Assembly (NCBI GenBank): GCA_016871275.1
Contig: VFZG01000032.1
Span: forward strand, 1 to 43,833
DNA from: Acidimicrobiia bacterium
GTDB lineage: Bacteria; Acidobacteriota; Vicinamibacteria; Vicinamibacterales; UBA2999
DNA length: 43,833 nt
Direction of reading: 5' to 3'
Shown here: positions 1 to 43,833 of the stretch, one piece after another
How the letters are laid out: each line of letters starts with the position of its first letter
Position numbering within the stretch: the first letter of the stretch is position 1
Notes under the pieces: generated by a model
What the model saw: only the letters and a program-made list of their open reading frames with translations
What the model was told of the DNA's origin: nothing
The model's database searches: none
Translations under genes and position numbers: made by a program

Positions 1-2
1 TG

Positions 3-98
3 GACTATGACTTGGGATATTTTGATGACGACACGTGCCGCCTGGAACCGATCGAGAATCCGTTTTGGCGGAAAGTGTTACCTATGTGCCCGGAATGA
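3..98 (+). pseudogene. IS481-like transposase/integrase, 3' end only
   Basis: An open frame enters from the left edge and stops with TGA at 96-98. It encodes 31 residues that include CRLEPIENPF and KVLPM, which resemble the extreme C-terminus of IS481-type integrase-core transposases (recognition from memory of the family, not from a search). The DDE catalytic domain would lie outside the window, so whether the element is intact cannot be judged. The stop lies inside the first of two end repeats, which is usual for transposases reading into their own terminus. Confidence 0.55.
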
Positions 99-122
99 AA
101 TGGCACCCATGTGACCGGAATG
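77..122. repeat. Two imperfect direct repeats at the transposon end
   Basis: A 21-base unit at 77-97 (beginning GTTACCTATGTGCCCGG) recurs at 102-122 as GGCACCCATGTGACCGG followed by the same AATG. The copies share ATGTG and CCGGAATG and are spaced 25 bases apart. Placed just at the transposase stop, they look like subterminal transposase-binding sites of the IS481-like element. Presence of the outer inverted repeat was not established. Confidence 0.45.
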
Positions 123-136
123 GACCCGGGAATGAA

Positions 137-226
137 TGGCGGAGAGAAAGGGATTCGAACCCTTGGTACGGTTCCCCGTACACACGCTTTCCAAGCGTGC
201 TCCTTCAACCACTCGGACATCTCTCC
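137..226 (-). tRNA. tRNA-Ser(GGA), CCA encoded
   Basis: The reverse strand folds as a class II tRNA. The acceptor stem is GGAGAGA (226-220) with TCTCTCC (147-141). The anticodon loop CTTGGAAAG carries anticodon GGA, which reads UCC and UCU serine codons. There is a long variable arm and a TTCGAATC T-loop. The base after the acceptor stem is G (discriminator G73, the serine identity base), and the genome then encodes CCA (139-137). The IS481-like end lies about 15 bases downstream of the tRNA 3' end. Confidence 0.97.
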
Positions 227-504
227 GTCTTTGGAATCAATAACTTGCGAGCGGCTGCAACCTGATTATTGCACACGTCGCGGACGATTCAGGCGTTGAG
301 TTCTCACCGGTGGGCCTGATCCGATTCAGTGGACGAGTTAATAAAGTCGAGCGTCGTTCGATTTCACACCGTTCAAGGAAAGCCTTGCAGGGGGATCGGC
401 GGCGGTCAGGTCAAGCACGATGCTGACCACCGGAGCCGCCGAGCGCCCCGGTGTCCGGTCATAACAGTCGGTAAGTGCGGCTTTGTCGCAAGCAATTGAA
501 CACT
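227..504. other. Non-coding stretch upstream of tRNA-Ser
   Basis: No coding frame with a plausible start, ribosome binding site or recognisable product was seen. The tRNA promoter should lie at the left end of this stretch, on the minus strand, but no convincing -35/-10 pair was identified by eye. Confidence 0.5.
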
Positions 505-546
505 ACAAAAGAAGAAGCCGCCGAGCAGCACGCCCGCCGGCTTCTA
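505..546 (-). terminator. Rho-independent terminator of the small membrane protein gene
   Basis: On the minus strand AGAAGCCG (546-539) pairs with CGGCTTCT (521-514) around a GC-rich loop and is followed by TTCTTTTG. It lies about 20 bases past the stop of the 565-894 gene, in the orientation expected for ending that transcript. Confidence 0.7.
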
Positions 547-564
547 TTGCCGAAGTGATCGGAA

Positions 565-894
565 CTAAGCCGCTACAAATCTTCGATAGATATTCCTCAG
601 CATGATACAGAGCGCGGCTCCCACGGCAACCGCACCGATATTGGTGACGATTGCAGCCAGATAACTTCCTGCCTCAGGAACAGCGTCGAACGCCTTAGCC
701 ATTACCGGTAGTGCAAGTGCACTCACGATAACTCTGACATGTGCATCCGCCGCATAGCCCCATCCTGCGACGAGACCCAACACGAGCAGAATCACTGCAG
801 CATTCGGAATGTCGACAAACGCACCGACGATGGCGACTGCGAGTCCTAACGCTCCGCCGATACGGTCAACTGTCCACTTTTGTCCCTCAGCCAT
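565..894 (-). CDS. Small hypothetical integral membrane protein (109 aa)
   Basis: The family is not recognised. The protein has three or four hydrophobic segments: about 15-33 (GALGLAVAIVGAFVDI), 33-48, 55-70 and a C-terminal one near 82-100, followed by a basic tail (RNIYRRFVAA). It therefore probably sits in the inner membrane with the C-terminus inside. The start is well supported by AAGGAGG six bases before ATG. The gene begins 46 bases downstream of the TonB-receptor stop on the same strand and ends at a strong terminator, so the two could share a transcript. No catalytic motif is visible, and no function should be assigned. Confidence 0.75.
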   Translation of the reverse strand: MAEGQKWTVDRIGGALGLAVAIVGAFVDIPNAAVILLVLGLVAGWGYAADAHVRVIVSALALPVMAKAFDAVPEAGSYLAAIVTNIGAVAVGAALCIMLRNIYRRFVAA

Positions 895-940
895 AAATCC
901 TCCTTTTTGTAACGAGCAGTACCCATCGTCTCTCTGCGGC

Positions 941-3865
941 CTAGAAGCCCATTCTCACGCTGAACTGCGCCGCCCGCGGCTGGCCGTTGCCGCCACGTAG
1001 CGCCGTAAGGCGTAGAAAATCCGTCGAGCGCCGATCGCCCGTCGGATTGTCGAAGTTCGCCGTGTTGGCGAGGTTGTAAAGTTCGAAGTTTACGTCGTAT
1101 GTCTGGTTCCCGCCTCTGCGGAAGCGATAGCCGAAGCGCATATCGGCCTGATGGAACGACGGCCCTCGTGCGCCGTTGCGGCCGCCTCTGTTGTCGACGC
1201 AGATCGCGTTGACGCCTGTGCCGCAGTACTCACCGGCCGGGACCGGGTCGAACAGGATACCGTTGCGATCGAGATCGAACGTCGTGTCTTCGATCGTGAT
1301 TGGTCTGCCCGTCATCCAACGATAGACGCCGCTGACGTGGAGCCCGCCGGTGCGCGGGATTTCGTAGCGGCCGCTGATCACGAAATTCTGTTTGCGATCG
1401 TTGTCGAGCGGTCCGAAGCTCCGATCGAGCTGCGGATCGGCGCCCACCTGGAGCTGGTTGATGTAGGTCTGGTTGGCTTCGGCGTTGCCGCGCGCATGGC
1501 CGATGGCGTAGGAGACGCGCGCCGCCCAGCCCGCGCTGTAGCGTTTCTCCAGCGAGACGTTCACGCCGTCGAACTGCGAGCTGCCGTCGTTGACGCGCGT
1601 GTACACCGGGTTGCCGAATGGGGTGATGCCAAGCCTGCCGGCGATGCCTTCGAGATCGGTATAGGTGATGGCGCCGGTGCGCGTCGTGTTGACGCGCGTT
1701 CCAGGATTGAGGTTATAGGTGATCAGCTGATTCTGGTTCCAGCTGTGCACGTAGTCGACCGTGGCAGCCATGGTGTTGCGCAGCTGCCGCTCGTAGCCAA
1801 AGGTAAATTGGCTGGTCCGCGGCACGCCGCGGTCGGGATGGTCGATAAAGACGGTGCCGGTGTTGCGGCCGAGCGACCCGGGAGGGAACAGCGCGTTAAC
1901 CAGACTCCGGTTGACCACCGGTCCGTTGACCAGCATCGGATCGGTCGGCAGCCGGCCGGCGCTCGGACCGGCATCGGCGCGATCGGTCGGAAACGCCGCC
2001 ACGAACGAGTCGCTGTAGGTCCCCTGGTTGATGAACGGCGTCGTGGTGATCAGCGTGATCTTGTCGTAGAACAGGCCCCATCCGCCGCGCACCAGCTGGG
2101 TCGACGAGCCGTTGGGCCTCCACGCCAGGCCAATGCGCGGCGAGAGGTTGTTCTTGTCGACCGGGTAGTCGCCCTTGGAGAAATACGGATTGAAACCGTT
2201 CTGCATCGGCGTGGCTTCGATGTCGTAGCGCAGGCCGAGATTGACGGTCAGGTCGCCGATCGCCCATTTGTCCTGCGCAAACAGCACGCCGACGTGCGTC
2301 GGCATGAACGTGGCGCTGGCCGCCGGCACGCGGATGAACAGCCGTTCCGGATAGGTGCGCGGGTTGTTCGGATTGAACGCCAGGTCGGTCGAGAAGGCGA
2401 AGCGGCCGTTCATCTGGCTCTGGTCGGGCAGCTCGATGGTCGAATAGATGTACTGCCCGCCGAACTTGAGGTCGTGTGACCCGCCGAGCTTGTGCGGCAC
2501 GAACCAGGAAAACGAATCGCTGACCTCGTAAGCGCCGTTGATGCGGAACAGCGCGCCGGGGTTCGTACCGTCCGTGAACGTCAGCATGGTCAGCGTTGGC
2601 GGCAACTCCGTCATCGCGATGCCGTTCTGCACTTCCTTCGCCGTGAAGCCGTTCCTCTCCCAGGTATACCCGGCGCGCAGCGTGTTGAAGCGGGTGTTGC
2701 CCAACACTCCGTTCCACATCGCTACCGCGGTGCGGTCGACGTCGTACTCCTGGTCGCGCGCCGACTGCGTGACCCGCCCGGAGATGCGGTCGTAGGTCGG
2801 CGACACTTCCACTAGATACCGCGCGCTCCAGCTGTTCGTGCCGTTGATCTGCTGGTCGAAGCGGATCAGGTGATTCCACAGCTTCATCCGCTGCGTGTTG
2901 CTGTAGTCCAGCTCCGGGCGCGCGGCGAAGGTGTTGCTGCGACCCTCCTCGTAGATCAGCCGATCGAGGCTGTAGAAGAAGTGTGCGCGATCCTTGAGGA
3001 CCGGTCCGCCCAGCGTGCCGCCCCAATCGGTTTGCGAGGTATCGGGCTTCCGCAGGTTGTTCTGCGCCACAAAGAAGTCGCGCGCCGTAATCTTGGCGTC
3101 GGTATAGCTGCCGAACACGCTGCCGCGGAACGCGTTGGTACCCTGTTTGGTGATGGCGTTAATCACGGCGCCGGCGGTGCGGCCGAACTCGGCGTCGTAC
3201 TGGTTGGTCAGCACCTGGAATTCCTGCACCGCCTCGAGCGCCGTCCTGGTCTGACTGCCGCACGAAGAGCCGAGGTAGTCGTCGTTGTTGCCGCCGCCAT
3301 CCACCGAGAAGTTGCCGCTGCGGTTGCTGCCACCGCCGACAATGATGGATTCGCAGGCGAACGACGCGGTCGACGACTGTAACTGGATGCCCGGGGCCAG
3401 CGAGACCGCCTGCAACCAGTTGCGATTGAGGATGGGCAGCGCCTGCAGCTCCTGGTTGTTGATGTTGGTCGCCACCTGGGTCGACGTGACATCGATAATC
3501 GGCGACTCGCCGGTGACGGTGATGTTCTGCTCGAGTGTGCCGATTTCCAGTTTGATCTCAAGAGACAGGCTGCTGCCCACCAGCAGCAGCAGACCTACCC
3601 GCTCGAACTTCCGGAACCCGGCGAGCTCGGCCTCGAAGCGGTACGGCCCTGGCACCAGACCGGTCGCGAAATACGACCCGTCCGCGTTGGTGACGAGGTT
3701 GCGATACACGCCGCTGCCCTCGTGGGTGATGAGAATGCTCACGCCGGGCAGTGCCAGCCCCGACGCATCGATGACCTTCCCCTGGATGGACGACTGTCCT
3801 TGTTGTGCAAACGCCGAACCGGCAAGCACCAGCCCGAAGACCAGTGCCAAGAAGCCACGACGCAT
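941..3865 (-). CDS. TonB-dependent receptor with carboxypeptidase-like regulatory domain (974 aa)
   Basis: Outer-membrane gated importer. Residues 1-20 are a signal peptide ending SAFA. About 25-105 is a carboxypeptidase-regulatory-like beta-sandwich (SIQGKVIDASG at its start). About 115-240 is the plug domain, with the ELQALPILNRN region. The rest is a 22-strand-type beta barrel that ends in the typical terminal phenylalanine (FSVRMGF). The layout matches the very expanded Oar-like/SusC-like receptors of Acidobacteriota, which are often tied to glycan or peptide uptake. The substrate cannot be read from the sequence. No visible TonB box was confirmed. The start is supported by AAAGGGGG upstream of ATG. 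No SusD-like partner or regulator is adjacent. Confidence 0.93.
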   Translation of the reverse strand: MRRGFLALVFGLVLAGSAFAQQGQSSIQGKVIDASGLALPGVSILITHEGSGVYRNLVTNADGSYFATGLVPGPYRFEAELAGFRKFERVGLLLLVGSSLSLEIKLEIGTLEQNITVTGESPIIDVTSTQVATNINNQELQALPILNRNWLQAVSLAPGIQLQSSTASFACESIIVGGGSNRSGNFSVDGGGNNDDYLGSSCGSQTRTALEAVQEFQVLTNQYDAEFGRTAGAVINAITKQGTNAFRGSVFGSYTDAKITARDFFVAQNNLRKPDTSQTDWGGTLGGPVLKDRAHFFYSLDRLIYEEGRSNTFAARPELDYSNTQRMKLWNHLIRFDQQINGTNSWSARYLVEVSPTYDRISGRVTQSARDQEYDVDRTAVAMWNGVLGNTRFNTLRAGYTWERNGFTAKEVQNGIAMTELPPTLTMLTFTDGTNPGALFRINGAYEVSDSFSWFVPHKLGGSHDLKFGGQYIYSTIELPDQSQMNGRFAFSTDLAFNPNNPRTYPERLFIRVPAASATFMPTHVGVLFAQDKWAIGDLTVNLGLRYDIEATPMQNGFNPYFSKGDYPVDKNNLSPRIGLAWRPNGSSTQLVRGGWGLFYDKITLITTTPFINQGTYSDSFVAAFPTDRADAGPSAGRLPTDPMLVNGPVVNRSLVNALFPPGSLGRNTGTVFIDHPDRGVPRTSQFTFGYERQLRNTMAATVDYVHSWNQNQLITYNLNPGTRVNTTRTGAITYTDLEGIAGRLGITPFGNPVYTRVNDGSSQFDGVNVSLEKRYSAGWAARVSYAIGHARGNAEANQTYINQLQVGADPQLDRSFGPLDNDRKQNFVISGRYEIPRTGGLHVSGVYRWMTGRPITIEDTTFDLDRNGILFDPVPAGEYCGTGVNAICVDNRGGRNGARGPSFHQADMRFGYRFRRGGNQTYDVNFELYNLANTANFDNPTGDRRSTDFLRLTALRGGNGQPRAAQFSVRMGF

Positions 3866-4183
3866 AGCTGACCCCCTTTGAACGGGACGACCGCGACAGC
3901 ATTTCTACCCCCGTCGGCGGCGGGGGGTGAACGAGACGACGTTATGAAAGCGGGTTCGAGAATGAGAAAGCGCGCCGCCGGACGTGGAGGTAGGAGGCGC
4001 CGCAGGAAGGCCCGCGCGCCTCACGCCGCTATGCAGCGACTGGATGCGGACACGGGAGCACGGTACGAGGGTAGGGGATGGAAGTCAAGTAGTGGGCGGT
4101 AGAAAGTTGGCGGTTGCCGGTTGAGTTCCACAGGTGCCGGCTGCGGTGCCAAGGGGCACGTCCCCGGGCTGCACCACCCCGCC
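3866..4183. other. Leader and upstream region of the TonB receptor gene
   Basis: No gene was seen. The receptor promoter must lie here on the minus strand. A short GC hairpin (CCCCC 3908-3912 with GGGGG 3922-3926) would form in the leader RNA about 45 bases before the start codon. No regulatory class is recognised. Confidence 0.4.
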
Positions 4184-4410
4184 CTAACGGACCGTGATCC
4201 GGTAGGAGGCGGTCCCGGCGGTCAAGCGTCCCGCAGGCGTCACGCGTTCGTCATCGGCGCAGCGTCCATTGCCGTCAAGATCGACGCAGATGTCCGGTCC
4301 CCTGATGCGGGCACGGCGCACCATCGTCGGTGAAATCTTCGTTGTGGTTGCGATCGATCCAGGCCGCCCGTGCTACCGGAGTCGGCACTGGGATGAGGTG
4401 GCGGGCGACT
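4184..4410 (-). pseudogene. Decayed fragment of a protein with acidic Ca-binding-like repeats
   Basis: On the minus strand one frame reads AWIDRNHNEDFTDDG (about 4370-4325). After a frame change, a second reads CVDLDGNGRCADDERVTP and ends SYRITVR with a stop at 4184-4186. Both are aspartate/asparagine-rich loops of the kind found in GEVED, dockerin-like or thrombospondin type 3-like surface-protein repeats. Upstream, in-frame stops interrupt either frame, so no continuous gene exists. It is interpreted as the 3' remnant of a secreted or surface protein gene. The next stretch up to 4677 shows no further convincing coding. Confidence 0.4.
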
Positions 4411-4677
4411 GCCCGCCGTCACGCTCCGGGCTGCGCGGCGACCGCGAAGGCTCCTTCGAATGGACGCAGGGGATGCGCGAAGGGGTCTTCCCACCCGGCG
4501 GCGCTATCAACGGCCGCGAGACCTGCGAGCTCATCATCGTAGGCGGCATCAGCGGACTGGCGGCCTCACAGGCAATATTGGCTGCGCAAACGCCCCCGGA
4601 GGGCGCACCGTTTGGTGCGGGTTCATAGAAGGCACGTCGTGCGGCTGTCAATACCGCGCTTGCGGGACCCGCACTGC
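4411..4677. other. Non-coding gap downstream of the permease gene
   Basis: Open frames exist on both strands but none has a start with a ribosome binding site or a recognisable product. It may hold further debris of the decayed gene at 4184-4410. No T-rich terminator for the permease operon was found. Confidence 0.4.
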
Positions 4678-6015
4678 TCACTGCTGACGGAATAGCCACA
4701 GGCCCAGCCCCAGCATGCCGCCGACGCCGCCCAGCATCTTGAGTTCGAATACCACGACGTTGCCCACCTCCCCCGTCGGCAGAAATACCGCCGCGATGCC
4801 ACAGGCGGTCACCACCAGACCGATGGCGGCCGACGCACGCACGGGTGCTGACAGATCACGCAGCTGCAGCACTGCCAGAAACACGTAAACGAAGGGCACC
4901 AGGTTGATGACGACCGCGGCGCGCAGCAGCACCTGATACGCCTCGGCCACTGTCGATCCGGCCAGCGAGATCACGGTCAACACCGCAGATACGGCGGCGC
5001 ACACGAGCAGCGCCACATAGGGCGAACCCCAGCGCGGATGCCGGCGACCCAGCACCTCGGGCAAGGCGTGATCGAGACCGGCAACAAAGGGAATGCGGGC
5101 CGGGCCGGCGAACCACGCCGAGGCCGATCCGGCCACAGCAATCGCCATCAGCACCGCCACCGGCGCCACCACCCCGGGCAGGCCGGCCAGCGTCGCCCCT
5201 TGTTCGATGGCCTGCATCACACCCTGCAGGCTGCCCATGTCGCCGGAGGGCACCATGACCAGCAGCGCATCGGCCACCAGCAGATACGCCACCAGTGCCG
5301 TAAGTCCCGTCAGCGCGACGGCTCTCGGCACATCGCGCTCGGGGTGCCTGATGTCATCGGCCATCGTGCTGGCCAGCTCGATACCGATGAAGGCAAAGCA
5401 CATCACCCCCAGCGCCCCCAGCATGTCGGCCGGGGTGCCCGCCACTTCCGGCACCTCGACGGCCACGCCCCGCCGCCGTGCCTCGGCGGCCACAGCTGCC
5501 ACCATCAGTACGGTCGCCAGCCCGCCGATGCCTCCGATGTTGTTGAGCCACTTGCCCACCGACGACCCGCGGATGTTGGCAGCCGTGATGCAGGCCAGCC
5601 ACGTCATCGACACGCCGCCGATGAACACGCGGCTGTCGATGAGCGCCCGCGTGGCGGGACCGCCAGCGTAGGTCAGCACACCGGCCACATAGACGAGCAG
5701 GACCGGCACGTAGAGCAGGCTGTTGGTCCAGTAGCACCACCCGGCGATGAATCCGTGCCTGGCCCCGAAGTGTGCGCGGCACCAGCGATAGACGCCGCCT
5801 TCGCCGGGATAGCGCTGCGACAGCACCAGCACCGCGATGGCTTCAGGAACGAAGAAGGCCAGCCACGCCAGCAGCCACAGGCCCAGTGTGGCCCGGCCGA
5901 AACCGCTGACCGGGGGTACTACGTTGACATTGACAATGGCCACCGTGCCCAGCAGCACCAGGTCCGTCAGACCGAGCGTGCGCCGGGTGCCCCCGATGCC
6001 GTCAGGAGCGGTCAT
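4678..6015 (-). CDS. APC-superfamily amino acid/polyamine permease (445 aa)
   Basis: Inner-membrane transporter, predicted to bring in an amino acid, GABA or a polyamine. The sequence is almost wholly hydrophobic with about 12 transmembrane segments. It opens with the APC-type first helix (LGLTDLVLLGTVAIVNVNVV) and has the GGVYRW turn after helix 2 and the unwound GIELAST segment mid-protein. The start at 6015 (MTAPDGIGG) was chosen because the frame extends upstream into the preceding gene without similarity to the family, and because it leaves a 37-base spacer. It is the last gene of the minus-strand operon headed by the aminotransferase. Its position next to an SpdH-like enzyme and GABA-type enzymes suggests polyamine or GABA uptake; the substrate is an inference. 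Confidence 0.87.
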   Translation of the reverse strand: MTAPDGIGGTRRTLGLTDLVLLGTVAIVNVNVVPPVSGFGRATLGLWLLAWLAFFVPEAIAVLVLSQRYPGEGGVYRWCRAHFGARHGFIAGWCYWTNSLLYVPVLLVYVAGVLTYAGGPATRALIDSRVFIGGVSMTWLACITAANIRGSSVGKWLNNIGGIGGLATVLMVAAVAAEARRRGVAVEVPEVAGTPADMLGALGVMCFAFIGIELASTMADDIRHPERDVPRAVALTGLTALVAYLLVADALLVMVPSGDMGSLQGVMQAIEQGATLAGLPGVVAPVAVLMAIAVAGSASAWFAGPARIPFVAGLDHALPEVLGRRHPRWGSPYVALLVCAAVSAVLTVISLAGSTVAEAYQVLLRAAVVINLVPFVYVFLAVLQLRDLSAPVRASAAIGLVVTACGIAAVFLPTGEVGNVVVFELKMLGGVGGMLGLGLWLFRQQ

Positions 6016-6052
6016 GCCGCACGGTCCCCGTTTCTCACGAGGCGCCGCTGCG

Positions 6053-7978
6053 TCACGTCCGCGCCAGCAGTTCGCGCACGGCGCGGCGTCCGTGGTCGAT
6101 GGCGGCGTCGGTGTATGCGTACGCCGCCGCATCGGAGTTGGCGATGGCGATGCGGCCATGCGGCTGCCGCGCCCGGACGCACGGCGGTTCGGTGCCCTTC
6201 AGCCAGAACTCGTCATCGAGCGAGTTGTACTGGTAGGCATAGCCGTGCGGCCAGCGGTTGACGGTGATGCCCAGCACATCGCGCGCCGACTCGAACCCGC
6301 CCGGCCCCAGCACGCGCTGCAGTTGGTCGCGGATGTCACGCTCGATGGTGTCGAACGAGGTCGCCAGCAGTTCGCGTCGACCGGCCCGGTGCTGCTCACG
6401 CACGGGCAGCCCCGGCTGACAGGCGGCACGCGTCATGTGCAGCACGATCGGCTGCGCCGGATCGGTTTGGTGGCGATAGGTGCCGATGCTCACCGGGAAG
6501 TCGAGATTCACCGACCGGTGCCAGAACCGCGGACTTGTGAAGCGCTGCACACCCAGCGCACGGAACGCCGTCCACTGCCGAATCAGCACGCTCGTGTAGG
6601 CGATGGGCACCTTGATGGCGTAGTCGAGGGCCTCTTTCTGTGCTGCCGGTAGTTCGGGGCAAATCGCCGGGATCACCGAGTGCCAGCACGCCAGCACGAC
6701 CGATCGGGCCCGCACCGTGGACAGCGCGAGGCCCCGCGCCGACTCGGCACCCGCAGGAGCATAGGTGACCTCCACGCGCTGGTCGCCTCCGGTCGGCCCC
6801 GTGTGCCGCACACGCAGCACCGCGCTGTTCAGCCGCAGGCGGCACGGGCGACCGGCGACGTCGAGCTGCGCGTAGTCCGCACGGGCCGTGACGCAGTCTT
6901 CCACGGTCGTCCCCGGCAGAGCGTGCGGCATGAGCCGGCGCACCATCAGCCGCGCGAGCGTGGCGTTTCCATCGGGAAAATGGAAGTAGTAGTCATCGGC
7001 CTCGGGAAACCTGATGGAATCGTGGTTCTGCCCGGGGCCCGCCGCCGGATCGAGGCCCATGCCCTGGAACCCGGGCAGGCCGAGACCGAAGGCATCCTGC
7101 GCAGGGACCGCGTCAAGGCCGACCCCGAAGAGTCCGTGCGTGCGTGTCTGGAAGGGCCACAGCACACCGGCGTCGAGCTTCCAGTGATCCGTCAGGAACT
7201 GCAGATACGTCATGCGCGCCAGCCGCGCCTTCTTTTCGGCCGGCGACAGCCCCGGCATCGGGTCCGGCGTTTCGGTAAAGAGCCGGCCCAGGTCACGCCT
7301 GACGGCGGGCGAGAAGGGAGCTGCCTCGCGGACCGCCGAATCGCGCACATCGCCAATGACCAACTGATCCTTGCCGAAGGTCTCGCGGTCGAAGAATATG
7401 CCACCGCGCAGGCCCATCGACGAGTAGAGCGTGCCGTCGAGGGCACGGCGATAGCTCGACACATCCACGCCGAGCCAGGCCACAAAGGCCTTCGCCTCGG
7501 CACTGTAGGGCGCCGGGCTGTCAATCGACTGCGTGCCGCCATAGCCGATGAGGCGCCGACCGCCGGCCGTGAATTCGTTGCGCCGCGCGTGGCCGCCGAA
7601 GTCGTCGTGATTCTCAATCAGCAGGATGCGTGCATCCGGCCTCGCCTCGCGGTAGGTGATGGCGGCCGTCAGTCCGCTGAGGCCTGCGCCCACGATCACG
7701 AGGTCGTACTCTTCGCCCGTGGACACGGGCGTGCCGGCGGCCTCCCAGAAGCGTCCGTCGCGCAGCGCATGCAGCGTCTCGAACGAGCCGGCGTGCGAGC
7801 CCCGCAGCCCGGTGCGGGCGGGCGGGTACGGCGCGTCCTGCGCCAGCAGGTCGGCCACGCCGGGCGGCAGCGAGAGCGACGCCGCCGTCGCCCCGACACC
7901 AACCGCCATGCCGTTGATGAAGTCGCGACGTGTCACGGGGACGTGCATGCCGAGGTGACGATCGTCGGAGTTGGCCAT
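6053..7978 (-). CDS. spdH: Spermidine dehydrogenase-like FAD oxidoreductase, Tat-exported (641 aa)
   Basis: Predicted to oxidise the secondary amine of spermidine, or a related polyamine, to an aminoaldehyde plus a diamine. The N-terminus carries a twin-arginine motif (TRRDF, 16-20) followed by a hydrophobic stretch, so export by Tat is likely. The dinucleotide-binding motif YDLVIVGAGLSG spans 91-102, followed by the second FAD contact FGGHARRNEF. The opening LGM...TRRDF...GLRGSH.GSFE layout matches my recollection of Pseudomonas SpdH. ATG at 7978 was chosen because earlier in-frame starts lie inside the next gene. It sits in the polyamine/GABA operon with 37- and 47-base spacers. Other flavin amine oxidases remain possible. 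Confidence 0.8.
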   Translation of the reverse strand: MANSDDRHLGMHVPVTRRDFINGMAVGVGATAASLSLPPGVADLLAQDAPYPPARTGLRGSHAGSFETLHALRDGRFWEAAGTPVSTGEEYDLVIVGAGLSGLTAAITYREARPDARILLIENHDDFGGHARRNEFTAGGRRLIGYGGTQSIDSPAPYSAEAKAFVAWLGVDVSSYRRALDGTLYSSMGLRGGIFFDRETFGKDQLVIGDVRDSAVREAAPFSPAVRRDLGRLFTETPDPMPGLSPAEKKARLARMTYLQFLTDHWKLDAGVLWPFQTRTHGLFGVGLDAVPAQDAFGLGLPGFQGMGLDPAAGPGQNHDSIRFPEADDYYFHFPDGNATLARLMVRRLMPHALPGTTVEDCVTARADYAQLDVAGRPCRLRLNSAVLRVRHTGPTGGDQRVEVTYAPAGAESARGLALSTVRARSVVLACWHSVIPAICPELPAAQKEALDYAIKVPIAYTSVLIRQWTAFRALGVQRFTSPRFWHRSVNLDFPVSIGTYRHQTDPAQPIVLHMTRAACQPGLPVREQHRAGRRELLATSFDTIERDIRDQLQRVLGPGGFESARDVLGITVNRWPHGYAYQYNSLDDEFWLKGTEPPCVRARQPHGRIAIANSDAAAYAYTDAAIDHGRRAVRELLART

Positions 7979-8025
7979 GGCCGGCAGTATAGACCGCGCG
8001 GCAACTCCGATGGCAACCACCCGGG

Positions 8026-9459
8026 TCAGAGCGACCCGATCGACACCAGCTTGGTTTCGAGATACTCGGACAGCCCTTCGGCCCCGCTCTCGTGCCCCAG
8101 TCCGCTCTGCTTCCATCCGCCGAAGGGAGCCTCGGTGGCATGCGGCGCCCATTCGTTGACGCCGACGATTCCGAATTCGAGCCGTTCCGACAGCAGCGTC
8201 GCATGCCGCAGATCGCGTGTCCACACGTAGGCGGCCAGCCCGTACGGAGTGGCGTTGGCCAGGGCCAGGGCTTCGTCGACCTCGTCGAATACCGTGAGGG
8301 GCAGCACCGGGCCGAAGATCTCCTCGCCGAACGCCGGCGTCCCGGGGCGCACATTCCAGAGCACCGTGGGCTCGAAGAAGAACCCGCAGTCGCGATCGGC
8401 GGGCCGATGTCCGCCGGTCAGCACCTCGGCCCCGGCCGACGCCGACGCCTGCACAAGGGTTTCGACGCGGTCGCGCTGCTGGGCGTTGATGAGCGGGCCG
8501 ACCTGCACGTCGGGATCGAGGCCATCACCGAGACGCAGGCCCCGCGCGCGCTGTGCCAGCTGCGCTGCCAGGGCCTCGGCCACCGAGCGATGCGCGAGAA
8601 ACCGCTGCGGGGCGACGCACACCTGTCCGTTGTTCCGGAACTTGCTGGTGATGGCCCCGGCGGCCACCGCCTCGAGGTCGACATCGGGCATCACGATGAC
8701 CGGCGCGTTGCCGCCCAGTTCCAGCGACAGCCGCGTCACCGTGCGCGAGGCGCCGTCCATCAGCAGCTTGCCCACGCGCACGCTGCCCGTGAAGTGCATC
8801 TTCCGCACGGCAGGGGCATCCAGCATGGCCTGACCCATCGGGCCGGGATCGCCGTTCACGAGGTTGAGGACGCCTGCCGGCAGGCCAGCCTCGTGCAGCA
8901 ATCCCGCCATGGCCATCGCCGTCAGCGGCGTGTACTCCGATGGGCGCGCCACTACCGTGCAGCCGGCGGCCAGGGCCGCCGCCCATGCGCGCGCCGGATT
9001 GTAGGCAGGAAAATTCCAGGCCGTGATCACACCCACCACCCCGACGGGCTGGCGCAGCACGGTCATCCGCTTGCCAGGCACCCGCGAGGGAATCGTGCGC
9101 CCGTACGCACGCGTGCCCTCTTCCGCAAACCACTCGAAGAGATCGGCCGACACGAGCCACTCGCCTCGTGCCTGCACCAGCGGCTTGCCCGATTCGGCGA
9201 CCGTGATACGCGCGAGGGCATCGGCATCCCCGCGCATACGGTCGGCCACCCGCTTCAGCAGCGCGCCGCGCTCATATGGCGTCAGTCGTGCCCACGGGTC
9301 CGCCGCGGCGGTGGCCGCAGTAATTGCCGCCTCGGCATCGGCACGTGCCCCGAATGGCACGCGCGCCACGATCGCTTCGGTCGCCGGGTTCATCACGTCC
9401 CAGGTCGAGCCGCCGATCGCGTCCGTCCAGGCCCCATTCACCAGCTGTCGATAGGTCAC
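8026..9459 (-). CDS. NAD(P)-dependent aldehyde dehydrogenase, succinate-semialdehyde/aminoaldehyde type (477 aa)
   Basis: Oxidises an aldehyde to its acid; in this operon this could be 4-aminobutanal to GABA or succinate semialdehyde to succinate. The family signatures are all present: the oxyanion asparagine in WNFPAYNPAR (N149), the general base in LELGGNAP (E247) and the catalytic cysteine in GQVCVAP (C281). The usual lysine of the VVKPSE cofactor motif is arginine here (VARPSEYTP), as seen in some GabD-like enzymes. A GTG start at 9459 is preferred over the upstream TTG because AGGAGAG precedes it at about ten bases. Length is normal for the family. It lies between the amidohydrolase and the SpdH-like gene. 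Confidence 0.9.
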   Translation of the reverse strand: MTYRQLVNGAWTDAIGGSTWDVMNPATEAIVARVPFGARADAEAAITAATAAADPWARLTPYERGALLKRVADRMRGDADALARITVAESGKPLVQARGEWLVSADLFEWFAEEGTRAYGRTIPSRVPGKRMTVLRQPVGVVGVITAWNFPAYNPARAWAAALAAGCTVVARPSEYTPLTAMAMAGLLHEAGLPAGVLNLVNGDPGPMGQAMLDAPAVRKMHFTGSVRVGKLLMDGASRTVTRLSLELGGNAPVIVMPDVDLEAVAAGAITSKFRNNGQVCVAPQRFLAHRSVAEALAAQLAQRARGLRLGDGLDPDVQVGPLINAQQRDRVETLVQASASAGAEVLTGGHRPADRDCGFFFEPTVLWNVRPGTPAFGEEIFGPVLPLTVFDEVDEALALANATPYGLAAYVWTRDLRHATLLSERLEFGIVGVNEWAPHATEAPFGGWKQSGLGHESGAEGLSEYLETKLVSIGSL

Positions 9460-9495
9460 GATGCCCTGCTCTCCTCTCAATGGCGTGCGGCAGGA

Positions 9496-11070
9496 TCACG
9501 CCGCGAAGACGCAGCGGCCGCCCACCCAGGTCTGCCTGATGCGATGCGACTCAAGAGCCGTGGTGTCCCAGCGGGTCACATCGCCCTCGACGAGCACGAG
9601 ATCCGCACGCCAGCCCTCGCGCAGCTGGCCCTGCTCATGCGCGTCGCCGGACGCAACAGCGCCGCCGTGGGTATAGGCCACCAGCGCCTCGTGCAGCGTC
9701 ACCGCCTCGGCGGGCGTCAGCACGACACCGTCGGCATCACGCCGCCCGATCGCCGCCTGCATGCCAGCCAGCGGGGCATCGTTGACGACCACCGGGGCAT
9801 CGGACGACAGCGCCACGGTGAGCCCGGCGTCCATCATGCCGCGCACCGGATAGGCGCGTGGCAGAAAGTCGTCCGGCAGATACTGCCGGAAGTTGCGACC
9901 GAGTTCATGCAGGAAGATCGTCTGCGGCACGACGATGATGCCGAGACGTGCGGCCTCGCGCAGCTGCGCGGGCCCCGGCAGGCCAAAGTGCTCGATGCGG
10001 TGGCGCACCGGCCCCGGCCCCAGCGCGGCGTACACGCGCAGCACCTGGTCGATGGCGACATCCCCGATGGCATGCGTGGCCAGGCGCAGGCCGGCTGCGT
10101 GCGCCTCACGCGCCAGCGTCAGGAACTCGTCATCGCTCATCCGCAGGAGGCCGTGCGAGGGCGCATGCCGATACGGCTGACTCAGCGCCGCCGTCGCGCT
10201 GCTCAGCCCGCCGTCGGCAAAGAACTTGACCGTGTCGATGCGCAGGCACTCGGTCCGGCAGATCTCGGGAAGCGGGGCCACGCCCTCGCCCTCGACGGTG
10301 CGCAGGGCCATGACGTTGACCCGCAGTGGCAATCGTCCCCGGGCATCGAGCCGACGGTAGACGGCCAGCAGGTCAGGGGCGACGCCGGTATCCGACGTCG
10401 ACGTGATGCCACGTGAGGCCTGGTGCGCCAGCGCAGCCAGAATCATGGCCTCGTAGTCGGCGTCGGTCGGTGCGGGCATCTTCGTCAGCACCAGGCCCAG
10501 GGCACGCTCCGACAGCACGCCGGTCAGCCGCCCCTGCGCATCGCGCCCGAGTTCGCCACCCGGAGGGTCGGGCGTGGTGTCGTCAAGGCCGGCCCGCTGC
10601 AGGGCCAGGCTGTTGCACACGATGATGTGGGCGCACGTGCGCATCAGCACCACAGGCCGATCGGACACCACCGCATCAAGGTCGTCGCGGGTGGGGACAC
10701 GGCGATCCGGAAACCGGGTCTCGTTGAACCCGCGGCCATAGAGCCAGGCGCCCTCACTGAGCATGGCGGCTCGTGTCCGCACGCGCACGCCGAGATCATC
10801 GATGCTTGCGGCCTCGCGAAGATCGAGCAGTGTGGTCAGCAGGTGACCGATCTTCCAGATGTGCGCATGCGCATCGACGAAGCCGGGCAGTAGCGTCGCC
10901 CCGTCGGCCCGCACAATCTCCGTATGCGGCCCCCGCAGGGACGCCACGTCATCGTCGGTGCCGATGGCGGCGATGCGACCGCCCGTCACGGCAAGGGCGG
11001 TCGCCGCACGGGCCTGCGGCGTGCCGGTCCAGAGCGTCGCCCCGAGAAACAGCGTGTCGGCAGAGCGCAT
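9496..11070 (-). CDS. Amidohydrolase, YtcJ-like metal-dependent (524 aa)
   Basis: Member of the amidohydrolase superfamily (amidohydrolase_3/YtcJ type), expected to hydrolyse an amide or related bond with a divalent metal. The metal-binding HxH is in GFVDAHAHI (H68, H70). A second histidine cluster is in LATHAIGDVA and RIEHFG, and the late catalytic aspartate is in SSDAPV. No signal peptide is visible, so it is probably cytoplasmic, unlike the related lipoprotein at 13295-15022. ATG at 11070 was chosen over a GTG at 11103, leaving a 54-base spacer to the aminotransferase. One idea from context, not shown: it removes an acyl group from a GABA or polyamine intermediate. Confidence 0.87.
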   Translation of the reverse strand: MRSADTLFLGATLWTGTPQARAATALAVTGGRIAAIGTDDDVASLRGPHTEIVRADGATLLPGFVDAHAHIWKIGHLLTTLLDLREAASIDDLGVRVRTRAAMLSEGAWLYGRGFNETRFPDRRVPTRDDLDAVVSDRPVVLMRTCAHIIVCNSLALQRAGLDDTTPDPPGGELGRDAQGRLTGVLSERALGLVLTKMPAPTDADYEAMILAALAHQASRGITSTSDTGVAPDLLAVYRRLDARGRLPLRVNVMALRTVEGEGVAPLPEICRTECLRIDTVKFFADGGLSSATAALSQPYRHAPSHGLLRMSDDEFLTLAREAHAAGLRLATHAIGDVAIDQVLRVYAALGPGPVRHRIEHFGLPGPAQLREAARLGIIVVPQTIFLHELGRNFRQYLPDDFLPRAYPVRGMMDAGLTVALSSDAPVVVNDAPLAGMQAAIGRRDADGVVLTPAEAVTLHEALVAYTHGGAVASGDAHEQGQLREGWRADLVLVEGDVTRWDTTALESHRIRQTWVGGRCVFAA

Positions 11071-11124
11071 GCGGTGCCTCAGGCGGGGGGAGACACACGG
11101 CACATGCGCCGGTGCCCGTGCGCA

Positions 11125-13209
11125 TCAGGCCGGCTGCAGACTGAGGCCGGCACGCGCTTCCACCTCGGTCAGGGCCGCTTCGACCACCGCCAGCCCCTCG
11201 GCCAGCTGATCGTCGGTGATCGTCAGGGGCGGCAGGAAGCGGATGCCGTTCGTGAACAGGCCCGCGCGCATCGCGATGACGCCGCGCTGGCAGGCCGCGC
11301 GGATGATTGCCAGCGTTTCGTCCGGAGCAGGCTCGCGCGTCTGCCGGTCCTTCACCAGTTCGATGAGCATCATCGACCCGAGGCCGCGCACGTCACCAAT
11401 CAGCGGATGCCGCAGCTGCCACTCGGTGAGCGTGGCGCGCAGGTGCGCCCCGATCTCGGTCGCCCGTGCGAGGAAGGCCGGCTGCCGCATCATCTCGATG
11501 GCCGCGATCGCCGCCTCGCAGGTGAGCGGATTGCCGCCGTAGGTGCCACCCATGCCACCCGTGTGCGTGGCATCCATGATATCGGCCCGGCCCGTCGTGG
11601 CGCTGATCGGCATTCCCGCGCCGAGCGACTTGGCCGTGACAATAATGTCGGCCTCGATGCCGTAGTGCTCGAGGGCGAACAGGCGGCCCGTCCGGGCGAA
11701 TCCGCATTGCACCTCGTCGGCAATCATGACGATGCCGTGCGCCGTGCAGAGGTCGCGGATGCGCTGCAGGAACCGCGGAGGCACCGGCACAAACCCGCCC
11801 TCGCCCTGCACCGGCTCGATGATGATAGCGGCGACTTCACTCGCATCGACCTGCGCGGTGAACGCCTGCTCAAGCTGCATCAGCCCGAATTCGAGGGACT
11901 GCTCGGCGGTCATGCCCGCCGGACGGCGATAGGCATTCGGCATCGGCAGCCGATACACATCCGAGGCGAATGGCCCCATCGTCTTCTTGAAGAGGCTGTA
12001 CTTGCTGGTCAGCGTCAGCGTGAGCAGCGTGCGCCCGTGATAGCCGCCCTCGAAGCAGATGACGCCCGGCCGCCGCGTGTAGGCCCGCGCCGCCTTGATG
12101 GCATTCTCGATGGCCTCCGCGCCGGTGTTGGCCAGCAGGGTCTTCTTGGGGAAGATACCGGGGGTGACCTCGTTCAGCAGCTCGCACAGGCGCACATAGG
12201 AGTCGTAGGTGCCGACGAGCGATCCGAGGTGGATGAGCGAGGCCGCCTGCCGCTGGATGGCCTCGACGACCGGCGTCGGGCAGTGGCCCACGGCCAGTGC
12301 GCCGATACCGCCGACAAAGTCGATGAAGGTGTTGCCGTCGAGGTCATGTACGAGGGCGCCTTCCGCACGGTCGGCCACGACGTCGGTGGCGCGGCCGAGG
12401 CCGTTCGGAACCGCCGCGGCACGGCGGGCCAGCCACTCCTGGCTGCGGGGCCCTGGCACCGGGCTCACGAGGCGAATGGAACCCATGACGTCTCTCCTCC
12501 AGTAATCAGGTGTGCCGCCCGGCCGCACCGCCCCGGGCACCGGGATGGACGCGTCGAGGACAATCAGCACGCTGTAGTTGTCGCAGACCGGATCGTTCAG
12601 GTAGTCCTTGAGCAGTCCCCTGAACTCGAACCCGATGCTGCGCTGCATGGACAGGGTCGGATCCGTAAGGCGCCCTGCACACAGTTCCTCATAATACTGT
12701 TCGGCCGACATCCGGTGCCGCACGGCGCCATAGCCGCTGAGCATGCCGGCAGTCACCTGCCCGCGCAGGCCGAGTCGCCACACCAGTTGCTGCCGCGCCG
12801 CATACAGCGCCTGCGCCAGGCCGCGTCGGCGGTAGGACGGATGCACGCCGAGATCGGCCCCGTAGAGCCAGGGCCCCTCGGGTTCGTGGGACGTGAGCCA
12901 CCCGCCCTGAATGATCTCGGAAAAGGTGTGCGTGACGTGTGCAAAGTCGAAGGTGAGTCGGATCGTGGCCGTGGCCGCGACGACGCGATCGCCGTCGAGC
13001 ACCACCAGCTGTCCTTCGGCGAACAGCTCGAGATGCCGGAGGTAGTGGCGGGCCTTGAAGCGCTGCTCGTCCGCCAGGGTCGGGAACACCACACACTGCA
13101 GGGCCTCGAGTGCGGGCGCGTGCTCGGGCCGGGCGCTGGTCACCACCAGCCCATCCGCGAGGACACGCCGGTAGACGGCCCGGGCCGCTGGCATCACCCC
13201 TGTTGTCAT
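11125..13209 (-). CDS. GNAT acetyltransferase fused to class III (GABA-type) aminotransferase (694 aa)
   Basis: Residues 1 to about 215 form a GNAT N-acyltransferase-like domain with the acetyl-CoA loop LGVHPSYRRRG (120-130). Residues 242-694 are a complete fold-type I, class III PLP aminotransferase: TGAEAIENAIKAAR, the EGGYHGRT loop, the PLP aspartate in IADEVQCGF (D498) and the Schiff-base lysine in TAKSLGAG (K527). GABA, ornithine or diaminobutyrate are the likely donors, and the EPVQGEGG motif fits GabT-like enzymes. There is no stop between the domains, yet a strong SD and ATG sit exactly at the domain junction (12486), so a free 453-residue aminotransferase may also be made. First gene of the operon running to 4678. 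The fusion could also be a recent loss of a stop codon or a sequencing error. Confidence 0.88.
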   Translation of the reverse strand: MTTGVMPAARAVYRRVLADGLVVTSARPEHAPALEALQCVVFPTLADEQRFKARHYLRHLELFAEGQLVVLDGDRVVAATATIRLTFDFAHVTHTFSEIIQGGWLTSHEPEGPWLYGADLGVHPSYRRRGLAQALYAARQQLVWRLGLRGQVTAGMLSGYGAVRHRMSAEQYYEELCAGRLTDPTLSMQRSIGFEFRGLLKDYLNDPVCDNYSVLIVLDASIPVPGAVRPGGTPDYWRRDVMGSIRLVSPVPGPRSQEWLARRAAAVPNGLGRATDVVADRAEGALVHDLDGNTFIDFVGGIGALAVGHCPTPVVEAIQRQAASLIHLGSLVGTYDSYVRLCELLNEVTPGIFPKKTLLANTGAEAIENAIKAARAYTRRPGVICFEGGYHGRTLLTLTLTSKYSLFKKTMGPFASDVYRLPMPNAYRRPAGMTAEQSLEFGLMQLEQAFTAQVDASEVAAIIIEPVQGEGGFVPVPPRFLQRIRDLCTAHGIVMIADEVQCGFARTGRLFALEHYGIEADIIVTAKSLGAGMPISATTGRADIMDATHTGGMGGTYGGNPLTCEAAIAAIEMMRQPAFLARATEIGAHLRATLTEWQLRHPLIGDVRGLGSMMLIELVKDRQTREPAPDETLAIIRAACQRGVIAMRAGLFTNGIRFLPPLTITDDQLAEGLAVVEAALTEVEARAGLSLQPA
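12484..12500 (-). promoter_or_regulatory. Internal ribosome binding site and start codon for the aminotransferase domain
   Basis: On the minus strand GGAGGAGA (12500-12493) stands six bases before ATG (12486-12484), in frame with the fusion, and opens MGSIRLVSPV. This is better than any site visible at the fusion's own start (13209). It lies precisely where class III aminotransferases normally begin, so it is probably used. Confidence 0.7.
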
Positions 13210-13294
13210 GCGCGTGGGGATTGTAATGCACGCGCTCGGCGCGTCGCGTTCGGGCTAGCATAGGGCGCTCGCCGGAGAGGAGGCCCCCAACGAC
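13210..13294. promoter_or_regulatory. Divergent promoter region
   Basis: Eighty-five bases separate the divergently transcribed GNAT-aminotransferase and lipoprotein amidohydrolase genes, so promoters for both must lie here or in the coding ends. GGAGAGGAGG (13274-13283) is the ribosome binding site of the plus-strand gene. No confident -35/-10 pair was identified. Confidence 0.4.
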
Positions 13295-15022
13295 ATGACC
13301 CGCACACGCCTGACGCCCACCCGCCATCTCACCCGCCTGCTGACCACGGCCCTGGCCGGCGCTGTCGCCCTGAGCGCCTGCTCCCCTGCTGCTCCGGCCG
13401 AGCCGCCGGCCGACCTGCTGATCATCAATGGCCGGGTGTTCACCGGCGACGCCGACCGTGGCCCGTCCAACGCGGTGGCTGTGCGGGGCACCACGATCGC
13501 AGCGGTGGGGCCGACCGCCGCACTCAGCCGGCTGCAAGGCCCCGCCACTACGGTCGTCGATGCCCGCGGCGGCCTCGTGGCACCGGGCTTCAACGATGCC
13601 CACCTCCACCTGCTGTCGGGCGGGTTCACGCTCGGTCAGGTGGATTTGGCCGGCCTCGCCAGCCTCGAGGCGATTCAGCAGAGCATCCGCACGTTCGCCG
13701 CCGCACATCCCGACGCGCCATGGGTCGAGGGGTTCGGTTGGCCGTATGCGCCGTTTCCCGACAGTTCGCCGACAGCCGCGCAGCTCGACGCCGCCGTGGC
13801 CGACCGGCCCGCGGTGATGAACTGCTACGACGGACACAGCCTCTGGGTGAACACGCGCGCACTGGAGGCCGCCGGCATTACGGCGAAGACCCCCAATCCT
13901 CCCAACGGCGAAATCGTGCGCGACCCGCGCACGAATCGACCGACGGGCCACCTCAAGGAAGCCGCAGCCGACCTGGTGCGACGGGCCATGCCGCCGCCGA
14001 CTGACGACCAGCGCCAGGCTGCCCTCCGCGCTGCTGTCACCCACGCACACCGGCTGGGCGTGACCAGCGTGCAGAATGCCGGCACATCACTCACTGACAT
14101 GGCCCTGCTGGAAGCCGCCCGGAACAGCGGCGACCTTGCGCTGCGGACGTATGCAGCGTTCCGGGCCCATGGTGCCACCACCGAGGCGGATGCCGACGCC
14201 ATGGTGGCGACCTGGCAACGGATCGGCGACGAGCGGCCCACGCTGAGGACAGGGATTGTGAAGATGTTCGCCGATGGCGTCATCGAGAGCCGCACCGCCG
14301 CCCTCATCGATCCGTACCCGGGCTCGGCCGAGCGCGGCACACCGCAACTGACACCCGAGGACCTCACGCGCGTCGTCACGCTGCTCGATCGCCGGGGCCT
14401 GCAGGTGCAGATTCATGCGACGGGCGATCGCGGAGTGCAGATGGCCCTCGATGCCTTCGCCCATGCGGCCCAGGTCAACCCCGCGCCGGCGCGCGGACGT
14501 CGCCACCGCATCGAGCACGTCGAAACGATCAGTGAGCCCGACATTGCGCGCTTCCAGGCGCTGGGCGTCGTCGCCTCGATGCAGCCGATGCACGTGGTGC
14601 TGGGCGACATGAACAGCCCGTCCCCGTCCGGTCCGTGGCCCGACAACGTCGGCCCCGAGCGGCAGCGGAGAGCGTGGGCGTGGCGCCGCATCGCCCGGCA
14701 GGGCGCGCGCGTGGTGTTTGGCAGCGACTGGCCCGTGGCGACACTCAACCCGGGTCCCGCTCTCTGGCTCGCCACCACCCGCACGGGCACGGCCGGCGAT
14801 GTGCCGCAGGCGATGCCAATGGCCGATGTGCTTCGTGCCTACACATCCGAAGCCGCATGGGCTTCGTTCGACGAGAGCCGCAAAGGCCTCCTGGCCCCGG
14901 GGCAACTGGCCGATGTGGTCGTGCTGACCAGCGATGTGCTGAACGCACCACCGGCGACGCCCGATGCCATCTCCGTCGCCGCCACGGTCTTCGACGGCCG
15001 CGTCGTCTTCCGGAAACCCTAG
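13295..15022 (+). CDS. YtcJ-like amidohydrolase lipoprotein (575 aa)
   Basis: A paralogue of the cytoplasmic amidohydrolase encoded at 9496-11070, but with a lipoprotein signal: a basic start, a hydrophobic run and lipobox LSAC with C29 as the lipidated residue. It should therefore be anchored in the periplasm or outer membrane. The HxH metal site is NDAHLHLLSG (H103, H105). Further motifs are QIHATGDRGV, RIEHVE and FGSDWPV, the late aspartate. The start is supported by GGAGAGGAGG about 11 bases upstream. It diverges from the polyamine/GABA operon and is followed by a terminator. The substrate is unknown; placing one amidohydrolase outside and one inside the cell suggests linked processing of amide substrates. 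Confidence 0.88.
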   Translation: MTRTRLTPTRHLTRLLTTALAGAVALSACSPAAPAEPPADLLIINGRVFTGDADRGPSNAVAVRGTTIAAVGPTAALSRLQGPATTVVDARGGLVAPGFNDAHLHLLSGGFTLGQVDLAGLASLEAIQQSIRTFAAAHPDAPWVEGFGWPYAPFPDSSPTAAQLDAAVADRPAVMNCYDGHSLWVNTRALEAAGITAKTPNPPNGEIVRDPRTNRPTGHLKEAAADLVRRAMPPPTDDQRQAALRAAVTHAHRLGVTSVQNAGTSLTDMALLEAARNSGDLALRTYAAFRAHGATTEADADAMVATWQRIGDERPTLRTGIVKMFADGVIESRTAALIDPYPGSAERGTPQLTPEDLTRVVTLLDRRGLQVQIHATGDRGVQMALDAFAHAAQVNPAPARGRRHRIEHVETISEPDIARFQALGVVASMQPMHVVLGDMNSPSPSGPWPDNVGPERQRRAWAWRRIARQGARVVFGSDWPVATLNPGPALWLATTRTGTAGDVPQAMPMADVLRAYTSEAAWASFDESRKGLLAPGQLADVVVLTSDVLNAPPATPDAISVAATVFDGRVVFRKP

Positions 15023-15029
15023 CGTGGCT

Positions 15030-15065
15030 GAGGGCCCGGAGGACGCCCTCTACTACTTCTTCTTT
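15030..15065 (+). terminator. Rho-independent terminator after the amidohydrolase lipoprotein
   Basis: GAGGGC (15030-15035) pairs with GCCCTC (15045-15050) over a nine-base loop and is followed by the T-rich TACTACTTCTTCTTT. It starts eight bases after the stop of the plus-strand gene. Confidence 0.55.
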
Positions 15066-15163
15066 CCGGCCGCAGCCTTGATCGCCTCGGGTGCTCGGCG
15101 CAGTGCCGCGGCGCTGACCAGGTCGGGAAATGATCCGGGGTCACTGCCCGACGCCCGGTCGCG

Positions 15164-15631
15164 CTATTGCGCGACCGTGACGTTGATCGTTTCGCAGAGG
15201 CCGGCGATGGTCCGGTGCATGTCGTTGCCGGCCTGGACGGTCAGGCGATGCGCCCCGGGCGTCAGCGACATCTCGATCACGTTCTTGCCGTCGCCGAAGT
15301 GCACCCACGGGTCGGCCTTCGGGATTATCTCGCCAGCCGGCAGGCAGTCGGCGTCGACGGCGATGTGGTAGTGGATGATGTTCGGGCGCACCTGCTCGGG
15401 CTTCAGCTCGCCGGGCGGCACAGCGCCGACGGTGACGCCGGTGCTGCCGAATTCGATGGTCGACATCGGCTTGATGGAGGCGCCGTTGGTCGGCGTGACG
15501 AAAAAGACCCGGTTGGCCGGCGGGCTCGCGGCAGGGGCGCTGGCGGTTGACGCCGGCGGCGTTTCGGTGCCGCCGCAGGCGGCCGCGATTATAGTCCCCA
15601 GTCCCAGGATCACGGCGTTCACGATCTTCAT
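15164..15631 (-). CDS. DUF4399-type lipoprotein (155 aa)
   Basis: Secreted lipoprotein with lipobox AAAC (C19) after a short hydrophobic signal. The mature part begins with a Ser/Ala/Pro linker. A single domain follows with VFFVTPTNGASIK at its start, IIHYHIAVD and HFGDGKNVIEMSLTPGAH, which matches the DUF4399 pattern as I recall it. The function of that family is not established. The start at 15631 is supported by AAGGAG at seven bases; a longer frame to 15661 lacks this. It follows the cupredoxin-like lipoprotein by 82 bases on the same strand and may be co-transcribed with it. Confidence 0.8.
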   Translation of the reverse strand: MKIVNAVILGLGTIIAAACGGTETPPASTASAPAASPPANRVFFVTPTNGASIKPMSTIEFGSTGVTVGAVPPGELKPEQVRPNIIHYHIAVDADCLPAGEIIPKADPWVHFGDGKNVIEMSLTPGAHRLTVQAGNDMHRTIAGLCETINVTVAQ

Positions 15632-15713
15632 TGCGACTCCTTTTCTGTAAGCACACCCCAAGTGCAGCAGCTTCGGGATTATACGTTGCCCGCCGCGAAT
15701 CTGCCGCCTTTTC

Positions 15714-16511
15714 CTAGTTTGGAATCTTGAACGACGCGGCGACTGTGGCCGGCACCGCCGCCGTGACGGTGACGGACACGGTCTGCGTGCCGAGCCGCGC
15801 GTGCCACAGCTCGAGGGTGTAGCGGCCCTCTGGCAACCCCTTGATCTCGAAGCTGCCGTCCTCCTTGGTCACCGCGAAGAACGGATGCGTCACCACGTTG
15901 GCGTAGGCGGCCATCCAGCCGTGCACATCGCACTTGAAGAACAAGCCGATCTCGGGTTGTTGGAACACGCGCTCCACCGGGGGTGTTTTCGCCGGCTGTC
16001 CGAAGTTGAATTCCCGATTGTTGGCCGGCAGGGCGTGCACGTTGTGGATCAGCGGGTCGCTGTTGGAGACCAGGAGCGTCTGCCCGACCTGGATGCCGAA
16101 CACGTGGGGAACGTAGCGGCAGCCCTTCTGATCGAGGGTCACCGGCGTGGAGGGCGCGGCGTAGCGGCGGTCGCCGAGACCGTCCTTGACGTACACGAAG
16201 ATGTTCTGGATTCCGTTGCCGGCGCCGACAAGTAGCACCTCCGACACCGTGCCGCCCGGTTCGGTGGCCTTGCATTGCGGGTCGGAATCCATCGGCAGCG
16301 GGCGGGGCTTGGGAGCGGTGCCGTCGAAGGTCACGATTCCGGTGAGGACGCCGGGGCCGTCGGCGGTGGCGGTGGGCGCCGCCACTGCCGGGGCAGACTC
16401 CGCGGCGGGCGCGAACGCGGGCGCCGATCCGCCGCACGCCGCACCGGCCAGCACCGCGAACGTTACACTCGCGACCGCGATGAGCTTGACTGGTCGATTG
16501 GTGTTCGTCAC
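15714..16511 (-). CDS. Cupredoxin-like lipoprotein with carboxypeptidase-like C-terminal domain (265 aa)
   Basis: Predicted copper-binding periplasmic lipoprotein. Lipobox AGAAC (C26) is followed by an Ala-rich linker. A plastocyanin-like domain carries a type 1 copper pattern: H156 in LIHNVH and CDVHGWM (C194, H197, M200), spaced C-x2-H-x2-M. A short carboxypeptidase-regulatory-like strand region (GSFEIKGLPEGRYTLELWH) follows. Such proteins resemble the methylamine-utilisation-like/electron-carrier cupredoxins found near respiratory genes, but no oxidase is present here. The GTG start at 16511 overlaps the stop of the small upstream gene as GTGA, implying coupled translation. Confidence 0.82.
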   Translation of the reverse strand: MTNTNRPVKLIAVASVTFAVLAGAACGGSAPAFAPAAESAPAVAAPTATADGPGVLTGIVTFDGTAPKPRPLPMDSDPQCKATEPGGTVSEVLLVGAGNGIQNIFVYVKDGLGDRRYAAPSTPVTLDQKGCRYVPHVFGIQVGQTLLVSNSDPLIHNVHALPANNREFNFGQPAKTPPVERVFQQPEIGLFFKCDVHGWMAAYANVVTHPFFAVTKEDGSFEIKGLPEGRYTLELWHARLGTQTVSVTVTAAVPATVAASFKIPN

Positions 16512-16723
16512 TTGATGATTACTCCACAGGCGATCGGGGTTCCGGGGTTGCCGCCGGGCTCGGTCTTGCCGTCGTCCGCCCGCTCGTGAACGGGCAGCGC
16601 GGTCCCGCCGTTGGTCCTCTTGGCATCCTTGATGTCGACGTGCTTCATCTGCGCCGACACCGCGGTACCGATCAGCCAGAACAGCGCGACCGTAGTGCGC
16701 ATGCGAGTCATGATTTTCATCAT
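16508..16723 (-). CDS. Small secreted protein of unknown function (71 aa)
   Basis: Not recognised. The N-terminus is a signal peptide (MRTTVALFWLIGTAVSA, cleavage before Q). The mature part is about 47 residues, polar, with HVDIKDAKRTNGGTAL and PIACGVIIK, and has a single cysteine. The start is one of two adjacent ATG codons (16723, 16720) after AAGGG. The stop overlaps the GTG start of the cupredoxin-like gene by four bases, so the two products are probably made together. The gene diverges from the SAM-riboswitch operon. A role as partner of the copper protein is only a suggestion from this overlap. Confidence 0.6.
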   Translation of the reverse strand: MMKIMTRMRTTVALFWLIGTAVSAQMKHVDIKDAKRTNGGTALPVHERADDGKTEPGGNPGTPIACGVIIK

Positions 16724-16743
16724 ACCCTTAGTGACTCAACGCA

Positions 16744-16772
16744 TTGACATATGTAGATTCATGTCGTACTAT
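16744..16772 (+). promoter_or_regulatory. Sigma70-type promoter of the riboswitch operon
   Basis: A perfect TTGACA (16744-16749) is followed after exactly 17 bases by TACTAT (16767-16772), which matches TATAAT at four of six positions. Transcription would begin near 16779-16780, about 20 bases before the riboswitch closing stem. Confidence 0.65.
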
Positions 16773-16798
16773 CGCGTCATTCCCGCACGACCGCGGGA

Positions 16799-16900
16799 CT
16801 TATCCAGAGTGACCGAGGGCACAGGCCCGACGACGTCACAGCAACCGGACGGCAAGCGTCACGGTGCTAATTCCTGCCCGGCACGGCCGGGGGAGATAAG
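16799..16900 (+). ncRNA. SAM-I (S-box) riboswitch
   Basis: S-adenosylmethionine-sensing leader. Stem P1 is CTTATC (16799-16804) with GATAAG (16895-16900). The kink-turn side starts CAGAG. P2 has GTGAC (16809-16813) with GTCAC (16835-16839) and GGGC with GCCC inside. The conserved CAGCAACC follows. P3 is GACG with CGTC (16848-16860). The hallmark core GGTGCTAATTCCTGC lies at 16863-16877. The 3' strand of P1 sits between the Shine-Dalgarno sequence (GGGGGAG, ending 16895) and ATG at 16903. SAM binding that closes P1 should therefore hide the ribosome binding site, pointing to translational rather than terminator control. A MetK-like gene in the operon fits SAM feedback. Confidence 0.93.
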
Positions 16901-16902
16901 CG

Positions 16903-18321
16903 ATGACGGACTCACACACACGTCTCTCCACGCTTGGCGCGTACGGCTTCGAAACTCAAGAACCCCTCATCCTGGCCGCGCTCGTCACCGGCGACCCGCT
17001 CCTGCTCATCGGCAAGAGCGGCACGGGCAAGACGTTCCTCCTGAATTCAATCAGCGAGGCGCTCGGGCTCGAACACCGGCACTACAACGCCAGTCTGATC
17101 TCGTTCGACGACCTCGTCGGCTTTCCCTACCCGGACGACGAGAAGACCGCCGTCCGGTTCCTCGAAACGCCGGCCACGGTATGGGGCGCCGAGTCGGTGC
17201 TGATCGACGAAATCTCCCGCTGCAAGCCGGAACACCAGAACCGGCTGTTCTCGCTGGTCCACGAGAAGAAGATCCAGGGGCTGCCGCTCGCGTCGCTCCG
17301 CTACCGCTGGGCCGCGATGAACCCGTGCACGACCGACCAGTCGCCGGGCGAGGAATACCTCGGCTCGGAACCGCTCGACCCCGCGCTGGCCGACCGGTTC
17401 GCCGTCATCCTCGACGTCGGCGACTGGACGTCGCTCGACGAGACCGACCGCCGGCGTGTGGCCGACCCGGCCGGCGAGGGTGTGACGTCCGACGACGGCG
17501 GCGCGCTGCGCGCGAAGCTGGCGCAGTGGCAACCCGCCTTTGCGGCCGCCCTGCGCAACTGCCCGCCGCAGGTCATCGGCTACGTCTCGGCTGTGGCGAC
17601 GGCGCTGAACAACGCCGGCATCCGCATCTCGCCGCGCCGCGCCCGCCTGCTCTCGCGCACGCTCGTCGCCGCGCTCGTCATCGACGATGACGCGCTGACG
17701 GACGTCAGCAGCCGGCGCACCGACCTGTTGTTCCGTCTCGTCCTCGATGGGAGCCTGCCGCACCGGGCGTGGGGCGTTGCCCCGGACGCCGACAAAGTGC
17801 TGGCCGCCCACACGCTCGCGTGGAACGCGACGATGGCGAGTCCGCGCGACCGGTGGCTGCACCAGTTCCATCTGGAGCGCGCGCTCGACCGCAAGGCGCG
17901 CCTGCTGCTGAAGCACTGCCCGGACGCCGACACCGGCACACTCGCCGTGGAGCAGCTCCTGGCGAACGAACCGAGGGCATGCGCGGCAGCCTTCGCGCTG
18001 GCGGCGTTCCCGGCGGCCCTGGCGGGACGATTGCCGATTGGCGCCGAGGGCGTGAACGACCTGGGCCGCGCCGCCCAGCCGCTGCTCACGGTCGATGGCG
18101 AGGTCACATGGCAGGAGCGTCTGTCGGACGCGAACACCACGCACCCCGAACTGGCGGCCTACGCCGCCGTGCTCGAGCCGCTGGAGGAAGCGCGGCGGAA
18201 GCGCGCCGAACAGCTGCTCTGGTACTGCGCGGTCGCCAAGATCGCCGTGGCCGATCCGCGCAAGCTGGAAGCCGAGTTCGACCGCTGCGTGCGTGTCTTC
18301 GCGCGGGAGGTGGCGTCATGA
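16903..18321 (+). CDS. MoxR-like AAA+ ATPase (472 aa)
   Basis: AAA+ ATPase of the MoxR/CbbQ-like kind, which usually remodel partner proteins together with a VWA protein. Walker A is GKSGTGKT (37-44) and Walker B is VLIDEIS (D102, E103). A sensor 1 asparagine sits in WAAMNPCTTD, and DPALADRFAVILDV is the typical arginine-finger region. The C-terminal 250 residues, helical with a late coiled-coil-like EEARRKRAEQLL, are not recognised. First gene after the riboswitch. Its ATG is seven bases from the Shine-Dalgarno sequence and two from the P1 stem. Its stop overlaps the next start as ATGA. Confidence 0.88.
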   Translation: MTDSHTRLSTLGAYGFETQEPLILAALVTGDPLLLIGKSGTGKTFLLNSISEALGLEHRHYNASLISFDDLVGFPYPDDEKTAVRFLETPATVWGAESVLIDEISRCKPEHQNRLFSLVHEKKIQGLPLASLRYRWAAMNPCTTDQSPGEEYLGSEPLDPALADRFAVILDVGDWTSLDETDRRRVADPAGEGVTSDDGGALRAKLAQWQPAFAAALRNCPPQVIGYVSAVATALNNAGIRISPRRARLLSRTLVAALVIDDDALTDVSSRRTDLLFRLVLDGSLPHRAWGVAPDADKVLAAHTLAWNATMASPRDRWLHQFHLERALDRKARLLLKHCPDADTGTLAVEQLLANEPRACAAAFALAAFPAALAGRLPIGAEGVNDLGRAAQPLLTVDGEVTWQERLSDANTTHPELAAYAAVLEPLEEARRKRAEQLLWYCAVAKIAVADPRKLEAEFDRCVRVFAREVAS

Positions 18322-18782
18322 CGCTCGCGGCGGACCAAGGTTGGCCGCTCCACGGTCCCGGCCTGCTGATGAACAGCGGCGGTCCGTGCAGCCGCACGCG
18401 TTCTGAACGCATCCGCACGACCGTCCTCGGAGACGACGATGGCCCGGTGCGGTGCCCGAAAGTGCTGCGGGTGGCCATCGACTTCGGCCGGCAGAGCCCG
18501 TTGCGATGCGTCGAGCGGTGGCTCCGCGCGGCCGGCTTCGAGACGGGGAACGAAGCGCGCGCCATCGTCTCGCTGCCGGATCGCCGGTGCATCTGCCAGG
18601 TCGATCCCCACCCGGTGCCGGTCAGCGCCGGTTCGCTGACGGCCCTCGAGGGCCTCGGCCTGGCGCTCGTGCTCGGGCTGTGCACGGCCAGCTTCTACGA
18701 CCCGGCACGGCCGGTGCTCTGGACCACGACGAGCCTCACGCGTCGTCTCGTGCTCTACGACGGAGGAGGGTTCTACGCATGA
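18318..18782 (+). CDS. Unknown 154-aa protein between MoxR ATPase and VWA protein
   Basis: Not recognised. ATG at 18318 overlaps the MoxR stop (ATGA), and the TGA at 18780-18782 overlaps the start of the VWA gene (ATGA). The coding assignment therefore rests on tight coupling in a conserved-looking operon. The protein has no signal peptide. It contains several cysteines (SGGPCSRTR, VRCPKVLRV, LRCVERW, RRCICQVD) and a hydrophobic alanine/leucine segment near LEGLGLALVLGLCTASF. It could be a small adaptor for the ATPase or VWA protein; no direct evidence supports this. Confidence 0.65.
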   Translation: MTLAADQGWPLHGPGLLMNSGGPCSRTRSERIRTTVLGDDDGPVRCPKVLRVAIDFGRQSPLRCVERWLRAAGFETGNEARAIVSLPDRRCICQVDPHPVPVSAGSLTALEGLGLALVLGLCTASFYDPARPVLWTTTSLTRRLVLYDGGGFYA

Positions 18783-20143
18783 AGCCCCACGAGTTTCACG
18801 ACCTCTACCGGGAACTCATCGAAGAGAACCCGCTCGCGGTCCGGGCGGTGCTGAAGATCCTCGCCGTCGAGTTCACGACGGACGTGCCCACGCTGGCCGT
18901 CACCTGCGAGGGACGCCCGCGCCTGCTCGTCAACCTGAAGTTCGTCAGCGAGCACTGCCGCGGCCCCGCGGAAGTCAAGGCCGTCGTCTGCCACGAGTTC
19001 CTGCACGTCCTGCTGCGCCACACGGAACGGCTGACACCGTCCACGCGCGCCGAGCACATCGCCTTCGACGCGGTGATCAACGCCATCATCCACCGGTCGA
19101 TGGGCGAGTCTGCCAGCGCGATGATGAGCCGGTACTACGCGAACGAGAAGGGCGTGTGCCGGCTGCTGCGGCCGCCGACCAAAGACGAGCGGAGCAAGGC
19201 CGAGAGTGCTCGGTGGAGCCGGAGCTTGCCGAAGCGTGGCAGCCCGCGGCAGGTGTCGCAAGCCTGGATGGGCCTCTACAACGGTCAACTGGTGGCCGAC
19301 GACATCCGCGAGCTGATCGAGGACCTGCAGTCGCAGATGCAGCAGACCAGGCTCCTGCTCATCGGCGACCACGACAGCGACGGCGCCGGCGTGAGCGCCG
19401 CCGCAGACGACGTCCTGGCGGCCGCGCTCGAAACTTCACTGAAAGCGATGAACGGCAGCGGCGTATTCCGAAGCCCGAAGGGCCGCGGCCTGGGCGCCGA
19501 GGCGTACGCCGCCGAGTTCAGGCAGGCCGACACGGCGGTCGAACGCTGGCGCCGGCAGACCTACGACGTGCTGCGGCGGCACCTCGTGCCCGACCCGCGT
19601 TCGGCGGCGCGCGAGCACGCTTCGTCCGACTACACGCTGCCGGTGCTGTCGTCGGGCGATCGCCGGGCCGCGCTCCGGGCGCGCTGGAGCCCGTTGCTGC
19701 CAGACGCGCGGTGGAACACCGCGAAACCGTCGCGTGCCGGGTCCGCGCACGTCTACCTGGACGTGAGCGGGTCGATGCACGCCGAGATGCCGCACATCGT
19801 CGCGCTGCTCGGCCGGCTGTCGCGCTGCATTCGCCGGCCGTTCTGGGCGTTCAGCACGAAGGTGGCGCCGGCGCGGATCGAGCAGGGCCGCCTGATCGCG
19901 GACACGACCGGCGGCACGAGCATGGCCTGCGTGCTCGAGCACGTCGCCTGCACGAGGCCTCGCGCCGCGGTCGTCGTGACCGACGGATACATCGAAGCCG
20001 TCAGCCGCGCCGACGCCGCGGCGGCGGTCGCCTCGACCCGGCTGCACGTCATCGTCACGCGCGACGGTACCACGACGCCGATCGCGGCCGCCGGACTGCC
20101 GTATACCCAACTGGCGAGGTTCCCCAATGATCCGCATAAGTGA
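18779..20143 (+). CDS. HExxH metallopeptidase-like/VWA protein, DUF2201 type (454 aa)
   Basis: Two recognisable halves. The N-terminal half has a zincin-like motif CHEFLHVLLRH (H72, E73, H76), with FDAVINAIIH following as in DUF2201_N putative metallopeptidases. The C-terminal third is a VWA-like domain with MIDAS start YLDVSGSM (D328, S330, S332), a TGGTS loop and VVVTDGYI. This architecture typically pairs with MoxR-type ATPases, which is the case here. The start is supported by GGAGGAGGG and the ATGA overlap with the upstream gene. Its last 17 bases overlap the MetK-like gene. Whether the HExxH site is proteolytic is unknown. Confidence 0.85.
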   Translation: MKPHEFHDLYRELIEENPLAVRAVLKILAVEFTTDVPTLAVTCEGRPRLLVNLKFVSEHCRGPAEVKAVVCHEFLHVLLRHTERLTPSTRAEHIAFDAVINAIIHRSMGESASAMMSRYYANEKGVCRLLRPPTKDERSKAESARWSRSLPKRGSPRQVSQAWMGLYNGQLVADDIRELIEDLQSQMQQTRLLLIGDHDSDGAGVSAAADDVLAAALETSLKAMNGSGVFRSPKGRGLGAEAYAAEFRQADTAVERWRRQTYDVLRRHLVPDPRSAAREHASSDYTLPVLSSGDRRAALRARWSPLLPDARWNTAKPSRAGSAHVYLDVSGSMHAEMPHIVALLGRLSRCIRRPFWAFSTKVAPARIEQGRLIADTTGGTSMACVLEHVACTRPRAAVVVTDGYIEAVSRADAAAAVASTRLHVIVTRDGTTTPIAAAGLPYTQLARFPNDPHK

Positions 20144-21209
20144 AGTGGTGCTGCCCGGCCATCCGGACAAGTTCTGCGATCAGGCCGTCGACGCGATCGT
20201 GGCCGAGTGCTACCGCGCGGACCCGCGCGCCTACTGTCAAGTCGAGATGAGCGTTTGGGCCGACCAGGTGTTCCTGACCGGCGGCATCGTGACGCGACGA
20301 CCGCTGCGGCGCGCGCCGGCGGAGATCGTGAAGACCGTCGGGCGCGAGATCGGCTACACGGGCGCCAACGCCATCGACGCCGCGCGCTACGACGTCGGCG
20401 ACACCGTGCGCCAGAAGCGCCAGGATCCGCGGCGCTGGACCGACAAGGTGAACGACCAGTGCGTGACCATCGGCTGGGCCGGCTACGACGAGAAGGTGTC
20501 GTGGCTGCCGCCCGAGCACTACCTGGCGCATGCGCTCGGGGAGGCGCTCGCGTCAAGCTGCGGCGCGGGGCGGCTGGCGGGGCAGGGGCCCGATGGCAAG
20601 CTGCTCGTGCGCGTGCGCGAGAGCAGCGACGTGTGGCACGTCGAGCAGGTGCTCGTCACGCTGCAGCAGTTGCCGGACACGCGCTTCGTCGATCTGTGCG
20701 CGTGGACGACGGCGGAACTGCGCGCGTCGTACGAGACCGTGCGCGCGCGCGACCGGCGGTGGGCGGCGCCGTTCGACGACATCGAACTGCTCGTCAATCC
20801 CAACGGCCCGCTCGTCAACGGCGGCAGCGACGGCGACAACGGCCAGACCGGGCGCAAGCTGGCCGTGGACTACTACGGCCCGCGCGTGCCGATCGGCGGC
20901 GGCGCGCTCTCAGGCAAGGACCTGAGCCACATCGATCGCGCGGCCGCGTACGCGGCGCGGCAGGCGGCGGTCCAGGCCGTGGCGTCCGGCGCGCGCGAGT
21001 GCCGCGTGACGCTCGCGTATGCGCCCAATCGCGACCTGCCGCTGGACGTCGTATACGAGATGGACGGGCGCGGGGATCGGCAGACTGCGTCGTGGTTGGC
21101 GCACTCGGCCGTCCGCGAGCGGTATGGGGCGACGAGCTTCGATGCGGCGCTCGGCCGCGGCCGGCACTTCACGGATCTGTCGCAGGTGTGGAACCGGGGG
21201 GTGGCGTAG
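20127..21209 (+). CDS. metK: Divergent S-adenosylmethionine synthetase (MetK-like, 360 aa)
   Basis: Predicted to make SAM from ATP and methionine. Retained signatures: GHPDK (11-15), REIGY, NDQ (109-111, the GDQG region), NGGSDGDNGQTGRK (K244) and GGGALSGKD (257-265) followed by RAAAYAAR. It is about 20-30 residues shorter than usual MetK (about 384-400), partly in the gating-loop region (90-108). By manual alignment to E. coli MetK, the methionine-contacting glutamate of GGEITT is isoleucine (I54), GDQG is NDQC, and the lysine after SGKDPS is histidine (H268). It therefore could be a housekeeping-independent paralogue with altered activity. Translation is likely coupled to the VWA gene; the leader is a SAM riboswitch. 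Confidence 0.85.
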   Translation: MIRISEVVLPGHPDKFCDQAVDAIVAECYRADPRAYCQVEMSVWADQVFLTGGIVTRRPLRRAPAEIVKTVGREIGYTGANAIDAARYDVGDTVRQKRQDPRRWTDKVNDQCVTIGWAGYDEKVSWLPPEHYLAHALGEALASSCGAGRLAGQGPDGKLLVRVRESSDVWHVEQVLVTLQQLPDTRFVDLCAWTTAELRASYETVRARDRRWAAPFDDIELLVNPNGPLVNGGSDGDNGQTGRKLAVDYYGPRVPIGGGALSGKDLSHIDRAAAYAARQAAVQAVASGARECRVTLAYAPNRDLPLDVVYEMDGRGDRQTASWLAHSAVRERYGATSFDAALGRGRHFTDLSQVWNRGVA

Positions 21210-21296
21210 GAAGTTCGATCGCGCCGTGACCCGTTCCGTCACACCGCAGTGCCACAATGTCGCTGCAGGAGAAACCGTGCTGACGGATCGTTTCGA

Positions 21297-21473
21297 TCGC
21301 GCGCCGCGCGGCGAGAGCGAGAGCGCGATGGGCCTGCCCTCACCACGCTCTTCCCAGGGCTTTTCCCTACGATCGAAGAGTTGCACCGCGAAGCCGCGCT
21401 CCGCGAGCGCGCCCGCCACGAAGGCTCCCGCGGGCCCTGCCCCGACGACCGCGACCTTCAAGGCGGACTTCAC
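21297..21473 (-). pseudogene. Truncated FAD-dependent monooxygenase, N-terminus only
   Basis: A GTG start at 21473 opens a clear Rossmann FAD-binding fold: KVAVVGAGPAGAFVAGALAE, then acidic LFDRRE and GEGRPIALSLSPRGA, as in kynurenine 3-monooxygenase-like hydroxylases. After about 59 residues the similarity stops (near 21297), and the frame runs on antisense into the MetK-like gene. The start overlaps the stop of the aldolase fragment as GTGA, so the two were once an operon. It is interpreted as a gene cut at its 3' side by recombination. Confidence 0.7.
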
Positions 21474-21823
21474 CCCTTGCCCATCGCCTTGCGCGTCACG
21501 CCGGCTGCGTCCGACGCCGCCTGCAAGAGGAGCCCGCCGTCGCCGCCGAGCACGAGGAGCTTCGCGCCGAGCTCACGCGCGCGACGCGCCTCCTCCGGCT
21601 TGCCGATGAACGTGCCGAACGACTTCCCCGCTGCGTGCACCGCCCGGGCAATGCGCTCCATGCGCCGCAAGCACGAGCGTGCCCACGGTCTCCGGGTTCA
21701 TGACGCCGTGCTCGCCGTCGATGACGATTGTCTCGAAGCCGCCGGCCGCGAGGAACCCGAGGTCGCCGGGTCTCGGATCGCCGCGAAGGTGCCGACGAGC
21801 GCGCGCTCCGCGAGGAGCGGCGC
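21470..21823 (-). pseudogene. Frameshifted, internally deleted HpcH/HpaI-type aldolase
   Basis: Reading from 21823 on the minus strand, pieces of an HpcH/HpaI aldolase (citrate lyase beta-like, metal-dependent) appear in different frames. GTFAAIRDP comes first, then FLAAGGFETIVIDGEHG with the conserved glutamate and histidine, then HAAGKSFGTFIGKPEEAR and KLLVLGGDGGLLL to the stop at 21470-21472. The middle of the roughly 250-residue enzyme is missing and at least one frameshift is present, so it cannot be functional. Confidence 0.65.
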
Positions 21824-21850
21824 GCGCGAAGGAGGAGGAGTAGCTATGGC

Positions 21851-21873
21851 CTAATACGGCTTATCGTATTGTC
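21851..21873. repeat. Short junction repeat, copy A
   Basis: CTAATACGGCTTATCGTATT, internally palindromic (AATACG with CGTATT), sits at the boundary between the aldolase debris and the truncated membrane-protein paralogue. Related copies lie at 23265 and 23738. Confidence 0.5.
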
Positions 21874-21950
21874 ACGACGATAAGGAAGTCGCTCGCGATG
21901 GCGGTCCATTCCTGCTTGCGCACATGCGCGATGATGCGGCGCAGGATCAT
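21861..21950 (-). pseudogene. Truncated paralogue of the adjacent membrane-anchored protein (29 aa)
   Basis: ATG at 21950 overlaps the stop of the 21947-22717 gene (ATGA) and starts a near copy of that gene's N-terminus (RKQEWTAIA, DFLIVV). After about 26 codons the similarity ends at the copy-A junction repeat, and a TAA follows at 21861-21863. The DNA of this stretch closely matches 22640-22717, so it is the head of a tandem duplicate whose remainder has been lost. Confidence 0.7.
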
Positions 21951-22717
21951 TGCGGCGCCCCGATTTCAGCCTGCCTCTGGTCGATTAGGCCGGCGATGCG
22001 CCTGTGACTTTCGAGCATGCGCCTCACGTCGAGGAGGCGAGCGGAAGTCATGTAGGACCGATAAAGAATGGCGTTTCTGAACGCTAGCGTCCTCATCACG
22101 GCCGGCGATATGGACGACGGTGCGGCGTCGGGCAGCCAGCTGATCGGGGGCGGCGCGCCGTTGACATTGGGATGCCGAAAGGGGCCCGCCATATCGATGC
22201 CGGATATGAGAGGCGGGTCGGAGAACAAGTAGGTTATTTGGGTTTCGTCCTGCTCGCGGCGCACTGCGTCGGCAACCTCTGCGCTTAAGGATTGCAGCGC
22301 GGAAATCAGCGGCGGGCTTGAGATCGCATTCAATCGGCCCGACCCCTTCAGCGCCTCGTAGGTGACCTGCCGGATATTTAGGGTGGCAAGGTGAAAGAGG
22401 CCGTGGGCCACCAGGCGGTCCCGGAGGTGCGGCTCCATCGTCGCCTTCGGATCAAGGCTGAAGGTATAGAGCGCCGCGCGCGCCTCTTCCTGACGCTCCA
22501 ACGCTGCGATCAACTCTTCCAGTTTGCCAATGGAGTAGACGACATCCTCCTCCATCGTCGAGAGATAGTTGATCTCCGCTGATCGCTCGACACGCGCCAT
22601 GTTCCAGTTGTTGACCTGGAGACCGACGAAAACACCTACCACGACAATAAGGAAGTCGATCGCGATGGCGGTCCATTCCTGCTTGCGCAGGTGCGCGATC
22701 ACGCGGTGCAACAGCAT
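21947..22717 (-). CDS. Membrane-anchored protein of DUF6090-like type (256 aa)
   Basis: Resembles DUF6090-type proteins, whose function is unknown. A short basic N-terminus (HLRKQEWTAIAID) is followed by one transmembrane helix (about 18-36, FLIVVVGVFVGLQVNNWN) and then a largely helical extracytoplasmic or cytoplasmic domain of about 215 residues. That domain contains ERQEEARAAL and QSLSAEVADAVRREQDE. The first 40 residues are the recognisable signature. No enzyme motif is visible. The start at 22717 follows GGGGGATAAAGG. The gene stands inside a region of broken genes and may itself be recently acquired; a truncated tandem copy overlaps its stop. Confidence 0.7.
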   Translation of the reverse strand: MLLHRVIAHLRKQEWTAIAIDFLIVVVGVFVGLQVNNWNMARVERSAEINYLSTMEEDVVYSIGKLEELIAALERQEEARAALYTFSLDPKATMEPHLRDRLVAHGLFHLATLNIRQVTYEALKGSGRLNAISSPPLISALQSLSAEVADAVRREQDETQITYLFSDPPLISGIDMAGPFRHPNVNGAPPPISWLPDAAPSSISPAVMRTLAFRNAILYRSYMTSARLLDVRRMLESHRRIAGLIDQRQAEIGAPQ

Positions 22718-22970
22718 CCTTTATCCCCCGCTTGCTAAAGGAACAATGTCTCACATCCATTCCGCTGGCGAGGCCAGTGTCGACCTAACCCCGTAAATCC
22801 ATGGATGGATTTTTCCCGATCCCGCCCAACCCGGTCAGTGGGTCCCACTCCGCCGAACGGTCCAAGTATCGCCGAAAGGCGACATTCGACCCCAATGCGA
22901 CGCTTTGCCCCCCAACACTTTGGCGATAGCGATACCGATGTCCATATCCGCCACCTGAGGAAGCGACCCC
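22718..22970. promoter_or_regulatory. Intergenic region between divergent genes
   Basis: No gene was seen. It must hold the upstream regions of the DUF6090-like gene (minus) and the broken hydrolase (plus). A short AT-rich inverted repeat AAATCC/GGATTT (22795-22812) followed by a few T residues is the only structure noticed. Confidence 0.35.
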
Positions 22971-23420
22971 ATGCCAGCAGTCTTTGTCCACGGCGTGCCC
23001 GACACCTCAGAAATTTGGAATCCTCTACTCTCCAGCATCCGCCGCAGCGACGTCGCATGTCTTTCGCTACCTGGCTTCGGCAACAAGCGCCCTGACGGCT
23101 TCGCGCCCAACAAGGACACATATGCCGATTGGCTCGTTTCAGAGCTTCGAAAGATTGATGGTCCAATTGATTTGGTTGGACATGATTGGGGCCAGCGCAG
23201 ATCTTGCGACGCGACGCCACGAAGGGCTGGGTCCGCGAACCGGCGTTCGGTGCACCAGAGGCCGCTCATACGGCGTATCGTCTCGTCTTCGTGGTCACAT
23301 TCCGCAGGCGCGGCAAATCGTCAAGAAGCTGATGGCGCGGCCCTTCCGACTCGAAGCCGGAGATGGCGATCAGCCCGTCCTCGTCGGTGCGGCGAGCCCG
23401 GCGAACCTGTTTGGAAATGA
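22971..23420 (+). pseudogene. Broken alpha/beta hydrolase, N-terminal third intact
   Basis: ATG at 22971 (GAGG ten bases upstream) starts a convincing alpha/beta-hydrolase of epoxide hydrolase/haloalkane dehalogenase type. It has the oxyanion-hole turn FVHGVPDTSEIW and the nucleophile elbow LVGHDWG, with aspartate as nucleophile. Immediately after the elbow (about 23195) the sequence no longer resembles the family in any frame, and the open frame continues as arginine/serine-rich nonsense to 23420. The cap domain and catalytic histidine are absent. Copy B of the junction repeat lies downstream at 23265. Confidence 0.7.
23265..23287. repeat. Short junction repeat, copy B
   Basis: CTCATACGGCGTATCGTCTC, preceded by GAGGCCG as is copy C. 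It lies inside the nonsense tail of the broken hydrolase. Confidence 0.5.
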
Positions 23421-23621
23421 ATGGGCAATTATGGTGGCGTCCCCGACGGGATTCGCTGCACATTGCACCGAAATCTTTCTAGAGATTGCTCTCTAGAATG
23501 TCCTATTTCGATTTAGTGTTTGCACTTTCGAGCCGGTAACGGCCGAAAGAGAACGAGGGCCAGATGGCCTATCCTTCTGCATTGTTTCTCTTGGACGGGA
23601 AACGCAGAAGGAGGAGCACCA
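23288..23621. other. Unassigned sequence in the decayed island
   Basis: Open frames exist on both strands (for instance a plus frame ending EIFLEIAL at 23496), but no start, ribosome binding site or recognisable family supports any of them. It is probably gene or insertion-sequence debris. Confidence 0.4.
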
Positions 23622-23708
23622 ATGACCCTCGCGGAGAGCATACAAGGGTTTCGGCTGCGCGTGTTGCGGGAGGCGGTGCGGAGCGGCAATGTGGCCGAAA
23701 CCTGCTGA
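23622..23708 (+). pseudogene. Transposase N-terminal fragment (28 aa)
   Basis: ATG at 23622, with a strong AAGGAGGAG eight bases upstream, starts MTLAESIQGFRLRVLREAVR and then SGNVAETC, followed by TGA. The pattern is the opening of a helix-turn-helix transposase or integrase, in which VAETC would continue into the recognition helix. It is cut there, 30 bases before copy C of the junction repeat, so only the head of the element remains. Confidence 0.5.
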
Positions 23709-23737
23709 GAACGGGCGTTCCGTCCACCGGGAGGCCG

Positions 23738-23760
23738 CTAATACGGTCTATCGTCTTCGC
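23738..23760. repeat. Short junction repeat, copy C
   Basis: CTAATACGGTCTATCGTCTT with GAGGCCG before it, matching copies A and B at most positions. Its minus strand supplies the stop codon of the fragment at 23748-24128. Confidence 0.5.
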
Positions 23761-24128
23761 GCGATCAATAGCAGCCGTTCTGCCGCGACCAAGAGGAAGC
23801 TGGCGAAGATCATCTCGGGCATCGCGGTCAGGGCGGCAAGGCTTTCGACGTGGCCTTCGTCGCGTGGGTTGAACGCGTTGCCGAAGACACTCGCGTCAAT
23901 CGTGTAGCGGCCATCCTCTTCGAATGCCAGGATCGCGTTTGCGAGCTGCAGACCGATGGCCTGGTCGTAATAGCGCTGCTGCAAGTAGTTAGTAGTCGCG
24001 GCAGTCAGATCGTGTCGCTCATCGCCAGCCTTGACGACGGTCTATCCGTCGTCTTCTTCAGATGGAAACCCCGGCAGCTCATGGCCGGAGCCTTTGCCGA
24101 CGATGAGGGGCTTCGACGATAAAGACAA
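23748..24128 (-). pseudogene. Remnant of an unidentified membrane protein gene
   Basis: A minus-strand frame reads KPLIVGKGSGHELPG to an in-frame TAG near 24043, then resumes with KAGDERHDLTAATTNYL, RYYDQAIGLQLANAIL and a terminal hydrophobic segment IFASFLLVAAERLLLIARRR, stopping at 23748. The coherent composition across the stop suggests a once continuous C-terminal region. The family is not recognised; it may be related to the neighbouring DUF6090-like proteins. Confidence 0.4.
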
Positions 24129-24153
24129 GCGGAAAGGTTGAGCGAGCGGATCA

Positions 24154-24828
24154 TCACTTGGCTGCGACTTTCGCCAGCCACTCGAACAGCGCCTGACCCC
24201 GCACTGCCGACACGGCGGCGCCGACCGCTAGCAGCGTGCCGAATGGCATCGTGTACTGCAGGTCGCCGCGTCGCAGCGCGATGACCACGAGGCCGATGAT
24301 CGAGCCGGCGATCGACGCGAGCAGTAACGTCATCAGCGCGGCCTGCCAGCCCAGGAAGGCACCGATCATCGCCAGCATCTTCACGTCGCCCATGCCGACC
24401 CCTTCCCGTCGCCGGACGCGCCAATAAATTTCTGCCACGGCCCACGGCAGGCCGCCGCCGACCGCAATGCCGGCGAGCGATGATCGCCAGCCCGGTTCGA
24501 TCACCAGGCTGAACAGGAAACCGATCGCGATGCCCGGCAGTGTGATCGCATTGGGCAGCAGCCGGTGCTCGAGGTCGATCGCGAACAACGCGATCAGCGC
24601 GCTGCCCAGCACCACGCGGGCGATGCATAACGGCGTCGGACCGTAGAGCCAGAAGGCACCGGCGCACACGATCGCGGTCAGAAATGTGATGACGAGGGCC
24701 TGCCGTCCGCGAGGCGAGGCCGCCAGGATCGGACGTCGGCGCGGAAGATTGTGGACGCACAACACCAGGAAGTCCCCGATCCCGACGCCGGCCGCGGCGG
24801 CCGCCGCGAGGGTGAGCAACATCGGCAT
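24154..24828 (-). CDS. Prepilin peptidase, CpaA/TadV type (224 aa)
   Basis: Inner-membrane aspartic protease that cleaves the leader of Flp-type pilins. The two catalytic aspartates are in AIDLEHRLLPN (D85) and the diagnostic GVGMGDVK (D148). There are about seven transmembrane segments. The zinc-binding CxxC methylase region of full PilD enzymes is missing, although a degenerate trace (VHNLPRRRPI) remains. ATG at 24828 was chosen; a GTG at 24864 would add 12 residues, and neither has a clear ribosome binding site. It is transcribed away from the pilus genes it serves, which begin at 27055 on the other strand. Confidence 0.85.
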   Translation of the reverse strand: MPMLLTLAAAAAAGVGIGDFLVLCVHNLPRRRPILAASPRGRQALVITFLTAIVCAGAFWLYGPTPLCIARVVLGSALIALFAIDLEHRLLPNAITLPGIAIGFLFSLVIEPGWRSSLAGIAVGGGLPWAVAEIYWRVRRREGVGMGDVKMLAMIGAFLGWQAALMTLLLASIAGSIIGLVVIALRRGDLQYTMPFGTLLAVGAAVSAVRGQALFEWLAKVAAK

Positions 24829-24905
24829 CGTCACGGGCCCGACAATATCAGAGTGGTTTGACACATGCGATCAAAACCGCTGCGGTACGGGGCGATGAGG
24901 CGCAG

Positions 24906-27012
24906 GTGAACCAGGAACGACTGCTGCGACGCGGCGTCGCGGTCGTGCTGTTCGTGAATGCGTTCCTGGTGTTCGTGCTGCAGCCGCATATCTCCAGGCA
25001 GCTCCTGCCGCTGCTCGGCGGCAGCGCCGAGGTGTGGATCGTCTGCACGCTGTTCTTCCAGGTTGCGCTGGTGGCGGGATACGCACTCGCCTTCGCGGCG
25101 CGACGCCTGCCGCTGCGCGTGTCGTTGTCCCTCCATGTGGCGCTGCTGTTGGTGGCGTGGCTGCTATGGCCGATGACCACCGGCGACGGCCCGCCGCCGG
25201 GCGCCGCGCCGCCGCTGTGGACACTGCGGCTGCTGGTCGGACAACTTGGCCTGCTCGTCACCGCGCTGACGGCGACATCGCCGCTGTTGCAGTACGCCTA
25301 TGCCCGCGCCTCACCAACCCTCGATCCGTAGCCGCTCTTCACGGCCAGCAATGCCGGCAGCATCGCCGGCCTGATCGCGTGCCCGCTGATCGTCGATCCG
25401 CTTCTCACGTTGCCGCAACAAACGCGCGCATGGAGCGCGAGCGCGATCGTGCTGCTGGCGCTGCTGGCCGTTGTCGGCCACCGCCTGAGCGCCGCATCCG
25501 GGAACGCCGCCGTGCCGCCACTCGCGCCCGGCGTCCCGATCACCGCGCGCCAACGCCTTCGGTGGACGGCGCTCGGCCTGGTCCCGTCGTTGATGCTGCT
25601 CGCCGTGACCGCCCAGATCACCACCGACATCGCGCCGGTGCCGCTGTTGTGGATCGTCCCGCTCGGCGTGTACCTCGCGTCGTTCATTCGCGTGTTCTCG
25701 CCCGGATGGCACCCGTGGCGATGGACGTGGCCGATCCTGGCCTTGCTCTCGTTGTTGATGCTCCTCAATTTCGCGAACGAGCCGAACCAGCTGTGGTGGA
25801 TCGCGGTCCACCTGATCATCCTGTGGTCGGCGTCGCTGATGTGCCACGGCGAGCTGGTGCAGACGCGGCCGGTGCCCGCGCGCTTGCCTGAGTTCTACGT
25901 GTGGATGGCCGCCGGCGGCGCCGCAGGCGGCGCTGTGGCTGGCGCCGCGGAAGATCGGCTTCACGACCGAGCTGCGATTCACCTGGAAGGTGGGAGCGGG
26001 CCTGGCCGTGATCGCAGTGCTGGCCATCATCTATCTGGTCTGGACATCCGCCGGGCTTGGCGTCACCCGCGTCGTGACGCTCGTTGCCGCCATGACGGCG
26101 GCGACGAGGCGGCATCGCCCGAGACGATTCACCGCCCTCACTACGATTGCGCTGCTGGCAATCATCATCGATCATCAAACGCATCCGCACGGTGTGGTGC
26201 TGCGCGGCCGCACGTTTTACGACACCTTCGCGGTGCGCGATTTTCTGGAGTCTCACACGCGAGTGCTCGTCCATGGCACGACGCTGCACGGCATGCAGTC
26301 CCTGCTGCCCGGACATCGCGCCGATCCCCTCAGCTATTACGGCCCCACGTCGCCGCTGGCCGACGTGTTCCGGTCACCGGCGCGGCATGATGTCCGCGTG
26401 GCGGTGCTCGGTCTTGGCGCCGGCGTGATCCTGCGCTACGCCCAACCCGGCAGCGCGTGGACGGTGTACGAGATTGATCCGGCGATCGCCCGCGTCGCCG
26501 AGGACCCCGCCCTGTTTTCTCATTGGGCCGAGGCAGCGGTGTCGCCGGTCTTGGTGGTGGGCGATGGACGGATGCGCCTGCGCGACGCGCCCGACGCCTC
26601 GTACGATCTGATTGTCGCCGACGCGTTCGCCTCCGACTCCGTCCCGATTCATCTCCTGACGCGCGAGGCGATGGCGCTCTACCAACGCAAGCTGCGCGCG
26701 GGCGGCGCCGTCTTGTTCAATGTGTCCAATCGCTACCTGGATCTGCCGGCGCCGATTGCCGCCACGGCCGCGCAACTGGGGCTGGTGGCGTATGGGGCTG
26801 CCGACGACACCCAGGATGAAGCCGCCGGGCTGTTTCCGTCGCGGTGGGTGCTGGTCGGCGCCGCGGGCGCGCCGCCGCCGGCTGAGCGGTGGAAGCTCAT
26901 CCCCACTGATTCGGCCGATCAAGGTTGGTCGGACGAGCACAACAATTTGTTCGCCGTTTTACGGCCGGTTCTCGCGCTGCGTGAACTGAGTTCAGTGGTA
27001 GTTCACTATTGA
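24906..27012 (+). pseudogene. Broken spermidine synthase-like membrane protein
   Basis: Resembles fused membrane spermidine synthases: an N-terminal multi-pass domain, then a SpeE-like methyltransferase fold. The first part (VVLFVNAFLVFVLQPHISR onward) stops at TAG 25329-25331, where the family would continue DPY-PLFTASNAGS, so one tyrosine codon has become a stop. The frame resumes to about 25930, where a frameshift breaks FYVWMAAGGAAGG. The last frame carries GRTFYDTF, AVLGLGAGVILRY, YEIDP and a late ADAFASDSVPIHLLTREA to the stop at 27010-27012. Two independent lesions indicate a true pseudogene unless both are sequencing errors. The likely GTG start is 24906. Confidence 0.8.
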
Positions 27013-27037
27013 CCATCCTGGGTGAAAGGGCTAGTCT
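26981..27037 (+). promoter_or_regulatory. Palindrome and possible promoter before the pilin genes
   Basis: TGAACTGAGTTCA (26982-26994) is a near-perfect palindrome, and GTGAACT (26981) pairs with AGTTCAC (27000-27006). TTGACC follows (27009-27014) with a weak TAGTCT 17 bases on. This could be an operator plus -35/-10 pair for the pilus operon. The overlap with the dying end of the pseudogene makes a coding origin of the palindrome unlikely but not excluded. Confidence 0.3.
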
Positions 27038-27054
27038 GTCGCCGTTACGACGCT

Positions 27055-27219
27055 ATGAGAGGTTGGCACCGGGGGCAACACGGACAGACAACCACCGAGT
27101 GGCTGATGGTGGCCGGGGTACTGACCGGCGTCGCCGTCCTGTTCGCGAACACGTTTCCAACCACAATCAGATCGGTCTTGCGCGCGGTGGGAGTGGCGCT
27201 GAGGACTGCAGCGCCGTGA
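27055..27219 (+). CDS. Flp-family pilin-like protein (54 aa)
   Basis: Small class III prepilin. A short basic leader ends HRGQHG and is followed by QTTTEWLMVAGVLTGVAVLF. The processing G is followed by Q1 with glutamate at +5 and an aromatic (W) at +6, as required by CpaA/TadV peptidases. The single hydrophobic helix is the pilin core. ATG at 27055 was taken; 27022 is an alternative that gives an unusually long leader. The stop overlaps a GTG start of the next pilin-like gene (GTGA). Confidence 0.75.
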   Translation: MRGWHRGQHGQTTTEWLMVAGVLTGVAVLFANTFPTTIRSVLRAVGVALRTAAP

Positions 27220-27398
27220 CGCCGCGGGTCCGGCAGGTGGAAGCGGGACAGACGTTCACGGAAACAGCGATGATCCTCGGCATTGTCACCGCCCTCATTA
27301 TCGGCCTGACCGGAATCATCGTGCCCAGCTTCGCCACTGCCGTCGCTGGGTTGGTTCGTCACATGCTCGTGTTTGTGGGATCAGCAGATCCTTCGTAG
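27216..27398 (+). CDS. Second Flp-like pilin, overlapping start (60 aa)
   Basis: GTG at 27216 overlaps the previous stop (GTGA). The leader ends RQVEAG and is followed by QTFTETAMILGIVTALIIGL: cleavage glycine, Q1, glutamate at +5, then a hydrophobic helix. Residue +6 is threonine rather than tyrosine, so it may be a minor pilin. It would be translationally coupled to the gene before it. The short length and normal leader argue for a real gene. Confidence 0.65.
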   Translation: MTPRVRQVEAGQTFTETAMILGIVTALIIGLTGIIVPSFATAVAGLVRHMLVFVGSADPS

Positions 27399-27412
27399 GA
27401 GGAGAGATAATC

Positions 27413-27679
27413 ATGCGCGCCTCACGCTCACTGTCGGATCGGCTGCTCTATCGCCAGGTTGCCACCTTGACCCGGGCCCGGGATTTCGGCCGGCGGCTGC
27501 AGACCCTCAAAAATGACGAGAAGGGCCAGACGCCCACCGAGTACCTGATGATCGTCGGCTTGATGGCGGCCGTCATCGTGTTGGTATTCGTGACGTTCTA
27601 CTGGAAAGAGGTCAAGGCCTCGACCCAGGAATGGGTCCAGCAAGTCAAGGACGCCATCGTCGGAAAAGACATCAAGTAG
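27413..27679 (+). CDS. Flp-family major pilin candidate (88 aa)
   Basis: Best-looking structural pilin of the locus. The leader of about 38 residues ends NDEKG and is followed by QTPTEYLMIVGLMAAVIVLV with the canonical E5-Y6 pair. A 30-residue C-terminal region (YWKEVKASTQEWVQQVKD) follows. The ribosome binding site GGAGGAGAG lies nine bases before ATG and is the strongest in the pilus cluster, which fits high expression. The leader is longer than usual for Flp pilins (about 15-25), so an internal start is possible. Confidence 0.85.
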   Translation: MRASRSLSDRLLYRQVATLTRARDFGRRLQTLKNDEKGQTPTEYLMIVGLMAAVIVLVFVTFYWKEVKASTQEWVQQVKDAIVGKDIK

Positions 27680-27684
27680 GCGCC

Positions 27685-28146
27685 GTGTCGAGCCGACGAC
27701 CGATCGGAGCGCGAGGCCAAGCCGGGCAGGCCGCGCTCGAGACCATGGTCGTGATGAGCTTTTTGTTCACGCTCATCTTCGGCTTCGTCCACATCTGCAT
27801 GTTCGTGGTCACCAAGTCGATGACCAACTATGCGGCGTTTACCGGTGCGCGGGCCATGCTGGTCGACGCCAGCCTCGACAATGCCGCGCGCCAGGTGATG
27901 AGCGAGATCCAGTGGTGGGCCGGTGGCGCGGCGGTCAACGACGCCAAGGTCACCATTCAGGCCTATCAACTCGGGCCGCGTCACGGCGCCAAGCGGCGCA
28001 CCGGCGTGCGGATCACCTATCCACTCCCGTTTGGGTATCCGATCTTCCGAAACGGTCTCGGCACGGTACGCGCGATCGGTTTTGCGCCGACCGTCGAGAT
28101 GAAGCCGGAATACGCAGTGGCCGAAGAGGGAGACAACCAGAAATGA
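27685..28146 (+). CDS. TadE-like pseudopilin (153 aa)
   Basis: TadE-type minor pilin. A short leader is followed by G and QAALETMVVMSFLFTLIFGF, with glutamate at +5 and a hydrophobic helix, then a soluble domain of about 110 residues starting YAAFTGARAMLVD. The GTG start at 27685 is five bases after the pilin stop. Its stop overlaps the next gene (ATGA). Such proteins are processed by the same prepilin peptidase and are needed for Tad pilus assembly. Confidence 0.8.
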   Translation: MSSRRPIGARGQAGQAALETMVVMSFLFTLIFGFVHICMFVVTKSMTNYAAFTGARAMLVDASLDNAARQVMSEIQWWAGGAAVNDAKVTIQAYQLGPRHGAKRRTGVRITYPLPFGYPIFRNGLGTVRAIGFAPTVEMKPEYAVAEEGDNQK

Positions 28147-29144
28147 CGTTCGCGTTGAGGCCGCGGTCCGAAGCCGGCCAGACCACCGCCCTCGTCTGCG
28201 CGATGTTGTTCACGCTGACGATGTTCGTGGCGTTGGTGGTGAACGTCGGCCAGATGGTGAACCGGCGCGTGGCGCTGCAAGTGATCGCCGACGCCGGCGC
28301 GTGGTCAGGCGCGACGGCGCAGGCCGTCCAGCTCAATCACTACGCGTACTGGAGCCGCCTGGTCCAGAACGCCTACCAAAACGCGTCGGGCACCAGCCTC
28401 GGTTTCAATTTCAGCGAATGCTGGTCAGGCGTCGCGGCCGTGGGACTGTTCTATTACGCGCAAAGCGGGATGCTGAGGGCAGTCGTCAACTTCAATAACA
28501 AGGCCTACGCCCAGGCGGAGAGCAACAGCCTCTTCAATATCGACGATCTCTTTCCCGGCGAACGCACGAATTTTGGGTTTTCGACGATGGCCGGACCGGA
28601 GGATGGCAACGTGTACGCGCCGCTCAACGGCAATATTCTGCCGTTCCCACTCAGCCAAGGCGACAGGCTGTACACCGGTGATCACGAGTGGAAAAACGAG
28701 ACCATCATGCAGCCGCTTATCGAGTTGAGTAACTCGTTTTTTGGCAGCGCGCCATGGGCGGTGTCGCAAGCCGGGTCAGGCTCGGAAAACTGGCAGTGCG
28801 CGACGTTATTTCCGCCGACTTCGTTCCGCATCCCCATGATAGGTCCGGCCGGCTACAAGCTGCAGAAGCTCGGTCAGGCGTACATCTTCGTGTGGACCGT
28901 CAAGGAAAACAAACCGACCAAGGTTCTGTTCTTCGACAAATACCTCGGGCCGGACGCCGTGCCGGCGATGACGGCGGTGGCTGTCGCTAAAGCGGTCGGC
29001 GGCGACGTGCACAAAGGCATATCGCGCTACCGGGCGAAGATGGTGCCGGTCAGCGAATACAGTCTCTCGGGCGGGAGGATTAGCGATCCGCTGGCCCGTC
29101 CAGGACGCATCTTGCCCAATCCCTTTCGCCAGATCGTTCACTGA
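28143..29144 (+). CDS. TadG/TadE-like pilus protein (333 aa)
   Basis: N-terminal leader followed by G and QTTALVCAMLFTLTMFVALVVNVGQMVN, one hydrophobic helix as in the TadG/TadE-like (Tad domain) group. A 280-residue extracytoplasmic domain of unrecognised fold follows. The glutamate at +5 is replaced by leucine, so cleavage may differ from that of the pilins or not occur. ATG overlaps the previous stop. TadG proteins span inner membrane and periplasm in Tad systems; the C-terminal VWA domain of some TadG is not seen here. Confidence 0.7.
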   Translation: MTFALRPRSEAGQTTALVCAMLFTLTMFVALVVNVGQMVNRRVALQVIADAGAWSGATAQAVQLNHYAYWSRLVQNAYQNASGTSLGFNFSECWSGVAAVGLFYYAQSGMLRAVVNFNNKAYAQAESNSLFNIDDLFPGERTNFGFSTMAGPEDGNVYAPLNGNILPFPLSQGDRLYTGDHEWKNETIMQPLIELSNSFFGSAPWAVSQAGSGSENWQCATLFPPTSFRIPMIGPAGYKLQKLGQAYIFVWTVKENKPTKVLFFDKYLGPDAVPAMTAVAVAKAVGGDVHKGISRYRAKMVPVSEYSLSGGRISDPLARPGRILPNPFRQIVH

Positions 29145-29151
29145 GGCCGCC

Positions 29152-29622
29152 ATGCCAAGACCACTACGCTGGCGCAACGAGCGCGGCACCGCCGTCACCG
29201 AGACCCTGCTGCTAACGTGGATCATCATCGTCTTCGTGGCCGCGTCACTGCAGCTGTTTCGCGTCAACCAGGCGATTTACTCGTCGATCACCACCGCGCA
29301 CATGTTGATGTTCGAAGGCGCGCTGGAGGCCAATTGCTTCAAGCAGAGCGACAAGTGCATCTTCAACTCCGACGGTCATGCGCAGGTCAAGTGGACGCCG
29401 GCCAAGATGCCGGAGATATTGGTCGAGCGAGTGGGGATGTTTGCGTCGCGGCTGACGGCGCCGCTGCGGCTGACCGCGTGGTCGGGCGCGGCGACCAAGC
29501 GGGCCGACGGCTATAAGCGGACGCGGATGGGCGCGGGCACGTACTATCCAATTTGCAGGTGCGCCAGCTTCGGTGGCTGCCTGGACAGCCTGCAGAGCGT
29601 TCCCGGTCCAGGTTTCTGTTGA
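29152..29622 (+). CDS. TadE-like pseudopilin with cysteine-rich tail (156 aa)
   Basis: Class III signal with leader ending ERG, followed by TAVTETLLLTWIIIVFVAAS, with glutamate at +5. After the helix comes a soluble domain of about 110 residues with six cysteines (NCFKQSDKCIF near 62-70, and CRCASFGGC and a final FC at the C-terminus) that could form disulfides in the periplasm. It starts eight bases after the previous gene. Function as a minor pilin is inferred from the signal and position only. Confidence 0.72.
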   Translation: MPRPLRWRNERGTAVTETLLLTWIIIVFVAASLQLFRVNQAIYSSITTAHMLMFEGALEANCFKQSDKCIFNSDGHAQVKWTPAKMPEILVERVGMFASRLTAPLRLTAWSGAATKRADGYKRTRMGAGTYYPICRCASFGGCLDSLQSVPGPGFC

Positions 29623-29661
29623 CGTTCCGGCGACACCACGTTTTCCGGGAGGGACGGGATT

Positions 29662-30510
29662 ATGCGAAATAGAGGACGCCTCGTTGCGGCCGTCGCGGCC
29701 GGAGTCGCCGCGGTGGTGCTCACTTGGCTGTACATCAGCATCCGCGAGGCGTCACTGCTCTCACAGTCCGAGCCGCAGATGGTGGTCGTCTCGAAGGTGG
29801 ATATTCCCGGCAACAGCGTGATCGACGCCGGCATGTTCGAGCTCAAGCCGGTGCCGTCGGCATTCGCCCAACCGCGAGTGGTGACCAAGCCCGAGGATGT
29901 GCAGGGTCGTGTGGCGACCGTGCCGATCGCGGCGGGCAGCCAGATCCTGGCGACGATGCTCGGCGACGAATCCGAGGGGGCGCTGGCGTATGAAGTGCCG
30001 TCGGGGCAGCGCGCCCTCTCGATCGCCGCGGCCGACGTGATGGGCGTCGGCGGACTCGTGCGCCCGGGCAACCGCGTCGACATCATCGGCACCTTCGAAT
30101 ACGGACGCCCCACCGGGATCAGCCAGAACGGCACCATCAGTTACGCCGACGAGCGAACCGAAACCCGCTTGATGATGCAGGACGTGCGCGTGCTCGCCGT
30201 CGACAAGGAACATCGTCGCCGCGGCGCGCCCCCGCGCCCGGTGCCGACGGCCGAGGCCGCGGCCGAAGCCGCCGCCACGCCCGAGCCCGACATCCGCAAC
30301 GTCACCGTGCTCGTCAGCTTGCGCCAGGCGCAGGAGCTCATCCTGGCGCAGGAGATTGGCACGCTCACGCTCGCCTTACGATCGAACCTCGATGGCGGCC
30401 GCGTCGAGAATCTCCCCAACCTCGATCCGATCACGCTGCTTGGCGTGCAGACACCGGTCAAGCGCCGTCCGCAACCCGTCTGGCGCGAACTGCGCGGCGG
30501 TGGATTCTAG
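29662..30510 (+). CDS. cpaB: Flp pilus assembly protein CpaB/RcpC (282 aa)
   Basis: Periplasmic CpaB/RcpC, thought to link the secretin to the inner-membrane machinery. One N-terminal transmembrane anchor (8-27), then a SAF domain beginning VVVSKVDIPGNSVID and a beta-rich core (RALSIAAADVMGVGGLVRPGNRVDII). A Pro/Ala-rich insertion at about 190-210 interrupts the second half, and a basic proline-rich tail ends the protein. It starts 39 bases after the TadE-like gene; GGGAGGGACGGG precedes ATG. Confidence 0.88.
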   Translation: MRNRGRLVAAVAAGVAAVVLTWLYISIREASLLSQSEPQMVVVSKVDIPGNSVIDAGMFELKPVPSAFAQPRVVTKPEDVQGRVATVPIAAGSQILATMLGDESEGALAYEVPSGQRALSIAAADVMGVGGLVRPGNRVDIIGTFEYGRPTGISQNGTISYADERTETRLMMQDVRVLAVDKEHRRRGAPPRPVPTAEAAAEAAATPEPDIRNVTVLVSLRQAQELILAQEIGTLTLALRSNLDGGRVENLPNLDPITLLGVQTPVKRRPQPVWRELRGGGF

Positions 30511-30520
30511 GAGGCAGATC

Positions 30521-31771
30521 ATGAAGTCGTCCTGGTGGTTGTCGGCGGCCTTCGTGCTCGGCGTCGCGGCGATCGCGGTGGCGCAAATCGGTGGCGCCCC
30601 TGCCGCCGCGCCGCCCCGCGAGGTTCGCCTGCTGGTCGGCGATCAATTCCTTCTCGAACCGGGGTTCGCGGTTGGCGACATCGCCGTGGCCGATCCGAAG
30701 ATTGCGGATTACCGGGTGCGCCCCGGGCGCGTCGCGATCTTGCTGCTCGGTGTCGGTAGTGGCCGCACGCGGTTGATCCTGTGGCACCAGGACAACAAGA
30801 CCCGCGACGAATTCAATCTGGTGGTCGAGACTCGTGAAGAGGCGCAGGCGGAAGCCAAATTGCGCGCCTTGCTGCGCGACTTTCCGTCGGTGAAAGTCGA
30901 ACGCGTCGGCGGCGCGCTCGTCGTGTCCGGGGTCGTCAGCGCAGAAGACGATTTGGCGCTGATCGAGCGGATGGCGGCGTCGGCCAAAGCCGAATCGTTC
31001 GTACGCTACACGCCACCGGTTGGCACGCCCGCCCTCGGCGGGGCGCTGCCGCCGCCGGGTCCCCGTTCGGCAACCGCCGCGCCACCGGTTGGCACGCCCG
31101 CCCTCGGCGGGGCGCTGCCGCCGCCGGGTCCCCGTTCGGCAACCGCCGCGCCACCCGGTACGCCGGGTGCGGCAGCGTTGCCCGGCGCGTTCGAGATTGA
31201 GTACGAAGTTCAGGTCCTCGAGGCCAGCATCACTTTCGGTAGCAATTCGTACGAAACCGGGATCGAACCGAGCGGCCGCGTGTTGTACACGACAAAAGTG
31301 CGCACCACGGTCGGCGGCAACGTTGAACTGTTTGTTCCCGGCAAGAGCCTTGCGTCAAAGGACATCAAGATTTCTCCGAAAGAGCTCGAGACCGGCGGCA
31401 TCCGCCTCACGCTCACGCCGTTCGAGTTCGAAGAGCAGCAATTGAGCACCCGCATTCTGGTCGAGACGAATCTGCCGATTAAGTCGCCGGCCTACGTGCC
31501 CGGCGGCTGGCGGCGCGCGCGGTGGGAATCCGCCAATGAGATTACAGCGCCGTTCAGCGTGGCGGGCGCGGAGTTGCTGGTGGTGCCTGAGCTGTTGACC
31601 GGCGGCAGCAGGCTGTCGAAGATCTCCAGTGTCGGGCGAACGCTCGGCGGATTGCCCGGCGTCTCGAGCATCCCGGGCGGTCAGTACGCCGGTTCCGTGC
31701 CCTATTACGACAAAAATCGCAAGACGCACCTGCTGGCGCTGTTCCGCGCGCGCGTCGTGGCGGGGCGATAG
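30521..31771 (+). CDS. cpaC: Secretin CpaC/RcpA (416 aa)
   Basis: Outer-membrane secretin of the Tad pilus. Signal peptide 1-21. The N-terminal pilus-assembly domain (REVRLLVGDQFLLEPGF to FNLVVETREEA) is followed by a BON-like segment (VKVERVGGALVVSGVV). A Pro/Gly linker holds an exact 23-residue duplication (165-187, 188-210). The C-terminal secretin domain carries EVQVLEASITFGS, GGIRLTLTPFEFEE and a final membrane-inserting region. It starts ten bases after cpaB with AGGAGG upstream of ATG. No CpaD or lipoprotein pilotin gene is adjacent. Confidence 0.88.
   Translation: MKSSWWLSAAFVLGVAAIAVAQIGGAPAAAPPREVRLLVGDQFLLEPGFAVGDIAVADPKIADYRVRPGRVAILLLGVGSGRTRLILWHQDNKTRDEFNLVVETREEAQAEAKLRALLRDFPSVKVERVGGALVVSGVVSAEDDLALIERMAASAKAESFVRYTPPVGTPALGGALPPPGPRSATAAPPVGTPALGGALPPPGPRSATAAPPGTPGAAALPGAFEIEYEVQVLEASITFGSNSYETGIEPSGRVLYTTKVRTTVGGNVELFVPGKSLASKDIKISPKELETGGIRLTLTPFEFEEQQLSTRILVETNLPIKSPAYVPGGWRRARWESANEITAPFSVAGAELLVVPELLTGGSRLSKISSVGRTLGGLPGVSSIPGGQYAGSVPYYDKNRKTHLLALFRARVVAGR
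31013..31150. repeat. Exact 69-bp tandem duplication inside the secretin gene
   Basis: The unit 31013-31081 recurs without a single difference at 31082-31150. It is 23 codons long and encodes PPVGTPALGGALPPPGPR plus SATAA in the linker before the secretin domain. A third, partial motif (PPGTPGAAALPG) follows. Base identity suggests a recent expansion. Confidence 0.97.
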
Positions 31772-31777
31772 GCGACG

Positions 31778-33856
31778 ATGCCGGGATCTAATGTCACGGT
31801 TTGCGTGTGTGCCGCGGGCGGGGGCACGGGCCGCACGCTGGTTGCGACCAATCTCGCCGCCGCGCTGCACCAGCAGCGCCAGGGCCGCACGCTCCTGGTC
31901 GACGCCCATTCCCCGCTGCCCGGCGACGGCCCCTGGCTGCTCGGCGTCGACCGCGCCAAGAGCGTCGCTGACCTGGCCTCGATCGTCGAGCGGCTCACGC
32001 CGGAGCTGCTCGAGAGTTACCTGATCGCGTCGCCGTCCGGAATCACGGTGTTGCCGTACGTGACGGGCTACTTGCAGCATCGTTTTCTGACCCCGGCCTT
32101 GATCCAGACGGTGCTAACGGTCGCCCGCGCCGCCTACGACACCGTGGTCGTGGATCTGCCGACGGAGGGGGCCGGCGCGGTGCAGGCGGTCCTCGACCAG
32201 GCGGACGTCACGTGCGTGGTCGCGGAGTTGTCGCCGGCCGGAGCGCTCCGCGCCCGCAGCATGCTCGAGTTGTTGCGCGCGCTGCAATTTCCGCTCGAGC
32301 GCGTCATCGGCTGCGCCAACCGGATCACCGACGAACGCGTGATGGGAAACGATCGCCCGACGGCGCTCGGCGGCCTGCCGATTCGCGCCGTGCTGCCGGA
32401 GGATCCTCGCGCCGTGAACGACGCCGCCGTGCGGCGGCAGCCGCTGGTGCTCGCCGATCCCCGCCACGCGATTGCTCGCGAGATCGATCGCCTGTCGCGC
32501 GACATCCTCACCACCTCGACGCGCCAGCTGGCCTCCGGCGAGCGCGAGGCCGACGGCAACGACCTCGACAATGTGATCGGCAAGCTGAAATTGAGCCTGC
32601 ACAAGCGCCTAGTCGACGAGATCGACATCAAGAAAGCCGATTTTGATCTCGCCCGCGATGCGGTGCGGATGCAGGAGCTGCGGACGCGCGTCGAAGCCAA
32701 GATCCTGACGCTGCTCGAAGAGGAAGGGCGGCAGATCCGCAACCGCCAGTTGCGCCGCCAGATCGTCAAGTCGGTGCTCGATGAAGCGCTCGGTCTCGGA
32801 CCGCTCGAGGACCTGCTCAACGACAGCACGATCACCGAGATCATGGTCAACCGTTTCGATCAGATCTACGTCGAGAAAAGCGGCAAGCTGACGCTGTCGG
32901 CGGCGCGCTTCCTGAACCCCGAGCAGGTGCGCGGCGTGATCGAGCGCATCGTGGCGCCGCTCGGACGGCGCATCGACGAGAAGGTGCCGATGGTCGACGC
33001 CCGCCTGCCGGATGGCTCGCGCGTCAACGCGATCATCCCGCCACTGGCGCTGCGTGGCTCCGCCATCACGATCCGGAAGTTCGCGAAAACCATGCTTGGC
33101 ACGAAGGAGTTGATCGACTTCGGCTCGATGACCGCGCCGATGGCGACGCTGCTTGAAGCGGCGGTCCAGTCCCGGCAGAACATCGTGATCTCCGGCGGCA
33201 CCGGCTCCGGCAAGACGACGCTCCTCAACGTGCTGTCGTCGTTCATTCCGGACGACGATCGCATCATCACCGTCGAAGACGCCGCGGAATTGCAGCTGAG
33301 GCAGGACCACGTGGTCGCGCTCGAGACGCGGCCGTCCAACATCGAGGGCGAAGGCGCAATCACGATTCGCGATCTGGTGCGCAACGCCCTCCGCATGCGT
33401 CCCGATCGCGTGGTGGTGGGGGAGTGCCGCGGCGGCGAGGCGCTCGACATGCTGCAGGCGATGAACACCGGCCACGATGGCTCGCTGACGACCGTCCACG
33501 CCAACACGCCGCGCGACGCCTTGAGCCGCCTCGAGACGCTGTCGCTGATGTCCGGCCTCGAACTGCCGGCGCGGGCGATTCGCGATCAGATCGCGTCGGC
33601 GATCAACCTGATCGTGCAGCAGTCACGGTTGCAGGACGGGTCACGACGCGTGACGCACATCACCGCGGTCACCGGACAAGAAGAGGGCGTCTTCACGACG
33701 GCCGATATCTTTGTCTTTCAACAGGTCGGCCTCGGCCCCGACGGCAAGGTTCTGGGGCGATTCGTGCCGACCGGCTTCGTGCCGCCGTTTGTCGAAGGCC
33801 TGGCGCGTCGGGGCATCAAGGTACCGCGGGAGATCTTCCTGCCGCAGTCGGCGTAA
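31778..33856 (+). CDS. cpaF: CpaE-like/CpaF (TadZ-TadA) fusion ATPase (692 aa)
   Basis: Residues 1 to about 255 are a ParA/MinD-type domain like CpaE/TadZ, which positions the Tad machine. Its P-loop is AAGGGTGRT (12-20), where the usual KGGxGKT has lost both lysines, so ATP binding there is doubtful. From about 262 it is a full CpaF/TadA secretion ATPase: LDEALGLGPLEDLLND, Walker A GGTGSGKT (473-480), Walker B VVVGECRG and His box HDGSLTTVHANT. The frame is open throughout, with no internal start of note at the junction. In most Tad loci these are two proteins. It lies between cpaC and tadB. Confidence 0.9.
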   Translation: MPGSNVTVCVCAAGGGTGRTLVATNLAAALHQQRQGRTLLVDAHSPLPGDGPWLLGVDRAKSVADLASIVERLTPELLESYLIASPSGITVLPYVTGYLQHRFLTPALIQTVLTVARAAYDTVVVDLPTEGAGAVQAVLDQADVTCVVAELSPAGALRARSMLELLRALQFPLERVIGCANRITDERVMGNDRPTALGGLPIRAVLPEDPRAVNDAAVRRQPLVLADPRHAIAREIDRLSRDILTTSTRQLASGEREADGNDLDNVIGKLKLSLHKRLVDEIDIKKADFDLARDAVRMQELRTRVEAKILTLLEEEGRQIRNRQLRRQIVKSVLDEALGLGPLEDLLNDSTITEIMVNRFDQIYVEKSGKLTLSAARFLNPEQVRGVIERIVAPLGRRIDEKVPMVDARLPDGSRVNAIIPPLALRGSAITIRKFAKTMLGTKELIDFGSMTAPMATLLEAAVQSRQNIVISGGTGSGKTTLLNVLSSFIPDDDRIITVEDAAELQLRQDHVVALETRPSNIEGEGAITIRDLVRNALRMRPDRVVVGECRGGEALDMLQAMNTGHDGSLTTVHANTPRDALSRLETLSLMSGLELPARAIRDQIASAINLIVQQSRLQDGSRRVTHITAVTGQEEGVFTTADIFVFQQVGLGPDGKVLGRFVPTGFVPPFVEGLARRGIKVPREIFLPQSA

Positions 33857-33858
33857 CC

Positions 33859-34725
33859 ATGGTGGCGATCAAATTCCTCGCGCTCGTCCTGGCCGGTGTG
33901 GCGACCGTGCTCGGCGTGCGCGTCGCCATCGACATCGCCACCGAGCGCGGCTCAACGGCACTCGACCGGTACGGACGGTGGATCGCCGACGAGCTCGACA
34001 AAGCGCAGATCGCGGTGTCGCCGGCGCGCGCGTCGCTGTGGGTGACGCTGACCGTGCTCGCCGCCGCGATCCTGGGCGTGCTGGCCGGGAACACCCTGGG
34101 CCAGCGCATCTTCTGGATCGTGACCCTCGGCAGCGGCGCGTGCTTCATTCCGTCCTTTGCGGTCAGCTGGCTGCAAGCGCGCTATCTGCGCCGGGTCGAC
34201 GATCAACTGGTCGACGCGTTGCGCATGATGTCGAATGCCCTCAAGGCGGGCCTCAACCTGCAGCAGTCGCTCGAGCTGGCGTCGAAAGAAATGCCGCCAC
34301 CGATTTCGGCGGTCTTCGGCCGCGTGGTCAACGAGATCACGCTCGGCCGGCTGACCGACGATGCCCTGCGCCGGATGGCGCAGCGCGTGCCGCTCGATGA
34401 CGTCCGGCTCTTTGCCGACTCGGTGCTGACGCTGCGGGAAACCGGCGGCAACCTCAGCGAAACGTTCGCCGTGATCGCCGAGACCGTGATCGAGCGCAAG
34501 AAGGTCCAGGGCCGCATCAAGACGGTGACCACGCAGGGCGTGTCGCAGGGCGTCATCATCTGCTCGATGCCGTTTGCGCTATTGCTGCTCTTTGCCTTCA
34601 TCGACGATCATTACCTCGACCCGTTCTTTAATACGCCGCTCGGATGGGCGATGCTGGCGGCGGTGTTCATCCTCGACGCCGTCGGCATGTGGGCCATCCT
34701 CAAGGTGGTCAAGGTGGAAGTATGA
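33859..34725 (+). CDS. tadB: Tad pilus inner-membrane platform protein TadB (288 aa)
   Basis: Inner-membrane protein with an N-terminal helix, a mid pair (about 55-95) and C-terminal transmembrane segments around a cytoplasmic GspF/TadB domain. Its signature is VDALRMMSNALKAGLNLQQSLELAS and LRETGGNLSETFAVIAETV. With TadC it forms the platform driven by CpaF. ATG at 33859 lies two bases after the cpaF stop. Its own stop overlaps the next pilin start (ATGA). Confidence 0.9.
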   Translation: MVAIKFLALVLAGVATVLGVRVAIDIATERGSTALDRYGRWIADELDKAQIAVSPARASLWVTLTVLAAAILGVLAGNTLGQRIFWIVTLGSGACFIPSFAVSWLQARYLRRVDDQLVDALRMMSNALKAGLNLQQSLELASKEMPPPISAVFGRVVNEITLGRLTDDALRRMAQRVPLDDVRLFADSVLTLRETGGNLSETFAVIAETVIERKKVQGRIKTVTTQGVSQGVIICSMPFALLLLFAFIDDHYLDPFFNTPLGWAMLAAVFILDAVGMWAILKVVKVEV

Positions 34726-34886
34726 CCGGATGGCGCGACGAGAAGGGCCAGACCACGACCGAGTACCTGATGATCGCCGGCCTGATCACGGCGATCTTCC
34801 TCTCGATTTACCCGAAGCTCGAACCGCAGCTCGCGAAACAGCTGCAACGCATCGCCGAGTGCGTGTTGAACGACGACTGCCCATGA
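34722..34886 (+). CDS. Flp-family pilin between tadB and tadC (54 aa)
   Basis: The leader MTGWRDEKG is followed by QTTTEYLMIAGLITAIFLSIY: canonical G, Q1, E5, Y6 and hydrophobic core, with a short polar tail holding two cysteines (ECVLNDDC). The nine-residue leader is short but sufficient for Flp prepilins. Start and stop of tadB overlap (ATGA). The location between the two platform genes is unusual, and the stoichiometric coupling with TadB suggests a minor or priming pilin. Confidence 0.82.
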   Translation: MTGWRDEKGQTTTEYLMIAGLITAIFLSIYPKLEPQLAKQLQRIAECVLNDDCP

Positions 34887-34896
34887 CGACGGATCG

Positions 34897-35781
34897 ATGG
34901 CCATGCTGCTGCTGATTCTGCTGCTGGTGTTTGCCGCGGTGACGGCGTTGTCGTTTGCGTTCCTGACGCGGCAACCGGTCACGATCATGCCGAGCGAGGC
35001 GTTCGTGCCGGTGCGTTACGAGTCGGCGCACGCGCCCTCCGGCCTGATTCGCGTGTTCTATCCGCTGCTCAACGTCCTCGCGCCGTTGTTCGCACCGTTG
35101 CCGTTCGCGGACTACCGACGGGCGCTGACCGACAACCTGCGCAAGGCGGGCTTCGGAGACAGCGTCACCGCCAATCACGTCTTCCCGCTGAAGTTGATCA
35201 CGGCCATCGCCACACCGTTCGTGCTGCGGTTGGTGATCGAGTCCGTCAATTGGCCGCCGCTCTTCCTGGCGACGATGGTTGGCGGCTTTCTGTTGCCGGA
35301 CAAGTTGATCAACGACATCAAGAAGGCCAGGTGGAGGGACATCCTGCGCACGATGCCCGGCGCGGTCGACGTGCTCTCGTTGTCGGTCGAAGCCGGCCTC
35401 GACTTCCAGGTCGCGATGCAGCGGTTCGTCGAGCGCGGCACGCCCGGCGCCCTGCGCGATGAGTTCTCGACCATCCTCAACGACATGCGCCTCGGCAAGA
35501 CCCGCGCCGAGGCGATCCGCGATTTCGGCCGCCGTGTCACCCTGCCGGACGTCGGCTCGTTCGTCTCGGTGCTGGTCCAGGCCGATCAGCTCGGCGTGCC
35601 GATCGGCGAAGTGCTGCGATCGCAGGCCGCGGTGATGCGGGTGCAGCGATTTCAGCGCGCCGAGCAGGAAGGCGCGCGCGCCTCGCAAAAGCTGCTGGTG
35701 CCACTGGTGTTCTTTATCTTTCCGGCCGTGCTGATCGTGATTCTCGGCCCGGTCGCCCTGCATTTCATCTCAGGGGAATGA
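34897..35781 (+). CDS. tadC: Tad pilus inner-membrane platform protein TadC (294 aa)
   Basis: Second GspF-type platform protein. One N-terminal transmembrane segment, a pair at about 95-130, the cytoplasmic signature PGAVDVLSLSVEAGLDFQVA and VLVQADQLGVPIGEVLRSQA, and a C-terminal hydrophobic pair (LLVPLVFFIFPAVLIVILGP). The start is ATG 34897, ten bases after the pilin stop; ATG 34903 is an alternative. Confidence 0.9.
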   Translation: MAMLLLILLLVFAAVTALSFAFLTRQPVTIMPSEAFVPVRYESAHAPSGLIRVFYPLLNVLAPLFAPLPFADYRRALTDNLRKAGFGDSVTANHVFPLKLITAIATPFVLRLVIESVNWPPLFLATMVGGFLLPDKLINDIKKARWRDILRTMPGAVDVLSLSVEAGLDFQVAMQRFVERGTPGALRDEFSTILNDMRLGKTRAEAIRDFGRRVTLPDVGSFVSVLVQADQLGVPIGEVLRSQAAVMRVQRFQRAEQEGARASQKLLVPLVFFIFPAVLIVILGPVALHFISGE

Positions 35782-35802
35782 TGGCGGCGGGGGTGAAGCG
35801 TC

Positions 35803-37479
35803 GTGCCCGCTGAATACCGGCTCTCGGTCCGCGACGGCGACCGCGTGCGGGAGGTGGTGCTGGTCGGCACCGTCACCGTGGGCCGCCTCCTCTCGTGCGA
35901 AATCAGCTCGGCCGATCCACGGCTGTCACGCGCCCACGCCACCTTTGAGGTCGTCGGCGGCGACGTGGTGGTGCGCGACCTGGGCAGCGGCAACGGCACC
36001 AGGGTCAACGGCGCGCCGATTACCGAACATCGCCTGACCACCGCGGATCAAGTGGAAGTCGGCCCCTTCATCGTGCAGGTGATCGCGGGCGCGGTTCATC
36101 GCCGTCCGACGCCGGGTCCGCTCGCGGAGGATGCCACGGTGATGATGCTGGAGCGTCCCGCCGGCGCTGCCGCGGCGCCCGCTGAGACTCCACCGGCACC
36201 GGCCGCGAGCGACGTCGACGAATCCGAAGACAGGACGAGGATGATTCGTCGATCGGATGTCCCGGTGAGCGTGGCTGAAGTGATCGCGGCGCCGCGCGAC
36301 ACGTCGCCGCGCACGGAGCGGCGGCCGCCGCCCGCAAAGCCGTCGCCTCACAGGGTCCCGGCACAGAGCGCCAGCCAAGCGACTTTGCCACCGCAGCCCA
36401 CAGAACGTCCGCCGGCGGCGGCGCCGACGGCGCGCCCCGCCCCCACGGAACTGACGTTCGCCAACGCCGCGCTGTTATGGATCGTGCCGATCGTGCTGAT
36501 CTCGTTTCTCGCCGGGCTCATACCCGGCTTCATGCAGCCCGACGAGCGCGCCCAGTTGCTGCGCGCGCACTACCTGTCGCTGGCCGCGAGCGCGGTCGAT
36601 CTGGTGACGCTGTCGCGCGAACCGGCGGCGCCCCTCGATAATGTGACGACCGCGTTGCGCCGGCAGGCCGGCGTCACCGGCGCGCGCGTCATCGGCGCCG
36701 ACGGGCGCGTGCTGGCGCCGCTCGATCAGGCCGGGACCACGGTGCCGCCACCGGTGGCGCCATCGGTGGCAACACTGTCGCGGGCGGACGGCCCGGCTAT
36801 CACCGAGTCCGGCGCGTTCGTCGAGGTACGCGTGCCGACGCGGACGGCGGATGGCCGGCCGGTGCTGATCGCACTGACGGTTGATCCTGAGCGCATTCAT
36901 CCGGCGCCGCCGGGCTCGGCGCTCGCGACGCTGTTGTTGATCCTCAGCCTGGGCGCCGCGTGGCTCGTGGCGCGGCATTTGACGACCATCACCAATGCTC
37001 GGCTGTCGCGACTCGGTGAAGAGATCGAGCTGATGACGACGAAGCAGATTAGCGTTGGCCGTGAGCCGTTCGGCCTCACTGGCGGGCGGCGCATTCTCGA
37101 CGCGGTGACGTTTGCCTTGTCGGCGGTGGGCCGCATTGGCAGTGGCTCGTCGCCGGCGTTACCACCCGTCGCCGTTCAGTCGGGGGAGCGTTCCGCGACC
37201 GCGTTGATCGACGTCGATGCCGCGTTTCGCATCGTCACGGCCGATCGCGGATGCGAGGGCCTGTTGGGAATCAATGCCGGCACGGTGGTGGGCGCGCACT
37301 TGATCGATGCGTTGCCCGATCAGGCGGTTTCGAATGAAGTCATGCGCCTGGTGACGGTGGCGACGCCCGACGGAGTGGCCAGCGGCGAGGTGACCAGCGA
37401 GAGCGGCGTCCAGCTGGGCATTGAGGTCACGAAGGGTGGCGGCGACGCCCCGCTTTCCATTCGCTTCAGGAGACTGTGA
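35803..37479 (+). CDS. FHA-domain membrane protein with sensor-like C-terminus (558 aa)
   Basis: The N-terminal FHA domain, which binds phosphothreonine, has GRLLSCEISSADPRLSRAHA and DLGSGNGTRVNG (about 27-75). A long Pro/Ala linker leads to two transmembrane helices (about 223-243 and 372-390) enclosing an extracytoplasmic domain of about 125 residues, as in membrane sensors. A HAMP-like stretch and a PAS-like domain (from about 464, DAAFRIVTADRGCEGLLGINAGTVVG) follow. The GTG start at 35803 follows tadC by 21 bases. It reads as a link between phospho-signalling and the pilus; ligand and partner are unknown. Confidence 0.8.
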   Translation: MPAEYRLSVRDGDRVREVVLVGTVTVGRLLSCEISSADPRLSRAHATFEVVGGDVVVRDLGSGNGTRVNGAPITEHRLTTADQVEVGPFIVQVIAGAVHRRPTPGPLAEDATVMMLERPAGAAAAPAETPPAPAASDVDESEDRTRMIRRSDVPVSVAEVIAAPRDTSPRTERRPPPAKPSPHRVPAQSASQATLPPQPTERPPAAAPTARPAPTELTFANAALLWIVPIVLISFLAGLIPGFMQPDERAQLLRAHYLSLAASAVDLVTLSREPAAPLDNVTTALRRQAGVTGARVIGADGRVLAPLDQAGTTVPPPVAPSVATLSRADGPAITESGAFVEVRVPTRTADGRPVLIALTVDPERIHPAPPGSALATLLLILSLGAAWLVARHLTTITNARLSRLGEEIELMTTKQISVGREPFGLTGGRRILDAVTFALSAVGRIGSGSSPALPPVAVQSGERSATALIDVDAAFRIVTADRGCEGLLGINAGTVVGAHLIDALPDQAVSNEVMRLVTVATPDGVASGEVTSESGVQLGIEVTKGGGDAPLSIRFRRL

Positions 37480-37486
37480 CGCGATC

Positions 37487-38410
37487 ATGAGACGCAATGA
37501 CCTTGGCCCCCAGCGCGCCGCAAACCGGCCGGTCCTGCGCTGGCGCGCGCCGAATGGACGAGAACAAGAATTCGTGCTGTCGAATGCGCGGCCGGCGACG
37601 ATCGGCCGCGAACCGGACTGCACCATCCCGATCGACTCGCGCCGGGTGTCGAAGGCGCATGCACTGGTCGAGTTTCGCGATGGTGAATTCACCATCCAGG
37701 ATCTGGAGAGCGCCAACGGCACCCGGGTCAACGGCGAAGCGATCTCCGTGCGCCTGCTGCAACCGGGTGATCGCATTGAAATCGGCGACATCGAGCTGAC
37801 GTTTGCCGATGCCGGAACAGACGGCGCGTCAGGGGGTGATGGCGCCGCCGCAGCCGGTGGATCAAAAGTCGTCCGCCTCGCCCTGACTGCGACCGTGACG
37901 CTGGTGGTGATGCTCGGCCTGCTGTTCACGTTGATCGGTGGCCCCGGCGGGACCGCCGTCCGTTCGACGCCGGTCGAGGAAAAGCTTGCGCCCGCGCCGC
38001 CCGAACTGATGGCGCGGCTGCGCGCCGCCGCGCCGGACTCACCGGTCGTCAAGGACGTCGTGCAGTATGCTATCGGAGCCGGCTCGCCGCCCGCCAAGGC
38101 GCTCCACGAAGAAGGCCGTCTGCGCCTCGAAGCGCAGCGCTGGCGGGATGCGGCGCTGCTGCTAGCCGCCGCCGCGGCACGCGATCCCGCGAACACCGCC
38201 GCGCTCGCCGCCTTCGAGGATGCGGTCGCGCATCTCGATCGTGCGGCATTCAAGGCGCTGGCGTCGGCGGAGATCGCCGATTTCGGCATGCGCTACGATG
38301 ACGCGCTGCTGCAGGCCGATGCAGTCGTGCAGATGGTCGACCGCCAGGATCCACGGTATGACCGCGCGTTAAAGATCGCCGAACACGCGCGGTCCCTGCG
38401 CGCACGGTGA
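37487..38410 (+). CDS. FHA-domain membrane protein (307 aa)
   Basis: N-terminal FHA domain (about 15-105) with TIGREPDCTIPIDSRRVSKAH and DLESANGTRVNGEAI, the serine/asparagine phosphothreonine pocket intact. One transmembrane helix (about 127-150, LALTATVTLVVMLGLLFTLIGG) follows, then a helical region from about 190 with alanine-rich repeats (RLRLEAQRWRDAALLLAAAAA) resembling TPR helices. It sits seven bases after the preceding FHA gene. It probably presents a cytoplasmic FHA domain to phosphorylated partners and an extracytoplasmic TPR-like part to pilus components. Confidence 0.8.
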   Translation: MRRNDLGPQRAANRPVLRWRAPNGREQEFVLSNARPATIGREPDCTIPIDSRRVSKAHALVEFRDGEFTIQDLESANGTRVNGEAISVRLLQPGDRIEIGDIELTFADAGTDGASGGDGAAAAGGSKVVRLALTATVTLVVMLGLLFTLIGGPGGTAVRSTPVEEKLAPAPPELMARLRAAAPDSPVVKDVVQYAIGAGSPPAKALHEEGRLRLEAQRWRDAALLLAAAAARDPANTAALAAFEDAVAHLDRAAFKALASAEIADFGMRYDDALLQADAVVQMVDRQDPRYDRALKIAEHARSLRAR

Positions 38411-38423
38411 GTGAGGCACTGTC

Positions 38424-39746
38424 ATGCTCCTTGTACGATTGACGCGAATGGGTGTCGTGGAAATCGAGACCCAGCTCGACCAAAACGACTTGCGGATCGG
38501 CCGCTCCGGCGACAACGAGATCCCGCTGCAGGATCCCGACAAGACGCTGTCGCGCCACCATGCGGAACTGCGTCGCGAAGGCGACCGCTGGGTCTATCTC
38601 GATCTCAACAGCGCCAACGGCAGCTGGGTCGGCGAGCGTCGCATTGCCCGCATCGAGCTCGTGCCCGGGCTCGCAGTAACGCTCGGCAATTACCAATTGA
38701 CGCTGGCGCGCCCCGAGGCCAGCCTCGAGAGCACGTCGGCCGGCTCTGGCGAGGCGACACAAATCTTCCACCGCGACCGCGACACGCTCGCACCGGACCG
38801 CATGCGGCAAGCGGTGGCGCATGCCAGCGTGCAGGGCGCGGCGCGGCGCGATGTCGTCGGCAGCGCGGTCGCTGTGGGAGCGGCAGCCCCCGCGGCCGCG
38901 GCTCCAGCCGGGCCGTCGCCGATTCGGCGCATCATCATTTACGGATCAATCCTCGTGTTTGGCGCGTTTGGCGTCGTGCTCGCCTTGCTGCTGAGGCCGG
39001 ACGATGAAGCGCCGGTCGCCGCGCCCGTGACGGCGGCGAGCGCACCTGCGCCGGCGGAGGTGACCACTCGCGCGCCTGAGCCCGCTCCGGTCGCAGTCGT
39101 GCCTGCTTCGCCACCTAATCCGCCACCGTCCGTCGCTGAGGCGGCACCGGAATCTCCACCGCCGGCCAAGACGCGCCCGGCCGCTCCGGTGGCGCGTCCG
39201 CGTCCAGCCGACAGCGACCCTGATGCCGCCGCCGTCCCGGCTCGCCCGGGTGAATCGGCGGCTGCTCTTCTCCAGCGCCGCAACGACATTCGCCAGCGAT
39301 ACACCGTCGCGCTCCAGCGCCTGAGGGCGCGCCAGTTCACCGAAGCGCGGGACCTGCTGACCAGCCTGTCGCGCGACGTTCCGCGATTCCGCGATGTCGA
39401 TCAGCGCCTGGCCGCGAGCAACGAAGGCATCCGTCAGCAAGCCGCCGAAGACTTCAAGGCCGCGGCGAAACTGGAGGAGGGGGCGCAGTGGACCGAGGCG
39501 CTGGCGGCGTACGAAAAGCTGCGCACCGCGCCGGTCTCCGGCCTGAGCGAAGCGATCGAGCGGACCCGCAAGCAGATGCACGATGCCGGCGCCGACGCAT
39601 TGACGCGCGCGCGGCAGTTCGACAGCCGCGGCCGCGTGCCGGAGGCGATCGCCTGGTACAAGCGCGCCGTCAGTTGGCTGCCGCCCGACCATCCGGGCCT
39701 CGAGACCGCGAAACAGCGCCTCGCCGCGCTGATGGATCGTCAGTGA
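38424..39746 (+). CDS. FHA-domain membrane protein with TPR-like C-terminus (440 aa)
   Basis: N-terminal FHA domain with RIGRSGDNEIPLQDPDKTLSRHH and DLNSANGSWVG. One transmembrane helix (about 168-190) is followed by a Pro/Ala-rich stretch (about 195-285). A helical TPR-like region comes last (ARQFTEARDLLTSL, AEDFKAAAKLEEGAQWTEAL, RVPEAIAWYKRAVSWLPPDH). This third FHA paralogue may stand in for the TPR protein TadD, which is otherwise missing. Its stop overlaps the GTG start of the ATPase gene (GTGA). Confidence 0.8.
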   Translation: MLLVRLTRMGVVEIETQLDQNDLRIGRSGDNEIPLQDPDKTLSRHHAELRREGDRWVYLDLNSANGSWVGERRIARIELVPGLAVTLGNYQLTLARPEASLESTSAGSGEATQIFHRDRDTLAPDRMRQAVAHASVQGAARRDVVGSAVAVGAAAPAAAAPAGPSPIRRIIIYGSILVFGAFGVVLALLLRPDDEAPVAAPVTAASAPAPAEVTTRAPEPAPVAVVPASPPNPPPSVAEAAPESPPPAKTRPAAPVARPRPADSDPDAAAVPARPGESAAALLQRRNDIRQRYTVALQRLRARQFTEARDLLTSLSRDVPRFRDVDQRLAASNEGIRQQAAEDFKAAAKLEEGAQWTEALAAYEKLRTAPVSGLSEAIERTRKQMHDAGADALTRARQFDSRGRVPEAIAWYKRAVSWLPPDHPGLETAKQRLAALMDRQ

Positions 39747-41572
39747 CCGATGCCGAACTCGACGATCGTCTGGCCGAGCTGAGCGTCCGGCAAGGGCAGT
39801 TGAGCGCGGCGACGATCGAGCGCGCGCAAACGTTTCAACGCTCCCGCAAGTCGACGCTGGCCGGCGCGATCGCCACGCTGAAGTTGCTCCCGACCGACGT
39901 CCTGCGCGGCATGCTCGAGGAAATCACCGGATCACGCGGCGTCGACCCGTCGCTGATGACGGTCTATCCCGACTTCGTCGCGCGCGTCAGCCAGCTGCTC
40001 CCCGCGTCGCTGGTCGCCCGCCTGCTGGTGTTTCCCGCGCAGATGGAAGCCAACGCGCTGCATGTCTGCATGTTGAACCCGACCGACGGCTGGACGGTCC
40101 GCGCGCTCGAGGCCGTCTCCGGCTGCCGGGTGTTCCCGATGGTCGCTCACGAAGTCGCGGTCATCGCCGCGCTGACGGAACACTATGCGGCATTTCTGCC
40201 GGAGGCGACGTTTCGCTACGACCCGGAGGGCGGCGAGGCGCGCGCGGAAGAGGCGTATCGGAAGCTGCTGGCCACGCCATTCCAGGAATACACCGAGCCT
40301 GCGATCGGCCTGGTGAACCGCAATCGTGACCTGGTGGCGCGCGGTGGCTCGGCGCTGCTCGATCTGATCCGCGATCCGATCATCATCCGCGTGGTGCAGC
40401 AGTTGTTGTGCCGCGCCATCGAGACCGGCGCCAGCGACCTGCACGTCGAGCCGTCGGAACATGAGCTGCGGGTGCGCGCGCGCATCGACGGCAGCTTGCG
40501 GGTGCTCGAGCGCTTCCCGGCGTCGATGTCGCTGCCGGTAACGGCGCGCCTGAAGGCGATGGCGGAGGTGCCGGTGGCCGGCGCCGCAGAACCGATCGAT
40601 TCGCACATTGGCTACAGCCTGGTGTGGGGCCGCACCGTGGACTTGCGGTTTTCGCTCGTGCCCGCGGTGACCGGCGAAAAGATCGTCCTGCGCGTGCTCG
40701 AACGGACGCGCGCGCGGCGCAATCTCAAAGATCTCGGCGTCGACGAGCACACCTACAAGAGTCTCGTGGAGGCCTGCGACTTGCCGAACGGCCTGATCCT
40801 GGTCACCGGACCCACCGGCAGCGGCAAGAGCTCGACGCTCTATTCGTTGCTCGACCGGCTGAACGGCGACGACTTGTCCGTGCTGACCGCGGAAGATCCG
40901 GTGGAGTCGCGGATGGACGGCGTGACGCAAGTGCAGTGTCAGCCAGGCACCGCCATGACCTTCGCCAACGTACTGCGGAGCTTCTTGCGGCAGGATCCCG
41001 ACGTCATGATGGTCGGCGAGGTCCGCGATGCCGAAACCGCGGACATTGCGCTCAAGGCGGCGTTGACCGGACACCTCGTGCTGTCGACGCTGCATACCAA
41101 CGACGCGCCCGGCGCGGTGCTGCGGCTCCTCAACATGGATCTCGAACCGTTCATCGTCGCATCGTCGCTGCGGCTGATCCTGGCGCAGCGGCTGGTCCGG
41201 CGGTTGTGCGCGGAGTGCAAGGCCGTCGATGACGCGATGACCGATCGCGTGGCCGCGCTGGCGGCAAACGACGACGTGACGGTGCCGGACCCGGCAGCGG
41301 CGCGCGTCTACAAGGCGGTCGGCTGTGCGCAGTGCGGCAACAGCGGTTATCGCGGGCGCACTGGCATTCACGAAGTGTTACGGGTGACGCCGGCGATCGA
41401 GCACCTGATCCTCGCGCGCGCTGACGCACCGGCGATTCGCGTCGCGGCGCGGCGCGACGGCATGAACACCCTTCGCCAGGCCGCCTGGCGCAAGGCGCTG
41501 GCCGGCGAGACGTCGCTGGCGGAGGTCTTCGACCACACCATCGCGCACGAGCCGGCGCAGCCCGGGGCGTAA
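39743..41572 (+). CDS. GspE/PilB-type secretion ATPase (609 aa)
   Basis: Type II secretion/type IV pilus assembly ATPase, distinct from CpaF. N-terminal MshEN-like part (1 to about 150), then the N2 domain with ASDLHVEPSEHELRVRARIDG. Walker A is GPTGSGKS (356-363), Asp box TAEDPVE, Walker B MMVGEVRDAETAD and His box TGHLVLSTLHTNDA. The zinc-type cysteines are C489/C492 and C528/C531 (CAQCGNSGYRGR). The GTG start at 39743 overlaps the FHA gene stop. A PilB-like motor inside a Tad locus that already has CpaF is unusual; no PilC-like or major type IVa pilin gene is adjacent. Confidence 0.9.
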   Translation: MTDAELDDRLAELSVRQGQLSAATIERAQTFQRSRKSTLAGAIATLKLLPTDVLRGMLEEITGSRGVDPSLMTVYPDFVARVSQLLPASLVARLLVFPAQMEANALHVCMLNPTDGWTVRALEAVSGCRVFPMVAHEVAVIAALTEHYAAFLPEATFRYDPEGGEARAEEAYRKLLATPFQEYTEPAIGLVNRNRDLVARGGSALLDLIRDPIIIRVVQQLLCRAIETGASDLHVEPSEHELRVRARIDGSLRVLERFPASMSLPVTARLKAMAEVPVAGAAEPIDSHIGYSLVWGRTVDLRFSLVPAVTGEKIVLRVLERTRARRNLKDLGVDEHTYKSLVEACDLPNGLILVTGPTGSGKSSTLYSLLDRLNGDDLSVLTAEDPVESRMDGVTQVQCQPGTAMTFANVLRSFLRQDPDVMMVGEVRDAETADIALKAALTGHLVLSTLHTNDAPGAVLRLLNMDLEPFIVASSLRLILAQRLVRRLCAECKAVDDAMTDRVAALAANDDVTVPDPAAARVYKAVGCAQCGNSGYRGRTGIHEVLRVTPAIEHLILARADAPAIRVAARRDGMNTLRQAAWRKALAGETSLAEVFDHTIAHEPAQPGA

Positions 41573-41581
41573 GGACGGAAG

Positions 41582-42397
41582 ATGGACGACAGCACTCGCC
41601 GCATCGCGCAGCCGCTGCCGTTGATTCCCCCGCAGCCGATTGCCGCGTTCGGCGTCTCTGAGTGCGGACCGGTGCGCACGATTAATGAAGACTCGTTTGG
41701 TTACGATCTCGACCTTAGCCTGTTCGTGGTGGCAGACGGCATGGGTGGTCACGCCGCGGGAGAGATAGCGTCGCGGCTCGCCGTCGAAACCATCTTGTCC
41801 TTCGTCGCGCGCTCGCGGGAGGACGAGGCGCTGACCGCATCGGCGGACTACGATACGTCGCTGTCGCTGGAGGTGAATCGCCTGCGCATGGCGCTGCTCC
41901 TCGCCAACGCGCGGATCAATCGCGCCGGCGCCAGTCACGAGGATTACCAGGGAATGGGCGCGACGGTCGTCGCCGTGCTGGTCACGGGATCGAGCCTGGT
42001 CGTGGCGCATGCCGGCGACAGCCGCGTCTACGAACACTACGACGGGCGACTGACGCAACTGACCAGGGACGATTCCATGATCGAGCTGTTGAAGGAGATG
42101 AACACGCCGGCGGACGCGAACGACCCAAAGGTCGGCCGTAATGTCGTGACCAACGTGCTCGGTGTCGAGGAGGGAGTTGTGGTCCACACGGCGGAGTGGC
42201 CGCGCCAGCCCGGCAGGAGATTGATGCTCTGTACCGACGGCGTGCATGGCGTGCTGGACGAGGGTCGTATCGGTGGTATTTTGGCGAGTCGCGATGAGCC
42301 CCGGCAACACGCCGAGCGTCTCGTCAGCGAAGCGATTGCGGCGGGCGGCCGTGATAACGCCACGGCGCTGGTCGTGGCAGAGGGAGAGGCGATGTGA
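41582..42397 (+). CDS. PP2C-family Ser/Thr phosphatase (271 aa)
   Basis: Metal-dependent protein phosphatase (PrpC/Stp1 type) that removes phosphate from Ser/Thr. All core motifs are present: VRTINEDSFG (N35-D37), VVADGMGGHAAGE (D52), GMGATVVAVL, HAGDSRVY, CTDGVHGVL and GGRDNATALVV, supplying the metal-binding aspartates. It has no membrane segment and is of typical length. It starts ten bases after the PilB-like ATPase gene. The natural substrates would be the phospho-proteins bound by the three FHA neighbours; the matching kinase is not in the window. Confidence 0.9.
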   Translation: MDDSTRRIAQPLPLIPPQPIAAFGVSECGPVRTINEDSFGYDLDLSLFVVADGMGGHAAGEIASRLAVETILSFVARSREDEALTASADYDTSLSLEVNRLRMALLLANARINRAGASHEDYQGMGATVVAVLVTGSSLVVAHAGDSRVYEHYDGRLTQLTRDDSMIELLKEMNTPADANDPKVGRNVVTNVLGVEEGVVVHTAEWPRQPGRRLMLCTDGVHGVLDEGRIGGILASRDEPRQHAERLVSEAIAAGGRDNATALVVAEGEAM

Positions 42398-42960
42398 AGG
42401 TGGCAATGACGAGCCTGTTCCGGCTGCGGCGGCGCGATCTGCTGGTCACCCTGCTGGCGCCGATGGCGGCCTCGAGCGTGGTGATCGCGCAATCGGTCAA
42501 GCCCGTGCGCGCGGTGCCGGTTTCGACGACGCATTTTCGGATCGATGTGCCGGAAAAAGACTGGCACCTCCTGCCCGCGGGCCTGAATACGCTGGGCAGC
42601 GTCGCGCACAAAGACGGCGCCGCGGCGATCATCATCGAACACGAGCTGCTGCAAATCGCCCTGACGCCGGACGAGGTCGGCACGACCTTCCTCGAACTCG
42701 AGCTGGCGACGATCAAGGAGCGCGAAACCACGGGCAGCGGTTTTTCGTCGCGCATCGATCCGTCCGGACGCCGCCGCGCGATCGTCGAATTCCAGCGGCG
42801 CGGCCGCGCGGGCGCCGAGCAGGTGCGGGAGTTCGTCGTGGTGGAAGGCAAGCATTTCTATCGATTGGTGTGCGTCGCACCGGCGAGCCAGTTCAGCCAG
42901 TATGCGCCGATCTTTCAGTCCGTGTGCGACTCGTTCACGCCGCTTGATTCGCCGGCCTGA
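42394..42960 (+). CDS. Exported hypothetical protein (188 aa)
   Basis: The family is not recognised. The N-terminus (FRLRRRDLLVTLLAPMAASSVVIA) is a signal peptide with a twin-arginine-like RRRD. The mature domain of about 150 residues is alpha/beta-like (HFRIDVPEKDWHLLPAG, IIIEHELLQIAL, FYRLVCVAPASQFSQYAPIFQSVCDSF) and recalls small PsbP/DUF1795-like lipoprotein domains. The GTG start at 42394 overlaps the phosphatase stop (GTGA); ATG at 42406 is an alternative. Tight coupling suggests a role with the phosphatase or the pilus. Confidence 0.65.
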   Translation: MKVAMTSLFRLRRRDLLVTLLAPMAASSVVIAQSVKPVRAVPVSTTHFRIDVPEKDWHLLPAGLNTLGSVAHKDGAAAIIIEHELLQIALTPDEVGTTFLELELATIKERETTGSGFSSRIDPSGRRRAIVEFQRRGRAGAEQVREFVVVEGKHFYRLVCVAPASQFSQYAPIFQSVCDSFTPLDSPA

Positions 42961-42989
42961 CGGAGCGCGCCGATGATGGCTGCCACTGA

Positions 42990-43355
42990 ATGCGCCACGC
43001 GCGCCTGCTGACGGAAGACCGGCGCGAGCTGGCGCGTCTCGAACTGGCCGAGACCGTGCTCGATCGCGCGCGTGGCCTGCTTGGGCGATCGTCGCTGCCC
43101 GCGGGCCAGGCTATGTGGCTGGCGCCATGCCGCTCAATCCATACCATTGGTATGCGCTTCGCGATCGATGTCGCGTTCCTTGATCGTAATGCGCGCGTGC
43201 TCACCATCCGCGAACAGCTGCCGCCGTTTCGATTGACGTGGGGAGGATGGCGGGCGACGGGTGTCCTCGAGTTCGCGGCCGGCGAGATCGCCCGGTTGAG
43301 CATTACCCACGGCCAGCAACTCCTGATGGCGGTGGATGCTGACTCCGAACGCTAG
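42990..43355 (+). CDS. DUF192 family protein (121 aa)
   Basis: Small DUF192-type protein. ARGLLGRSSLPAGQAMWLAP, CRSIHTIGMRFAIDVAFLD and a late VLEFAAGEIARLSI follow the family pattern, in which a GLM-like turn, an H-T-x-x-M core and a terminal E-x-x-A-G-x-x helix are conserved. The family's function is not established. There is no clear signal peptide, unlike many homologues. It lies 29 bases after the exported protein and is the last gene of the pilus transcript direction. No terminator was identified in the 97 bases that follow. Confidence 0.8.
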   Translation: MRHARLLTEDRRELARLELAETVLDRARGLLGRSSLPAGQAMWLAPCRSIHTIGMRFAIDVAFLDRNARVLTIREQLPPFRLTWGGWRATGVLEFAAGEIARLSITHGQQLLMAVDADSER

Positions 43356-43452
43356 CGTGGCCTCACTCGCCCTCGCGCGAAGACGACCAGCGGCGTGCAC
43401 GTGCGGCGGTCGCCCGATCCGAGCAGAGCGCCTCCGCTCCACGGCTAGCGGC

Positions 43453-43833
43453 TTAACCCCATTTCCCACTTGAGTTGCCGTACCCCATATGGGCGAAGAA
43501 CTGACAACAATGATTGGGTGTCACGACGTGCCGCGCAGCGCGGGCCACCCGACGAAGAGCGGCGGCCGAGCGAGGCGCGTGGGCGCGAATACGTCGCTTG
43601 ACCAACGCCCAGACCGGCTCGATCGGATTGAAATCATGCGAGTAGGGTGGCAAGTAGCGCACGGTGGCGCCCCGCTGTTCGATGAGGGCCCGGACCTCCG
43701 GGGCCTTATGCGCGGCGAGATTGTCCAACAGCACGATGTCGCGACGACGGAGCCGCGGCGCGAGGCCGCGCCGAACCCACTCGATGAAGCGCGCTTTGGT
43801 CATGGCACGCCACTTCGTGCTCAGCGTCACCCA
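43453..43833 (-). CDS. IS630-family transposase, C-terminal part (cut by the window edge)
   Basis: DDE-type transposase of the IS630/Tc1-like group. RRDIVLLDNLAAHKAPEVRAL contains the second catalytic aspartate. LPPYSHDFNPIEPVWALVKRRI holds the third acidic residue, in the pattern DxxAxH...PPYSPxxNPIE with H in place of the usual P after S. The frame is open to the end of the window, so the 5' part and the first aspartate lie beyond 43833. The stop is TAA at 43453-43455. The element end is probably near 43440-43452 but its terminal repeat could not be confirmed. Confidence 0.88.
   Translation of the reverse strand, partial: WVTLSTKWRAMTKARFIEWVRRGLAPRLRRRDIVLLDNLAAHKAPEVRALIEQRGATVRYLPPYSHDFNPIEPVWALVKRRIRAHAPRSAAALRRVARAARHVVTPNHCCQFFAHMGYGNSSGKWG

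What the first reader, a model, noticed from the sequence alone, without database searches (positions are those of the whole stretch)
16744..21209. SAM-I riboswitch controlling a MoxR-VWA-MetK operon
Seen: a complete S-box aptamer (P1 CTTATC/GATAAG, CAGCAACC, GGTGCTAATTCCTGC) with its P1 3' strand between the Shine-Dalgarno sequence and the ATG of a MoxR-like ATPase. Four genes follow with ATGA or 17-base overlaps: ATPase, unknown, HExxH/VWA, MetK-like. Known: S-box riboswitches normally govern methionine/SAM synthesis and transport, while MoxR-VWA pairs act in cofactor insertion or complex remodelling. Inference: the ATPase-VWA machine is made when SAM is low and works with a dedicated SAM synthetase, perhaps activating a SAM- or metal-dependent enzyme. 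I know of no described system with this composition.
Basis: partly seen in the sequence, partly recalled or inferred. Interest (0 to 1): 0.88.

Follow-up and report, generated by a model that had tools for sequence, protein, structure and literature searches.

The report
SAM-controlled operon with MetK and chaperone
A four-gene cassette, switched by RNA sensors of the cell's methyl donor SAM, pairs an unusual SAM-making enzyme with what looks like its own protein-remodelling machine, recurs in unrelated bacteria, and may be a SAM supply or repair system.

Summary
A SAM-I riboswitch (78.3 bits, cut-off 44.4) lies at 16797-16902; its P1 3' strand sits between the Shine-Dalgarno and the ATG of a MoxR-type AAA+ gene. 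Gene overlaps are 4, 4 and 17 bases.

The unit is not a local accident. Twenty-nine of 30 genome loci with a close MetK relative show all four genes in this order (some cut or broken), in about eight phyla. SAM-family matches precede 23 of 34 testable cassettes (9 above Rfam cut-offs), of different classes (SAM-I, SAM-I/IV, SAM-II), so SAM control probably arose repeatedly. In two Verrucomicrobia an ordinary MetK accompanies the AAA-ORF2-VWA genes. The genome also has a housekeeping metK.

The cassette MetK forms its own clade: catalytic, metal and ribose residues are kept, methionine-contact residues are not (K269 to H and I302 to P in 27 of 27; E55 lost in 26).

Best reading: an auxiliary SAM synthetase with a dedicated MoxR-VWA machine, translated when SAM is low. 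Product, client and regulation are untested. Four of eight paper searches targeted this combination; no listed paper was recognisably about it.

The parts
16744..16772 (+). sigma-70-like promoter (TTGACA-17-TACTAT), 10 of 12 matches
   Evidence: consensus scan (1 found, mean 0.1 in shuffles); not tested for function
16797..16902 (+). SAM-I (S-box) riboswitch aptamer
   Evidence: RF00162, 78.3 bits vs gathering 44.4
16890..16895 (+). Shine-Dalgarno GGGGAG, inside the P4/P1 part of the aptamer
   Evidence: sequence; leader layouts printed
16895..16900 (+). P1 3' strand GATAAG, between SD and ATG
   Evidence: cmscan alignment
16903..18321 (+). MoxR-type AAA+ ATPase (472 aa), Walker A GKSGTGKT
   Evidence: AAA_5 35.2 bits; alignment A4 of 27 sequences with invariant Walker A/B residues
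18318..18782 (+). ORF2, uncharacterised 154-aa protein with an N-terminal NxGGPxSR-like motif
   Evidence: no Pfam match above cut-off, no NCBIfam or PHROG match; 28 sequences aligned; dN/dS 0.22-0.46 in three close pairs of relatives
18779..20143 (+). HExxH metallopeptidase-like plus VWA (MIDAS DxSGS) protein, 454 aa
   Evidence: H72, E73, H76, D328, S330, S332, T380, D402 invariant in the 29-sequence alignment; DUF2201 domains below Pfam cut-off
20127..21209 (+). divergent S-adenosylmethionine synthetase (MetK type 1), 360 aa
   Evidence: PF02773, PF00438 above cut-off; active-site comparison; own clade

Best explanation
A mobile, SAM-repressed SAM-supply module. When SAM is plentiful the leader aptamer folds and hides the ribosome-binding site (in some hosts it probably terminates transcription). 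When SAM falls, the four proteins are made as one coupled set. The fourth is an additional SAM synthetase of a separate clade. The MoxR AAA+ and VWA-metallopeptidase proteins form a remodelling machine dedicated to that synthetase, as CbbQ-CbbO is to rubisco or NorQ-NorD is to nitric oxide reductase: the VWA MIDAS docks the client, and ATP-driven remodelling frees, activates or quality-controls it. ORF2 is perhaps a small adaptor.

Shown: riboswitch homology, gene linkage, co-inheritance, residue changes. Inferred: regulation direction (from leader anatomy), SAM as the product, MetK as the client.
For: SAM-I match in the window. The only other SAM-I hit found in the genome (150 of 222 first-look candidates scored) precedes homoserine dehydrogenase and a PLP enzyme that looks like a methionine-pathway gene (by eye).

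29 of 30 loci with a close MetK relative show the four-gene order. Called VWA and MetK genes overlap in 25 of these 29, by exactly 4 bases in 24.

SAM-family matches lie ahead of the first gene in 23 of 34 testable loci; 28 of the 31 SAM-family matches in the scanned loci are at that position and strand (gene places). At the first gene the aptamer abuts the start codon in the window, L026, L006, L008 and L010 (gaps 0-5 nt).

AAA, VWA and cassette-MetK distances agree (rho 0.80-0.95) but agree poorly with the same hosts' housekeeping MetK (rho 0.09-0.26; 20 hosts). AAA-ORF2-VWA sit near an ordinary MetK in L160 and L161. An ordinary metK lies upstream in L011, and in L030 with one gene between, both also with the cassette MetK. 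metA follows the cassette in L162.

dN/dS is below 0.5 for all four genes in three pairs. Eleven tested catalytic, metal, phosphate and ribose residues are kept in 27 of 27 MetKs, and K17 in 26.

Two congeners (G311, 97% complete; G427, 80%) have the cassette MetK as their only MetK found, and no archaeal type.
Against: The methionine-contact residues E55, Q98, K269 and I302 are changed, and I102 in the 4 type-1 rows printed, so the product may not be SAM. No direct evidence that AAA/VWA touches MetK. L131 has a sub-threshold SAM-I/IV leader and AAA-VWA but no MetK nearby. Eleven of 34 testable leaders show no SAM aptamer, and 8 of the 23 positives have search-wide E-values of 0.04-1.9. Two of the 29 loci have broken or unmatched parts (L026 VWA split and MetK match ending early; L068 MetK matches only its first 21 residues). 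The housekeeping comparison is not zero: AAA against housekeeping MetK reached rho 0.26, with 19 of 999 permutations as high. The sole-MetK argument is weakened by G425 (91% complete), where no MetK of either kind was found, so gaps occur. Energy folding of the leader does not recover P1.
Confidence: 0.5

Rival explanations
1. The cassette MetK is a neofunctionalised adenosyltransferase: it keeps the ATP/triphosphate chemistry but transfers adenosine to another acceptor (a different amino acid, or a thioether in a larger molecule or protein presented by the AAA-VWA machine), making a SAM analogue or a modified protein.
For: 27 of 27 type-1 MetKs keep H14, D16, E42, D118, D163, K165, D238, R244, K245, K265 and D271, yet K269 to H and I302 to P are fixed and E55 is lost in 26; the 37 ordinary MetKs compared (two of them from viral contigs) have Q98, K269 and I302 in all and E55 in 36 with one gap. 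The six type-2 MetKs also lack E55, Q98 and R229 and, where the protein is complete, I302.
Against: Archaeal MATs also lack E55, Q98 and K269 and hold the methionine carboxyl with a histidine and asparagines (passages of PMC3853416), so the fixed H269 and N117 could be another way to hold methionine. Type 2 keeps K269. Ordinary MetKs accompany the AAA-ORF2-VWA genes in L160 and L161. SAM is the ligand expected for the leaders.
Confidence: 0.22
2. A conflict (anti-phage) module in which collapse of the SAM pool, for example by a phage SAM-degrading enzyme, relieves the riboswitch and releases a MoxR-VWA-metallopeptidase effector, while the MetK restores SAM.
For: Patchy, multi-phylum spread and no conserved flanks found; MoxR-vWA pairs are the core of proposed conflict systems (passages of PMC7159879); conserved HExxH site; a deaminase-domain protein (dCMP deaminase and MafB19-deam matches) follows AAA-VWA in L131.
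Against: No PADLOC match for ORF2, VWA or MetK and only weak short hits for the AAA; bpMoxR model at 14 bits against cut-off 27; apart from L131, no defence-like family recognised among the 38 neighbour proteins scanned with Pfam.
Confidence: 0.12
3. One reading: the machine inserts a cofactor into, or activates, some other SAM- or metal-dependent enzyme encoded elsewhere.
For: MoxR-VWA pairs such as NorQ-NorD insert metal (abstract starts in the listing: PMC9976466, PMC13036017).
Against: No fifth gene family is shared by 3 or more of 30 flanks; MetK is linked in both clades.
Confidence: 0.1
4. The AAA-VWA genes and the MetK are functionally unrelated passengers of one SAM-repressed methionine regulon operon.
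For: metK and metA are usual members of such regulons (recalled); L131 has AAA-VWA without MetK.
Against: Same order in 29 of 30 loci, mostly overlapping genes and co-inheritance over about eight phyla; pairing with an ordinary MetK in L160 and L161.
Confidence: 0.06

Closest known systems
CbbQ-CbbO rubisco activase (MoxR AAA+ plus VWA)
   Same: A MoxR-type ATPase and a MIDAS-bearing VWA protein working on one enzyme (PMC4660213: title and abstract start in the listing; CbbQ-CbbO details recalled).
   Different: Here the linked enzyme is a SAM synthetase, the VWA protein carries an HExxH domain, ORF2 is extra, and SAM-class leaders are present.
NorQ-NorD / RavA-ViaA MoxR-VWA pairs
   Same: AAA+ plus VWA co-chaperone (abstract starts and listings: PMC9976466, PMC3893208).
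   Different: Different clients; no MetK and no SAM control known to me.
MoxR-vWA ternary conflict systems (PMC7159879)
   Same: MoxR-vWA core plus a third component.
   Different: No metK, SAM synthetase, methionine adenosyltransferase or riboswitch occurs in the main text held; the bpMoxR model is not met.
SAM-II / SAM-I/IV tandem riboswitches (PMC9481103)
   Same: That review counts seven SAM-II before SAM-I/IV tandems and 164 double SAM-I (passages); L016 and L017 are of the first kind if their sub-threshold SAM-II matches are real.
   Different: In the passages I saw, a downstream AAA-VWA-MetK operon is not named.
Bacterial MetK (TIGR01034)
   Same: Same family and catalytic/triphosphate residues.
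   Different: 159.7 bits against the equivalog cut-off 309.4; altered methionine-contact residues; shorter stretch between Q98 and D118; separate clade.

Membership tests
SAM-I riboswitch RF00162 | covariance model at or above gathering score | tested here: met
   78.3 vs 44.4 bits, full length
SAM-I riboswitch RF00162 | binds SAM and switches expression | not testable with these tools
   needs in-line probing and a reporter
MoxR AAA+ ATPase | AAA domain with Walker A and B | tested here: met
   AAA_5 35.2 bits over cut-off 22; AAA_3 26.9 vs 27 just below; invariant G37, G40, G42, K43, T44, D102, E103 in 27 sequences
VWA-domain co-chaperone | MIDAS motif DxSxS...T...D | tested here: met
   D328, S330, S332, T380, D402 invariant in the 29-sequence alignment; motif definition recalled
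DUF2201 (PF13203/PF09967) | Pfam gathering score | tested here: not met
   18.9 vs 23.2 and 21.7 vs 26.4 bits
Metallopeptidase | HExxH zinc motif | tested here: met
   H72, E73, H76 invariant in the 29-sequence alignment; activity not tested
SAM synthetase (Pfam) | N-, middle and C-terminal domains over cut-off | tested here: inconclusive
   N 55.5 and C 77.9 bits over cut-offs; middle 25 vs 29 below
metK equivalog TIGR01034 | equivalog cut-off 309.4 bits | tested here: not met
   159.7 bits
metK equivalog TIGR01034 | methionine-binding residues E55, Q98, K269 | tested here: not met
   window protein has G, K and H in the alignment; family counts
MoxR-vWA-beta-propeller ternary systems | bpMoxR profile | tested here: not met
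   14 vs 27 bits
Known anti-phage systems (PADLOC) | PADLOC model match | tested here: not met
   no hits for ORF2, VWA, MetK; AAA only E 6e-05 and 0.005 over 41 and 26 residues

The most novel reading that the evidence does not exclude
The cassette MetKs are a new adenosyltransferase family that uses ATP's 5' carbon on a non-methionine or protein-bound thioether acceptor, loaded by a dedicated MoxR-VWA-metallopeptidase machine, and made only when SAM is scarce: an alternative sulfonium cofactor or protein-modification pathway.
Probability: 0.15. Interest if true: 0.95.

Novelty: new variant of a known kind. Interest (0 to 1): 0.74.

Why it matters
SAM synthetase is a central enzyme, and no dedicated AAA+ remodeller or activase for it is known to me. 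A module shared by bacteria of about eight phyla, with SAM-I, SAM-I/IV and SAM-II leaders in different hosts, suggests that low SAM is exactly when it is needed. If the machine acts on MetK, it extends the rubisco-activase idea to cofactor supply. If the altered pocket means another product, it points to an unknown sulfonium metabolite. An in vitro assay would tell these apart.

Tried and rejected
Virus origin. For it: the MetK matches PHROG 1569 (E 5.6e-47), the VWA protein PHROG 1314 (E 3.8e-17, labelled HNH endonuclease) and the AAA PHROG 1297 (E 1.4e-10), so distant phage relatives exist; 125 phage records match the MetK below 60% identity, two viral contigs at 30-34%, and one phage record the AAA at 30% over 36% of its length. 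Against: the four phage or viral MetKs compared keep the ordinary methionine residues and lie with ordinary MetKs; the VWA gave no confirmed relative in viral contigs, phages or plasmids, nor did the MetK alignment in viral contigs.

Defence system: PADLOC gives nothing specific.

Fifth conserved gene: none among flanks of 30 loci; the only other cluster in 3 or more loci was of minus-strand ORFs lying over the VWA gene. Neighbour Pfam scans gave unrelated families apart from metA in L162.

Replacement of housekeeping MetK: suggestive in G311 and G427, but G425 lacks any MetK hit, so gaps explain it as well.

ORF2 in the type-2 clade: only a short shared motif in 4 of 7 loci examined, and HMM E-values of 0.025 and 0.086 in two of them; not claimed.

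RNA folding of the leader by energy alone does not recover P1 (z -2.35, 5 of 200 shuffles as low), so the switch claim rests on the covariance model.

Tree: the careful search did not finish; the quick tree is quoted, with long branches that may attract.
Full report
OBSERVATION. The window holds a full-length SAM-I aptamer at 16797-16902, 78.3 bits against a gathering score of 44.4. The Shine-Dalgarno GGGGAG (16890-16895) and the P1 3' strand GATAAG (16895-16900) sit directly before the ATG at 16903. A promoter-like pair ends at 16772, 24 bases before the aptamer, and no terminator-like site was found in 16600-17000. The four genes overlap by 4, 4 and 17 bases.

PARTS. Gene 1 is a MoxR-like AAA+ ATPase: AAA_5 over cut-off, AAA_3 just below; the only PDB sequences matched by the family profile at E 0.001 are midasins. 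Gene 2 has no credible family match. Gene 3 has an N-terminal HExxH domain and a C-terminal VWA domain, both nearest to DUF2201 but under Pfam cut-offs, with invariant HExxH and MIDAS residues in a 29-sequence alignment. Gene 4 is a MetK homologue: N and C domains over cut-off, middle domain below, and about half the score required of a metK equivalog.

THE GENOME. It has 3.96 Mb in 124 contigs. It carries a second, ordinary metK on another contig. The whole-genome SAM-I search found one other element (150 of 222 candidates scored; other SAM classes were not searched genome-wide). That element lies ahead of homoserine dehydrogenase and a PLP enzyme that reads like a cystathionine synthase/lyase (by eye). 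So the window cassette shares its regulator class with methionine synthesis.

DISTRIBUTION. A scan of the genome collection (84,980 species) with the MetK gave 64 loci. Thirty of them (L005-L033 and L068) hold a close relative; the rest match at about 30-38%. Twenty-nine of 30 show AAA, ORF2, VWA and MetK in that order. Among these, L007, L013 and L015 (AAA) and L029 (MetK) are cut by contig ends. In L026 the VWA gene is split between frames and the MetK match stops early, and in L068 only the first 21 MetK residues match; these may be broken genes or assembly errors. L033 has only part of a MetK. Called VWA and MetK genes overlap in 25 of 29 loci, ORF2 and VWA in 27, AAA and ORF2 in 17; start sites were called by rule, so these counts are approximate.

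By record title (phylum of some genera recalled) the 29 are Acidobacteria 9, Verrucomicrobia 6, Elusimicrobia 4, Gammaproteobacteria 3, and one each of Bacteroidia, Riflebacteria, Myxococcota, Kiritimatiellia, Caulobacteraceae, Gemmatimonadetes and unspecified Proteobacteria. All are titled MAG, so single assignments may be binning errors. One Verrucomicrobia relative with an ordinary MetK lies in a 4.0-Mb contig.

PREVALENCE. In the window's phylum, 14 of 396 genomes have a VWA match at E 1e-20 or better; 7 of these are at E below 1e-170. In the phylum of G010 (Akkermansiaceae MAG) it is 5 of 288, and in the phylum of G418 (Caulobacteraceae MAG) 1 of 398, the centre genome itself. In the window's genus, 5 of 9 genomes have it. 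Of the four congeners whose flanks I compared (flanks of about 4-23 kb a side), none share an orthologous flank; only hits of 23-33% identity between the window and L125, at two window genes, were seen. The unit behaves as a sporadic, probably horizontally moving cassette.

A SECOND CLADE. Weaker VWA matches (E around 1e-20 to 1e-53) lie in AAA-VWA-MetK neighbourhoods too: L128, L130 and L162 show all three; L086, L129 and L089 show VWA-MetK on short stretches. L131 has AAA-VWA without MetK. L163 and L091 are cut after the VWA; the genome of L163 has MetK-like matches on other contigs. A quick tree puts type 1 (28 rows) and type 2 (5 rows) MetKs on one side of a branch with 100 SH-aLRT support against all 42 ordinary, linked and phage MetKs; both sides have long branches.

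ORDINARY MetK PARTNERS. In L160 and L161 an ordinary MetK, equal to E. coli at all compared residues except R229, precedes AAA-ORF2-VWA. In L160 some 0.9 kb lies between. Both genomes have a further ordinary metK. In L011 an ordinary metK lies directly upstream of the whole cassette, in L030 with one gene (an AAA ATPase) between. In L162 metA follows. The AAA-VWA pair is thus linked to MetK of three kinds.

ACTIVE SITE. Against E. coli numbering, 27 of 27 type-1 MetKs keep H14, D16, E42, D118, D163, K165, D238, R244, K245, K265 and D271; K17 in 26. K269 is H in 27, I302 is P in 27, G117 is N in 27, E55 is G/A/S/T in 26 and E in one, Q98 is variable (Q in 7), F230 is L in 18. Four partial type-1 rows (L026, L029, L033, L068) were left out. 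The 37 ordinary MetKs (including two from viral contigs) have Q98, K269 and I302 in all and E55 in 36, with one gap. The six type-2 proteins have R at 55, G, K or E at 98, D at 117 and K at 244; K17 is R in three; K269 is kept and I302 is P where the protein is complete.

Passages of PMC3853416 give D238 and E55 as amino-group, Q98 and K269 as carboxyl and I102 as side-chain contacts, and state that archaeal enzymes use a histidine and asparagines for the carboxyl instead. So the pocket is rebuilt, but methionine is not excluded as substrate.

LEADERS. I scanned the window and 40 loci (L005-L033, L068, L086, L124, L128-L131, L160-L163) with Rfam; L007, L013, L015, L023, L025, L026, L030 and L033 only at gathering level. 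Seven cannot be judged because the 5' end or the cassette is missing (L007, L009, L013, L015, L033, L086, L129). Of 34 left, 23 have a SAM-family match ahead of the first gene (in L022, L027 and L031 with a short reading frame between). Nine are above the gathering score (window, L005, L010, L016, L017, L023, L024, L026, L163). Six more have E at or below 0.01 (L006, L008, L011, L019, L031, L124). Eight have E 0.04-1.9 (L018, L022, L027, L029, L130, L131, L160, L161) and count only by position.

Eleven have none there: L012, L014, L020, L021, L028, L032, L128, L162 at E-value level, L025 and L030 at gathering level, and L068, whose SAM-II match lies 1.8 kb upstream. Of 31 SAM-family matches in these scans, 28 are in the leader position; the others are in L026 (ahead of the ORF before the leader), L068 and L128. 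The matches belong to SAM-I, SAM-I/IV (one Rfam clan) and SAM-II (no clan). SAM-II then SAM-I/IV tandems occur in L016 and L017, the SAM-II below cut-off; such tandems are known (PMC9481103, passages).

EXPRESSION PLATFORM. In the window and L026 the SAM-I aptamer ends at the base before ATG. In L006, L008 and L010 a SAM-I-like aptamer ends 4-5 bases before the start; the alignments of L006 and L008 show almost no P4. SAM-II-like elements reach the SD or start in L019 and L029, and a hairpin with a T-run follows the first SAM-II of L005 and the SAM-I/IV of L131 (read by eye). All fit OFF switches. This is anatomy, not a measurement.

CO-INHERITANCE. In 20 hosts with all proteins and a housekeeping MetK (of 24 for which one was recovered), tree distances correlate at 0.95 (AAA-VWA), 0.81 (AAA-MetK) and 0.80 (VWA-MetK), none of 999 permutations as high. 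Against the housekeeping MetK they are 0.26, 0.21 and 0.09 (19, 42 and 222 of 999 as high). The housekeeping MetK is not a species tree. dN/dS is 0.09-0.46 over four genes and three close pairs.

HOUSEKEEPING COPY. Of 29 cassette hosts searched, 23 show a full ordinary metK match. Six (G001, G002, G009, G010, G012, G423) show none or a fragment. G311 and G427 (which show the same places as G002 and G001) are 97% and 80% complete congeners, but G425 (91%), without cassette, also shows none. No archaeal-type MAT was found in seven genomes tested.

MECHANISM. The most economical reading is a second SAM synthetase plus its own MoxR-VWA machine, expressed when SAM is short. The machine may release bound inhibitors or product, assemble the enzyme, or remove damaged copies with its HExxH site. 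I put this at 0.5; the altered substrate pocket keeps a different product open (0.22, and 0.15 for the boldest form).

LITERATURE. Four of my eight paper searches looked for this combination; from titles and abstract starts no listed paper was about it, but most listed papers were not opened. The other four served other questions. Only open-licence PMC papers are held. For PMC7159879, PMC2864571, PMC3853416 and PMC9481103 I saw passages only; for all others, the search listings with abstract starts.

Noticed in passing
window 16525-16712 (-): A short reading frame on the minus strand looks, by eye, like a signal peptide joined to the C-terminal end of a Cu/Zn superoxide dismutase (GTPIACGVI); possibly a remnant.
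   Followed up: no
window 27912-31768 (+): Tad/T2SS pilus-type proteins (PF13400, PF13629) downstream of the cassette, with no sign of linkage to it.
   Followed up: no
L006, L008, L010, L124 leaders: SAM-I-like aptamers scoring 32-40 bits, below the Rfam cut-off: perhaps a compact variant that Rfam under-calls. A spermidine-sensing variant of SAM-I is described (PMC10853860, title and abstract start), so the ligand should be tested.
   Followed up: partly
L131 6036-11545: AAA-VWA pair behind a sub-threshold SAM-I/IV element with no MetK found; a protein with cytidine-deaminase and MafB19-like deaminase matches follows.
   Followed up: partly
L022, L025, L027, L028, L031 upstream of AAA: Verrucomicrobial cassettes have a short reading frame rich in W/H upstream of the AAA gene (seen by eye); no Pfam match in the two scanned, L022 and L028.
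   Followed up: partly
L026 1936-2849: Two SAM-I elements flank a 206-aa unknown ORF ahead of the cassette, whose VWA and MetK genes look broken in this record.
   Followed up: partly
L128 12215-12323: A weak SAM-I match (30.9 bits) overlapping the start of an 801-aa reading frame without Pfam match, downstream of a type-2 cassette.
   Followed up: no
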